A stretch of 64,000 bases of DNA, taken from the NCBI GenBank assembly GCA_032158125.1, contig JASKOT010000036.1, positions 102,088-166,087 of the forward strand, written 5' to 3'. The DNA is from Papiliotrema nemorosa. Its lineage: Eukaryota > Basidiomycota > Tremellomycetes > Tremellales > Rhynchogastremaceae. The stretch's first letter is position 1; every line of letters starts with the position of its first letter. The notes under the pieces are model-generated. The model did no database searches and had not been told where the DNA came from. It worked only from the letters and a program-made list of their open reading frames with translations. A program made the position numbers and the translations under genes. Below, piece after piece: positions 1 through 64,000 of this stretch.

Positions 1-2
1 TC

Positions 3-1734
3 CAATCCCCTAACGGGGCGACCATTTTCGATTTTGGGCAAAATTTCGTGGGATGGGTTCGACTCCTTGCTTTGCCCCCAAACGCTACGATCACAATGCG
101 ACATGCTGAAGTGCTGGAGAACGGGGAGCTGGGTACACGCCCACTACGAATTTGCAAAGCGACAGATATGGTCATTACGCCAAGAAGCGACCAGCAGGAG
201 CTGCTCGAAATGAAGTGGGAGCCCAAATTCACATTTCACGGTTTCCGTTATGTTCAGATTGACGGGTTTCATGAGATTACACTCGACCGTCTGGAAGGAG
301 TCGTAGTACATTCTGATATGGAACAACTGGGCACTTTCGAGTGCTCGCATGGGTGGATGAACCAATTTCACAAAAACACACAATGGGGACTACGAGGAAA
401 CTTCCTTAGTATTCCGACAGATTGTCCTCAACGCGATGAAAGGATGGGATGGACCGGTGATCTACAGGTGAATCCTGCTTTAGTCTCAACGCTGACTACA
501 GGCCTTTTGCTCCACCGCCAATTTTCTGTACAATACCAGCAGTTTGCTCGGAGACTGGTTGTGGGATCTGAGGGAAGAGCAGGAGGTCAACGATGGATTG
601 CCCCCACTTGTCGTCCCGGACATCCTCCACAACAACCCAAAAAAGCGGTTCGCGATCTGGGGTGATGTGGTGATACATGCTCCGTATGATCTATACAGCG
701 CCTTTGGCGACCAACGCATCTTGGAGGATCAGTGGAACAGCATGGTCGATTGGTTGGAAGTTGGCGTGGTGAGGGATAGTAGTGGCTTGTGGGATCCTCA
801 AAATCAGCAACTAGGTGACTGGCTGGACCCTTCTGCCCCTGACGATGTTCCAGACGATACTCATAGCGATCCTATCCTAGTAGCCAACTGTTTCCTCGTC
901 CATACGACTTGGCTGGTCAGTCAGATCGCTCGACAAATCGGCAAAACTACAGAAGCCGAATCCTACCACGACCGATACCTCGAGCTGCTTCAGGCATTTC
1001 AAAATGAATACATCACCCCGTCTGGAAACATAATGTCGGACACTCATGCTACACTCGCTCTCGCGCTGCATTTCAGTCTTTACGCCAATGACATTCAGCG
1101 AGCGCGAGCGGCCAAGCGCTTGGACTTTCATGTGCGACGAAGAGCTTTCAAGGTGTACATTGGATTTGCCGGAACACCCGTCATCCTGCCGGCCCTGGCA
1201 TCGTCTGGGTACATCGAAACAGCGTATCGGATGTTCCAGGAGAAACAATGCCCCTCGTTATTGTACCCCATCTCTATGGGCGCCACTACCATCTGGGAAC
1301 GTTGGAACTCCATCTTGCCCGATGGATCTATCAATCCGGGAGAAATGACCAGCTTCAACCATTATGCTCTCGGATCAGTATCTCGCTTCCTATATGAGAC
1401 AGTGGGAGGACTATCACCGCTTGAGCCAGGCTGGAAGATTGCTTTGATTCGACCACAGCCGGGCGGTTCCGTGACTTGGTGTAAAGTGTCTCACGTGAGC
1501 CCGTATGGGCTCTTCCGATGTGAATGGCGTATCGACGGAGGACGATTGAAGCTGCGAGTCGAGGTGCCTCCCAATGCGTCGGCGAAGATAGTCTTAGCAG
1601 GCAGAGAAGATGAATTGGTAGGCAGTGGATATCGAGAATTCGAGATCCCGTGGGAGCAAAGCAAGACCTGGCCACCTCGGGTTCTGCAACCCCCGCCCTT
1701 GAGACCTCAATTGATCGACGAGGTGGTAGACTGA
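3..1734 (+). CDS. alpha-L-rhamnosidase, GH78 (5' part outside window)
   Basis: Removes terminal alpha-L-rhamnose from glycosides and pectic side chains. The window opens inside the gene. Exons <3..467 and 502..1734 are joined by a 34-nt GT-AG intron that keeps frame. Visible GH78 landmarks are FDFGQNFVGWVRL just after the window start, the CPQRDERMGWTGD catalytic-domain motif near 430-460, then LGDW, the WGD segment, and GFAGTP followed by TTIWERWNS near 1160-1310, with a C-terminal beta-domain and a stop at 1732-1734. No signal peptide can be judged because the N-terminus is missing. It is tail-to-tail with the Zn2Cys6 regulator (stop-to-stop gap 53 bp). Family assignment is from recognised motifs; substrate specificity is inference. 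Confidence 0.9.
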
Positions 1735-1787
1735 GGCCAAAGAGGCCTATATATACATGCATAAACAGCCGGTTGCAATAGAACGTC

Positions 1788-4023
1788 TCAGGAACCCCAA
1801 TTAGTCTCTTCACCACCCGGTGGACCCATGGGCCAGGTCCACCAATCCATGCTTCCTCCAAAAGTATCGCCAGCATCAGCATTACCATGTTCCCCACTCC
1901 ACAGACTGAAAAAGTCGGCAAGATCGACATTTGTATCGCCAAAAACATTGGTAGAGGTGCCGTTCGACTTATCGCCTGAGTGACTTTGTGCAAGACCCAT
2001 CGATTGTAAGCGCGAGGTTTCCAGTTGCGACTTGTATTCAGCTAGACGCTCCTCTGTACCTGAGATCATCCGACCCAGCTCTGTGTCGCATCTGCTGAGA
2101 TTCGCATGTATCGACGAGAGTAACGAGGCGATATTGAGAGTGTCGGGAAGCGGTGATTTCGGGTGCAAATGCTGAAAATAGATGATACCAGTCGAAAGGG
2201 CAACGTAACAAAGCATGACTGCGCGACCAATAGCGGCGGGCCAATGAGCAAGTCTCCAGCTCTCTTCGAGGCAGTTGTTGAGCATACGGATAGACAATTG
2301 AGCGGCTAGCGTCATGGCTTGCAACCATGATGTATGTGTTTGGTCTCCTAGGAGCGGTGAGGGAAGACGATAGATCGACCAGACGTTGCGGGCGGATACC
2401 CACCATTGACAATACGTGATGTGACACAGCAGGTATTCTTTGGACCGGATGTCTAGATCTGAGTGGGAGTGACGTGCGGTAGACTCACTATCTATCGCTT
2501 TCACCGTCCGCAATAAAGCATCAAGGTCATTTGTGCACTCTTTAACGATCTCATTCCCTTTGATGACATCCACGACGGAAGGACTGATGACGCGCTGCAG
2601 ATCCTGCCATGCGCGACTATGCTTGAACAAAATGCTCAAACATTCTTGCTCGTACATGAGATGCCGATCGAGGTCGCATTCCATATGATGCAGTTGAAGA
2701 AAGGCGAGAATTTTAGGTTGGGCCCCCTCGACCAGCACCGGTAACGAAGCCCACGGACAACGACTGTGTGCAAACCTGCAAGGCGTCAGAACACGTACAC
2801 CATACTTAATAACTTTACACATACCATGCGGATCGGTTGATAACACTCATGAACAGTCGGGCGTCGTTGAGTTGCTGCTCTAGGTGACGTACAGGTGTCC
2901 CACTCTCCAGTAATGCCAATAGTCTATCTAGAAAGACAGATTGTCCCATCTCCCTCACTTGAGCATACGCCAATCCGATCATCCTAGAGGCATCCAAATC
3001 GTTCGTGTCAAGACCCGATCCGGGAGGTAGGAGGGATAAGACGAAAGCTGCCATGATGCCCTCCAGACTTGGTCGACATCCGCGATGGTAAGCGTCGAGA
3101 TTCTGTATCAAGTAAGCTTTGAGATTGGCGACTTGAGCTGCAGTGAACAATGGTAATAGATTGGGGCAATGAGTGATATAGTATAGACAGGCGGACACGT
3201 AAAAGGGCTGAGCAGGGATACTGGATCGAACCTGCATCAAATGAGGATGGGGGAAAACCGCAGTGCAATGGTATTTGAAGCTGTCACTTTAGTCTTGGAG
3301 ACCGAAGAGACGAATCCTGAACTTACAGTTGATACGCGGATTCGGCTTGATCCTTGGTGATGATTCCTTCTGCAAGGGGATCTCGCAAACCAAGTTCCCC
3401 TTTACTCTTCATTCCTCTATGAACCAGCCCGAATGATTCTGGATCTGCCCAGCGCCTGTACCATGTCTCATCTCTCTCTTCTCCCCCGGGGACTGGTCTT
3501 CCTTCATCACTTGATCGTACAGTCGGGATGGGCTCGATGGTTGGTGCAGAAGCCGAAGGAGTCTGCGTGTTGGGACCATTGAGAGAGAAATCGAAATGGT
3601 TGGCTGGAGAGCTGTTGGACAGCGTCGCATGGTTTCTAAGATTTTGCACCTCTTTCTCCAGTGTAGCGAGACGGCTCAGAATGGCAGAGAAGTCGTTTGT
3701 ATCATATGTCACCTCTGTCGGGGCAGGGCCAGTAACGTCAGGCTCGCCGGCATGTTTTTTTTCGAGTGAGCAAGCCGTGCCGAGCTGTTTGCATCGATGA
3801 CACCCTCGCCGGTCTATGAGATCGCATTTCGATCTTCGCGCCCGACAAGCGTTGCATGCTGTCGATCCCCTTGTTCTAGCTCGCTTCGTCTGAAAGAATC
3901 GCGCGTCAGCCAAGGCTCACTACCCGACAGACCGGCGGAGCGCGTGAGGTCAATACCACTCACTGCGTGGTTATCACTTGAGCTGGACCCCACATCTGTG
4001 TTGACAGCCTGAGGATATGACAT
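1788..4023 (-). CDS. Zn2Cys6 fungal transcription factor
   Basis: Nuclear DNA-binding regulator. Model: complement(1788..2775, 2825..3280, 3327..3889, 3964..4023), 688 aa, all four junctions in phase with GT-AG ends. The N-terminus holds the binuclear cluster: ACNACRARRSKCD, then CHRCKQLGTAC, preceded by basic residues (TKRARTRG). A coiled-coil-like stretch (ILSRLATLEKEVQNLR) follows, as usual for dimeric family members. The middle part carries the fungal-specific transcription-factor homology domain (about residues 250-550), and the C-terminus is Asn/Gly/Trp rich. The start at 4023 is the first in-frame ATG upstream of the first intron. It lies between the rhamnosidase and a secreted hydrolase, so a role in glycoside utilisation is a reasonable guess but not shown. 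Confidence 0.85.
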
Positions 4024-4309
4024 CCGAATGGAACGAGGACGCGCTCTGAACGCAGAGTTGACATCGCAGGAGGTCTTGTTCGACTGAGGAGGTCGCAAAA
4101 GAGCGGAAGTCTGCAACTTTCATCCTTCCCTGAGCGGAGTTTACCTGTTGCCTGAGGGATTTGTTTGCACCACCTTGGACACGGAAATGCATGGCTACCA
4201 GACGCCTCACTCACTATCTTGTACCCTTACCCAAGTAATGACCGTGGACATGAATGCCTGCACGTGTCTTACCTTGTCGCCAGACATTGTCGTCTGTCCT
4301 ATCACCCAT

Positions 4310-6157
4310 CTAAGTCCGATTCGGAGGTTGCTTGTATTCTACACCATCGATGGTTGTGGTCAAACTGCCCTGTGCCAGAACTTGGGGGTAGTTGTAGTCG
4401 AGGCCGAGATGCAGTCCTCCAGGAGAAGTGATCTTGGTATTGTAGGTGTTGCCGGCGGTAGAAGTGAGATTCGAATACCAGTCGGTCAAGAAATAGGTAG
4501 CATTCAAGGGGATGACAGTGGCATTCTCCCAACCATTGATGTAATTGAGACCATCGTCCGAGTATCCAACGTAATCCGCAGCGACGCTTTGGATCCGAGT
4601 ACCGTTCAGTGTGACAGTGACGTTCGCGTAACCGGCCGAGTGACCGTACAGCGTGTAATTTCCAGTAGGAATGATGTTGGAAGAGTGTACTGGACCAATT
4701 GCCGCATCGTATGGTGTACCCCAAGGGAAAGAATCTGGAATCACAGCAACAGGCTCGTATGGCACTGGGGAGCGGGAAGTGAGATTTGCGACCATAATTC
4801 GGTATTCTCTACCGTTTGGGGGGGTAGGACAGGGAAGCGGATTATCTCCACCACACGATGGCGAAACCACCAACGCTTGATGGTAGACGATCTTGGTCCC
4901 GTCCCACGACCAACGGGGATCTGACCGAGCATTCCAATTGGGATCGTTGATGCTGTTTGCAGTGCCGTCTCCGGCTGCGTTGATTTGCTGACCTCCGTAG
5001 CCTGCTCTATCACCGCAGAAATCGAGAAGCCAGGGCTGGAAAAATCGACGATCTAGATTGTTCCGAAGCGAGGCCACCGTCCCCGCCAATACCAGATCAT
5101 TGATAGGCGGAACACCGCGAAGACCATCGTACCAGTTGGTTCTGTTGGTTCCACGGGTATCTAAAACGACGGTCCATTTGCCATCTTTGCTAACATCGAC
5201 CGGATCAGCGTAACCTGGCAACGATGTCAAACGTCGGACCCTTCCATCTGAGAGTCGATTCGAGATGATGTCTACGTTATCCGATTCGAAAAAGGCGGTT
5301 GACAAACACTCATCACCTCGTCCTGTCCAGCCTCGCCACTCGCCGATCTGTATGACAGTATCATTGAAATACATCTGGTCACCCTCAACTCTGATTTGTG
5401 GGGTGTTGTCCTTGTTGGCAAATTGCCAAACGTGCGTGAGGTCATATCGCGGAGACCTAGGTTCGCCAACACCAGGCGAGGGGTTGAACTCCAACCGGGC
5501 GTTGAAAGCATTCTGTCCCAGCTGACCACCTTCAAAGGAAAAGAGGTTGAAGCCCAGGTGGACTTGGTCTGGGTGAACACGGAGTTCTCTGATGGGTGCA
5601 CCTGGTCCAGAGCCGTTAACCGAGGTGGAAAAGTGCAACGGGTAGACATGAGTGTTGTTGGGAGTGCTGGCCTCACTAGCGAAAAGCTCGTCAGATTCCA
5701 CAATGAACGTGTTGGCCAAAAGTCGTTTGCCATCGGTAAACGCCTGCGGATAGTCTAGCACCTGTGTGGTTGACCCTACGAACCCGGTTCCGCATGTGAT
5801 GCATTTCCAGGGGTCACCGTTGGGAAATGTTTCGCCATTTGTCTTGATAATGATGACGTGCTCTCCGGAGTAGATGCTGTCGGTGGTGGAACCGGTATAA
5901 TTGACAGAAGAAATCACATGGATATCATCTGGGAGGAAGCTACCGCTGTAAGCCTCTGTTGCGCCATTGATACAGCCAGTTCCGCGAGGGTTGACCTCAG
6001 TGGTACACGATCCAACATCATCAGAGGGCGATACAGGAGGAAGGGGGAGCTCAAACACCTCGATCGGTTCTGGATCCGGTATAGGACCGCAATCGAAGTA
6101 TAGAGCCTGGACGATAGGTATTAATCCTAGACCAACCCGCGCTAAGGAAAGGAGCAT
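4310..6157 (-). CDS. secreted beta-propeller-type hydrolase, saponin-hydrolase-like
   Basis: Single-exon gene of 615 aa, unusual here because neighbours are intron-rich. It begins with a hydrophobic signal peptide (LLSLARVGLGLIPIVQA) followed by a mature N-terminus with paired cysteines (FDCG, GSCTTEVNPRGTGC, KCITCGTG). Many N-glycosylation sequons (for example NYTG, NGS, NRTN, NATY) mark it as extracellular. Motifs such as DPRWSWDGTKIVYHQ and DVSKDGKWTVVLD resemble the WD40-like/TolB beta-propeller repeats that read 'what the sequence says about itself' in secreted enzymes. The LPPVSPS...GTGCI start resembles fungal proteins annotated as soyasaponin hydrolase; this is recalled similarity only. 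Its neighbours are rhamnosidase, beta-glucosidase and a regulator, so action on plant glycosides is plausible. Confidence 0.6.
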   Translation of the reverse strand: MLLSLARVGLGLIPIVQALYFDCGPIPDPEPIEVFELPLPPVSPSDDVGSCTTEVNPRGTGCINGATEAYSGSFLPDDIHVISSVNYTGSTTDSIYSGEHVIIIKTNGETFPNGDPWKCITCGTGFVGSTTQVLDYPQAFTDGKRLLANTFIVESDELFASEASTPNNTHVYPLHFSTSVNGSGPGAPIRELRVHPDQVHLGFNLFSFEGGQLGQNAFNARLEFNPSPGVGEPRSPRYDLTHVWQFANKDNTPQIRVEGDQMYFNDTVIQIGEWRGWTGRGDECLSTAFFESDNVDIISNRLSDGRVRRLTSLPGYADPVDVSKDGKWTVVLDTRGTNRTNWYDGLRGVPPINDLVLAGTVASLRNNLDRRFFQPWLLDFCGDRAGYGGQQINAAGDGTANSINDPNWNARSDPRWSWDGTKIVYHQALVVSPSCGGDNPLPCPTPPNGREYRIMVANLTSRSPVPYEPVAVIPDSFPWGTPYDAAIGPVHSSNIIPTGNYTLYGHSAGYANVTVTLNGTRIQSVAADYVGYSDDGLNYINGWENATVIPLNATYFLTDWYSNLTSTAGNTYNTKITSPGGLHLGLDYNYPQVLAQGSLTTTIDGVEYKQPPNRT

Positions 6158-6517
6158 CTACCATTAGATACAGGTGGGTCGTAGTGCCTCACCTCTGAGT
6201 GTGATCCGAACTGAAGATGTGGGGCATAATGGAGCTCCGGGACTCTTTAAGTATTCCCGCTGGTACGAGTATGTATTTCAGTTAAAGCAGTTAATCTGAC
6301 ACATCAGATTTTGAGCGCAATCTCCGGGGCGCGGAGTACAATGTTTCGCTGAGGAGCAGCGATTCTTATCGGCAGATGGTCGGCGTCAAACCATTGGGCG
6401 GACTCGAATTGAACCGAGAGTCCATGAAGGAGGGTGGTAGCCTGCGGGTCTTACTTAACGCCTGAGGAAACGGCTATAGCTCTTCTACACAAAGAACAAG
6501 AGCCACTCTGACTGATC
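6158..6517. other. intergenic, divergent promoter region
   Basis: Lies between the divergently transcribed secreted hydrolase (start 6157, minus) and the beta-glucosidase (start 6518 or 6554, plus). No open gene structure is visible. It presumably carries both promoters. Confidence 0.5.
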
Positions 6518-8394
<1,877 letters not shown>

Positions 8395-8703
8395 GGTCAA
8401 TAGCATGTCAAGCCAATAGCTTGTATCATTAAAGATTGTGGTTTCTTCGGTGCAGCGTGGAACTTCAGGTTCGCTCCATGTTTCCTTGTCATTGACAGTA
8501 CGAGTACCGAAGATTTTCCCGCCGAACGCTTTCGGATCACCTACTACCGTTTTGAGGTATACTCCCACCCATACCCTCCCAGAAGAACTTTCGAGTGAGT
8601 CCTAGTACGCTTTCCTTTGGAATATGGTCAATTGCTGCTTGGATTTGTCCCATGTGAGCACGACGTTCTTCATGAAGTTTGGGCCACTGTGCAATGAGCT
8701 CGC
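8395..8703. other. intergenic between convergent genes
   Basis: About 310 bp between the stops of the beta-glucosidase and the aspartic protease. No gene structure seen; expected to hold both polyadenylation regions. Confidence 0.5.
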
Positions 8704-10027
8704 TCAGCTGTCACGCGTTGAGACCGTGAAAACGTACAGTCCAGCGCTGTTGGGTCCAGCATCTGCCGCGTTGACGTAACATCCCCCATTCCCATCGTAG
8801 GCCAGCAGATCTCTCTTGTCAAAGGCAATTTCGACCCCGTTCCAAATGGTTGACAGTGCTGGAAGCCCTGAACCATCGCAAGCAGAAGACTTGATTTGGG
8901 AAGACCAAGCGTTCCAGACCGGTGTAGGCATATACACACCGGGTGCCCCACTATCAATGTTGGCATAAACCGCAGTCTGGTTGATGGCGTTGGATCCGGG
9001 GAACTTGAAGGTTATCTTAACATCAGGTGCCGACCAAGCCTGTTCTGGCATCAAACCGGACGGTCCTCCAACTTGCCAGCTGATGAGTGGGACAGTCACC
9101 TGTGCGTTGGTCACCGCCACGTTCGAGGGTCGGCCACCGAGGACAAGCTGTCCCGCTGGTTGGCGTCCAACATGCGTCGCATCGTGTGGCACACGATCGA
9201 ATGCCAGTGTGTGGTCTTGACAGGGTTAGCGAAGGATGCCACACATAGCTCGATAGCGGAAAAACAAAGCGACAACACGACTCACACTGGGACGCCCCTT
9301 GTTGCCATGCTAGAGTCACAGGATTGGGAAAGATGACACGATCGTTGTCCTCTGGAGTCGTATGCGTGCGGTCATACTGGTATATCTGATTGGTGTAGAG
9401 AGACCCAAGTCCAATGAGGCCAGAGTTGTAGCCATCACCGTTCCAGTGTGCCTTGTTGACGACACCAAAGAGCTGTCCAGGGAGCGTCATTTGCCCTAAT
9501 TTCGCAGTTGCATTCCATCCGTATCCGATGAGATACTCTCCATCGGCGTAACCAGTGTTGAAGAAGGTGTTTGTCATGTTCTTGCCGGTAGCTTTGTGAA
9601 CAGAGAAACCCGGTCCGCCGAAGTTGCATTGGCTGCGGGTCGATGCTGAACCGTCCTCATTGATGCATTGATAATCATCGGTGACCACCCATAGATTTGA
9701 CGATCCTGTGTCGATGAAGAGATTCACAGTCTGCCCGGCCAGTGTCATAGGTATCGAGTATCTGTACGTCAATACGCATACAAGGAAGCTGAAACCCAAA
9801 CCTCACGAGAAAGATGTGTCCGGCGTCATTAAGCCCGTCGAAGTAGCTCGTCTGAGTATGGTGTCTGCGGTGAAGGGCACCGCAGAATGCGTGATCGGTA
9901 TACTGATATCGGACAAGGGGATAATGTTGTCTTTTTCTGCAAGTTCTCGAAGAGGGCTGGCTGTACCGAACATCGAGAGATACGTTAAGAGGGCCCAGAG
10001 GGCAATAGTGATCGAAGTGCGAATCAT
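8704..10027 (-). CDS. secreted aspartic protease, pepsin family A1
   Basis: Extracellular endopeptidase. Model: complement(8704..9215, 9286..9761, 9807..10027), 402 aa, three exons in phase. The N-terminus is a signal peptide (IRTSITIALWALLTYL) followed by a propeptide. The first catalytic motif is LFIDTGSSNLWVV. The second lobe reads ANIDSGAPGVYMP, so the second catalytic triad is Asp-Ser-Gly instead of the commoner Asp-Thr-Gly; DSG is functional in many A1 enzymes. Sequons (NMT, NQT, NAT) fit secretion. The second lobe is compact and ends soon after the motif. Other in-frame ATGs upstream lie outside the signal peptide, so 10027 was chosen. Confidence 0.85.
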
Positions 10028-10086
10028 GCTGTGTTCAAGAGCTGAGTAGGCTGTAATATTCCAATCTGATCGCATTGCCGTCTTCC

Positions 10087-10102
10087 TATATATATATATA
10101 TT
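10087..10102. repeat. (TA)n microsatellite
   Basis: Run of alternating T and A about 60 bp upstream of the aspartic protease start (10027, minus). It may act as the TATA region of that gene. Confidence 0.6.
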
Positions 10103-11002
10103 TGGAAAAGGTCCGCGGCACTCACGCTGGCTCTGCCGTCCGGAGGCGATAGTTCAAACATGCTGTCTCACCAGCATAAGTTCTGCGGTGTCAAGGAGTT
10201 CTCAAGGTTAGATGCGGCTTGTGACGATCGGTCGTTGCGTTACGATACGCCGTCAAAAGGTCCTTTGTGCGGTTTCTCTTGTCAGCAGGCATGCTCTTTC
10301 CTGATAACTCAGGTTCGGTAAGTTCAAGCCAAAATAGTGCACGCAATCGGAACTGAGATCCTGGCTGCAGCTCGATCGCAAAGATTGGCCACAGACATAC
10401 AGTACTCGAGTACCTGTTCCTGTAAACCGCCGCATGCGTGACGGTGTGGGGTCCCAAAAGAGAGTCGGCCCGTCTACTCTCCTTAGTCTGAACGTCCCTA
10501 GATCTAGTGTCTAGTGCCTGGTCGGGCCGCAAGGATGTGATTCTTATCGTCAGATCTCGAATCAGCGGCGGAATTCAACGGCGTTCAACAGCGTTCACAA
10601 GAAACTCAATCACGCCAGCATTTAGTCACATTGAGTTAACTGAGTGTGCATCCTTAGAGGGCAGTGATACACTTGCTGCATCAGTGGACCCAGCGATCCA
10701 GCCGAACCCCGAGTATGGGAACTGACATGTATGTATCGTTCGGTCCTGCAGATAGAGATAATCGCGACACAAATGCTGTGCAAAATGCGATGTCGCCTCA
10801 TGGCACTAAGCCATTTCCGTACGGATCTCATTGGGTATCAAGGCACGGGTGTGATTCGGGGTGCCTGATGTTGGACGCTGATCTTCGCCGACGGCTTGTC
10901 TATGTCTACATGTATGTCGGTAAAATGGTCAGGCCGGAAGAAGCAAGAATACGATATCCGACCGGTGTATGTATATATGGCATTATAGTTCCCCGAGAGA
11001 TA
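10103..11002. other. intergenic, no gene recognised
   Basis: About 900 bp between the protease promoter and the 3' end of the GABA aminotransferase. Both strands contain only short, low-complexity or shadow ORFs. A plus-strand 182-codon ORF (10664-11212) overlaps the aminotransferase 3' end and resembles no family. Confidence 0.5.
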
Positions 11003-12657
11003 TCACATATTCTTGAAAGACGTTTCTATCGTGCTCAAGAGAACCTCTTGATGTTTGTCACCAAATGTCAACATGGGCCTCAACCTGACGGATCGCTCTC
11101 CACATCCACCCATTTGTACCCCATTCTTCCTCATGTGACCCAGGAATGTATCCCTCATACCGCCAGTCTTGAAGTCCCACGACAAGAACGTCCCCTCACC
11201 CTGTCCTCGTAGATTCTCCACTCTCGATTCCGCCTTGAACATCGAGGTGAGAGCCTCGGCGAGTGATGTACCCTGCTTGGCGGTGTGTTGAACGAGTTGA
11301 TGTTTATCAATAAGCTCGATGAGTTTTCTAGCTTGGAGAGCTCGAACTGGGTCTCCCATCCATGTACCGTAGATCCTGTAAGCGGAGGAAGGTCGAGTCT
11401 CAGCCTTGTGGAAGACACCCGATGCTTGCATTTTCTTTGAGAAGGTGACAAAGTCGGGCTCTTCACCTGTGGGCAGTTGCCAGTGCTCGTGCGCCCAGAA
11501 TTTACCGGTAGCTCCAGCACCGGTCTGGACTTCGTCGACGATAAAGTATGCGCCGTGCTTTTTGGCAAGTCGTCGCAAAGATCGGAAGTAAGCTGGGGAG
11601 GCGTGCTTGTCACCACCCTCGGAGAGAACAGGCTCAATAATGACAGCTGCGACAGGTCTAGACGCTTTGCTGAATGGTCAGCGCATTTCAACTTGATGAC
11701 GCACCTGTCAATCAGAATCTGCTCGTATGCCTCCAAGCATCTTTTCTCTTCTGCCTCGTTCTCCTTGACGTACTCCTCCAATGGGTACTGTAATTGTGGG
11801 AAAGGAGCAACTGGCCAGTCGAAAGCGGGAATATCGACCTTGTGGATGGCTTTGGATCGTGTAGCAGAAAGGGAGCCAAACAGACGACCGTGGAAACCAG
11901 AGGTGAAGGATAGAACGGTGAGATCAGGAGATCCTGGCTTTTGATTGACCATACAGGAGTCTGTCGATCAGCAAAGATGTCATGGCAGGTGATCTATACT
12001 GACCAAGTTCCTCTTGCGTAAAGTCGGCGTTGTTTCTCTCCCTCGCTCGGTATGCCATGAATGCAGCTTTGAACGCATTTTCGTTGGCTGAAGACCCACA
12101 CAGAGTCGTCATCAAGTTGTCCAACCCGGCCGGTGCAACCTTCATCAGACCCGTGTTGAGCCATTCGGCCCATTGGACAGGTGGGAAAGAGCCCAAGGCG
12201 GGTCGGTTCATTACTGCGGTGACGAAGTCGGGCTTATGATAAGCGATCATTCGAAGACATGCTAGGTGTAGCTTACCGTTCGCGCGACATCGAGAAGCTC
12301 AGGGACATTGTACCCCAATGCAATAGAGGAAATTTGAGCGAAAACATCGAGCAAGACGTTGCCGTCTGCGTCTACCAGGTAGTTCCCACTCGACTTGTTG
12401 TAATCAGGAATCAAAATGTGTGTCCTGCTATCTTGGATCTTGCCAATCTCTTTCGACTAGAAGTCAGCTCTGGAAATATACTCTCGGTGAGAGGGACGTA
12501 CTGCGGCATGACCTTTGGGTCCTGGGACAGACTCGGTGTGAACGACCGGTTGAGCGGGTTCATCTGGGATAAGGGTGGTAGAGGCGAAACATCGCACAGC
12601 GGCCGGACGCGAGGGTCCAGCCATTCGGGCAATTCGAGCAGCTGCACGTTGAGACAT
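11003..12657 (-). CDS. 4-aminobutyrate aminotransferase (GABA transaminase)
   Basis: PLP enzyme converting GABA and 2-oxoglutarate to succinate semialdehyde and glutamate. Model: complement(11003..11657, 11705..11960, 12004..12232, 12277..12456, 12502..12657), 491 aa, five exons all in phase. Landmarks: [20 protein letters not shown], the cofactor-binding [56 protein letters not shown] and the Schiff-base lysine in [10 protein letters not shown]. The first about 35 residues are rich in Arg, Ala and Ser without acidic residues, which suggests a mitochondrial presequence. Length matches the family. It is the closest counterpart of yeast UGA1 by motif, from memory. Confidence 0.92.
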
Positions 12658-13101
12658 GACGGGCAAGATGAAGAGTGATACGATGGATTGAGACGTCTGT
12701 GAAGAGTAGGTGAAAGAGATATATACCCCCTATCTCTGTTTTGGCGTCTTCTGCGCGTAAAATGCGGAACTACTGGCCTATTCTCCGAAGCGAGAAGGAT
12801 GAAATCCCGGTTAGCCGAGTTTTCCCCCTTATTGCTGCCACCTGCCCAGCCTGCATCTCGGCTAAAGGCAATGCATATCGGGGTATGACACGGGAATAGG
12901 AAGGAAACCCCGCAAAGCGTCTTGTGGCAGCGCAGACGGGATTGCACCAGGGCGTGTGCCTTTCTTGCATTTCATGTCGAGTTATCAGACGGAGGCGCCG
13001 CGCGACGGCTGTCACGACCTAGTTATCGGTCCTGGTCATTGCTACATCTGATACATCTAAATCAAGGTCGTCAAAGGATACTTATTACAGCGTCAATCTC
13101 T
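12658..13101. other. intergenic, promoter of the aminotransferase
   Basis: About 440 bp upstream of the GABA aminotransferase start and downstream of the SDR stop (both minus strand). No gene seen. Confidence 0.5.
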
Positions 13102-13953
13102 CTACCAAGGCACCACGCCTGATCGTCCTATCATCTCGCCGAGATGATCATCCCACTCGCCTTGAATCACCTTTTTCACCAATTCCGCACTATGCGTCGC
13201 GTCATCGACACCCATCTCTCTCTTCTTCTCCGCTGACCCTCCGCCGAAACCCGTAGCCATCCTCCCTGGGTCGACGATCGTGACTTTGACTCCGTCATTC
13301 GCGAATACTCGGACCCAATTTCGAGCCATCATATTCGAAGCGGCCTTGCTGGATCGATAGCCTGGAATGGAGAAATTGTCCTGTTTGGGCCATCCTGCCG
13401 GTGGTGGGGTATTCCATTGTTGCTTGAGACCCTTGTCCATCTCGAACGAAGCGGTAGTAGAGGAGACGAAGATGACACGGGGCGAGGTTGATTTGATCAA
13501 GAGCGGTGCCAAGGCGGCAGTGAGAAAGTTGGGTCCGACCACGTTGAGCGCGTATGATTTGGTCCAGGCTTCCCAAGCGGTGTACTCGCCTTTGCCGACC
13601 AAAAGATCGAGAGAGGCTCCTGTCAAAGTTAGCGGGAAAGCAGTCTCAGGAAAGACGGACGACTCGCCAGCATTATTGATCAATACGTCCAGTCTTCCAA
13701 ATTCCTCGGTCACCTCTTTGGCCAACGCGTTGATGCTGGCCTCGGATTCCACGTCGAGCGGCTTGGCTACAAGAGCCTGAGCATCGATGCCGGATCCAGT
13801 GAGCTCGGTGAGGGCGGCCTGAGCTTTGCCGAGGTCTCGAGCAGTGAGAATCACCTTGAAAGAGTCGCAACCACCATTCTGGAGCAGAGACCGGACAATC
13901 TCGAGCCCAAGACCTCTGTTGGCTCCGGTAACAAGGGCGATTTGTTGGGTCAT
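13102..13953 (-). CDS. short-chain dehydrogenase/reductase (carbonyl-reductase-like)
   Basis: Single exon, 283 aa. Rossmann cofactor motif TGANRGLG at residues 9-16, followed by LDVLINNAG near residue 90, and the catalytic Tyr-x3-Lys as YRSSK near residue 205, preceded by FVSS. The mid-protein insertion before the active site (GASLDLLVGKGEYTAWEAW) and the RGLG cofactor loop fit NADPH-dependent carbonyl reductases. Substrate unknown. It lies between the GABA aminotransferase and a glutamine amidotransferase, which gives no clear pathway link. Confidence 0.88.
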   Translation of the reverse strand: MTQQIALVTGANRGLGLEIVRSLLQNGGCDSFKVILTARDLGKAQAALTELTGSGIDAQALVAKPLDVESEASINALAKEVTEEFGRLDVLINNAGESSVFPETAFPLTLTGASLDLLVGKGEYTAWEAWTKSYALNVVGPNFLTAALAPLLIKSTSPRVIFVSSTTASFEMDKGLKQQWNTPPPAGWPKQDNFSIPGYRSSKAASNMMARNWVRVFANDGVKVTIVDPGRMATGFGGGSAEKKREMGVDDATHSAELVKKVIQGEWDDHLGEMIGRSGVVPW

Positions 13954-14474
13954 TGTAGTATAAGATCAACTAAGATTTGATTGTATCGATGCGTGTGACT
14001 TATCCGATGCGATTGAGTCGTTGTTGAGGAATCGTTGAGTGATCGCCAACAGAGCCTCGAGACCAGCTTTATATACGTTTGCCAAGATCGTCGGGCATCA
14101 CTGTTCGGGACAACAATCGGCGACCGACTCATGCATCATGTGAATCCCATGGTATCTGACCGACGGTTGCCATGCTGCTTGTACCATCTGCCTCGGCCAT
14201 CACGTAGGCAGTATCGTGCATACGACCACAATGAAAGGAATGAGCCCCGCGGTATAGCAGAGGATGATCCGCGGAACATTGTCCAACGGTGATGGCCGCT
14301 CACATTACGTTTCTCGTCATGAACCCCCTCGCTTCGACTCGCTCCAACAGTCTTGTGTTCATGATCGAACATGATCTGTAGATGATGGCTGTACGCCAAG
14401 AGGATCAAGGGACAGTCTGACTGCGGGCCACTTGAATCCTCGATGAAACGCTGGGATCACAATGCTCCACGTTC
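13954..14474. other. intergenic, divergent promoter region
   Basis: About 520 bp between the SDR start (minus) and the amidotransferase start (plus). No coding structure recognised; presumably both promoters. Confidence 0.5.
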
Positions 14475-15482
14475 ATGTTTAGATCCATACCCAGACTCAC
14501 CACTCAATTCAGTGCCCCTCATTTGTCCAGCTGTACTCGTAGGTTTCCTATCACCAATCCCAACAACACATTCCTATCGCGCTTAGCCATGTCCTCGTCG
14601 TCGTCCCCGAAGAATCCTCCCTTGATCCGGATGGTAGTCCTTGAGACAGACGAACCGCATCCAGACGATCATCACGAGAAGGGATCACTGGGAGAGATAC
14701 TGCATCGACATTTCAAACAGGCTGGAGATCGACATGACCCTCCATTGGGTATTGAAACTGATCAGATCTTTGTGGTCAAGGAGAAAGGAGGCAGGATACC
14801 GGCAGTGGAAGAATTTGATGGGGTCAAGGGTGTCTTGATCACTGGAAGCATGTACGATGCGCATGGGGATGAAGAATGGATATTGAAACTGCTCGATCTG
14901 TTGAAGAGTGAGCAAGTGTCCATCTCTATATGGTGCAAGATGACTGATACACCAGAGCTGTGGAGAGAAAATGCAGAGATGCACTTTAGTGGAGTCTGCT
15001 TTGGACACCAACTACTATCACGACTGCTCGGGTGCAAAGTCAAGGCGACGGGAGAATGGGAGCTTGGTCATTCGGCCATCCGACTCGCGCCCATCGGCAA
15101 GAAGCTGTTCAGAACCGAATCGGACGAAATCCATCTGCATCAGATGCACCAGGACCAGGTCGTCGCTCCACCTACCGTCGAATCCGCCGGAGGGTTCTTG
15201 AGCAAAAATGACAAAGTCCACGTGTGGGGACACTCCAAGCATACCGAGGTGCAAGGACTTTACGTCCGGAACAGGGTCTTCACCACGCAGGCACATATGG
15301 CATTTGACCAGAAGATGGTCCAGAGGGAGATTCAGATGAGGATCGACGCAGGTAGCATCAAGGACAAAGATGAGGAGGAAAGGCGGAAAGCAGTAGAGAC
15401 CAGTCATTTGGAGCATGATGGGGATGTTCTAGCCATGGCGATCCTGCGGTTCTTCCATTTCGAAGATGATGGATTGGAATGA
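14475..15482 (+). CDS. class I glutamine amidotransferase-like protein
   Basis: Glutamine amidotransferase fold with the nucleophile elbow GVCFGHQLL, followed by the catalytic-histidine strand (QGLYVRNRVFTTQAH) and ELGHSAIRL between. Likely exons 14475..14907 and 14956..15482 (319 aa): the 48-nt segment 14908-14955 starts GTGAGC, holds CTGAT and ends CAG, and removing it joins LLDLLKK to LWRENAEMHFSGVCFG as in the family. Because 48 is a multiple of three and stop-free, the ORF also reads through it. The first about 38 residues are Arg/Ser/Thr rich, possibly mitochondrial; an alternative start is the ATG at 14589. Stand-alone proteins of this type often act on non-standard amides or peptides; the substrate is unknown. 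Confidence 0.8.
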   Translation: MFRSIPRLTTQFSAPHLSSCTRRFPITNPNNTFLSRLAMSSSSSPKNPPLIRMVVLETDEPHPDDHHEKGSLGEILHRHFKQAGDRHDPPLGIETDQIFVVKEKGGRIPAVEEFDGVKGVLITGSMYDAHGDEEWILKLLDLLKSEQVSISIWCKMTDTPELWRENAEMHFSGVCFGHQLLSRLLGCKVKATGEWELGHSAIRLAPIGKKLFRTESDEIHLHQMHQDQVVAPPTVESAGGFLSKNDKVHVWGHSKHTEVQGLYVRNRVFTTQAHMAFDQKMVQREIQMRIDAGSIKDKDEEERRKAVETSHLEHDGDVLAMAILRFFHFEDDGLE

Positions 15483-15577
15483 TAGACGTTCAGATGCATA
15501 TGCACGGCTTGTAATCTGAGGAGACCCGACGATGCTCGGCCCGAAGTGCCATCCTTTGCTTCGGTCATTGTCACTCG

Positions 15578-16326
15578 TTGCTTTCATCTCTTGTTTCAAC
15601 GCTGCCAAACATGTTCTCCGGTGCCCAGATATCCCTCTATCCGATGGCCGACAACTTTGTCGAGATCATCTTAGGCTCTCTATCAGCTCTCGATCCATAT
15701 CGCGAACAACTCCGACTCGAGACGGATGACCTTTCGACTTTGATGGTTGGACCGCCTGAAATCATATTCAACGCCATGCGAGACTTGTTTGTTGCCGCTG
15801 CAAAGAGTGGTAAACATGTCACGATGCACGCGACAATCTCCCGAGGGTGTCCTGGGGAGCCTGGAGCAGAGATATGTACGCCCAAGGTATCATTGGGTGT
15901 CGGTGCCGAAGGCGAGGAGAAGCAGGTTGAAAAGGCTCTTCAGGCAGTCGCGAAGGCGCCCGAGGTCGGGCAAGAGGTATGTATCACTCCCCATGAATCT
16001 GGTCTCAGATCTCTGTCACATTGATCACGAAGCTTAAGCTTCCGTTGCTTGCGCCCGTTGCCTAGCTGACACCGCAGATTGCAGCTCAATTCTCGTATTA
16101 CCCCCTCGGACCCAACCCCCAATATATGACCCAAATATACTCTGCGATCGATTTCATTCGTACATCAGGCGTACTCGATCGACCCAAGAACTTTTGCACA
16201 AAGCTGGGAGGAGATGCTGGGAAAGTATTTGCGACGTTGGAACAGACATTCTTGGGTTTCGTGGAGGAAGAGGGTCATGTCACGATTGATCTCACCGTCT
16301 CGGCCAACAGCCCTACCAAGAAGTAG
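15578..16326 (+). CDS. YkoF-type thiamine/HMP-binding domain protein
   Basis: Two exons, 15578 (or 15611)..15976 and 16078..16326; the intron ends in CTGACACCGCAG and keeps frame. The protein has two similar halves: GAQISLYPMADNFVEIILGS with ETDDLSTLMVGPPE in the first, and AAQFSYYPLGPNPQYMTQIY in the second. This duplicated ACT-like arrangement is that of YkoF, which binds thiamine or its pyrimidine precursor in bacteria. The start at 15611 (MFSGAQISLYP) aligns best with the fold. Starts only about 95 bp after the amidotransferase stop on the same strand. Family call from memory; ligand not shown. Confidence 0.75.
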
Positions 16327-16558
16327 AGGGCTTCATGCTCTCACAAAATCAAAAGGATTGGTCGGTTCGTGACATGGTCGTGCATGTTCGTTAAGCTGAC
16401 AAGTCTAGATCCATCTAGATTATAGAATAATTTTCCGTGAAATGTATCGATACAAGGGTCTACACCATGTGAATGGGCGCATCTGCAGGCTCTCCAACGG
16501 ACGCATCTTTGATGTTCCTGCTCGCGTCAGCTCGACTCATCACGTAAATCCGTTCGCC

Positions 16559-18250
16559 TCACTTCTTCGGTCTGTAGAGGAACAGGGCCAGGGCGAACCA
16601 AACGACCGTCCACCCTAGTTCAAAGTACCAACTCGCTCTGACGTTGCGGAAATCGTGAACCCCACCGTCGTACAGGGTCATCAGACCCGCTTGGATAGAG
16701 AGAGCGATGACTGTGCTCGACTGCATAGCAGTCTGGTAGACGGCTCCTACCAGACCTGCTTGCTCGGGCGGTGCTGCCAGGACGAGTCCGACACTGTTAG
16801 TCAGAAAAGCATTCAGACGGACAGAAAGTATTGACTGACTTTGTACTGAGCAATACGACCTGCATTCCTGCTGAACCGATGAGCATTCCGGGAAAGACGA
16901 ATCGCCAGTAGTTGATTCCCACAGGACTGGGGGTTTGAGTCCATAGGGTGTAAGCTGCTGCACAGATTGCGAGGGAGATGACCATCGGCCACTTTGGACG
17001 TGCGATGAGTTGAGGAACCATACTGCATTGTCAGTCTATCGGCTTGAACTGTGCTCGGATGGTCAGGACTCACACCAAGACAACGCTGATGATACCCGCA
17101 GATATACCGACAGGCAGCACCCGCAAAGCCGCGAGGAGGTATGACTCGCCGTGCACATCATGGAACATCTCGATGAACGGCAAAAACATGACAGACCACC
17201 ATCCGAGGGTGATGAGCGCCAAAAAGATCAGCACAGCAAAGTTGGGCAATCGCCATATCGAGGTCGGAATGAGAGCGTTCTCATATTCCAGTCGTGACTC
17301 GTGCCAGAAGAAGAGGGGGAACAGTACGCAAGAGATGAGGAATGGAGCGAGAAAAGTGGCTTTGTCCCAGCCGTATGATGCGCCGAGGGTGAGACCGACA
17401 ATGAAGAGGATGATTGCTACTTGGAGGCTGTCATTAGCGGGCCGTATTGGGTCGTCAAGGACAACTCACGTCATGACCCCGATCACATCTAAACGTTTGA
17501 TGATCTCCTTCCTTGAGCCAATCTTGACTGTGTCTTTCGGGATCAACTTGAAGGAGACCAATGCGCCTGGGATGCTTGTTGTCAGCGGAACATTGGTGAG
17601 GGTGGGGGTCGTTGCTCACGCCAACACGGCCAGTAACCTGAAGAACCACCTCCAATCCACCATCTGCGTCCCGATATCTCGCGGTATCAATGCAATGACA
17701 CCCGCTATCAACGTGCCGGTAACATTTGCGATCGATCCAGTCATCCCATACAAGGTATACGCTTTAGGTCGTTCTTCCGGGGGAAAAGTGATCCCGATGA
17801 GTCGATATGCCGAGGGTACCAAGGCAGCCGCTGCTATACCGGAAAAACCTCGAAAGACGAAAAACGCGTACTTGTCGGTGAGAAATGACAAGATTAGACT
17901 GAGGACCCCGACAGCCATGAGAGCGGGTACGAAGATTCGTTTTGAACCTAGCAGAGCACATAGTTTGCCCCAGAAGACGAGAAAGGAAGCAAAAGTCACC
18001 GCGTACGCGTTGATGACCCAGCTTTGTTGGGCAAAGATGATGTCGAGGTCCTTGGAGACCGCACCGGTGAACACGAAAAATGCTGATGCGCCGAGGACTG
18101 ACAAATCAGCAGGTTTATCGACTAGGTGGCCTCACCATCGATGAATATGGTCAATGCAAATATGGCCAGTAGGATGTACCGACGTTTCGGCGCAGGCCAT
18201 TCTTGTTCCGCCTCTTTGTTGGAAGCAGCATCGAGGGCGATTTCCGACAT
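16559..18250 (-). CDS. MFS transporter, DHA2/drug-exporter type
   Basis: Plasma-membrane or vacuolar multi-pass transporter. Model: complement(16559..16793, 16840..17022, 17074..17427, 17470..17574, 17620..18097, 18136..18250), 489 aa, six exons in phase. N-terminal cytosolic tail (SEIALDAASNKEAEQEW) then a first helix (ILLAIFALTIFIDVLGASAFF), QQSWVINAYAVTFASFLVFWGK, and FVFRGFSGIAAAALVPSAYRL, a pattern of the DHA2-like proton antiporters. About 12-14 membrane helices are visible. C-terminus ends FALALFLYRPKK. Substrate unknown. A long stop-free stretch on the other strand (17044-18144) is only a shadow. Confidence 0.85.
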
Positions 18251-18517
18251 GCTCAGAGTAATCAATGAATAAAAGAGCAAGAGCAGGATCTTCCCGAATC
18301 CACCGTGTGCATGCTGATATATGTAGTGTCTTCGCTATAACTGTTATACCGTTGAATTGTGTGGAGGCAATAGGAAAAAAGAACTCTAGAGTGGAGGATG
18401 AGAGTGGAGGGGCCAAGGCAAGGCTTGTGGAGGGATGGATGGAGGTGTATTTATCCGGAGATCATCTTACCGCAGATCCTCCGTTTTCCCGGTGACAGCT
18501 TCGCTGACCAAGCAGCC

Positions 18518-18946
18518 ATGCTTAGACCCTCGAGGTTAGATGGACAAGCATTCCAGAGAGCTTACATGTCGGATCAACAATTATTCAGCATGAACGATTC
18601 GGGGGACATTATGGATATGTCAGAATCGCTGATGAGCGCCTATGTTGCCACTGGCTTCAAGCGTGACTGACGGGCAAGAGGGATCTGCCCTGCTGACTGA
18701 TCGGGGTTGCACTCGACAGCTTTACGGGGCTATCGAGTGGAGTTACAGTACAGCACAAACGCAGATCAGAGCGGGGCGTTTGAAGTATCCGCGTCGAGCT
18801 TCGCCGGGTCCCGTTTTGCGCAAGGTGCCATCGTTTTGATGACGAGGGTGCAGTCGTCTCAGGCTGATCTCACCAATATATCAATGTCGGAAGAAGGGAA
18901 GGCTGCATTTATCAAGAAGGGTACAGCTCTGAAACTTCGCTCGTGA
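18518..18946 (+). CDS. small hypothetical protein (123 aa)
   Basis: Two possible exons, 18518..18662 and 18720..18946, joined by a 57-nt intron (GTGACT donor, CTGACT, acceptor GACAG) in phase. I recognise no family. The N-terminal half is Ser/Asp/Met rich (SMNDSGDIMDMSESLMS); the second half looks globular (GYRVELQYSTNADQS, FAQGAIVLMTRVQ). It is supported only by frame-consistent splice signals. An alternative reading is that this is non-coding DNA upstream of the phosphatase. Confidence 0.35.
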
Positions 18947-19850
18947 GAGACCTTCGAGAAGCCGTTGCCATCGCAGCTAGGGCTACAGTACTCGAGTAGT
19001 GGCAAAGTGCTCTTGGTTCATATATCCGTTGTATGAGCTCGCAGTCTCGTGCTACTTACCAGGATATGGTCCCAGTAGCTTCAAAGAAGCATAGTGAAGG
19101 ACACATGACAAGCTAGACCACCATCGCCAAGCATCGGGAAGCTTGCCCCTTGGTGACCACGAGTATTCTCCATGCATTTATCCCGGGCTGTTAGATGACA
19201 GTGCTCTCAATGTAGTGGCATGCTTGATTATCCCCCACACAGGTTGGCATCTGCGTCGTCTGAGCGATCAAAACGAGATACACCATGAAGTATTCTCAGA
19301 CGCAAGGGTGCGCAATGATGGCCACGATAGGAGATAGGCCGGTGGGCGAGAATCTGCGCGCCTAATGCAGCCCACTTCAACCCATGTCCTCTTCCTTTCA
19401 ACGAGCCTTTTCAACCTCTGCGCTGAGCTGGTGCAATTGACATGCACTTATCATCACGGCACCGCCTAGGGTCGAAAGGCTCGAGCTAACTTATACTATC
19501 GCGTCGCGGTGGCTCGCGGCCTGGACACGTTTGCGGCGATTCGACATTCCCGAAAGACAGCGATTCCGTCCATTTCGGACTACCTGATTCCCAACCCCCA
19601 TAGTCCGGAGGCTGAACTACCGATTCTATACTTAACTTCACCAAGATGACCACGTTGGTGACGAGACCGAATGGATGGCATGGGCTCTGATATAGCCTGC
19701 TATCTCATTCGTGGGATACCGCTATCAACGTGCGTCGTGTATCTATTTTTGTCCTTCTCGACATGAAATGATACTGAACATCAGAATCCCTCTTAATGAG
19801 CACCATGTAGCACCTGCAATGCTCTGTACCCAACCAAAAACCTCCCATCC
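18947..19850. other. intergenic, no gene recognised
   Basis: About 900 bp upstream of the purple acid phosphatase. Only short ORFs; no family match. Expected to include the phosphatase promoter. Confidence 0.5.
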
Positions 19851-21755
19851 ATGTTGCCGCAACTGGTCCTGTTCGGTTTGCTGAGCAGTCTAGCTGCAGC
19901 TGCCCCAACGCCTGACGTATACCCAGGCTACGACTACAAGGGTCCGGCTGTTCCAGTCGGAGATCCAGTCAACCTGTCGCCCACCGACAACACCAAAGGG
20001 TACCCGAGGCTGTACGAGAAACCAGCTGTCCGACCTCTGCCAGGTGTCACGGTGACCAACAACATCAATGTCATCTCCACTGCGTTCTTCCCCGGGGGTA
20101 TCAACATCCATTTCCAGACGCCATTTGACATTGGAGGAGAAGCTTGCGTCAACTGGGGAACAGACCGAAATGATCTTTCCACGAATACCAAGGGATACAC
20201 ACGATGGTGAGTAGCATTGCTCATGTAGGCTGACGATAGGTACGACCGAACCCCTCCCTGCTCCATCATGCCGGTCACCCAATGCTCCCAATACTTCCAC
20301 GAGGTCGAGATTTACAACTTGCAACCTGGAACCACCTACTACTACCAAATCCCCGGTGGAAACGGCACCACTCCATCCGATGTCCTGAGCTTCACCACTG
20401 CTCGAGCTGCTGGAGACTCCACACCGTTCTCCGTCGCTGTCCTCAACGACATGGGCTACACCAACGCCCGAGGTACCCACGAGCAGCTTGTCGACGCTGT
20501 CAACGATGGCGCAGCCTTCATCTGGCACGGTGGAGATATCTCCTACGCCGACGACTGGTACGAGGGTATCCTTGAATGCGAGCTTACCGGTCCCGACGGC
20601 TGGCCAGTCTGTTACAACGGTAGCGACTCGACTCTCCCTGGGAACACGACTCTCTACCCCAACGGTGTCGACAACCCAGAGTACCTCCGACCTTTGCCTG
20701 CTGGTGAAATTCCCAACCAAGGTGGACCGCTTGGTGGTGACATTTCGACCGTGTACGAGTCCAACTGGGATCTTTGGCAACAATGGATGAACGACATTAC
20801 CAAATACGTCCCCTATATGGTCGACCCGGGAAATCACGAAGCGGCCTGTGCAGAATTTGACGGTACCGGCGATCCATTGGCCATGTACCTGAACAACAAT
20901 GCTACGTTGGGTACAACCGGTAACAGCTCGTTGACCTACTCTTCTTGTCCCGAGTCTCAACGAAACTACACTGCCTACCAACACCGGTTCCGGATGCCCG
21001 GAGACGCCGTAGGTGGTCGATCCAACTTTTGGTACTCTTTCGACTATGGTCTTGCCCACTTCATCTCTTTCGACGGCGAGACAGACTACTACCAGTCACC
21101 CGAGTATCCCTTTGTCGCCGATTTGTCGGGTAACGAGACTATGCCGACCGACGCTGAGACGTACATTACCGACTCGGGACCATTCGGAAATATCAACGGA
21201 TCATACAAGGACAACAAAAACTATGAGCAGTACCAATGGTTGCTCAAGGACCTGCAATCGGTGGACCGAAGCAAGACTCCTTGGATCTTTGCTCAGAGTC
21301 ACCGACCCATGTACTCGACCGAAGTATCCTCTTACCAGGCTCATATGCGAAACGCTTTCGAGGATCTCTTCCTAGAGTACGGTGTTGATGCTTACATGGC
21401 TGGGTGAGTTGAGCGCATTGAGCGAGAGCTAACAAGCAGTCACATTCACTGGTATGAGCGAATGTGGCCCATGGGCAAGAACGGTACAATCGACACCGCC
21501 TCGGTCGTTGACCCAAACACCTATAAGACCAACAATGGACAGTCCATGGTGCACTTGGTCAATGGACAAGCCGGAAACATCGAGTCTCATTCGACCCTGC
21601 CCAAGACTGGGGTGTCCAACATCACGGCTTTCCTCGACCACACTCATTATGGTTTCTCCAAACTCAACGTATACAATGCCACCCACACTCTATGGGAGTT
21701 TGTCCACGGTGAAGACGGGGCTATTGGAGATTGGGTGTGGATCGTCAAAGAGTAG
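19851..21755 (+). CDS. secreted purple acid phosphatase
   Basis: Extracellular dimetal phosphomonoesterase used for phosphate scavenging. Exons 19851..20206, 20240..21403, 21440..21755 (611 aa), both introns in phase. Signal peptide LPQLVLFGLLSSLAAAA, an N-terminal fibronectin-like domain (LQPGTTYYYQIPGG), then metal-ligand motifs in order: LNDMGY, GGDISYADDW, VDPGNHE, SHRPMYS and GHIHWYER, the last split by the second intron. Numerous sequons (NGT, NTT, NAT, NYT) fit secretion. All expected metal ligands appear present. A minus-strand stop-free stretch of 389 codons across it is a codon-bias shadow. Confidence 0.93.
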
Positions 21756-21910
21756 GGAATGGATGGAAGTCGAAGGAAAGTAGAACTAAAAGGCGCTATC
21801 GAATCACTTATAATGGGCAAGTCGAAAGACAGAATGCATCAACGATTACACTCCTTTAGCTTCACAATATCACTACGATGCCGAGTGTCCCCTGCGTACC
21901 CTAATGTTGT

Positions 21911-23796
21911 TCATTTGGCCTCAAGAGGTCCCTTGGCTGGGCCATTGATGACCTGACCCTTACACGTGAATCGGGACCCGTGAACCGGACAGTCGAAAGA
22001 CTTTTCGTCCCCGTTCCACGCAACGATACCCTTGAGATGGCTGAAGATGAGCGCTTCATCGTATGAAGGATGAATCACGTACGGGCAAACAGCAGTCATC
22101 TTGTGGATGCTTCCTTGAGGATCCTTGTACACGGCCACAGGACTCAAGCCATCCCGGACAACCTCGCCAGAATCAGGCACGAGGTCTTCAATGTCTTTCA
22201 TGGTCTTGGTACATGCCGTGACCCATTTGGCATAGTACAACTGATCAGATAGATTCTCCTTGATCATGTTCGGGATCGTCTTGGCAGCTGTCTTGAGATG
22301 CGAGGCAGAATGCTGTCGCGAGGGGGAAAAGGTGTGGGCCCACTCGTGTTGTCGACCGTTGATGAGCGAGCTGATGATCATACCGCCAATGGCGGCGTAA
22401 GTCAGACCGTCACCGTTGTCACCGGCTGCTTGTGAGAAAGATCATGGAATGGAGACATGATCACGCACTGTGCACATAGACGTTCTGATTCCCAGGGTTG
22501 AGACCAATGTGTGCGATACTGAGGGCTTAGCACTGTCTCCACTCTTGTCTTGCAGCTCACCCATCCTGAGAATCCATGACCTGTCCGCTCCATCGATACT
22601 CGACTCGTCCCGCAGCCGGCCATCGCTCCCTGGTCCAACTCTCCAGTCGCTGATATCGCTGATCCTGATCATCGTGTTGCCCAACCTTTTCATCTTCACC
22701 TCCAACCACCAATAAGCTGTAACCCTCTTCCTTGTGTGGTGTCACTCGGACGTAGTGATACGGGTCGGCCAAGTCCCACCACAAAGCCCCGCCTTGGTCC
22801 CGAGCAGACACGTCTGCAGTTGGGATCTTGAGTGCGACGGCATATGTTCGGAATGCTTCAAGACGATCAATCATGACCAACTGCACGTCAATGATCGCCT
22901 TCTAGATAACGTACCTTTTGGGGAGGCACATTGGTAGCCAGCACCAAGGCCCTAGCTAGGATGCTCTTCCCATCTTCGGTCTGCACCTTGACCCCTCCGG
23001 TGTGCTCGTCATAGCCCATGAATCTCGTCTGCTCATAGATTTTACCCCCCATCTCTTCAACCACCTTGACAAGTGCTCGCACATATTTAGTCGGATGGAA
23101 CGTCGCTTGATTCTCGTATCGGATAGCTTTACCCGTGTCGAAACCTTTCAGCCCGGCATCCGGGACCAACTTCACGTCAAGTCGGTTGGTACCAGATGCC
23201 GCGTCGTAGATCTCGTGCAAGGTATCAACGGAAAAATCCTTGTGATCGGGCGAGAGACCATGAAACATGTATCCCGGGATTCGAACAAAGTCGCAATCGA
23301 TACTGTGCTGTTGAACAATGCTGGCGATTCGTTCAATGGCTGCTTGTTGTGCATTCGCAATCTGAGCGGTTTGTTGTGGACCGTGCAAGCTCTACGGAAT
23401 CAGTGTCACGACCTACAGACTGAAGCGCACCATGAAATCGTTGTACTCATTGTCGACCGAAAGATGACCGGTCGTTCTGCCCGTCTCTCCTGAACCAATC
23501 TCTGCGAGATAAGCTGACAGCAATGAAGATATGGTCGACTCACTTCCGTCTTCAATGAGGACGACCTGCTTTGTACCTTCTTTCAAAAGCTCATAGGCAA
23601 TGTGCAATCCCGCCATTCCACCTCCGACAACCAGCACGTCGGTGGAAACGTCTTGGGAAAGATGTGGATAAGTTGGCTCGACAGATGTTTTGAGCAGGTC
23701 GTCTCGCTCCAGCCAGACTGATTATTAGCTCCCACATAGGGAACATCTTGCCGACTGACCTGGAGCATTGGCGCCAGAAGACGAGATGCTCGACAT
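21911..23796 (-). CDS. FAD-dependent oxidoreductase with C-terminal Rieske domain
   Basis: DadA-like flavoprotein oxidase/dehydrogenase with a [2Fe-2S] Rieske module. Model: complement(21911..22040, 22083..22425, 22469..22519, 22562..22880, 22915..23391, 23431..23501, 23544..23717, 23760..23796), 533 aa, eight exons in phase. FAD Rossmann motif VVGGGMAGLHIAYELL at about residue 40, GSGETGRTTGHLS downstream, then ALVLATNVPP and HIGLNPGNQNVYVHTGDNG. Rieske ligands appear as CPHLKG and CPVHGSRF; the first box is only seen after removing the in-frame 42-nt intron 22041-22082. An in-frame ATG upstream at 23931 would add 45 residues that are Arg/Ser rich with no acidic residues, a possible mitochondrial presequence. 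Substrate unknown; an amine or amino acid is typical of DadA relatives. Confidence 0.85.
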
Positions 23797-23931
23797 CTTT
23801 CTGATGGGCAGAGGCGTTGGTCGAGGGCTATACGATAGTTGCCTGACTATGAAGCAGGGCTGTTTGAAGCGATTGCTCGTCGTGAGCCTGAAAGATCTTG
23901 ATACCTGTCGAGCAGACAGAGAGAGATACAT

Positions 23932-24316
23932 CAAAGGCGCTCGAGAGGTAAGACGGTGTCCGTGGGGATAATATCTCGTTGGATGGTCACCTTGGCGACG
24001 GGTCACCCTCACGGGGACCAATGAGAATGACAGTGATGCATCGCACGATGACTAGCGGGCCGGACCAGCGTCATCTGTAAGCACCCCGATGCTGACGAAC
24101 GAGGCCAAATGCCTTTTGCTGTGTGGTTCGCTGACATGATCCATTATCGATAAGATGATGAGAGATACAGAAAGAGAGATCGAGATCGATCCAACCGTCA
24201 ACAATCTCCTAATGCCCGGTCTCGCCCTCTTTACCATGCATCCCGTGCGCTGACAAACACAGTAGGGTCAGGATTGATTCGATCAGGAGCACGGAGCAGA
24301 CGATTCTTGACCTGCC
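23932..24316. other. intergenic, divergent promoter region
   Basis: Between the FAD-Rieske gene (minus) and the 201-aa gene (plus). No coding structure beyond the possible N-terminal extension of the former. Confidence 0.45.
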
Positions 24317-25066
24317 ATGTCGTCCCCACGGCCCAGCTATGTCGACGACCTTCTGAGTAGATCGCCGCCTCCACTGACGCCTCCACGACTGACTGATCAT
24401 TCGAATCCACCATGGTCGGAGAGTATCAGGAATCAGATAGCCGACTTGAGATGTCACCCACTTTTAGAGGCCGCCGTGAGTGCATGCTAGTGATCCTGTG
24501 GTCCCGCTGATTGCCCAGCTACATCTCATGAACGATGATCTCTTTTCAGCTCATTTCCTGCTCCGAAAGCTGCAAGAGGACGATTGGGGCAAATGGCTGC
24601 ATGCAATATTGCATCAAGCTGGTAAGCCAATCGGTCAGTGTTTACCCAAATATTGATGTATCCAGAGGGCGACCTGGAAAAGAACGCCAAGCTGTGGTAC
24701 CAGGAGGTGAACCCGTCAGTTCTCAAAGTCTTCTGGGGACAGACCGATCCGGTTAAAGCGGCTTTAGACAATATGTACCTCATCATGGAGGTCAAGGGAG
24801 GACATGAAACGGCGGAGAAGGAAGCAGAGGCTAAAGAAAAGAGGTGGAAGGAGTTACTTTGCGTGATGGAGACTCTGGAGCAGCGATTTGGGTGGGAGGA
24901 AGTTGAAGGGACCGAGGTGTACACCAAGGATGAGAAGCCGGAACACAAGAGCAGAATACTTGGTGCGTACAGATCGATCCCATGGCTCACGATATTGTGT
25001 AGGTCACTGACCGTAACAGGAGAAGGGTACCGCATATTTGACAAGCAAGGCAGATCGGACAGATGA
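24317..25066 (+). CDS. conserved-looking protein of unknown function (201 aa)
   Basis: Exons 24317..24475, 24519..24621, 24666..24962, 25020..25066, all in phase; the first exon is too short for most ORF lists. Pro/Ser-rich N-terminus (SRSPPPLTPPRLTDHS), then an alpha-helical core: HPLLEAALHLMNDDLFSAHF, LLRKLQEDDWGKWLHAILHQ, AEGDLEKNAKLWYQEVNPSVL and TLEQRFGWEEVEG. The pattern 'short helix, HAILH-x-EGD, W-Y' recalls a family of uncharacterised fungal proteins I have seen without a function; I do not assign one. It ends 12 bp before the convergent oxygenase stop, so the two genes share a 3' region. Confidence 0.7.
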
Positions 25067-25078
25067 TGCAACAACGTA

Positions 25079-26889
25079 CTACAAAGCAAGTGATCTATAC
25101 AAGTACACCGCGGAGGCTACTGTAGCACCCAAAGTTCCCAAGACAACAAATCCCATCTCGTATATCAGCCGCTTCCACCGTCTAATGATTCCTTTCCCAG
25201 CCTCTACGCCCATCGTTACAGCCGGATCGAGGGTATCCTCATCGTCTTCATCGATCACTTCGAGCTTTTCGTCTACGACTACACCTGGAGTTTCCAGTGC
25301 GGTGATCGGGCCAACGTCCTTGATGAACGACTTGATGGTGAATTTGGTTCGTTTCACCCCGAGCTGCCAGCAGACAATCATGCTGACTAGCAGTCTTGTA
25401 CACGCTACTCTTTCCACCTCCCATCCCTTGCGATAGTGTTTACCGAAAACGATCAGAGCTTTCGACGCCCATCTTGCATATAACAATTGCCAATGATGTG
25501 AGAGACTGGTTGGCGGAATATGGAGACGATCGGCAAGACCGTCACCAAGGAGAAATCGCGATGCTGCTAGCTGATACTCTACGGGTCGTTTTCGCGGTGG
25601 TCGATCTGCGACTGCGGAGAGGAGACGATACGTGTTGGTCGCTTTGGCATCAATCACCTCGATATCGACCGAGAAGAGGTGCATAGTCATGCAGGCAAAG
25701 ATTTTGGATGCTCGAGAGACTGCATCGTGGCCGGTATAAAACCGATCCAGGTTTTCAGGTTTGATACCAAGATAGTAGCGGTCGATCAGCGATATTTCTG
25801 GGCGGAGCGCACGGTTTACCCTATATGGCGCCACGTCGCAACGTATGCATGTTCCTCCTTGTCAGTCAAAGAGATCCCACTCCGCCTGAGAGCCCACAAA
25901 GGAGCAATCGCAAAGGAACCTAGGGTTGCTAGGAGATCCCTACAGATATTAGATATGCTCAAGGTGAATAAGCCCCTCACTCTTGATTGATCGGAATGCC
26001 GTCTGACTCGACGCTATACGTCATCTTTATGCCTTTGCCCTGCAACAACCTCATCCGGACAGTCGAGTGCAGCATTCTCACTCGTACCGCAGCCTTCCAA
26101 CCGATACCAGTCACAGGAGTCATATCGGTCTTGGATGAGCCAAGCATCCAGCCTGCCGCTCACCATGTAGTCGATGATAGCCTGTGTTGTCTCCAGAAGT
26201 CTCCTGTATGTTCTGTTCTTCGCCTCTCCTGTGAGATAATTGGTCTCCCGCAAGACATTGACCACCCTGGTGGCTGAGAAACCACCTGCGAGACTATAGT
26301 GAAGCAAGGCCGAAAAGATTCCCGATGAATAACGCCAGAACACCGCTTGACCTTGACTGAGGGTGGGCGCTGGATGATAAGCGGGGGAGGAAAGGGAGGA
26401 TTCCGGTACGAAGCAGCCACTGGATGCATCGAGGCGATCGGAGGGCAAACGATTGATCTATCGTTAGTTCAGCGATTTGGACCGAACTCACCTCTGCCCA
26501 GAATGCTACCAGACACTCGGGGGGATCGTCCATGGCCAGCCGATCTTGGAGCACCTTCAAGCCGTCTGAGCCGTGCTTCAATCCAAGCTCCGATACCACT
26601 TGATCACACAAGGGGTCCCCCTCATGGCGCATCGGTTCCAGCTGAGATGGAGGGAGACATCCCTTGGGCTTAGCGCGCGCAGATCAAGGTACCTACTTGG
26701 TCCCATTCCATAAGGTAGTCGCCTAGCGGAGTGATGACTTGTCCTGTTGATAGCTGCTCCAGCTGATCGGCATGATCGATGTAGATCGCTTTTGAAGTGG
26801 AGGACGACCCGGAGGCAAAGCTTCCAACTGTACATCAGATCGCTCTCATTGAAGGCAAAACACTCACTAGTCAAAGGGGAGCGCCGCAT
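25079..26889 (-). CDS. MpaB/latex-clearing-type oxygenase (DUF2236)
   Basis: Haem-type or metal-dependent oxygenase fold, often membrane or ER associated. Model: complement(25079..25778, 25820..25939, 25981..26129, 26164..26457, 26492..26662, 26697..26827, 26868..26889), 528 aa, all exon phases consistent. Recognisable parts: GQAVFWRYSSGIFSALLHYS, SLAGGFSATRVVNVLRETNY, RVRMLHSTVRMRLL (the His of the HxxVR motif), AYVATWRHIGYYLGI and SRFLLGDGLADRLHIPP. A hydrophobic segment near the C-terminus (MGFVVLGTLGATVASAVYLY) may anchor it. Odd: intron 25779-25819 starts GTAAAC and has a CTGAT branch but ends in CG where AG is expected; every other acceptor tried breaks the frame. The gene may be damaged or use a rare splice site. 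Confidence 0.75.
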
Positions 26890-27131
26890 AATACGTCCAA
26901 AATCACTTCAGCTCCTTGGATGCAAGTAAAACAGCAAAGACCCCCCATCGCCATGCATGATACCCGGAACTTTCTCTTGGCTGCAGAGCTGTTATCGAGA
27001 TCGAGATGAAATGCAGATCCGATTTTACCGGAGATCAAATGACGACGATCTTTTCATCTGCTTACATGACTGTCATATCTCTCCACTGTGCATTTACTCT
27101 TGAACATTGAACCATCAACTCACGTTACAGC

Positions 27132-27482
27132 ATGTCAAACGAACAACAGCCCACACTGCTCGGAAGTCACATTCAATATGTCAAGGGAGCCGTAGAGGTG
27201 AGTATTCTTCCCGACAGCACCGGGGCTTTACCGACATTGGGCATCGCGTTTCCAGCTGTTTTCTGACGATCTTAGGAGACGATCGGGGGAGTCACTGGTT
27301 CTTCCGCTTGGCAAGATTCTGGTGCAAAGGACAAGGAGGAGGGGGTACAAGGGATGAAGGCTGCGAGTGCAGATCGAGATCCAGCAAAGGATGGCTATGG
27401 GAAGATCGAGGAGATCGCCGGAAAAGTTACGGGATGCGAGGGGATGGAAGTAGAGGGAGCGGAGAGCAAGAGGCAAGTCTAG
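27132..27482 (+). CDS. CsbD-like stress-response protein
   Basis: Exons 27132..27197 and 27276..27482, 90 aa; the intron is in phase. Small, hydrophilic, charged protein with the CsbD-type pattern IQYVKGAVEETIGGVTGSSAW, then YGKIEEIAGKVTGCEGMEVE. CsbD proteins are general stress proteins in bacteria; small relatives with the same pattern occur in fungi. No catalytic residues are expected. Start chosen because it gives the complete motif. Followed by a 236-bp gap to the convergent FAH-family gene. Confidence 0.75.
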
Positions 27483-27717
27483 CGTGCGTGCAGAGTCTCG
27501 GGCAGCAGACACCGCGCAAGGGACGTGAAGGGATCACATGTCATGACAGGATAGCGTTTTTGCTCATCCCCATGTACCGAGCATTGTGAAGGGCCTACAC
27601 TCAAAGCTTGCCTGCGGCCTCGACCCGGTGGATCCGCGTAGGGAGCCTCAACGGACCTTTGGCTGTTGTTGATTCACATTCATCACCTACGCGACGTCTG
27701 ATGGCTCTATTTTGTAC

Positions 27718-28542
27718 TCATGAAAGCCAATAACCTCCGTCGAAACGGAACCCGGTGTCACGGTCGACGAGCGGAAAGGAAAGCGAATCGAGAAGTTTAC
27801 CAGCCTTGTCATACGCAAAGGCCTCAATTTTCTGTCCAACGTCGACTCTACCAACCCCTTTCGGGGTGCCGGTCATGATTACGTCGCCTGGGAACAGCGT
27901 GAAGATGCCAGAGATATACGAAACGAGCTGCGGGATAGTGTAGATCAACCCCGACGTGCTTCCTTTCTGGCGTGCGTCCCCGTTGACCTGATACGACATT
28001 AGCCTTAAAAGGTCTCTCATGGGGAAAACGAAGTTACCCTCAACTCCAGGACGACATCATGAGGATCATCGAGAACATCTTTTCCCAAGAATTGCCCTAC
28101 CGCCGCGAATGTGTCGAGACCCTTGCTAATTGCCCATGGATACCCAACCTTCGCAGCGGCGGCTTGCGCATTCTTGGCAGTCATGTCTAGCGCCAGACCT
28201 GAAAGTTATCAAAGTAGCTTTCCCAGAGGAGTTCGACCTGCAGTAACCCGCCACATGCTCATTTGCGTTTGCAACACCTATATCCCGTCCTCCTTTGCCG
28301 ATAACGACTGCTATCTCCACCTCATGATATACTTCACAGCCTCTTGGAATTTCCATCACATCACTGGCCAACGACGAGGTCGGTTTGACAAAGATGAGTG
28401 GTTCTGGAAGCGCCGAATCTTCCGTGAGACCTGGCCAATTGTAGTCGTAACTCTTGCCGACGCCGATGATCTATGTCTGTCAGCAGTTAGAACGAGTATA
28501 AAGAGCTCTCACTTTAGTGCATTTGTCTCGGAAGTCTTTCAT
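27718..28542 (-). CDS. fumarylacetoacetase-family hydrolase (cluster gene 1)
   Basis: Model: complement(27718..27987, 28038..28198, 28248..28470, 28513..28542), 227 aa, in phase; the donor at 28247 (GTTACT) is weak. The FAH C-terminal fold is visible: IIGVGKSYDYNW, LPEPLIFVKPTSSL, the metal ligands in GCEVYHEVEIAVVIGK, AGLALDMTAKN and FTLFPGDVIMTGTPKGVGRV. Length and architecture match acylpyruvases and 2,4-diketo-3-deoxyaldonate hydrolases, which split C-C bonds to give pyruvate. Next to an SDR, lactonase and IlvD dehydratase, the second role is the better guess. Divergent with the SDR over a 189-bp promoter carrying a 20-bp palindrome. Confidence 0.88.
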
Positions 28543-28621
28543 ATCCTCTGTGGTGGAGTGTATGCATATGAAAGCATGGAAGAATGGGCTTATATGGTGC
28601 AGCGGGTACAGCCGAAGCCGC

Positions 28622-28641
28622 CTTTCCGACATGTCGGAAAG
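28622..28641. promoter_or_regulatory. perfect 20-bp palindrome in divergent promoter
   Basis: CTTTCCGACATGTCGGAAAG, identical on both strands, with CGG/CCG half sites (TTTCCG-N6-CGGAAA). It sits 80 bp upstream of the FAH-family start (28542) and 91 bp upstream of the SDR start (28732). A looser CTTCCCGGAAAG follows directly at 28642-28653. Zn2Cys6 dimers typically bind paired CGG triplets, and such a regulator lies in this cluster. Binding is inferred. Confidence 0.6.
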
Positions 28642-28731
28642 CTTCCCGGAAAGATACCCGCACATTGCTTACCATTGGATACAGCTCTTAAAACAGGCCC
28701 ATCAGACTACTCACATACCCTAAACAAGATC

Positions 28732-29704
28732 ATGACGAAAATCGCATTGGTCACTGGAGCCTCGTCAGGCATTGGAAGAGCAAGCGCAATCGCTCTCTCT
28801 AAAGCAGGGTGGACCCTAGTCCTATCCGGTCGCCGCGAAGACGCTTTGCGAGAGACATTGAGTCTCCTAAATGGAGTCGGGTCTTACGTTGTGGGTGATT
28901 TGGCGGATCCTGCAGCTGTCAAAGCCCTCTTCCGGCACGTCGAAAGCAAACATGGTAAGCTGCAACGGCTCAAGGTGTAAGAGGTAGCGCTTGACCATGC
29001 AGGACGTCTAGATCTACTATTCAATGTGCGTTGATCGACTTGACTCCCATATACAACACCCCGTGATTCATGCTTTGACAATCCGCAGAATGCAGGAGTA
29101 CCAAGTCCCAAAAAGCCCCTCGAGGAGATCACTTTCGACGAGTACCGACATGTCTTGGCGGTCAACTTGGACGCAGTGTTCCACTGTTGCCAGGAAGCAA
29201 TATTACTGATGAAGGCGCAAAAGCCACGCGGCGGCAGGTAGGTATCAGCTCGAACGGTGGACTGAAGTCAGGATCATCAACAATGGATCCGTGTCCGCAT
29301 ATGCACCTCGCCCTCATTCCGCCCCGTATACCATCTCGAAACACGCAATTCTAGGCCTTACCCGCTCGATAGCTCTGGATTATCGAGAGTTTGATATCGT
29401 CTGCTCACAAATAGACATTGGTCAGCACCCGAGAGACGCAATTGAGTCGGGCTGACAGATCGTTTCAGGTAATGCACAGTCCGACATGTCTTCCATGAAA
29501 ACCGCTGGAGTCCTCCAAGCAGATGGAAGCAAGAAAGCGGAGCCGTGAGGGCTTCTCTTGCAAGCACCGCTGATCTCTCTTAGGGTTTTTGAAACGGATT
29601 TGGTCGGCGAGACTGTTGCGTATACGGCTGGACTTCCGCTGAGTGTCAACATCTTGACACAGACTCTCATGGCAAGTCATATGCCGTTTGTGGGCAGGGG
29701 TTGA
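28732..29704 (+). CDS. SDR dehydrogenase (cluster gene 2)
   Basis: Exons 28732..28954, 29003..29025, 29089..29237, 29272..29420, 29469..29544, 29584..29704, 246 aa, six exons in phase (exon 2 only 23 nt). NAD(P) motif TGASSGIG at residues 9-16, LDLLFNNAG, the catalytic serine in [10 protein letters not shown] and YTISK as Tyr-x3-Lys. Length and motifs are those of classical SDRs. In the cluster it is well placed to oxidise C4 of a 2-keto-3-deoxy sugar acid (as bacterial L-KDR 4-dehydrogenases do) or C1 of the sugar; the sequence alone does not decide. Shares a divergent promoter with the FAH-family hydrolase, whose substrate the C4 oxidation would make. Confidence 0.88.
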
Positions 29705-29855
29705 GAATCTGTCCATAGCAGAGTCGTTCGAAGTATGTCGAAGATAATTTCTCCATCATGTAAATGATCGATCTCTCATTGGTACTGTTGGTCGGCTGTT
29801 GAGACTACAAGGCGGAGATCAGATGGATCCGTTTAAACACCGAAACCAGACGGGC

Positions 29856-29880
29856 TTTCCGAGGTTTCCGCCCGTTTCCG
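29856..29880. promoter_or_regulatory. three TTTCCG direct repeats upstream of lactonase
   Basis: TTTCCG occurs at 29856, 29865 and 29875, i.e. one helical turn apart, 75-100 bp upstream of the lactonase start. It is the same hexamer as the arms of the palindrome in the FAH-SDR promoter. Role as regulator sites is inferred. Confidence 0.45.
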
Positions 29881-29955
29881 GGTTGCGAATGGCTCGTTCG
29901 GTCTTGTTGGGGTCTACATATCGCGAGGCCATATAGCACACTATGACCTCCAAAC

Positions 29956-31176
29956 ATGACTCGTATATTGGTCGCATCGTACAAGACCTGTGCATCGCTG
30001 TCAGTTGTCGACATCGAGACCGGTGCAGAGACTAGAACAATCGAAACGCCTAGAGGGCCTACTTGGATCACTCAAGCCCCGTCCGCGGCCCACATCTTGG
30101 TCGTCTGCTCCACAGATATCCTTACCCTGGACAACAACCTGAATATAACCTCGACGATAGGCACTTCTGGGAAGCGGCAGGTCCACGGTTGCTGGTCACG
30201 AGAAGAAGACCATGTCCTCATCGTCGATTATGATGCCGGGACTGTCGAGGTTTATCCCTTCGTCGACCATCAACTGCGACCCGCGGCGTGTATCCATCAT
30301 TTTCATGGCCACGGCTCTTATGAACCTCTTCAGGCCTCATCGCATCCCCATCAAGTCATTCCTGGACCAGACAAAAGATACTATATTGCCGACCTCGGCC
30401 TGGATTGGTAAGCTTGCATGAGCCGGCATGACGGGCGGGACTGATAGTAGCGTACACGCCATCAATATGGGTTCTAATGGAGCCATTAAGCATGTTGAGT
30501 CTTACTCAGTGCACAGCGTGTCGGGACCGAGGCACATTGCCTTCCACCCAACAACGCAGACCGTCTATGTCTTGGGGGAGATCGGACTTACCGTGACCAC
30601 GATGGAACTAGCAAGCGATGGCGCGCTGAGACGCGTTGGCCACCCTCTATCGATTGCTCCCAAAGGTCACAGTTCGAAGGCCGGGCTGAACAACGAACTG
30701 GGAGAACGTGGCCTAATGGCATCAGGTAATCCAACTCGGCGTGTCACAGCTAACTTCATCAGCCATACAGATTTCTCAGAGCGCAAATCAATTGTGTACG
30801 TTTTCAAAGGCGATAAAGTTTAGCTAACTCATGCAGATTTGTCCATTAGGAGTCCGCCGAATGCGAATGCCGATTCGATTGTCACCTGTGAACTGGGTAG
30901 CTCGTACCCATATACACCCTCGAATTGTCGGTGGGTTGATCCTCACGGAAAATGCCCACGCGAACTTAGCCTCGACCCCTCTGGCAGACTGCTTGTATCT
31001 TGTAATCAATCATCACGGTCGTGAGTTGTTTGCGGTGTTTATGGACAAAATTTTGGCTCACTTCCAATCATAGCCTGGCTGTATTTCATGTGACTGCTGA
31101 CACCGGCGCCTTGAAATGGAGTAAAGATATCGGACTGTCATCAGGCATCTTGCCTACCGCTATTGTATGGCTGTGA
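29956..31176 (+). CDS. 7-bladed beta-propeller lactonase (cluster gene 3)
   Basis: Exons 29956..30407, 30448..30725, 30763..30795, 30837..31020, 31074..31176, 349 aa, in phase. Sequence pattern of the 6-phosphogluconolactonase/carboxymuconate-cyclase propeller family: repeated strands such as ILVASYKTCASLSVVDIETG, SSHPHQVIPGPDKRYYIADLG, GPRHIAFHPTTQTVYVLGEIG and CPRELSLDPSGRLLVSCNQSS. The last two resemble the conserved 'PRH-FHP' and 'PR-SLDPSG-L' repeats. It would open an aldono-lactone to the free acid, ahead of the dehydratase next door. Intron 1 ends TAGTAG, so splicing could add or drop one residue (exon 2 start 30448 or 30451). No signal peptide, so cytosolic. Confidence 0.85.
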
Positions 31177-31231
31177 CCTTTTGGTCATATCTCACAAATC
31201 CATGCATATCGCCTTGTGTACAGCTCGTCTC

Positions 31232-33232
31232 CTAATCGTCTCTCTCTACGCAGCGGAGGAAGTCAAAGTCGGCCCCTTTGTCTGCTTGCAAAACGCTATT
31301 CTGGTAGAGTTTTTTGTAACCCCTGTCAGCCGTTGCCAATGCCTGAAAGGTGTTTAACCTCCGCTGAAGCTCGACATCCGGAACGTTCAAATGTAGACGC
31401 CTACGCTCCACGTCGAGCTCGATCACGTCTCCGTCCCGGACTGCCCACAATGGACCTCCTACCGCAGCTTCGGGCGCAACATGAAGTACTACAGCACCAC
31501 TGGCCGTCCCACTCATCCGACCATCACTGATTCGTACCATATCCTTGACTCCTTTTTGAGCCAGTTTTTTTGGAATGGGAATGTAGCCAGCCTCCGGCAT
31601 GCCTGGGTGTCCAACAGGACCTATATTCTGCAAGACAAGACTGACTGTTCAGCGGAACGATAACAGGGTTGGGCTTACACGCTATCGGTATCAACCTCAA
31701 GGTCCGGATCGTCGATCCGATTGACCAGATCGACCACTCCAGCGAAGACGATTGCCTTCCCGGTGTGATGTTTGAGATGAGAAGCCATGGCGGACTGCTT
31801 AAGAATGCAGCCTAGAGGCGCGAGGTTACCCTGCAACACTACCAGTGAGGCGGTCCCAGCGAGTGGATTCGCGAGTGGTCGCACGATGTCCTGCCTGAAG
31901 GGTGCGGGACATGCAGCTAGCTCCTCTCCCAAAGTCCTGCCCGTGATCGTTTTGGTGTCCAAGTGCAAGAGCGGGGCTAATTGTCGCAAGATAGTAGGTA
32001 CTCCTCCCGCCTAGTTCAGTTAAGCTCAACACCCTATTCAACCACGACTCGTCTGACCTTGAATAGATCCTCCAGACAATTTAGTCCACTAGGCTTGAGG
32101 TCTACTAGTAAAGGAGTTTTCCGGCCGATCCGGTCAAAGTCTAACAACGGGATCAGCTCAAAATCATGGTCAGCAAGATGAAGGAGGTGAAAAGCAGTCG
32201 GTGGAATGACCCACCATCAAGAGTCAGATCAATACCTGACACCCGGCCAGCAATCGCTAGGAGATGTACAACAGCATTCGTGCTCCCGCCAATGGCTTGT
32301 AGGAGGGTGATGGCGTTCTCGAAAGATTCTCTGGTGAGGATGTCGCTCGGTCGTGGGAGTGCTTTGGCAGCCAATTTGCCCGTCATTTCTCCTAGACGCA
32401 AACGTTGCGACGAGTTTGCAGGCGCTGTCCCCGAGCCCAAGGGTGCGATGCCTAAAACCTCCGTGAGACAAGCCATGGTAGATGCTGTTCCCATCACGCC
32501 GCAAGTCTGTATGGAACGTAAGCACACAGACGACAGGAATCCACAAAAACAACATGAACTAACTCCGGCACTAGGCACGAGCTGATCTCCCACCTGGGCG
32601 ATCTCTTCCAAATCTATCTCATTTGCCCGAAATCTTCCCCAGAACCCTCGACAGTCGGTACAAGCCCCGACGCGTACACCGCGATGTGAACCTGTGACCA
32701 TCGGACCAACCACAAGCTGTATGGCGGGAATGTCTGCAGAGATCGCGCCCATGAGCTGGGCCGGAACCGTTTTGTCACATCCGCCGATGAGGATGACCGC
32801 ATCCATGGGCTGAGCTCTTATCATCTCCTCGGTATCGATTGACATCAAGTTACGAAGAAACATTGAGGTGGGATGAGAGAACGCTTCGTGGACCGAGATG
32901 GTGGGGAATGCTATCGGTAGAGCGCCTTGTAACATTACCCCTCGCTCTACTGCTTGAATGAGCTGAGGCACGTTGGCGTGGCACGGATTGAAACCGCTCT
33001 ATAGGAAGATCAGCTTGCTGCTCCCGATGATCATGCAGACACATACCCCGGTGTTGACGATTCCAACTATCCTGCGATCCAGCGCATCGTCGGAGTACCC
33101 CGCACCCTTTATGAACGCTTTGCGTAGGAAGAGGGAGAATTCGTTGTCACCATAATTGGTCAATCCTGCATTGTTAGATGTATGAGGGGCTGATCAGATC
33201 GACATACCAGAACGCAAGCCCGAGGAGGTCAT
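31232..33232 (-). CDS. IlvD/Edd-family sugar-acid dehydratase (cluster gene 4)
   Basis: Iron-sulfur dehydratase. Model: complement(31232..31640, 31679..32010, 32058..32140, 32215..32506, 32564..32998, 33047..33165, 33208..33232), 564 aa, seven exons in phase. Landmarks: TNYGDNEFSLFLRKAF, GFNPCHANVPQL and GGCDKT and TCGVMGTASTMACL, which supply the three cluster cysteines, HRGVRVGACTD, GGSTNAVVHLLAIAG, TPLLVDLKPSG and IGPVGHPGMPEAG. Family members dehydrate dihydroxy-acids or aldonates to 2-keto-3-deoxy acids. Given its neighbours (lactonase, SDR, FAH hydrolase) a pentonate, hexonate or 6-deoxyhexonate dehydratase is more likely than the branched-chain amino acid enzyme. No mitochondrial presequence is evident. 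Intron 32507-32563 is 57 nt and stop-free, so ORF callers will read through it. Confidence 0.9.
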
Positions 33233-33307
33233 CTTTGACTAGCGCATGCGAGGTCTGTGATGACTTGCATCGCAGCGTTTTGAGTGAAATATCGAGAAGG
33301 GCAAGCG

Positions 33308-33324
33308 TTTCCGTCCGGCGGAAA
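33308..33324. promoter_or_regulatory. TTTCCG-N5-CGGAAA inverted repeat
   Basis: Inverted repeat TTTCCG TCCGG CGGAAA, 76 bp upstream of the IlvD start (33232, minus) and within the divergent region shared with the Zn2Cys6 regulator on the plus strand. Same hexamer arms as the palindrome at 28622, with spacing 5 instead of 6. Confidence 0.5.
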
Positions 33325-33442
33325 GCTAGCCGATGACATCTCTCCTTTTGCAAGAGCGCTCTCCGATTCACCTAATGATCCTTTCCTTGTTTGCCTTTTC
33401 GCAAGGTTATTCACATACCAATCCTGAATCACGAATCCGAGA

Positions 33443-35914
33443 GGGATCCTGAATCCTCACGGAAGCGTACCCGGATCAGGCTCGCGTGCAAACGCTGTAG
33501 ATCTAGGAAGAGCAAGGTCAGGAAGCATTCTAGCAATTTCTTTACTCAGTACTGATACTCTATCTAGTGCAATAACGAGCGCCCATGTAACCTGTGCATC
33601 ATATCGGGCACACCTTGCGAGGATTGGAGACCCGATATAACTGCTGAAACCTCCACGCTGACAGACGCGACCGCGTCGACTGAACATACGCCAGCCGCCG
33701 ATGCGATCAAGGTTCCAGGTCCTATCTGGCCGACTTGTCCACCACCGGATCGATGTCTACGATTAGCATATCCGTATGATACTGTTTATCGGAACGAATC
33801 AGGGTTTCTCAAAGGTCTGGGCATGACTTCTGGACTTGCTTCTCTACACTACCTCGCGGAACACAGCAAGCTCGCAAGGGCTGCCTTGGACGAAAACCCT
33901 ATGTCATCGATCTTCGTCGATATGCCTGCGGATTCCCTTTTCCCTTGGCTTGATCTACCCCCCATGGTAGATGATACGCTCCAACCGCCGAACCGTGAGG
34001 AAGACTTATGGGCTGAGCTGCTGCAACTGAGCGGAGAACCTCGGGTGGGTGATGTCGTTTTGGAATGGGATAGTCACTGACCACCGAAAGGTTTGGTCAC
34101 TGCTGAGACACGCTCTCGATACGATATGCGTGCTGTGGCCGACCTTTATGATAGATGGTTTCATCACCACATGCTATGATCCTTTGAAGCGAAATCGACC
34201 AGACATCATGGCTTTGGTAACGGCGCTTTTAATGAATGCGTTGCGCCAAAGTGCAAAGCGGGAACAAACAGTCGAGCTCTTGACCAACCTGCACAAATTC
34301 TGTGAGGAATCATTCATGATATGCCAGACTGATAACAGACTTTGAACTGCGGAGACGCTTTCCAGCAGAAAATTGGTCAAGCTTGGCCTCCATTCAGGCG
34401 AGTAATGGTCAAATCCTCTAACTGACGAGTAGGCTACCTTCTTTCTGTCTTTACACTGTTTTGGGGATTCCGGAAACAACGGTGTTTCCATGGGGCATTC
34501 AATGATGAACGAAGCAGTGTCTCGTTGCATCGACTCCGGCCTGCACCGACGGTACGTATTCCATCCATCTTCCGCTCTGACATTGAAGCGTGGATGTGTA
34601 TTCCGCTACGTTTAGCACAACGGAAATTGAGGAGCGCAACCGTACCCTGTGGGCGGTGTATTGTGGCGACAAGTAAGAGGAGGCTATCTGTTGTCCCGTG
34701 CTAATCGCAAAAGATTGTCTGCAGCTTATGGCCGACCAGTCATGTTATGCCTTGAAGGTGGGCATATCTGTAATGCATCAGTGGGCTTATCGCAGAAATT
34801 GATGTCGACGAAACATCAATAGATGTGCCTGAATTCAGCGAGCGCAATCCACCTAGCCTTCCGAGCTTGCTTTCCACCTATCGAGCGTTCGTAAGGCTCA
34901 ACATGGTCTTCGAACGCATCGTGCGAAAGATCAATCTCGCCTCGTGTACTTCTTCTTCAGCCATACAACGTATTTGCACAGGCATAAGACGAAGGTGTGA
35001 AACGACCATTCACGAGGACACATGCCGGGCCAATCATGCTTCCTGCCGATTCGAGGAAGAAATCTCGAGCAAGTCTGGGATTGCAGCTGGGAAAGAGTGC
35101 TGATTGTCAGTGCTCAATCATTACCGCGAAATCGATGTTGCGTCTCCAGACCCGAAATTAGAGGACGACAATCTATATCACTGTCAAAGAGAGCGATTGC
35201 GCACACTTGGCGCGTTCTGCAAAGTCTTCGTGTACAGACATATGTCTGCCATTGTGAGTCTAGATGATGCATACGAGCTGACTTTCTGAGCAACTCGGAT
35301 CTTGGGGCCAATGCTGCGGACACCAGCAACATCGACAATATCGTTCTTTGGAGTCGTGATCTACTCAATTCTCAAAAGAAAATCTTGCAACGCCATCAAC
35401 TCACAGGTTGGTTGCTTCAAATCGTATCACTTGGCCCAGTGGCTTACACATGATCCAGATGTTGGCTCGACGTGCAGTTACCAAATCAGTCAGATCGGTC
35501 GGGCATTGATTCCTGCAATTTACCTGCTTAACAGCACAAATGCCGATACGAGCGCGAGGCAAAACGTGTTGGATGCTCTGCATACCTCAATAGGTCTCCT
35601 GCAGGAACTCAGTCTACGTTACCCTGCGTCTCAGCGTTCTCTAGAGATCTTGGAAACCTCCAGACGATCCCTTGGCCTGGAAAGCGCACCTCCGTTAGGA
35701 CCTTTGGCGGGCGTGCAGCCCTCAGAGACGGCCATACTCTTTTCGAGTAATTGTAAGTCACCTGCCTTGGACGAACCAAGACCCTCTGATTGACCTGGAT
35801 TCAGGGATAAGCGACTTGCCTCTGAGCAACCCGCTCGGAGGAGCATTCTTTGCACTGCATGGATCCGAGGCCTCGGATTTCCCATGGCCAGATCCTTTAG
35901 AACCACGAGAGTAG
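33443..35914 (+). CDS. Zn2Cys6 transcription factor of the cluster, 5' end and one frame uncertain
   Basis: Likely pathway regulator. Readable exons: about 33443..33516 and 33568..34044 (cluster LACKRCRSRKSKC then PCNLCIISGTPC, split by an intron), 34091..34301, 34339..34401, 34433..34551, 34616..34672, 34714..34757, 34796 onward, ending with a Ser/Pro-rich exon that stops at 35914. The fungal transcription-factor domain is seen as DTICVLWPTFMIDGF, MNEAVSRCIDSGLHRR and RTLWAVYCGDKLSAAYGRP. Problems: no in-frame ATG precedes the zinc cluster without another intron, the exon 34433-34551 joins one base out of frame with its upstream exon, and the exon structure between 34900 and 35310 is unresolved. 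It may be a frameshifted allele, a sequence error or an unusual splice. Confidence 0.6.
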
Positions 35915-36155
35915 CAAGGCACCCCTCCGGGCGATGCGCATTATTGATCGTTAGAGTGATGTTACAGATGAGACATTGTCATGATGCATGCATAGACCTT
36001 CGAGCACTGTATAAGAGGCAACAATCACTTGGACACATTGAGAGGCTGAACCCCAACTCGGGCCCCCTCGGCGTTCAACGTGTCTATCTCCGCTCGTGTC
36101 CAAGGAATGCCACTCTTCAGACGTTGCTGTGGATATGTCAGCGATGCCCTACAGC

Positions 36156-37430
36156 TTATCTTGGGACACTAACACGAGTTTGCTCAATTTCTATCTCCCC
36201 TGGAAAATATACTCGGTCCACACCATTCATTCTTTGCGATCCTACGACCCGATCATAGAGATACTGCATGCGGGCTTTGAACTCGTCCAATGGGAGGAAC
36301 AAATCGGGTTTGATGGCCATGATGAAGTGACCCACATCCGATTTCTTGGTAGGATCGTATGGACCAACGACATGACCCTGTCTGTCAGTCGGAAACATCG
36401 TTTGAACTTTGCCGCGTACAGCGAATGCGGATCCTGATAGCACCCCTGAGAAAACATCCATAAAGATGGAAAGCGCTGATCCTTTCGGCCTGTAACGGTT
36501 AGTGTATCTTCGGGACCGTACCTCACCCTCCCATTGGCAGCATGACGCCCTCCAAAGCCTTGGCTGGATCGCTCGTTTGATTGCCCTAGCTATCAATACG
36601 ATAGGAAGCGACCGCTTACCTCGCCATCCAAAGCCCAATCCAGAGGAATCGTTTCATTCCGACGAAGTGCTCGGTAGACCTTACTGACCATTAGTACGTC
36701 ACTGTACCGATATTATCGATTGTAACGGCTAACCCTCGGGCTGCGGTCGATGGGGCCATATCTAGTACAAAAGGTATGCCCCCGTCCTTGCCAGGCGCCC
36801 CGGCTGCAATCGGGCTTACTCCCATAAGTTTCTCCTTGCCTCCCCACACGGGCATCTGTGAAAGTCAGGCAGCTTTAGATGAAGTCAGTTGCACTTCTTC
36901 CGCTCACGGCTGGGCTCGAGTTGGTGAACACGAGGGACATCATGTCCTGTCTAGCTGCTTGCAAGACAAAGGACGCCGACATCCCAAAATGGTTCGAATG
37001 CTTAACCGACGCCATGCCTATTCCGTACACCTTGGCCATCTCTATACACTTGCTCATAGCCATGTCCGCGGCGATAAATCCGAAATCTACTCGGCGTTAG
37101 GAAAGATGGCCAGGAGGCCGCTTGAACCCACTATTCGCACCGTCCACCTGGCAGACGACAGGAGTGACTTCTTTAAGGACAGGAACCGCTGTAGGATCGA
37201 GCACCCCTTCGCGGATCCGTTTCATGTAGCTCGGCAATCTGTTGGCCCCTAGGGATGAGCGGTGTATGGTGCTTATGCGGACCATGAGTGTCCACACCCC
37301 GGAGATCCGCTTCTATCAGACATTTGGATACCACATCGGCGTATTCGGAGGAGAGACCGTTGCCTTCCAATACTTCTTTTGTGAACCTCGTCGCTTCCTC
37401 CACAGACACTAGTATTTTTGTCTCTGACAT
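36156..37430 (-). CDS. Ldh2/malate-type 2-hydroxyacid dehydrogenase (cluster gene 6)
   Basis: NAD(P)-dependent oxidoreductase of the MDH type-2/Ldh2 family. Model: complement(36156..36489, 36527..36585, 36620..36683, 36734..36855, 36908..37086, 37132..37248, 37283..37430), 340 aa, seven exons in phase. Landmarks: ADLRGVDTHGANRLPSY with the conserved His, VDGANNFGFIAAD, VKHSNHFGMSASF, VWGGKEKLMGVSPIA, FVLDMAPSTAARGK, GNQTSDPAKALEG and LPMGGPKGSAL. Relatives interconvert 2-keto and 2-hydroxy acids (L-lactate, diketogulonate, ureidoglycolate, cyclic imino acids). In this cluster it could oxidise the hydroxy acid released with pyruvate, or reduce a keto-acid intermediate. Divergent with the MFS gene. 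Confidence 0.9.
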
Positions 37431-37526
37431 GATGGTTCTCACAATATGTGACTGGTTTGATGGTGTATGTGCATCGAAAAGTTGTACATACGTACATAAA
37501 ATAGAGAATCGTCTCGCGGGAACGCA

Positions 37527-37594
37527 GTTCCGATCGAGTTGCGCGTCGGAAACACATCCGAAGCGTTTTTCGGAGACATCCTCGGAGACGGAAA
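37527..37594. promoter_or_regulatory. several CGGAAA/TTCCG half sites in divergent promoter
   Basis: Between the Ldh2-type gene (start 37430, minus) and the MFS permease (start 37766, plus). Half sites: GTTCCG at 37527, CGGAAA at 37547 and CGGAAA at 37589, plus two CGGAGA repeats between. They match the arms of the cluster palindromes. Regulatory role inferred. Confidence 0.4.
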
Positions 37595-37765
37595 GTAATC
37601 ACGTTGTGCTCGTTGCTCGTCTCGCTTCTTACCCCATGTGGAGCTCTTTTGCTCCACACAATGAGCTATAAGAGCCATTCCGCCTCCTTCGTTACCGGGG
37701 AACTCCCTGCTTGACTGCTCGATTCAGTAACAACTCCAATTCGCTGCAGAAACACTGGCACCACC

Positions 37766-39423
37766 ATGGATTCTCAAGTAAACGAAAAGAAGTTCTCCGA
37801 ACAGATCGAAGACGCTGTTCCCCGGGTAGAACTCCCTGTGTTTAGCGCGGAGGAGGAAGAAAGATTGATTCGCAAGCTTGACCGCCGCATCTTGCCATGG
37901 ATTATGCTGCTGTATATGGTGAGATGATTTGTCGATGGCACAGACTAAAGCTGACGAATCCAGCTGTCGTACCTCGATCGGGGCAATCTTGGAAACTCAG
38001 TTATTTTGGGCTTGAAGAAAGATCTCCGACTGAAAGGGACGGAATACGGTAAGGCTGCTAAAGAGTCGGATTCAGACTCAGCTGAATCATCCGCAGAATG
38101 GGCTAGCGCCATATTCTACGTTGCCACGTTCCTTTTTGGGACCATAGGTGGACTTATGCTCAAGATTGTAAAGCCAAGTTACTACATGGCTGGCTGCTGC
38201 ATTGGATGGGGCGGTCTCGCCATGGCACAAGCGGGCGCACACAACTTTTCCGGTCTTGCCGCCACCCGTTTCTTCCTCGGATTTTTCGAGGCGTCATTTG
38301 CACCAGGCTGTGCCTTTTACCTCTCGTTTTGGTATACGCGGGTGAGTAGTTGGGCTCATGATGAGTCGCCTCAACGAAACATGCGCTGACCGTATTCAGG
38401 ATGAGCTGACGTTGCGAATTGCAGCCTATGCCGGGACTAGCGCTTTAGCGGGTGTCATTGGCGGGCTTATTTCGTATGGGTTTAGCTTCGCCGATGACAA
38501 TACTTTGCACAAATGGCAATGGCTATTTCTTGCTGAAGGAGCCCCGACTATCCTTGTTGGCTTCGCTACCATTTGGGTCCTGCCCGATCGTCCCGAACAA
38601 GGCCGGCCGCGAGGATTCTCAAATGCCGAGCACGATATCGCTCTCGCTCGCCGTCGACGTCATGTCAGGAACGCAGATGAGGGAGGTATCAATTGGGCTC
38701 AAGTCAAAGGGTGTGTCACAAACGTGCACACAATCGACACGCTGACTAGTCAGTGCTTTCGCTGATTATCGTCTATGGCTTTTCGCTGTGATTTACTCTG
38801 GCCTGTCGCTGTCCCTTGCGGTCATAGCAATCTTCCTCCCCTCTTTGCTCACTGTCATGGGCTACAAGAGCTACAGAGCCAATCTCATGACGGCGCCACC
38901 GTATGCCGTCGGATATATCGGTCTGCTTGTCGTGTCATGGCTTGCAGGTCGCTATCGCCAAAGAGCGATTTTTGTGATCTTTGCCGCCGTCATCGGAGGA
39001 ACCGGTTACCTCATTGTTGGGCTCAGTCCCGTGCATATTGTCGGTCTCCGGTATGCTGGAGCTTTCCTAGTCGTCGCCGGCACATATTGGTCATTCCCGG
39101 TTGTGCTCGCATGGGTCGCCAACACATTTGCGGCCGATTCAAAAGCCGGCACAGGACTTGGAGCCGTCATCGCTGTAACGCATGCTGTCGGGGTTGCCGC
39201 AGCACACATCTACCCCTCAACGGAAGCCCCTCAATATAGAAAGGGCTCCATTGTTTCTGCGGTCCTCATGTTTCTTGCAGCGTTCTGCGCGCTTGGCATG
39301 CGGATCCTGTTGAAGCGGGAGAATTCGAGACGTGACCGTGCGCAACCAGAAAATGCTGTAGGCGACGGTGTTGAAATGGGCGATGAAGCTGACAAGGACC
39401 CCAACTTCCGGTACATTCTCTAA
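37766..39423 (+). CDS. MFS permease, anion:cation symporter type (cluster gene 7)
   Basis: Exons 37766..37918, 37964..38048, 38097..38341, 38400..38710, 38754..39423, 487 aa, in phase. Start in a good context (CACCATGG). Dal5/ACS-type signatures: RKLDRRILPWIMLLYM, LSYLDRGNLGNSVILGLKKD, WASAIFYVATFLFG, ATRFFLGFFEASFAPGCAFYL and QWLFLAEGAPTILVGF; a second half with VVLAWVANTFAADSKAGTGL. About 12 membrane helices. ACS members import carboxylates, vitamins and small anions, not neutral sugars, which fits uptake of an aldonate or similar acid for the neighbouring enzymes. Charged C-terminal tail. Confidence 0.9.
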
Positions 39424-40013
39424 CCAGTATGACACTTGGGACCAATCAGTGTCCTCCGGTGTGATCGAAGGAATCAAGAGGAATGTTCAGTACTTCTATA
39501 TAATTGATAGGGAAATGAATGTAAGTCAAGACTGAGCGCGATTTCGATACGCTGTGCGGTGATGCATCGGCCAGTTTTGCAAGGATAATGTGCTTCTCCC
39601 CTACTGGCTGCTCCCGACCAAATTCGAGTCATTGAAGGAACTCTCAGTATGTTGTTTCTCGGTTATTTGATGGACGCAAGTATATTGTCGACCTGAGGCG
39701 GGCCTGTCCTCCTAGGTTTCTTCAAGCTTGAGCTGGGCGACTTCTTCTGGGAGGCCTATGTACTTGTGATTCCAGACTTGAGGACCATTCCTAAGCATGA
39801 GTGTAATCGGGCCAAGATCGGTGAAGAGGCGTCGCCCCAGTCTAAGATGTTAGTGGCCGCGGCTGCGAGGGAGGTGCTTTGCAAGACGAGGTACAGGGTA
39901 AAAAATCGATGGATTGACTGATAGCTCGTCATGAGCGTGATACCAGGACTGCTATGAACATCAGAACCTTTGCTCCCGCTTGCATTCTTGTGTTATCTAT
40001 GTGGCGTGGTTCA
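39424..40013. other. intergenic between convergent genes
   Basis: About 590 bp between the stops of the MFS permease and the Nudix gene. No recognisable coding structure on either strand. Confidence 0.5.
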
Positions 40014-41336
40014 CTACGCCCTGTCGTGCCACGTTTCACCGGATAATATTCTGGTTTCTGAATTGCAAGTTCCCCATTCCAGCGGCTTATTCTCCTCCTC
40101 GATAGCCCTTCCTACCTTGTCGGATGCTACTTTGGACAGATCCAAAACAACTTGGGCAATTATCGTGCTGAAAGGTGCCTGACTTGGCGCATATCGGGGG
40201 AAAAGAGGCTGCGCACTGTTTGCTACAATAGCGGTCTCGATCAGACTAGTGGCATTCAGCGCCTACATGTACAATGGACATACACATCAGAAGTGATACC
40301 TTTGATAGGCGAATGAGCCGTGCGAAAGCGCTACAACATCAGGTCAGGCTACAGAGGACAAGACTGACTGAACTTACATGCATCTTGTACGGTCCCGTCG
40401 CGCCTATGCGATCCTCAAAGGACTATCGTGTGAGCGTGGGACCTTACCCCTCGCATGATCGCACGCCTCACGTGAAACTCTTCCTCATGAGGCCACCATT
40501 TCCCGCCCTTATCGACTAGCCGCTTTTCGTCTCGACCCGAGACTCTTCCATCGAGACAGCCTCTAAGAGGATGGGTAAAGATCGTGTCTACTTCTTCCGG
40601 ATTGGGCCGCAGGGCCTGTACAATGCGGTGATCAGAGACCAAGCAGATGACAGCTGAATATAAGCCAGAAGGATTCGAGCATGTTTGAAAATGTAGATAC
40701 GGCTGAGGATAATGTGATTTCGTACGTGGGCGTTGAGAGGCAGGATGGTGATGACTGGGTCAAGGACAGCGAGGTGATGTATGTTTGGGTCCACCATGGG
40801 CAGTCGTATCTCCTCAAAGGCTTCTCGCCGCTGAGCGTCAGCACAATTATATCGATTCCAGACGTTGTTGGGCGAGTTACCGCTGTATAAACAATTGTGG
40901 GGTCATCCAGGTCGACTTTTCCCCCTGGCAACGCCTACAGGCGTAAGGAGTGAACTCATCATGTCTTACTGTTTCATTAGGATGACGTCTATCCTTAGCT
41001 GTCTGGGAACGTATCCAACGAGTACACACTCACCGCAAGCTTTGAGCACGAGTTGTGAGCACCACGCTCAGTTTGTTGTCCCCGGGCTCCTCAAAGAGGA
41101 TGACCAGTACTGCTGCTTGTCTTACATTCCCCAAACTGCGGAATCAGAGAGTCCTTCAGGCGGTATAGAGAACTTCGGATCGATCACGCATACTCTTTCA
41201 TAGGTGAAGCCCGGTAATCGAGCAGGTGATTGATACACGATCTCGAATCTGCAGACAGAACCTCCAGCGCCCAATCAGGTACACCCCGTCTTACGTCTTT
41301 GAACTCCGTCAAGGCGACTAAATTTGTGCTTGCCAT
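40014..41336 (-). CDS. Nudix hydrolase, CoA-diphosphatase type (PCD1/NUDT7-like)
   Basis: Cleaves CoA or related dinucleotides; relatives are peroxisomal or mitochondrial. Model: complement(40014..40245, 40284..40330, 40378..40422, 40472..40653, 40701..40830, 40881..40934, 40970..40988, 41034..41135, 41194..41336), 317 aa, nine exons all in phase, one only 19 nt; no single ORF shows the gene. Landmarks: VRQAAVLVILFEEPG, RRHPNETALPGGKVDLDD running into the Nudix helix TARREAFEEIRLP, VLDPVITILPLNAHV, RPNPEEVDTIFTHPL and MHRFRTAHSPIKGIT. The C-terminal tail contains no obvious SKL-type peroxisome signal. Exon 1 may contain a further 33-nt in-frame intron. Confidence 0.82.
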
Positions 41337-41725
41337 GTGCGTAGAGGGGTGAGAGTGATGCTGGAAAATGATGCGACATATAACGGCTGGGACGTATAAG
41401 TGAGTGCCCATCTTTGTCATATTGCTCACTATTCGGCTTCTCGCAATGTTGGGCACGCTTACAGAAAGGTCAGCCCGTTCACTTCGGTGGTGTGAATGTT
41501 CTTATACAACATCAGGTGGTCGCGCCTCTTTCGGGACAACCATCGGCGGATACCATGCATGGTCTCAGGCATTGTCTGTCATAAATGTATCGGAAAGAGA
41601 CTGTCGGATTTCTCGACATGTGTGTCGGAGAGAATTATTCGTCTCCGAAACGTCACGTGATCTTGCGCCTCGCTTGATTCGAGCTCTGTTTACATCTCTT
41701 TTGACCTGATTGTCAAGGCACAGGG
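41337..41725. other. intergenic, divergent promoter region
   Basis: Between the Nudix gene (minus) and the membrane protein (plus). No coding structure recognised. Confidence 0.45.
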
Positions 41726-43201
41726 ATGACTTCCCATGCAATACCGACATCTGCTCAAATACGAGCCATCGTAAGCGCGGCTAGCACTGGCGTTAGATCT
41801 GATGAAGCTGAGTGTTTCGACAGTATGGTTCAATCGTTCTGGCCAACGTCTTAACCTGCTGGTTATTCGGAGTTGTCCTAGTAAGCATTCCGACATTGCG
41901 CTTTGATAACCCCTACCGAACAATCAGCTTCTGCTGACTGTCAGGTCCTCGTAAGTGAAGAAATTCTCACTCCACATCGTTGACAGAAAGACATATATCT
42001 ACTGGCAAGGATGCCGGCATGACACGATATGGATGCGGATTTTTGTCCTGGTTAGTACACCATGTCGTGTCCTCCACATCACTTTGATCTGAACTGAAAC
42101 ATATCTAGCTCCTCATAGGCATCAGTCTCGTCGGCTCAGGCGCCTGCTGCAGTCGAACCTGGAAAGCCATCATTGAAGACTTCGGCGAACCTCTACGCGT
42201 GTGTTGTTCATCGTACATTCTCTGTATGGCTTACCTTCAGTACTTTCAAGCCACTCATGCAGAAGACCGAATCGTTCCCTTGACGAGTAATATTACCGCC
42301 GTGCTTACCGAATTATTCCTGGCCTTCAAAGCATTCAGCTATGCCCGCGCAATGGGATGGACCAGTGGCATTCGGGGACGCGTATCACTCTTTATGATCG
42401 GAGGGCTGTTCCTCATCGGATGGATCGCAAATGCGGGGATGGCACTGGGCGTACCTCTCTGGGCGATCACTCACCCTTCATTGTATGTTTTCGCTTCTCG
42501 ATCTTGGTTTAACGGCGCGTCTATTGCTGACATGCTCGCTACAGGGGAGAGGTGACGCTGAGCGATGGATTGACGTGGAAACCTTTTGTCAAATTTTGGC
42601 TGAACCTTCAAGTTGGCTCTTTTGTCGGGGTCGACGCGCTCTTGACGATTTGTCTTGCATCTGCACTTCTCAGCGTTCAAGTGGGTGACGCTTTGTACCA
42701 TCTGCTGCGGGTTGATCAATATTGACAAACAGTCTCTCTCCAGTGCGACCCACGCGGTGATCAGCTCCATTGTCGGCCTACTTTTGCGTCAAGGGGTTGT
42801 CATCCTTATGTGCAGAATTGCCCAGCTGCTCGTCATCAACAAAGTGTGAGGACAAAAGTAGCTTCGGAAGTTGCACTGCTTATCGCAGATCTGGGCCATG
42901 GTCGAACTATTTTTTCTCCTTTATCGGTCAGATATATAATGTCACTGTATTAGCCCTTCTATTGCGTCCACGAGCCATTCGGCACCGAGTCGAAGGGAGA
43001 CTGGCTCATCAGGAACAAGGATTAACGACTTCGATACCGGCAATGCCCACGGATCGGGACTTGTCCATGGTCAAACGGATGGATGGATTGGGTCACAGCG
43101 GAATGGACAATGCCACTCTGCCTAGCAGCGGCGTTCATGTACTGCCCTCAGCTTCGATAGACGCAGACGAAGACGAGCTATGGCCGTCTGGCGCGATATA
43201 G
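41726..43201 (+). CDS. multi-pass membrane protein, DUF6534-like (7 helices)
   Basis: Exons 41726..41770, 41824..41880, 41928..41950, 41987..42050, 42109 onward, with further introns near 42199-42240 (42 nt, in frame), 42478-42545, 42679-42729 and 42840-42890; stop at 43201. About seven hydrophobic segments: GSIVLANVLTCWLFGVVLLL, IFVLLLIGISLVGSGACC, ITAVLTELFLAFKAFSYA, SLFMIGGLFLIGWIANAGMA, GSFVGVDALLTICLASALLS, AVISSIVGLLLRQGVVILMC and a last one around NVTVLALLL. KTYIYWQGCRHDTIWMR between helices 1 and 2 resembles basidiomycete DUF6534 proteins, from memory. The tail is cytosolic, Ser/Asp rich. Function unknown; a receptor- or sensor-like role is speculation. Confidence 0.65.
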
Positions 43202-43657
43202 TATTCTCAGTGGTGAAGGAGGCCATGCGGTTTCGCGCCATGACGAAAATGGGAAAATATCCAGAGAGCTCCATCCATTGCGATCGTCATTACGATTGAC
43301 CTCCCCGATCGTCACATGCTTTCAGGGCGATATGATCACGGCACAACGGCTGAATGTACAGGCCTGGCCACTGATTGCTACAATGCACCCGACAACTTCC
43401 AGCTCACAGAGGTTTTCTGTCGCTTCGGGGACCTACGGCAACTAGATGTTGACTTCGACTCGAGTTCTGTTTCACAGTTTTCACGATCAGCATTGTTGAT
43501 CTTGTGGTCCGCACTGATATAAGACGCCACGACATGTCTAATGCATGTGTTAGTCAGTATTCTTCAAGACGACATGATTCAGAGAAGCACCGTGAAGCAA
43601 CGCGCGAAATACGCTACTTGTCAGACACGCTCTTGCGAAAAGATTGGTCGCCGTCGT
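43202..43657. other. intergenic, no gene recognised
   Basis: About 450 bp upstream of the DUF1479 gene. In-frame codons extend the downstream ORF to 43541, but that extension is not typical of the family. Confidence 0.45.
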
Positions 43658-45183
43658 ATGGCCACCGAGGCTCTAATCCCTCAGCAGCGACGTGATAAAC
43701 GGGAAGGAGGTATCAGCGCCGTCTTCACCAGCTTTTCCGGCAAAAAAGCGCAACCATTGCCTTCACGTTTCCGAGACCTCAAGAGAAATCTTACTGTGGG
43801 TTTTGAGGAGAAGTTGCAAAAGTCTTGGGACGATCTGGTAGAGGTGCTCAAAGTGAGAACCGAGGAGGTCGCGCACAAGAGGGAATCGGTGCGTTGACGG
43901 TTCGTAATGCATCATCGCTCATCTTAGATCATTCCGCAAATCGACTTCAAGGACATTGCCGGTGGAACCGTTCCCTCAGACAGAATCAAAGCTCTTAGCG
44001 ACACGGGAGTCGTTGTGGTACGCAATGTCATGCCCAAGGAAGTTACCGAAAAACTTCTGCGAGATGTCAGGCACTATTTCGGCAGACATCCTATGAAGGG
44101 CTTTCCGTCGCCAGCTGAGAAAAAGGTGGTGTATGAATCATACTGGAGCGCGTCTCAAGTAAAAGCTCGATCACATCCAAACATGCTCGCGACACAGATA
44201 CGTCGCAGACAGGGACCAACGAAGTGCGTACACCCAAATGATGAAGAGCACTGAACTGACTCGTGGAGTCGACCTCTCTACTCCTCTGACCTATTGCGAT
44301 CGAGTGCAGTTGAGACCTCCGGGAGACAAACATTTTGCCCTGGCGCCTCATGTGGATGGAGGCGGGGTGGAGAGATGGGAGGACAAGGCATACAACCACG
44401 TGTACCGGGACATCTTCAGAGGCGAAGTGAGTTTTCATCCGCGACTCATTTGTCCTCGCCTTATTTTCAAAGTGGAAGAAATATAACCCATGGGATCTCA
44501 CGGGTCGACTGGACGCAAATATGAACTTATACAATTCGCCAGGAGGTTGTAGCGTCTTTCGGGCTTTCCAGGGATGGCTCGGTCTGTCCAAACACGGACC
44601 ACAGCAGGGAACCTTAGTCGTTCATCCTATCCTGCAGCCTTCTACAGCTTATTGGATGCTCCGACCGTTCTTCGAGCCAACGACTAAAGGCTCGCTCGAT
44701 GGCTGGAAGTTTACCTTGGAAGATGACAATAGCGACGTCTTTCTCCATGGAGCCAATCCGGGTACTTCACAGGAGCACAATCCGGATCTACACCCGCACC
44801 TGCGCCTTAACGAAACGATGATTCCTTATCCTACGGTAGAGCCTGGAGATATCGTCTTCTGGAGTGCGGATACGATCCACGGTACGGAGCATGACAATAC
44901 CAATGACATTGACGCCTGCGTGTTTTACATCCCAACGGTACCTTTGACAGACAACAATGCCGCATATATCGCACAGCAAAGAGACGCTTTCCTCAAGGGG
45001 GTCCCTCCGCCAGACTTTCCCGGAGGCGCCGGAGAATCAAGCTATGACGATCGGGGAAAGCCTCAAGATGTGCAGTCTGTGGCAGGCAAAAGAGCCATGG
45101 GCATCGATCCTTTATTGTTGGAGGGGACTGATATGCAAAAGTCGTTGGCTAAACGTGCCAACCAGATTTGGGGCTATCTGTAG
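43658..45183 (+). CDS. DUF1479-family putative Fe(II)/2-oxoglutarate oxygenase
   Basis: The start at 43658 (MATEALIPQQRRDKREGG) fits the family; an in-frame ATG lies at 43541. Recognisable DUF1479 text in order: KREGGISAVFTSFSG, IIPQIDFKDIAG, TGVVVVRNVMPKE, YESYWSASQVKARSHPNMLA, PLTYCDRVQLRPPGDKHFAL, APHVDGGGVERWED, YNPWDLTG, FRAFQGWLGLS and IVFWSADTIHGTEHDN. The His-x-Asp and distal His of the last two are the likely iron ligands. Clear introns: about 43893-43927 and about 44427-44471. The stretch 44190-44270 cannot be joined in one frame with a normal intron that I can find, so the model there is uncertain. Function of the family is poorly known. Confidence 0.72.
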
Positions 45184-45579
45184 TCTTTGCACCGTCTACT
45201 TGTCGTATGGTCACATGCATATTGTTCTGCGCTGAATGAGTTGGATACTGGCGGACCAGGCGAGATTGAGCATTTTCGCGATCACCTTGTAGATCCTTTC
45301 CTGATCTATGTAGCTTGTCGTCGAAATCTGGGAACATTCCGGCTCTTCTGAGGCCATTACATGGGCTCGTAATACTGTACTCTACTGTACTACACAAGAT
45401 GTCACGCTAACGGTGCCGGGATCTGTATCAGAATGTCGCGGGGCCACGCGACCTGGAAAGCTAGCACTTTCCATCCTCTTGACAGGGCGAGTTCCCACGG
45501 GATCTCAAGTTGCGCGACTACTGCTTGGCTGGTCATTTGGCGGCAGCAACTTATCGATCGGATCGACATGCTCTCTAAG
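45184..45579. other. intergenic or 3' end of the convergent regulator
   Basis: Between the DUF1479 stop and the likely 3' part of the regulator on the minus strand. An open stretch 45402-45686 (minus) could be its last exon but shows no recognisable motif. Confidence 0.35.
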
Positions 45580-47793
45580 TCAAGAGGAATCGTGCGTGAC
45601 GTTGCCGAACAAGCAAGAAAAGTCAAAGTTGGGATTGTCTCGAGCCAAAGCGGGAAACATCGACCAAAAGACTGACGCAAACTCACTTGACTGAGCTTCC
45701 TCAGACCACTGCGAGATTACGCGTGATAGAAAGGTGGCATGCCAGCTGGCGACGCCAGATTTGTGTGGTGTGGTCTCGTTGGCTGCCTGGAGATTGGCGT
45801 GAATAGTCTGAAGGTGCTGAACGACATTCTCCCGGATCCTGCTATCGGTGACATGAGTTTGAAACTGCTCATCAACTTTGAGAACTGATGAGCACTCACA
45901 TGTGTAGTGATGGCAGCCCCACACGAGATCATCGTGTACGCGTTGTTGTGAGCATAATGGTAGACATCGGTCGGCATCGACGTTGCGCAATATGACACCA
46001 TTTGTGCTCCATGTTCGAATGCTTCCAGCTCGTACCGCTTGCGGTCGGCAGGAATCACCAAAGGTATGGTGTAAAGTCGAAGAACAATGTGGGAATATCG
46101 GTAGTATACTTCCCCTAGATGGCCTAAGCGATACGAAGCTAGCCGTCAACCAGGTTCACCGAGCTTTCCGAAGTCACCTCTATGAGGCCCTGCTAGCCAA
46201 GTCCCTCTCCACTCCTCCAATCCCTCGCAGAGTGATTCGGTCCCGATGACTGATGTGAATGCGCCGTATTTCCCTGAGACAGATTGAGCACACCTCTTAT
46301 CACCACAGCACACTCACCATTACTCTCCGAAGCTTGATTAACGCGACTATAGAGCTGTCTTCGTGCTGTTGTCCCTCGGCAACGAGCCACTCGTCCAGAT
46401 GAAGGAATCTCGCATCATCCGCCAGCATTGGTTGTCGTCCTGTCTGAATAGCCCAGCTACGATCGGCGATGACGCATGTGAACCAAGTCCTCTCGTCGTT
46501 GCGCTGCGAGAGTGCAGGACCCAAAGAGGCGTTGACAGCTGAGAATCCTGGAGTATTGAGTCCAACGTCAACTGCAATGCGAACTAAGAAGAGTGAGCTC
46601 CTGCTGCTCTGGGCTATCGGATGCGCTCACTAGCATGACCGAACAATGTCCACCCTTGATTGGCCTCTCCAGGCTCCGGCTCTGCGAGAAAGCTCGCCCA
46701 AAGCATGCAAGCTTGAGTAATGTAGACGCTCTTGAATCCATTGAGCAGGATCCTGGGCCACAGTCGAGTCTCGATGTGCCTTTTAAGAGTGCGCGCCAAG
46801 GTCTGGCGAGGGCTATGGCGTGCGACGACGTAGAGGACTACCGCCAACAGAAAGGGGGAGTGCGAGCGTATGTGGTACAATGTGTGAACATACGGGTCTA
46901 GGAAGCCACCGTAATTCGCCAGTTTAGACCAGAATCTATTTCAAGTCAATGTCACCTGTTTGTTGACAGTGCTCACAAGCTCATCATGGCTTCCGCTTCT
47001 TGCAAATCACACATGCCCAGTGTGATGACATCCGGGTCTCCCACATCAAGGATGGACTGAGTCCGACGTGCTCGAAACTGGTCACCATCCCCTGCGCATC
47101 AGCTGTGTCGTTGGCTTATGCTGACCTACCGGGGTTGGACATGTTTGCAAGAACGATCAAGGGTGATTGAGGGACAGGAGGGGCGACATGCGGCGTCAGG
47201 ATGACCTGAAGTGGTGCTGCACTGGAAGCTGAACGTAGGCTATCGGGCGACATTTGAGAAGGTCCGCTCGATGGTCCAGCGATTCGCCTGCTCAAGTCGG
47301 AAGATGAGAAGCCCAGACGCGTCCGGACGAATAGATGTCATTGCCGGCGAGACTTTACTCTCCGTGCGATTCCTGGAAATGTCATGGCACAAGGTGGAGC
47401 TCTCGTCGTTGAAGGAGCGGGGTCGAGGAGACGAGGAGGTTGTCTGGATCTCATGTAGCTCGGCACCCTGGTGGTTTGGAGAGGTCTGTTGAGAAGGACT
47501 TGTGGAGCTTTGTGAGCGTCTGCGTTTGTTTCTGTGCGGTCAACGAGCGGCTGAATACGTGTATATACGCTGTTAGTACGCACTTGGATCCGACTTTTCT
47601 ACCCCGTTGATGCCGGACAAATGTGCATGATTGTTGATGCGCAAAGCATTGATCGCACTGCGATCTCTCTGAGTCTGATACAACGCATTTGACCTGATAG
47701 CTCAACCTCGAGCGACAACATACGACCTACCTTTCTGCCGCGACAATACAAACAAGACATTTTCTGGTCGAGCGAGATGGAGCTAGGTGACAT
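45580..47793 (-). CDS. Zn2Cys6 fungal transcription factor (3' end approximate)
   Basis: Starts at 47793; exon 1 is 47731..47793 and exon 2 begins at 47693, together giving CLYCRGRKVKC and CDQCFAHQQSC, a complete binuclear zinc cluster split by an intron, followed by a basic RHQRGRKVGSKC. Further exons carry the fungal transcription-factor domain: HPFLLAVVLYVVARHS-like text near 46830, ACMLWASFLAEPEPGE near 46660, RTWFTCVIADRSWAIQTGRQ near 46440 and YYRYSHIVLRLYTIPLVIPA near 46080. The last readable part (QHLQTIHANLQAANET, FLSRVISQWSEEAQ) runs to about 45650; the stop is not certain. It lies next to no obvious operon partner; target genes unknown. Confidence 0.65.
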
Positions 47794-48219
47794 CCTTTGA
47801 CGACGCGACCTGATGTCGAGTACACTGACAAGAGAGTTAGAGACAGATTGCCCTCGTGCATGGGCCCTGGATGAAAGGATGCTCAGTCACCCAGACTTGA
47901 ACGAGGTGAAAGATGAACGGCGACTAAATTGAACCAAAGAGCCATTTAACCGGAGATTCGTATCAAACAGAACCCGTTCCCTCGTGTATGTCTGGCATCC
48001 GATCTTCAGCGAAGTCTCCACTGAAGCATTGGCTTGGCTTTGATGAGAGTGCTAGGGGTTTTGAACGACCTGCTTCTGAGACCATTTCGGGTAGTTTGTC
48101 CGTGTATCAAGGGCCTCACATGCGGCGCCCATAAAGAGCGACACAGCCGAGTTGTGCCGATACGTCTCCGAGTTCGTCTGGATAAGCATTCAGTACTCAA
48201 GATGCATCCTTGAGATTGT
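47794..48219. other. intergenic, no gene recognised
   Basis: About 425 bp between the regulator start and the histidine-phosphatase stop, both minus strand. Presumed promoter of the regulator. Confidence 0.45.
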
Positions 48220-49107
48220 CTACTCTGGCATGCCAAACTGCCAGTCTCTCTCCGACCCGCCCGCAAGAAAATCGCTCCGTCCAACCCATACTCCCTCCCA
48301 TTCGAGGTCTTTGGTGCGTCGATACAGCGATAATGAAGCGCACCCAGCTGGAACGTAAAGCTTGTGGTTCTCTGTCAGCTGCTCGTCAGTCCACAGCTGT
48401 ATTAAGCCTGACACAACGCACAATCCTGCCGAGCAGGATGACCACAGCAGCGTGAGATAACAAAACTACCGACTTGAGGCCCATCTCGTCAATCTGTGCG
48501 ATCCAACGCTGCAGAAAAACCTCTACACGATTAGAAAGCTCCTCTTCACTCTCTCCCTGCAACGAGGGGTACAGTGACGCCTCGTATCGCTCATCGAAAG
48601 TTCCGGGCGGGAAATAGGGCAGAAGAGCTTTCGCGGGTCCCGGTCGAGAAGCCGATGGCTTTCCGCTATCGACTGGCCTGATCCTAATGGTTCAGCAGAG
48701 GATCCGTATGTAGAGACCGACCATTCGCCCACACCGTTCTCCAAAGCGATGCGTTCCTGACATCCGCGCATCCCCAATGCAACGAAGAGCGGCTCGGCAG
48801 TCTGTACGCATCTATAGAACGCGCTGGAGAAGATCTTTTCGGGCACAGGATGAGGATTCAGTCGATTCGGATCTGAGAGGAAGGACGCCAGTTCCTCGGC
48901 TTGATGCAGACCATGTGGTGTAAGCTGGATGTATCAGCGTCCTGCCAAACACTAGTGTGATTTACGGCGGGATCTCCAGCCAGCCCAGATGGTCCTATGT
49001 CAAAGGCCATGTCATCGAAGTTGGCACTGACATCAGCTGCGATATCGTCGATGGCACGTCAAAGCTTACCGAAAGCCGTGTCGGCAGATGTAAAGGTGCT
49101 CGAGCAT
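48220..49107 (-). CDS. histidine phosphatase (phosphoglycerate-mutase-like)
   Basis: Model: complement(48220..48378, 48422..48683, 48722..48924, 48966..49026, 49070..49107), 240 aa, five exons in phase. The catalytic motif is YICRHGFRANF right at the N-terminus, split by the first intron. Then LTPHGLHQAEELASFL, SSAFYRCVQTAEPLF, ENGVGEW, LLPYFPPGTFDERYEAS and the second histidine in VVLLSHAAVVILLGR. This is the histidine phosphatase branch common in fungi, often small-metabolite or regulatory phosphatases. Substrate unknown. The strong RHG and SHA motifs and complete length suggest an active enzyme. Confidence 0.85.
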
Positions 49108-49428
49108 GTCAACTCTGCCCAAATCGAAGAGGGTTTTGGCAACGTGCGTTGTTGTCGTTCATGTCAAGCGTTTTCATGCGGCACTTCTTTCGCGTCAAGC
49201 ATTGACAGCTCTCCCGGTCGTACCACGGTCGCTTTGAAGGGAAATAGTGGTGTTTGCCCGCTTGCTAAACATGACTGAATAGTAGTCAAACAAGGGATTT
49301 TACACTCGCGGGAACTCACCGCAATGCGACCACGAATTCGCCGTAAAGGCTCGCTCCTTCTTACACACGTTTTACACGATGCAACAACATCTGGACACAA
49401 AGTTGCACGTCGGCTAAGTACGATGCGA
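49108..49428. other. intergenic, divergent promoter region
   Basis: Between the histidine phosphatase (minus) and the sugar transporter (plus). No coding structure seen. Confidence 0.45.
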
Positions 49429-49442
49429 GGTATATATATACC
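49429..49442. promoter_or_regulatory. palindromic TATA element GGTATATATATACC
   Basis: A perfect 14-bp palindrome 50 bp upstream of the transporter start at 49492. Position and content fit a TATA box. Confidence 0.5.
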
Positions 49443-49491
49443 ATCATAGTGAAAATCACTCCATGTTCAATCAAACTGAAAAGCAACCGCT

Positions 49492-51652
49492 ATGTCTGGA
49501 CTCTCGAACGACATTCAGCCTGTTTCCCACCAAACCTCCACGCATCTTGCGGACGAGAAGCTTGACGGTGAGCCTCAACCTCGGACGGATCGCTGACAAC
49601 CTAGAAACTGTCGATACAGTCTTGCACAAGCATGATGCGACAAACGCAGCCCTCATCAAAGAAGATGCAATCAGCGCAGAAGCTTCCGAGCGGGACATGA
49701 CTCCCCTGGAGGCATTCAAGGCGTATCCCCAGTCGATATTCTGGTCCTTTTGCGTATCACTATGCCTAATCATGGAGGGCTATGACACCACTTGTGAGAT
49801 TTTACGGAGGTGGTCGCTTATTTAGTGCTCGGGAACTTGCTTGCCCTCTCGACTTTCAGAAAACACTTCGGTCATCACGCAAAAAGCTCGTATCAGCTTG
49901 ATCCCGCCTGGCAGTCTGCCATTGGCTACGCGCCGACTATCGGAGCATTCTGCGGTATCCTCATCAGCTCTTACTTTCAGGATCGGTTCGGCTACAGGCG
50001 AACGATTCAGGTCAACTTGGCTCTGCTCACCGGTTTCATCTTCATCGTCTTCTTTGCAACTTCGATTGAAATGTTGTTTATCGGCGAGCTGCTCTGCGGC
50101 CTTCCCTGGGGCGCTTTCTCCACCGTGAGTGTGTGAAGAGCAGACTGCGACCGTATCATGATGACACGTCAGTCGGCTGTGTCTTATGCCAGCGAAGTCA
50201 CCCCGATCGCCCTCAGAGCGTATCTCACAACGCAAGTGCAAGCTTCATCTGGATGCTGACGACTCAGCTACGTCAATCTCTGCTGGGTCATTGGCCAAAT
50301 TATTGGATCTGGAGTCATCAGAGGTGTCACGCACAGAACGGATCAGTGGGCATACAGGGTGAGTCCTTATCTGCCCATCTCGACTGATGTATGAGATTCC
50401 CTTCGCGATCCAATGGATCTGGCCTATCCCCATCTTCATACTGGTCACTCTTGCACCCGAGAGCCCTTGGTTTCTCGTTCGCAAAGGTCGATTGGAAGAA
50501 GCCAAAAAGTCCATTGTCAGGCTAAGATCTAAATCGCTTGATATCGACCCAAATGCAGTAGTAGCGATGATGGTTCGCACTAATGAGATCGAATTGAACA
50601 TGCACGCAGGAGTATCTTACTTGGTAGGTCGGCAAGTGAACGCTTTCTGACGCTTAGGATTGTTTCCGTGGTGTCGATCGCAGGCGGACCGAGATCGTAT
50701 GCGTCGCTTGGGCATCTCAGATCCTTACGGGGTGTAGTTTTGCAAACCACGCATCCTACTTTTTCACCCAAGGTGAGCCCTTCACTTGGTCATTCAATAG
50801 GCTAATCGCGTAGCTGGTCTCTCTACTGTCCAAGCAGTCAACATGGATCTTGGCATGCGAGGTGTATCTTTCGTCGGATCGGTGCTCTGCTGGATTGTCA
50901 TGAGTGTAGGTCGGCGCAACACACGCTTGCCACGGTTGACGGAGACAGTTCTTTGGCCGACGTATCATCGTAATCACCGGTGCCTCGGTGCTTTGTGTCA
51001 TGTAGGCCAAGATCCCTGATTGAACGCTAACGCTCAGTCTGCTTCTAGTTGGTGTCCTCGGAACGATCGCTCCGATGCATCACGCCGCTGTGTAAGGCAA
51101 AAATGACCAGAGACACCCCGAAGCACTGACGACTACAGGTGGGGCGAGGCTGGCCTCATTATTCTCTGGGTGTTTATATGGGACGTCACTGTCACTGTGA
51201 GCCGTCAGCTATGGGTCAGACTCGATCCTGATGCTTTACAGCCTGTCGTCTACGCTGTCGTCGGAGAGACGTCCTCAACTCGACTTCGAAGCAAGACCGT
51301 TGGTCTTGGTCGAATCACGTACAATATTCTTGGAATCATCGGCGGTATACTGAACACGTACCAGCAGAATCCGCTCGCATGGGGCTGGAAAGGAAAGGCA
51401 GGTAAGTGAAATCATCCGACTGCGTCGCGCCTCGACTAACCTTCAGGGTTCTTCTGGGTAACTCAACGTTCAACGCATGCCGGCAGCGCTGATGAGTAGT
51501 TTGGCTCCTGCTTCCTCGCCCTCACTTGGGCATATTTCCGTCTGCCGGAATGCAAGGGGCGAAGCTTCCGGGAGCTGGACATCATGTTCCAGAGGAACAT
51601 TCCTGCTCGCCAGTTCAAGGACACGATGATTGATGCCAGAGAGGACGAGTAG
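49492..51652 (+). CDS. MFS sugar transporter, maltose/alpha-glucoside-permease type
   Basis: Fourteen exons: 49492..49567, 49605..49793, 49826..50124, 50173..50231, 50268..50358, 50396..50623, 50658..50772, 50814..50905, 50949..51001, 51038..51091, 51139..51196, 51242..51401, 51447..51457, 51500..51652; 545 aa, every junction in phase. Signatures: SLCLIMEGYDTTLLGN, YFQDRFGYRRTIQV, SYASEVTPIALRAYL, LAPESPWFLVRKGRLEEAKK, YAVVGETSSTRLRSKTVGLG and a C-terminal FGSCFLALTWAYFRLPECKG-type end. Twelve helices expected. Intron 50232-50267 has a GC donor (GC-AG), and exon 13 is only 11 nt. The ETSSTRLRSKT motif is typical of fungal hexose-oligosaccharide importers; the sugar is not known. Confidence 0.88.
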
Positions 51653-52198
51653 AGGTAGCCTTGGTGACTCGGCCAGCGGGGTTCAGGCGCAGGGTGCGAT
51701 TGCATGGTAACTTTCGCGCCTTACCGAGGCAGATTATGCACACTCCCTCTGAAGCATGTCATAGACCTCCAGGCTGCCAATCGCCATTTTGTGTGTGTGG
51801 CCTCAATGAGCGAATACTGCAAACCATGTTATCCACGTTCGCGTTACACTGCAATGGTCAGGACCGCTATCCCAGCCTTTAGGAGCACTCTGCAAATAAT
51901 CGCATTGCATTAGTAAGTTTCCAGACGTCATGAACCCCAATTCCTAGTTCCGGCTATGGGTACAGCATATCTACCGCGGTATATCAACTTGAACGGATCG
52001 ACCGGTGGTCGATTGTCTCATCCCTGAGAGTCCATCATACGAGGTCAGGAGCGTGCGTTTACAATATCAGGCTGATCAGTCCTCACCATCAGCATCGTTT
52101 GACCGATGAAGTTAAGCCACGTGCGGCATGTGCTTCATCGGGCGCGCTTGTCTGCGAAGTGGACTACTGCATCGGGAAAGTGGCACGGTCCAAATGCA
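51653..52198. other. intergenic between convergent genes
   Basis: About 545 bp between the transporter stop and the regulator stop. Nothing recognised. Confidence 0.5.
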
Positions 52199-54069
52199 TC
52201 AAGCTGGAACATCTTTACAACAGTCGCATTGATCTCCCACCCATCTGATCCACCTTTGCGTCGCCACTTCAGATGCTAGCACCTGCAATTTAGCCGTGGC
52301 TTCCATAGCATGGGTCTTGGACCTGAACTCGGCCGGTATAATGAGTGTGCCTGGCAGCGACAGGGCCGTTTGACACACATCTGCGATATTCCCTAACTTC
52401 TTGCCCTGCGTTCAGCAGACTTTCAGAGCTGGTCACCTACCATAGCATGCCCATTACATAATATCGATCGGCGAGACATCGTCTCAACAAGGTGCCCAAC
52501 TTTTGCCAGGACCTTGAGTGGATATTCAATAGCAAGTTCTGGGACGCCGGGCGTCGCGTTCAAAATCGAATGAGTCGCGCAGCCTTGCCATAATTTGATG
52601 TGAAGCCATTGAGCTGTCAGTACTGTGTCTGCGATTTGAACATCCGAAACGCAGCCCTCGGTATTGACCTCCTCGAGACCGGCATGCGCGACGAGAACAT
52701 TTCGCGTGCTGAATGTGCAGGTCGGAGGTGTGCATTGCCCGTTGATGCAATCGATCAGTGCCGGCGTGATAGTCTCGAACAACTTGGCGGTAGGAACCAT
52801 TCCAAACGTCAATCCCGATTGCAAGCGGAACTCGACCGGCAAGGATGACAACGATGACCGGATGGTGGTAGGTTTCAGCAGGAGTAACGAGTTGGATCGC
52901 TCTGCAATTGCTAGCATCCATAATATCCGCAAGAACGATTCTCTGTCCACCGGATCAAACGCATCGTACGCTTTGGGATCAGCCAAGTTGAGCGATTCGG
53001 CTAGGGCGATGGCTTCTCGATGTCGAACAAAAGCGACTGCAGGACCTTTAGATACTAAAGCAACAGCTGCAAGAAGCATGCTAGTTCCGATGCAGTCAAG
53101 AGAGGGTTTGGAGCCTAGCTCGGAAGTGTTGTGAAGATTGATCGCCATGTCCATCATAGCATCGGCCTCTTCCTTGCGCTCATGCGATACGTTGAGTGGG
53201 GCCGAGGCGAAAAGCGACAGAGCGCAAGCGGCTAATAAGAACGCGGCAAACTGCTGGTCGTGTAGATGAACACGATTGCGGAATCGCTCCTGCAATCGAT
53301 CGGGGTCAACGATGGGGAACAGCCGTTGCACGTGACGAAGGTATCTCTGCAGCGACTTGGCCAGCAATTCCGACATCAACACAAGCTGCGAGGTGGCCGG
53401 GTGTGATCTTGCCGACGGTGTAGAAGATGTATCTACGCGCGAAAGATGGAGGTAGGACGGCAAGGATGACGGTGACGGATCGGGAAAGGGTATGATAGGG
53501 TAGCTATTCGTGGGGTCGTTGAAGATGCTAAAGTCGAAGGGTATGTTGGGAGATAGAGGATCCGGGGCCTTCTGTGAGTCAAAGAGATCCAGAGGCATCG
53601 ACGGTAGTTCACAGTCGGCCCAAGGCATGAGATTCGCATCGCTGGTGGAAAACGTAGTTCCGACATTGGGCGTCAGAGTCACTGCTGAAGTCGTGGCGAC
53701 GCTGCTCGCGTCGTCCGAGTCATCGCTAGCTGGCCACAATGTCGCTTGCAGCATATTTATCGTCCTGTTGGTCAGATCAGGGATGGCGGATACCTTACTT
53801 TCCCTTGGGTCCCTTCTTTCTCGCTGGCCGAACGTAAGTGCAGCGCAAGCGACTCGTATTACACTTGAGACATGGCGACCCCCCGGAGCACTGTTGTTGA
53901 GCTTTATGATTTATGAAGACCTTACTTTCGTACGTCGTACATGGCAAGCATCGCATGCTCTCGCAAGCGCCCGACTCGCTTTGGCCCTCTGAGACGGGCA
54001 GTTGGCTTTCGCCTGCCTATCGGACGATTCGTTTGCCGCATTCATGGGGCAGAGCAAGGTAGCACTCAT
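52199..54069 (-). CDS. Zn2Cys6 fungal transcription factor, AmyR/XlnR-like layout
   Basis: Model: complement(52199..52380, 52437..53764, 53799..53890, 53926..54069), 581 aa, four exons in phase. Zinc cluster ARACDACHVRRTKC, then PCLKCNTSRLRC, followed by VRPARKKGPKGK, a linker typical of starch and sugar regulators. A long Ser/Pro/Asp-rich linker, then the regulatory domain: LQRYLRHVQRLFPIVDPDRL, AACALSLFA, GTSMLLAAVALVSKGPA, FLRILWMLAIAERSNSLLLL. It sits beside two sugar transporters and an alpha-mannosidase, so control of sugar uptake is plausible. Which genes it regulates is not shown. Confidence 0.85.
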
Positions 54070-54336
54070 TGTAGGGAGAGTCGTGGAGAAATGATGGGCT
54101 GAGAGGGGGATAAGCCTCATACGACAATAAGAGCGAGGTAGACCCGGTGGTTCGATTGAACACGTGCGACAATTCACGGCGTACTCGTAGCACCGGCTAT
54201 ATCATGGTCGCACTTCGCTCTTTCTGTCCTTGTCTGCCTTTGGTGATTCAACCATATGCAGGACGGCCGTCGTGATCAAGTCAACCTCTGCAGCTCTCTC
54301 TTGTGCCCAGATTCTGATAACTGCATCTCTGCCAGC

Positions 54337-55753
54337 ATGACCATCAGCGTTACACCATTAGACGTCCTAGCGAGTCCGACTCGCAAGTACAGCGATGCAT
54401 CCGACGTCAAGCGTTCGCATCTCATCGATCGCGCTAAAGTGCACCATATCCTTGCATACCTTCGGTCGCCTGCAAGCTCCTACGACCCTCTCCTCGTTTC
54501 CGCTCATCGAGGCCTCCCTTCTGTCGGGATTCCTGAAAATTTAAGTCCTGTCTTGTTTGCCTTCCCGATATTCTGCTCATGTCCAGAGTATCCCCGCCGT
54601 CGGGGAAGCAGTCCGACATGGCATGACGAGTGTGGAGCTAGACGTTCGCCTCACATCGGATGGGACCGTCGGTGAGTGGGGGACTTGTCTGGGTGATCTC
54701 ACAATAGTGATCTTGCATGATTTTGGGCTTGGAAGGGTGACTGACATCGCCGAGCAGCAGGCGAAGAACAGTACGAAGGATTTTAGACCCCAATTAACGA
54801 GCAGACGTGTACGACGTCTTCACGGGCAACGGCTACAATCCTGCTGTGAATTCGCTCCCTTGGAAGGGATGTGTGGAGAGGCTGTACCTCAAGGATCATC
54901 TGGGGAATGTTACCTCTGAGCGGGTGTTGACTCTTGAAGCTCTGCAAGCTGAATTGCGCCTTCCAAGAGCTCCTCTGACTGTGTAGACTTGAAGCAGTCC
55001 GCAATGCGGGGTGGGAAGTAGTTCTGTTCCTCGACATGTGAGTTCCGGATCATGAGGGGTAGACTAACGCTTTAGCAAAACAAAGGCAGTCATGGGACCG
55101 ATCTACGAGATCCTGCGACGATACACCAACGGCAATGGAGTTTCTGCCCTAGGTGTGACGCCTGTAGAAATCCGCTGATTGACAGAATGGTGCTTGTTCA
55201 AGCCAGACCTTTCGTTTTGTCCTACCCCTGGTCATCTGCGCGAGGAGCAATGGTTTATCAACGTGCGTCTTTAATGCTGCTCGGCTGAAACCACCAGGCT
55301 GAGACGAGGGGAGATCAGACGTACTGGATACCTGTCATCGAGCCTAGTGCGCTCCGACCGGATGGACTGTCATGTGAGTCGACCGCCCGAGCTGCTGCTT
55401 ACAGAATGTGCTGGACGCTGCAAAGGTGAATGCGCCGTGAGGTCACACTGACTCTAGGCTTGGGCCGAAGAAGAAACGACTATCGCACTGGAAATCGGTG
55501 TGAGATCGGCACAAGGACCGGGAATGGAGGTGGTGGAGTGGGCTACACAAGGCGGGACCTCCTTAAGGCTTGGCTTCTATGCCGCATTGGGGGATGATTG
55601 GGTCCGCTTTGATCCGCGTTGCCCTCACAGGTGCGCCGCTTCAGGCTCCACGGGCTGATTCACCAGTGTAAAGCCTCTGGTGATATACGAGGAGTATGTT
55701 GACACACGCGCGCAATGCCGTCTGACGTATAGCCATCCTTTGTCGACATTTGA
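54337..55753 (+). pseudogene. glycerophosphodiester phosphodiesterase-like gene with damaged splicing
   Basis: GDPD-type TIM-barrel enzyme by motif: LLVSAHRGLPSVGIPEN continuing as SIPAVGEAVRHGMTS, VELDVRLTSDG, ILHDFGLGRVTDI, LYLKDHLGNVTSERVLTLEA, GWEVVLFLDIKTKAVMGPIY and RFDPRCPH. Exons 54337..54540, 54587..54671, 54708..54770, 54805..54943, 54987..55037, 55076..55152, 55186..55262, 55319..55373, 55405..55425, 55458..55630, 55667..55697 and 55733..55753. The PEN-SIPAV junction needs a donor at 54541 that reads TTAAGT where GTAAGT is expected; exon 55319..55373 joins the next exon one base out of frame; intron 54944-54986 has a GC donor. Together these suggest decay, though sequence error or odd splicing could explain them. 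Confidence 0.5.
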
Positions 55754-56559
55754 CGAGATTTTGGCATCGGAAGCGAGCCATGACAACCATGATCATCGGG
55801 ACGATTTAAGTGAGCATGATCATCTGTGCTTTCTGATGTGATAGTGCTGTTCAGGAGGCTGGGTTTTTCATGGGTCATCGGTGAGACGCCCGTATGAGTT
55901 CGGCTAATGTGCAGCGGACCGCGCACTCGCTAATATCGACCTGATGCATGCGCAAAAAGGGTTGAACGCTAAGATAGCTATGCGAGATTGCTGAGTCTGG
56001 GTATGCATTTGCTATACGGGGGATGTAAGGATCTGCGCAAGTGGACATGGTTCACGCGAACCTGTGCATTCAGTCTCGGGCAAAACCCACGCGCATCAAT
56101 CTGCAAAAGCTATCATACTCTTGGGGATACCGCCTAGACTTTTTACAAATCATATGAGCAGATTCTTGCAAAAAGCTGATCTACATTGGGCAATTTAACC
56201 GACTGGTCCCCTGATATGTATCACCATTCAGTTTACACGGCAGGAAGTCACGCTTTTGCCGTTTCATTGTCGTGACGCTGGTCCCAAACTCACTTCGCTG
56301 CTTGAGAAGAGCCAACATTCACCGCCGCGTTGGTCGCTTCGAGTCAGACTAGCTCGGCAATTGGAGTATCACTCGTGAACCAAGCGTAGTCCCAATCATT
56401 GACACTCCTATAGGTCAGGTTCAAAGAGACACATGATGGTCGAAGATGGGATGATGAATTAGAGCGGCAGGCGGTTCAATCAGACAAGTCTCGTCGAACA
56501 GCAACGGGGTGACCTCATCGCGCCACCCACAGACGCATACATGATGCAAGAGAGCAAAT
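55754..56559. other. intergenic between convergent genes
   Basis: About 800 bp between the GDPD-like gene and the alpha-mannosidase stop. Only short ORFs; no family recognised. Confidence 0.5.
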
Positions 56560-59500
56560 CTATTCGAGAATGATCTGCAGAGTTGCAATCTGAAAACGTC
56601 GAAGATCGAGTTTGACTTCTACGGTCCGTCCGTCAGTTTCAGAGATCACCGGCTCGCCTTGCACTTCCTCCTCTAAGATATTCACCCAGCATAGCGATGA
56701 GATGTTGAGACCGGATCTGAAAAGTCAGCGCAATGAATCTACCATATGGCGCACATTCTCAGCTTGCCCCGAGCTCGACCGCCGAGGCTTTCGTACAGAC
56801 GTAAGATGATGGATTGCCGCTGTCGGATCCTGTCGTCTTCTCCCCGCTTGACGGTCTCCACAATGACACTCTCGCATCCTATGACATCGAACGAGGTCTG
56901 TGACAAGGTCTCTATGGCTGCACACCGGTCTCTGACATGATGTAGAAGCACTGGTCTGACGTATCGCAGCGCATCGGCGTATACACCCGACTCTTGCATT
57001 CGACCGGTATGCGGCATGATGGCAAAGGAGAAGTCGTGCTCTCCTTGATCTTGGACTGGGTCTGGGGCGGTCGCGGAACGTAGTAGAGAGATCCTACGTA
57101 GTGAGCGTGGATACCCAACGTGACCAAGTTGCTCACTGCATGGTATTACCCTCGACTGCATACCCGTACTTGTACTCGCTCGCGAGCGCAATCCCGTAGC
57201 CAGGCTCGCTTAGATCTGCGATAGTATGAGTGCAAACTTCGAATTTAGCTTGATCTTGTCTGGTGTTTCGATGTGTCGGGCGCTCAATGAGACCAAATTG
57301 CGTCCCGTACGTCGCATTGTCCGCATGGATATCAACAGGTAGCGCAACTGCGCAGTCAGTTGGATATTTAACTCTCACTTTACATTTCAGGAATTTGTGT
57401 TTCTCGTGCCAGTCGACATGTACTTGTACGCGTATAGCAGACCGAGTCGTAGGGCCAGTCGCATCGAGGGAGAACTGTTGTAAGCCTCGAATTGAGGATG
57501 TTGGCTCACCGTCATTAGGACTGTGCTTGACCCAAATCGTGAGATAGCCTCTAAGCTAGCACGTAATGAGTTGACCTCTCCGACAGACACCTCGTCAAAC
57601 TCCAAAATGGTCGCACAATCGAGGTGGTAGATCTCCATATCCCATGCGTCATACTCCAGGGGCAAGTCCTCGTAAATCATCAATCCACCATCCACTGCTC
57701 GAGGGCCGGGTAGAATCAGTTCTCGATCGAGAGACAAGTCCCTGAGAGATGTCACACGTCCATTGGAGATGGTCAAGCGCAATGACCCATTCTCTAACAC
57801 ATGCGATTGTTCTCGAGAATAGGCTGTAGGTCGAGTAAATGCCTGGGAGTCGGCAATGGTCCCTACTCCTTTGTTGCCGACCTGTACTGCTGCGTAGTGT
57901 CGCTCCTGAGCAATGTTCAACTCCACAATCTCTGTACGAGCCATACGGAACGGGTCCAGAGCGATGGTATGATGCGCATCAAGGTTGGTCGATGGCTGCG
58001 ACTTTGGTAACAGAGCCTGTAAGGTTGTTTCCAACAGCGCATGAGTCTCGGCGAATCGCTTTTCGTATATTTCCAAAGCATCGTCGATGGCAAGCTTGAT
58101 ACTTGTGCCTGGCAAGATGTCGTGGAACTGGTTGAGCATCACATCCCTCCAAATATCCTCCAGCTGCACCCAAGGGTATGTGTAGTCGTCGACGTGCAAT
58201 GACGCCAATGTTGCGTAGAATTCCACTGTCTGTAGAAGCGTCTCCATCTGCCGGTTGCCCCTTTTTATACCTGCTTGAGATGTGTAGGTCTGTACATGAG
58301 CCTGAAACTAGTCCAAGGGACACAGACGCACTCCGCGGTGTCGCTCAAAGTACAGCTCACCACGCCACGAGGGCAATGTCGCCCCTCCCTGAGTGTCCTC
58401 GCAAAGATGGTCGAAAAAGTCTTCAGGCGTCCCAATCTTCACTGCAGGAATTTCCTTACTAATTTGTGCTACAGACTCTAAACGTGCCAGCTAAACAAGT
58501 CGGCGCCGAATCCAATGTGTGACGCACCTTTTCCAGCATGAGCGCAGTAGGACCACCTCCGCCGTCGCCATTGCCATACAACAAAAGTGCTTCTTCCGTG
58601 ACTTCGAGATTTTTATGGGTCCTTGCACCCTTGATGAGCTCATCCACGTCTGCTTGAGCATTATAGGTGTCTACCGGGGTCATATGAGCCAGCACCTGTG
58701 ACCCGTCGAGCCCGATCCAGTTGAAAGTGGAGTGGGGGAATGTACTAATGTTATTCCAGGAGAGCTTTTGTCAGCGAACGCGGTATACGATTTTACCTTT
58801 TGTGTGAAAAAGTATTGTATGCCCGCAAGTCGTAAGATCTGAGGCAATTGGCTCGCGTATCCCTGTGGTCAACTGATGCCGACCGAAAGACGCACGAAAG
58901 TATCAGGAAGCCATGCGACGTTGCTGCGAACGGCAAACTTGTCCATAAAGTAGCGTTGGCCATACAGATACTGTCGACACAGACTCTCACCAGAGGGTAT
59001 TATACAATCATGCTCGAGCCAGGCTCCGCCAATGGGGATAAATCTGCCGGCCACCACCTGCTCGGAGACTGAATCAAACAAGGAAGGATAAAACTTTTGT
59101 AACCAATCGTATTGCTGAGCAGAGGAAGCAGCAAACTTGTGATTGGGATACCGTCGCATGAGGTCTACCTGGGATGACCAAGAGCGTGCGATCTTCTGCT
59201 GAGACTGCGTGTATCGCCAAAGCCACGCGGTATCAATGTGACCAAATGAGCGACAATCATAGAGGTGAGACTTACCAATGTCCGATCGCCCATACTGATG
59301 CCTCTTTCTCGTGTCGATTTCCAGGGTCGGTTGCACCCATGGCCTGTGCAGCCACCTTTCGGCAGTCAGACACCATCTTGTCCAGTTTTCCGTCGACATC
59401 ATCGCCCGAAGCTCGCTTGAACGCGTCCATGATTTGATTGGCGGCGCGGAGCGCTTTACGCGAGGTTCTCGAGCCCGCACCGTTCTGCATCCGGGTCAAT

Positions 59501-60339
59501 TGGGTGAGGACCTGAAAGTCGATCCGCAATTGTCGTGCTTGCGATCTGACCACGACAATGTCCGCCAATACCAACTGGAAAGATACATTCATCTGCAATC
59601 AGTCGCGAAGAATGACGCGGACCTACGTCTGGCTGCTGATGACGATAGCCGTCCAGTCCAAGTCCAAACAAGGCGTTGACCGAGACCTCGATGATACATT
59701 CATAACGACCTCTCTGAACAGCTTCTTTTGGAATGATGTGGTCGATTCGTCTGTCCTCCTGGGTGCCCGGAACTCCGTCCTTTGTTGTGTTGGGCCCGCC
59801 AGTGATAGCTGGAGCATCAGCCCGCAATAAAGTGCCACTGCTTACCATGAAGCGGGTGTCCATCCAAGGTATAAATGAGTCCTTCACAATTGGGGTCAAA
59901 CTCGACTAGATATAGCGTCAATCAGACCTCTTTCTGGGGAGAGAGCAGTCTCACAAACTACGGGATCGTCCGTCTCGGCTGCTTCCTTTGGGAGTGTCAA
60001 CTCCACCTTGATCCAGTGATTAGTCCAGCTCGGCCCAAACCAGTCGCCTTTCCTCAGAAAAGTCGCCTCGGATGACTGCAGCCCGTCGAGACCCTCTTGA
60101 AAGGTTGGCTTGCTCATGCCAGAAGCACTCCATTTGGTAAGCTTGACATGGAGCTCTCCCGAGAACCGCGCGCGATCAAACGCTGAGGACAGATTGTGCT
60201 TTGCATAGTGACCACCCGTGAATAGGTCGAGCCTTCGATCGGCCTAGTCGTCAGCAAGTAATGTGCATCTACCACTCACGATATTGGGTAGCAAAGGGTA
60301 GGAAACAGCTTCCGACACCGCTGGATACGCAGCTGCCAT
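56560..60339 (-). CDS. alpha-mannosidase, GH38
   Basis: Large multi-exon gene on the minus strand, about 1,050 aa expected. Starts MAAAYPAVSEAVSY at 60339, with an intron at about 60240-60279, then RLDLFTGGHYAKHNL and LRKGDWFGPSWTNHWIKVEL. Core GH38 text: FGHIDTAWLW with His-x-Asp metal ligands, KIARSWSSQVDLMRRYPNHK, FAASSAQQYDWLQKFYPSLF, IPIGGAWLEHDC, PSGESLCRQYLYGQRYF and VAWLPDTF near 59220-58900, LLYGNGDGGGGPT near 58560, WRDVMLNQFHDILPGTS near 58150-58100, and a C-terminal beta domain ending IATLQIILE at 56560. No signal peptide, so probably vacuolar or cytosolic. I did not verify every exon junction. Neighbours are two sugar importers and a regulator. Confidence 0.85.
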
Positions 60340-60772
60340 CCTGACCTGGTCAACGTCTGTTTGGCAAGTCCTCAACAGCGCTCTGAATGTAAAATACTGG
60401 CAATTTGGTGAACGATAATGAGCCGGGATTGGTCATTGTTCGGAATTGGTTGACCCGAAGACGTTTTAATTATCCGAGATCTGTTCGACAATCGCAGATC
60501 TGGGTCCATACGCATAGTTCGGATTTGTGCGTCAACAGCGGGAACGCCAGGAGGGGAAATTTGAGGATATACAGCGGCTCAGCTCGCCGATGGATCCGGA
60601 ATATTTGATATGCAAAGTCCTGGAGCAGTCACAGATTGCACATGATAGCGCTATCACGGACCGGTGCTGCCAATTGGGTGCCCCAGCCTAGATCTTGATT
60701 GGGCACTAGGGACCTATATAAGGAGTGGCAGCGGGGCAATTAAGACGTCCACGACAAACCCTGTATTCCACC
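60340..60772. other. intergenic, divergent promoter region
   Basis: Between the alpha-mannosidase (minus) and the second sugar transporter (plus). A TATA-like CTATATAAGG lies near 60714, about 50 bp upstream of the transporter start. Presumed shared promoter. Confidence 0.5.
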
Positions 60773-62658
60773 ATGTCTCTCTCGGTTGAGGCAGCTCGAA
60801 CGTCGCCCAATGAAGACTTTGACGACAAGAGGGACATCCAGATGGTCGAGTCTCATGTCCAGAAAGAAGCGAGAGACTTGACTCCTCTCAAGTCGTCTCT
60901 GGACACCATCTCCACGTTCCGGGCTTTGTCTGTATTTCGAAATTCACTGGTCATCTGTGGTCTCGCGGCCTTCTCGTCCGCCCTAGATGGTAGGCCGGTC
61001 TTGGCAATAGACGCTAATCTGCAAGGCTATCAGAACCAGCTCAGTGGCTCTATCATCGCCAACGCCGGTTTCATCAAGCATTTTGCAAATGGCGCCAAAA
61101 AACTGCCTGCCGCGCACGTCTCGACTTTTGGAGGACTGTTCAGTGCGGGACAGGTCATCGGACAGGCGGGAATTCCGTTCGTCTCTGAGCGGTTCGGTCG
61201 AAAGATCGCCATGTATACTTTCTGTGTTTTGCTCCTTGCTGTAAGCAGATTTTAGTTCACACAGTGATCTCTGTTGACATCAAGGCGACCTTTGCCGAGG
61301 CGTTTGGTACACAATGGTATCACTGGACCGTCGCGAAGGCCATCGCTGGGATAGGTATTGGAGCTGTCCAAGCATCGCTCCCGGTTGTGAGTGCATTTTG
61401 TTCGATCGAGTCATCTTGTTAAACCTTCAGTACATCGCCGAACACGCGCCTGCTCAGCTTCGAGGTTTCCTTGTCGTATCTTATAGTTTGTGAGCTAAAG
61501 CGCGTTAATATTGTAGAAGACACTAACAAGTCAGCTGGTTTAATGTTGGTGGCTTGATGGCATCGGTCGCGTTGAAAGTCCGGAAAGATACCCATCCGCA
61601 AGATTGGAAAACTCCTGTGCTCACCCAATTTGCCATGATCGGAGCGGCCGTCCTCATCTACGTGTTCCTTCCCGAATCACCATGTAAGCTTCCAGCGTTG
61701 ATCGACTGGCGCTGACTGTTAGGGTGGCTGGCCGGTCAAGGACGGGTAGAAGAAGCCCACGGAATTCTTCAAAAGAAGAACGGCTCTATACCGGGATACG
61801 ATGCAGACGCCGAAGTCAAGATTATGGTCGCAACCATCGAGCAACAAAGGGAATGGGATAGAATTGCCTCGGCAGAGGGCCATTTCGCCATGTTGACTGG
61901 CTTGAACCTCAAGCGATTCATCATCGGAGCGTGGCCGAAGGTGACTTGTGTTCCTGTCCACCCGCTGACCGTTAGACTCTTCAGCAATTTGTCGGACTCT
62001 CCATCTTCTCCAACTACTCGACCTACTTTTTCCAACTCGCCGGTAACAAGAACCCTTTCAATGTCACAGTCATCCTAGGCTGCGTAAGCTTGCTCGCTGT
62101 CGTTGTCGATGCGACGCTCGTGGACAAGATCGGTCGTCGACGAATGACACTGTTTGGTTTCACTGGTGCCTGCCTCGGTGTCACCTTGATGGCTATTATT
62201 GGTTGCTTTGACTACAAGAATCAGCAACTTGGGTCGGCATTGGTCTTTGCCGGTGTATTGGCCAATTTCTGCAACACATTCCAGAGTTCCACCTCGTACG
62301 CGTATCTCACGGAGTGCTCGGAACAGCGATTCCGGGCTCGGGCCACTGGTTGGGGCCTGGCTTTCTGCAATCTGTGAGTGAAGACGGTCGATCGGCGCTG
62401 ATGTTCAGCTGGGCTATCTTGTTCTCCTTTACTGTCCCCCTCATGCTCGCCAAATGGGTCGTCAAGACAGCTTTCCTCTTTGTCGGTCTCGGAATCCCCG
62501 GGACTGTTTTAGCCTATTTCATTATGCCTGAGACCATGCGAAGATCGCCCGCAGAGATTCACGAAATGTTTGTCGACGAGGTGCCTCTCCGAAAATGGCG
62601 CGGCTACAAGACACAGGTCGAACGAGAGTTGGAGATGCAAATGGGCGAGCGTCTTTAG
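60773..62658 (+). CDS. MFS sugar transporter
   Basis: Start at 60773 in CACCATGT context, about 50 bp after a TATATAA box; stop at 62658. Multi-exon: the first intron is 60990-61025 and joins ALDG to YQNQLSG; others near 61241-61285, 61388-61433, 61489-61533, 61683-61723, 61940-61981, 62069-62092 and 62373-62408. Signatures: IPFVSERFGRKIAMY, AKAIAGIGIGAVQASLP, IAEHAPAQLRGFLVVSY, FLPESPWWLAGQGRVEEAH, VDKIGRRRMTLFGF, FQSSTSYAYLTECSEQRFRA and YFIMPETMRRSPAEIHEMF. Twelve helices expected; charged cytosolic tail. Substrate likely a hexose or oligosaccharide, possibly mannose released by the adjacent alpha-mannosidase. Confidence 0.87.
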
Positions 62659-63270
62659 TCGTTGCCCGAGAGTCCATAAAAGGAGAGGCGAATACCGGCA
62701 TTCTACGAGGATCGATGAAGGCTACTACAGCGTCGAAAGGGCTTTGTGACCGTCTTGGCTGAGTAGCATCTGAAATGCATGTCGTCCCCCGTAAAATTCC
62801 TACAGACCAGTGACTGCCCGGCACCCTTTCGCTCCTGGGGAGTTGCAGCGGCAACAATCGTCGGTTTTAATATTGGCGAATAACAAGCCAAGCAGGCATC
62901 CGGAGCCGTACAGACAATCAGATCATACTGTAGATACACCTAGGGGCAGGCTGATATCTCGGAATTCTGCTGGAACGCGGTCTCTGATCAGGACAACAAG
63001 CTCAGGATCGTGACGTGTCAAATACATGTCGCAAATCGGACAGATCCAGTTTCCGGCATGATTGGCATCCTGTGAGGTGAATCAAAGGACGAGTGTGTGA
63101 AATTCCCAGATAGGGCCCATACAACTTCATGGAGTCGCAAATCATACCACCTATTTGCTGAAACCCCGAATTTGATAAGAAGTGACCTGACTGTCAGGCG
63201 TCAAAGACGTGGCAATATGTATGATGCCTCTGAGAGTGCTCGTTGGTCTTTGTCCGTGCCATTGTAGTCA
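62659..63270. other. intergenic subtelomeric, no gene recognised
   Basis: About 610 bp between the transporter and the last gene, tail-to-tail. No repeats or recognisable ORFs. Confidence 0.5.
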
Positions 63271-63962
63271 TTAGTTCCATAAAAGTGTTAAAGCGCGAAT
63301 GCCTACGCTATAAGGCAGACGCCCGCAACTATAGCCAGCAAAAAAACACCATGGCATACAAAACACAATTATGCCCGTGATAGTCGACCCGGCAGTTCCC
63401 GAATCCTTGATAGATGATGTGGACATCTTGGAAGCGGATCCCTGAGAAGCGCTGGAAGTACGCGCCCTTGGGGCCGTGGTCGAGCTGGTCGATGCCGCTT
63501 CTGACACCGGTATTGAGGTGACACGTGTGGGGATCTGAGACTGGACGCCTTCGGAGAATATGTTGATGTAGTTGAGCTCGAAATACGCATCTGCATATGT
63601 GGTCGAAGCATCATTGATCACGTATGTGGTATAGCTAGGATCAGCGGGGTTCATGCAGTATACTGCACCATACCATGTTCGATCGCCAACAAGGGCCGGA
63701 CACGTAGACTGTAGAATCGCCGGAAGGCCTGCCTAGTCACCACAGAGGGTGATATCGATCGTGAGCGTTTGGACTGGAGATCAGTACATTGTCCTACACC
63801 TGAAGCATGGAATAGAAGGCAGGCAGACCGAGCCGGAAATATGGCAGCGTGGCTGATAGGTGATGCAGATATTTGACTCACCGCCGAAGAGGGTCCTCAC
63901 GTCGCAGGTCGTTGAAGGATAATATGCGACGGGTTGGCCGAGTAAGCAGATGGTGCCCTGAT
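63271..63962 (-). pseudogene. truncated secreted Ser/Thr-rich protein, cut by telomere
   Basis: Reading from the telomere inwards: QGTICLLGQPVAYYPSTTCD then VRTLFG (exon to 63882), an intron 63774..63881 (GTGAGT, CTGAT, CCAG), then VQTLTIDITLCGD, an in-frame TAG at 63733-63735, and AGLPAILQSTCPALVGDRTW followed by YGAVYCMNPADPSYTTY. A Ser/Thr-rich stalk and a hydrophobic segment (ITGIIVFCMPWCFFAGYS) end the protein. The spaced cysteines and stalk suggest a secreted or surface protein. The 5' part and start codon are missing because the exon runs into the telomere repeats, and the TAG (where CGDWAG would be expected, i.e. TGG) is an extra lesion. Confidence 0.6.
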
Positions 63963-64000
63963 GGGGGTTAGGGGGTTAGGGGGTTAGGGGGTTAGGGGGA
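63963..64000 (+). repeat. telomere repeats (TTAGGGGG)n
   Basis: Four TTAGGGGG units follow an initial GGGGG, running to the window end. This 8-nt unit, with five Gs, is the type known from Cryptococcus and relatives, and the G-rich strand runs 5'->3' to the chromosome end as expected for a right telomere. More repeats may lie beyond the window. Confidence 0.92.

Follow-up and report, generated by a model that had tools for sequence, protein, structure and literature searches.

Seven neighbouring genes of the fungus Papiliotrema nemorosa raise the question of whether they act together in sugar-acid breakdown, and through which enzymes. They lie in the window, i.e., the 64,000-nucleotide stretch of contig JASKOT010000036.1 analyzed here. 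Our best explanation is a conserved, co-regulated cluster that would import an aldonate or aldonolactone, or act on an aldose, and degrade it to pyruvate without phosphorylation via a 2-keto-3-deoxyaldonate, a reading to which we give a probability of roughly 0.4. The enzyme combination would be new for fungi. What this reading draws directly from sequence is the enzyme families, the co-location of three of the genes and a common promoter element.

Gene models, co-location and a common promoter element

All seven genes were recovered in the order and on the strands given by the initial annotation, through spliced models and Pfam matches (Table 1). Six of them (FAH, SDR, lactonase, IlvD, Ldh2 and MFS permease) have open spliced models, with GT-AG introns throughout in all but FAH, whose model includes one GC-AG intron preferred over a GT-AG alternative that would shorten the protein by two residues. 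The Zn2Cys6 regulator was read from zinc-cluster exons (the cluster is interrupted by an intron before 33568) and later open stretches, and its 5′ end is provisional. The Ldh2 boundary had to be corrected: the gene does not end at 36156 and extends 131 bases further, its last exon (36025-36126) having been missed. On exon pieces, Pfam gave FAA_hydrolase at 153.8 bits, and ILVD_EDD_N and ILV_EDD_C at 230 and 134 bits. The nearest NCBIfam subfamily of the permease is the D-galactonate transporter (TIGR00893), matched in two pieces (42 and 30 bits) far below the cut-off of 395.

Table 1. Cluster genes and promoter elements, in positions of the window.
Feature	Position	Strand	Description
FAH, FAHD1-clade FAA_hydrolase paralogue	27718..28542	-	229 aa; spliced model, Pfam, PDB, tree
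FAH exons	28513-28542, 28242-28470, 28038-28198, 27718-27987	-	spliced model
Promoter element FAH/SDR	28623..28652	.	TTTCCG at 28623, CGGAAA at 28635 and 28647; includes palindrome 28623-28640
SDR short-chain dehydrogenase	28732..29704	+	246 aa, six exons; adh_short 152 bits
Promoter element before LAC	29856..29880	.	TTTCCG x3, direct repeats
LAC, 7-bladed beta-propeller lactonase (PF10282)	29956..31176	+	342 aa, five exons; Lactonase 135 bits
IlvD/Edd sugar-acid-type dehydratase	31232..33232	-	564 aa, seven exons; NCBIfam PRK06131 subfamily
Promoter element IlvD/regulator	33308..33324	.	TTTCCG-N5-CGGAAA
Zn2Cys6 regulator	33443..35914	+	coordinates of the initial annotation; PF00172 (Zn_clus) 36 bits, joined zinc-cluster exons
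Ldh2 (PF02615) hydroxyacid dehydrogenase	36025..37430	-	368 aa, eight exons; Ldh_2 396 bits
Promoter elements Ldh2/MFS	37547..37594	.	CGGAAA at 37547 and 37589
MFS permease	37766..39423	+	487 aa, five exons; MFS_1 112 bits

Part of this grouping, namely FAH, Ldh2 and IlvD, recurs in two other basidiomycetes, contrary to the missing co-conservation that the initial annotation had named as counting against its proposal. In Kwoniella sp. B9012, the FAH and Ldh2 orthologues (first or second rank in searches) carry locus tags two apart (V866_000677 and V866_000675), and in Meredithblackwellia the FAH, IlvD and Ldh2 matches are each listed on a contig of 2403475 bases; the comparison covers these two and three genes, respectively.

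Across the four cluster promoter regions, CGGAAA/TTTCCG was the most enriched of 2080 hexamers (10 observed vs. 0.7 expected, binomial p-value 2.9e-9 before correction) and the sole one present at least twice in every promoter, and none of 200,000 random placements reached its total. Two of the seven palindromic elements in 19.2 Mb fall inside the cluster, as do both half-site clusters of the window. Because of the co-location in two other basidiomycetes and the common promoter element, the grouping is more than chance. The seven genes apparently form one co-conserved, co-regulated sugar-acid unit, which supports the dedicated importer and regulator initially proposed. The Zn2Cys6 protein is likely the regulator that binds the CGGAAA element, and TTTCCGACATGTCGGAAA would be a candidate target of its Zn2Cys6 domain.

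The same palindrome precedes an HpcH/HpaI aldolase gene at C9, outside the cluster, where it was found after the pattern had been chosen. That promoter holds four half-sites within 86 bp, a separate Zn2Cys6 gene lies at this locus, and HpcH/HpaI matches number 17 across the genome; the C9 aldolase may share or own the cleavage step. Judged by eye, the palindrome at C53 lies inside an open reading frame and that at C28 behind a sugar transporter, so that neither locus is a clear regulon member. Further palindromes occur at C3 and C10. FAH and Ldh2 are paired a second time in this genome, at C57, which we rejected as a second copy of the cluster since it holds distant paralogues only (Ldh2 42%, FAH 35%, MFS 36-37%); no half-site clusters of the CGGAAA element were found there.

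The dehydratase, its origin and its likely substrates

Against PDB, IlvD matched L-arabinonate dehydratase (9evv) at 500 bits and galactonate dehydratase at 322 bits, 8ej0, an entry named dihydroxyacid dehydratase, at 493 bits, and 6nte, the first-ranked chain among ordinary dihydroxy-acid dehydratases, at 282 bits. It scored 777 against NCBIfam PRK06131 (cut-off 539) and 413 against the ilvD equivalog, below the cut-off of 618. On these PDB and NCBIfam scores we rejected a branched-chain dihydroxyacid dehydratase, the outcome that would have counted against the initial annotation, in favour of the sugar-acid type. IlvD also carries the marks described for sugar-acid dehydratases (Glu138, Gly261 and an SGTA motif; PMC9314677), here Glu86, Gly199 (fourth after Cys195) and MSGTASG at 471, with the equivalences to 138 and 261 mapped from motifs. 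A C-terminal histidine that reaches the neighbouring active site, reported as fully conserved in these enzymes (PMC11316719), is absent from IlvD, which ends FLRCVERDD; among 121 proteins (the window IlvD with its 120 listed relatives), 116 end without a His in the last four positions. In the tree, fungal IlvDs form one clade (support 100/100), which also holds four metagenome rows. IlvD is a bacterial-related enzyme of the PRK06131 subfamily, to which no function is assigned.

At 80 bacterial IlvD loci, neighbours matching the cluster proteins (E <= 1e-10) numbered 0 for the lactonase, 2 for Ldh2, 5 for SDR and 7 for FAH; clustering of neighbours by open reading frames included many antisense frames and was used loosely. 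A recent transfer of a bacterial operon is unsupported, because the gene set is missing at these loci at E <= 1e-10 and the fungal IlvDs form one clade. Eight annotated plasmid regions showed mixed sugar-acid neighbourhoods with tripartite transporters and DapA-type proteins, among them an IlvD-Ldh2 pair in Loktanella, an FAH-family gene ~2 kb behind IlvD in Paraburkholderia, another ~7 kb from the SDR in Azospirillum and, in Rhizobium lentis, an SDR next to denD; none of the eight indicated a substrate.

For sugar-acid dehydratases of the IlvD/EDD family, activity is reported on 2R,3S sugar acids and no others. L-Rhamnonate is 2R,3R, and L-rhamnose, L-fucose and D-arabinose do not give 2R,3S acids. 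Rhamnonate, L-fuconate and D-arabinonate are therefore disfavoured, and with them the three sugars that had been put forward as substrates. Since IlvD is without the C-terminal His, this stereochemical requirement may not hold for it.

In our preferred reading, that of an aldonate-degrading cluster, the SDR (NADP type) would oxidise an aldose at C1 or invert a stereocentre, and the beta-propeller lactonase would open the lactone. IlvD would then dehydrate a 2R,3S aldonate (of L-arabinonate, D-galactonate, D-fuconate, D-xylonate or D-gluconate type) to a 2-keto-3-deoxyaldonate, which would be cleaved to pyruvate and a short aldehyde or hydroxyacid, Ldh2 handling the short hydroxy or keto acid. 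The single SDR must fill either the first or the fourth enzymatic step of the pathway.

The FAH protein and the cleavage step

The pathway had been called complete, which is an interpretation, no gene being proven for C-C cleavage. Candidates for that step would be an FAHD1-type lyase, a hydrolase or an HpcH aldolase, and the FAHD1-derived FAH would be the cluster's own candidate for the pyruvate-forming Mg-enolate step.

FAH has FAHD1 as its best PDB match (151 bits), and in a tree of 76 rows a branch with support 99/89 separates it, together with FAHD1, from the four rows named L-rhamnonate or L-fuconate hydrolase (automatic names). Its score against the NCBIfam LRA6 model was 124 (cut-off 500). 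The diketo-hydrolase role initially proposed is weakened by this placement in the FAHD1 clade, a grouping that the proposal itself had named as counting against it; a canonical FAHD1 is also present in the genome, at C11. By alignment to human FAHD1, FAH keeps the metal ligands (E60, E62, D91) and the Lys-Asp-Lys/Gln network (K39, Q98, K112), residues which LRA6-like rows keep too. The His30-Glu33 dyad of FAHD1 was not found in the window FAH: the lid His and the Glu are each present in 31 of 34 aligned relatives, and the window and Kwoniella proteins have Asn and Gly instead. In the window FAH, a Glu (E27) follows the position of the lost Glu at a distance of three residues, and in the C57 paralogue a His immediately precedes the position of the lost His; the pair may thus have been rearranged. 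Even for FAHD1, water activation by the pair is a proposal from the literature. Overall, FAH looks like a repurposed FAHD1-type protein that has lost the pair of residues presumed necessary for hydrolysis.

Because the metal ligands and network are kept and the His-Glu pair is gone, direct retro-aldol cleavage by FAH (Route I) would, in our view, be no less likely than hydrolysis of a diketo acid (Route III). The more specific proposal that this FAHD1 duplicate lost the pair, kept its pyruvate-enolate chemistry and became a metal-dependent 2-keto-3-deoxyaldonate lyase performing retro-aldol cleavage, serving with IlvD in an undescribed basidiomycete sugar-acid pathway, is speculative and in our view unlikely. 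To our knowledge there is no FAH-fold aldolase, and a lyase role would therefore be new chemistry.

Under Route III, the SDR would oxidise C4 of the 2-keto-3-deoxyaldonate, FAH would hydrolyse the 2,4-diketo acid to pyruvate and glycolate, lactate or glycerate, and Ldh2 would oxidise the hydroxyacid. We regard this as a tenable, if doubtful, alternative. The bacterial pathway is established (PMC6336799), FAHD1 is described as able to hydrolyse acylpyruvates, and the FAH-Ldh2 pairing in Kwoniella and again at C57 fits a hydrolase, as do four of the 80 bacterial IlvD loci (L021, L023, L045, L078), where an FAH gene with the His-Glu pair (GRNY..H..E) lies directly behind IlvD. However, for the bacterial hydrolase a reliance on His83 and Glu86 is described (PMC6336799), which argues against a protein with Asn and Gly in the lid. 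The SDR has the Ser-Tyr-Lys triad (Tyr151, Lys155 and the Ser in NNGSVSAY), but in a comparison with L-2-keto-3-deoxyfuconate 4-dehydrogenases (L-KDFDH types 1-4) neither their Arg148 nor the NAD-type Asp that closes strand 2 (PMC11199699) was found, Ser148 and an NADP-type pair, Gly33-Arg34, standing instead. The tested L-KDFDH members are NAD-dependent, and putative members with other pairs are mentioned (PMC11199699). Route III would also leave the first oxidation without a gene, despite the lactonase. The bacterial-style diketo-hydrolase of the initial annotation, built from IlvD, SDR and FAH, keeps the four bacterial loci on its side and has against it the FAHD1 clade, the lost pair, the absent SDR signature and the gene set missing, at E <= 1e-10, from the 80 bacterial IlvD loci.

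It is improbable that FAH acts outside C-C cleavage, whether by dehydration (Route II, yielding 2-oxoglutarate semialdehyde) or as a tautomerase/decarboxylase repair enzyme, even though 2-keto-3-deoxypentonate dehydratases of FAH type exist and PMC10825186 describes high oxaloacetate tautomerase activity of FAHD enzymes. Those dehydratases use a specific Glu, its exact place unmapped, whereas the stretch after Asp91 (KNAQAAAAKVG) is without Glu, and none of the seven genes encodes an aldehyde dehydrogenase.

A basidiomycete substitute for the yeast/Aspergillus L-rhamnose pathway, with SDR, PF10282 lactonase and IlvD standing in for LRA1-LRA3 and the C9 aldolase for LRA4, has very little probability, given a 2R,3R L-rhamnonate against dehydratases reported as 2R,3S-only, a rhamnosidase 27 kb away from the cluster that holds both half-site clusters, and no role for FAH. 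In its favour are the half-sites at the C9 promoter and the finding of PMC9781776 that two basidiomycetes keep the first and last enzymes of L-rhamnose breakdown but have no lactonase or dehydratase orthologues, alternative enzymes being suggested there.

Comparison with known systems

The yeast L-rhamnose pathway uses an amidohydrolase-type lactonase, an enolase-type dehydratase and an HpcH-type aldolase. The cluster resembles the fungal pathways (LRA1-4, LraA-D) in oxidative sugar breakdown, Zn2Cys6 control and the order of SDR, lactonase and dehydratase chemistry, but has a PF10282 lactonase for the amidohydrolase, IlvD for the enolase-type dehydratase, and no HpcH aldolase within it. It thereby supplies candidate replacement enzymes, a candidate regulator and DNA element, and a small regulon.

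In bacterial Route III, Herbaspirillum combines an SDR, an FAH-superfamily protein and a sugar-acid dehydratase, with pyruvate as product (C785_RS13675/RS20555/RS20550; PMC6336799). The cluster shares this combination with LRA5/LRA6 and Herbaspirillum, whereas its FAH is of the FAHD1 clade without His-Glu, its SDR is of another subfamily without Arg148, and it adds Ldh2, a beta-propeller lactonase, a fungal regulator and introns. IlvD is like RlArDHT, CcXylDHT and PuDHT in its Fe-S Cys ligands, the Glu at the variable Mg position, the Gly 261 equivalent and SGTA, and differs from them by its PRK06131 subfamily and in having no C-terminal histidine.

Whether eukaryotic FAHD1-type proteins act on sugar-derived diketo acids is an open question according to PMC13406643, and an FAHD1 paralogue inside a sugar-acid cluster bears on it. 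FAH is like FAHD1 (oxaloacetate tautomerase/decarboxylase, acylpyruvase) in clade, metal ligands and network, but its lid His and Glu are replaced and it sits in a sugar-acid cluster.

Gene models and a shared promoter element

Manual gene models, built from three-frame translations and compared with the DNA in a splice search, are open for six genes of the cluster (see table); the seventh, the regulator, carries a full C-x2-C-x6-C-x5-C-x2-C-x6-C cluster after removal of one short intron (Pfam Zn_clus). In the genome of 19.2 Mb and 68 contigs, contig C36 ends with the window.

Cluster genes, neighboring frames and related loci (positions without prefix refer to the window)
Feature	Position	Strand	Length (aa)	Model or evidence
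FAH	27718-28542	minus	229	open model; one GC-AG intron, rest GT-AG; family confirmed by Pfam
SDR	28732-29704	plus	246	open across GT-AG introns; family confirmed by Pfam
Lactonase	29956-31176	plus	342	open across GT-AG introns; family confirmed by Pfam
IlvD	31232-33232	minus	564	open across GT-AG introns; family confirmed by Pfam
Ldh2	36025-37430	minus	368	open across GT-AG introns; family confirmed by Pfam
MFS permease	37766-39423	plus	487	open across GT-AG introns; family confirmed by Pfam
CsbD-like reading	27132-27480			directly beside cluster; small; spliced by eye; 32.5 bits, below 40-bit cut-off
PF07350 (Gig2-like) protein	44431-45183			268 bits; ~5 kb past permease
GH78-like frame	496-1734			open; resembles end of alpha-L-rhamnosidase (by eye)
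Zn2Cys6-like frames	1788-3916			next to GH78-like frame
HpcH/HpaI aldolase gene	C9:37469-38029 + further exons	minus		best PDB match 83 bits (one exon)
C57 set: amidohydrolase, MFS permease, Ldh2, dyad-less FAH	L109:8890-9991, L110:404-8909			Ldh2 a single open frame; only distant relation to cluster; also a Zn2Cys6-like frame and a D-2-hydroxyacid dehydrogenase-like frame running to contig end
Loktanella IlvD relative	L144:6962-13597			followed by Ldh-family oxidoreductase, DapA-type protein, altronate dehydratase family protein, lactate racemase domain protein

Repeats of TTTCCG/CGGAAA were first spotted by eye, and all 2080 hexamers were then tested in four promoter regions (FAH/SDR, before the lactonase, IlvD/regulator and Ldh2/permease; 985 bp in total). 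The element ranked first in enrichment, with 10 copies against 0.68 expected and 44 in the whole 64 kb (binomial p 2.9e-9, ~6e-6 corrected), and no other hexamer occurred twice or more in every region; under random placement none of 200,000 trials reached ten copies (maximum nine). It contains the kind of CCG/CGG triplet bound by Zn2Cys6 proteins. Half-site clusters (at least three within 100 bp) occurred at three places in the 186,337 bp of genome examined, two in the cluster and one on contig C9; none was found near the GH78-like frame.

Across 19.2 Mb, seven sites match the palindrome TTTCCG-N3-8-CGGAAA and five the reversed control pattern. The palindrome is thus not enriched genome-wide, yet two of its seven sites fall in the cluster (chance of two of seven within 11.7 kb ~8e-6, by our own arithmetic). 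Spacing is 6 at one of these sites and 5 at the other, and unequal half-site spacing is unusual for a single dimer. Palindromes on C53, inside a reading frame, and on C28, behind a sugar transporter (read by eye), gave no clear regulon members.

On C9, four half-sites lie within 86 bp, with one in the remainder of the 9 kb examined, between the aldolase gene and another, apparently divergent Zn2Cys6 gene (L147:966-2409 = C9:37466-38909). The best PDB match of this aldolase is to 2-keto-3-deoxy-acid type aldolases. Its gene may belong to the regulon in trans; the link is a lead rather than proof, because the search that revealed the site used a pattern already selected, the genome holds 17 HpcH/HpaI matches and the neighboring regulator could own the site. 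Past the aldolase, an FMN-type hydroxyacid dehydrogenase frame was read by eye.

Co-location in other fungi

Co-location was compared for FAH, Ldh2 and IlvD. The two best FAH matches (170 proteins at E <= 0.001, best 120 listed) are from Kwoniella sp. B9012 (54%, V866_000677) and Meredithblackwellia eburnea (55%, partial), and the same fungi head the Ldh2 matches (5284 at E <= 0.001 among 8000 scored, best 120 listed) at 68% (V866_000675) and 71%, followed by Kwoniella heveanensis. FAH and Ldh2 locus tags are two apart in Kwoniella B9012, and all three matches lie on a contig of 18217905 bases there and of 2403475 bases in Meredithblackwellia, the same size being read as the same contig. These two genera belong to different subphyla. 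Co-location and the common promoter element make the cluster one unit, so that the gene cluster of the initial annotation stands, and we regard it as a genuine basidiomycete cluster for sugar acids, conserved and probably under joint control.

Only these two of the 18 named fungi among the 120 listed IlvD matches, all basidiomycetes, recur among the 120 listed FAH matches, in a search that fast-evolving FAH genes could escape. IlvD is thus more widely distributed than the cluster, which counts against a fixed pathway.

After the top three, most named Ldh2 matches among those listed are at 63-68% and from Ascomycota; the nearest NCBIfam equivalog, sulfolactate dehydrogenase, is below cut-off (234 vs. 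500). A second Ldh2 of the genome, on C57, has an atypical FAH and a permease as neighbors, together with a PF04909 amidohydrolase and two frames that resemble a Zn2Cys6 protein and a D-2-hydroxyacid dehydrogenase. This recurrence of the FAH-Ldh2 pairing argues that both act in one pathway, and fits hydrolase and lyase (retro-aldol) readings of FAH alike.

Dehydratase and candidate substrates

The best PDB match of IlvD is the L-arabinonate dehydratase of Rhizobium (500 bits), ahead of galactonate dehydratase (322) and of the leading chain among the ordinary dihydroxy-acid dehydratases (282); chain 8ej0 (493 bits), near the top, is labelled dihydroxyacid dehydratase, a name from which its class cannot be assigned. 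Among NCBIfam models only subfamily PRK06131 is above cut-off (777 vs. 539), with L-arabinonate dehydratase (620 vs. 882) and ilvD (413 vs. 618) below, in agreement with the sugar-acid dehydratase first proposed. The nearest rows are from Vanrija, Kwoniella, Cutaneotrichosporon and Kockovaella, all Tremellomycetes; bacterial relatives reach 63-67% identity at best among the matches listed. In a 46-row tree, 18 fungal rows, the window protein and four metagenome rows form one clade (100/100) beside proteobacterial rows.

Substrate fit was judged from the stereodescriptors of L-arabinonate, D-galactonate, D-fuconate, D-gluconate, L-rhamnonate and L-fuconate. PMC9314677, which names Rhizobium as source of L-arabinonate dehydratase, gives those of D-arabinonate and D-xylonate and states that sugar-acid dehydratases take 2R,3S acids only. 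If this rule applies, L-arabinonate, D-galactonate, D-fuconate, D-xylonate or D-gluconate would fit, and L-rhamnonate, L-fuconate and D-arabinonate would not. Cys54, Cys122, Cys195, Glu86, Gly199 and SGTA are retained. The C-terminal His, described as fully conserved in sugar-acid dehydratases (PMC11316719), is absent: the last four residues are free of His in 116 of 121 sequences (window and 120 listed relatives), as they are at 78 of 80 bacterial IlvD loci (one with His, one not found).

Proposed sugar oxidation and C-C cleavage steps

The top three PDB matches of the SDR are generically named SDR entries (265, 262 and 237 bits; next 108; best 60 of 612). Its residues were compared with the patterns of the four types of L-2-keto-3-deoxyfuconate 4-dehydrogenases (L-KDFDH). 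G33-R34 takes the place of the Asp and hydrophobic residue seen in NAD-dependent L-KDFDH enzymes, and Ser148 that of the Arg with which each of the four patterns opens (PMC11199699, which also mentions putative members with other residue pairs). Because of these differences, a first-step NADP-linked aldose dehydrogenase seems more plausible than a 4-dehydrogenase, and such a role would explain the presence of a lactonase.

For FAH, the best PDB match is FAHD1 (151 bits), with the bacterial diketo-hydrolase LRA6 ranking 15 of 24 (105 bits). In a 76-row tree the window, Kwoniella and Meredithblackwellia proteins form a clade (100/99) with the C57 paralogue, whose placement is unsure because its row was assembled by hand and has a long branch. 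A branch with 99/89 support puts this clade together with FAHD1, a grouping that the initial annotation had listed among the signs against its reading; the four rows automatically named L-rhamnonate or L-fuconate hydrolase lie on the opposite side. A canonical FAHD1 with lid GRNYADHAKE is present at C11. The corresponding lids are KSYDYNWPG (window), KSYTYNWPG (Kwoniella) and KSYRHAWPT (C57), the Meredithblackwellia record having no lid part. Lid His and Glu are each found in 31 of 34 aligned relatives and replaced by N and G in window and Kwoniella and by A and T in C57, in an alignment whose gap an earlier version placed elsewhere; Glu27 lies three residues beyond the lost Glu position in the window protein, and a His one residue before the lost His position in C57. 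K39, D91, Q98, K112, E60 and E62 are retained in the window protein. In FAHD1, the His30-Glu33 dyad is proposed to generate the nucleophilic water for hydrolysis, and K43-D102-K123 and Q109 to serve enolate chemistry, the essential residues being still to be shown (PMC8398924). Loss of the dyad and retention of the other residues suggest that hydrolysis by this mechanism is less likely and that pyruvate-enolate chemistry would be kept.

The bacterial-style diketo-hydrolase route is weakened by these lid and SDR residues but stays plausible. In its favor, an FAH gene directly follows IlvD, within ~200 bases of its end, in four of the 80 bacterial loci (L021, L023, L045 and L078; Pseudomonas, Stutzerimonas). 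All four proteins (32-41% identity to the window FAH) retain GRNY..H..E, so that bacteria can combine IlvD with an FAH that has the dyad. Titles and abstract openings, a coverage with subscription journals mostly outside its scope, showed no fungal pathway that joins IlvD, SDR and FAH, and we consider the enzyme combination new. The fungal pathways described in the accessible parts of PMC12370193 and PMC9781776 end in aldolases.
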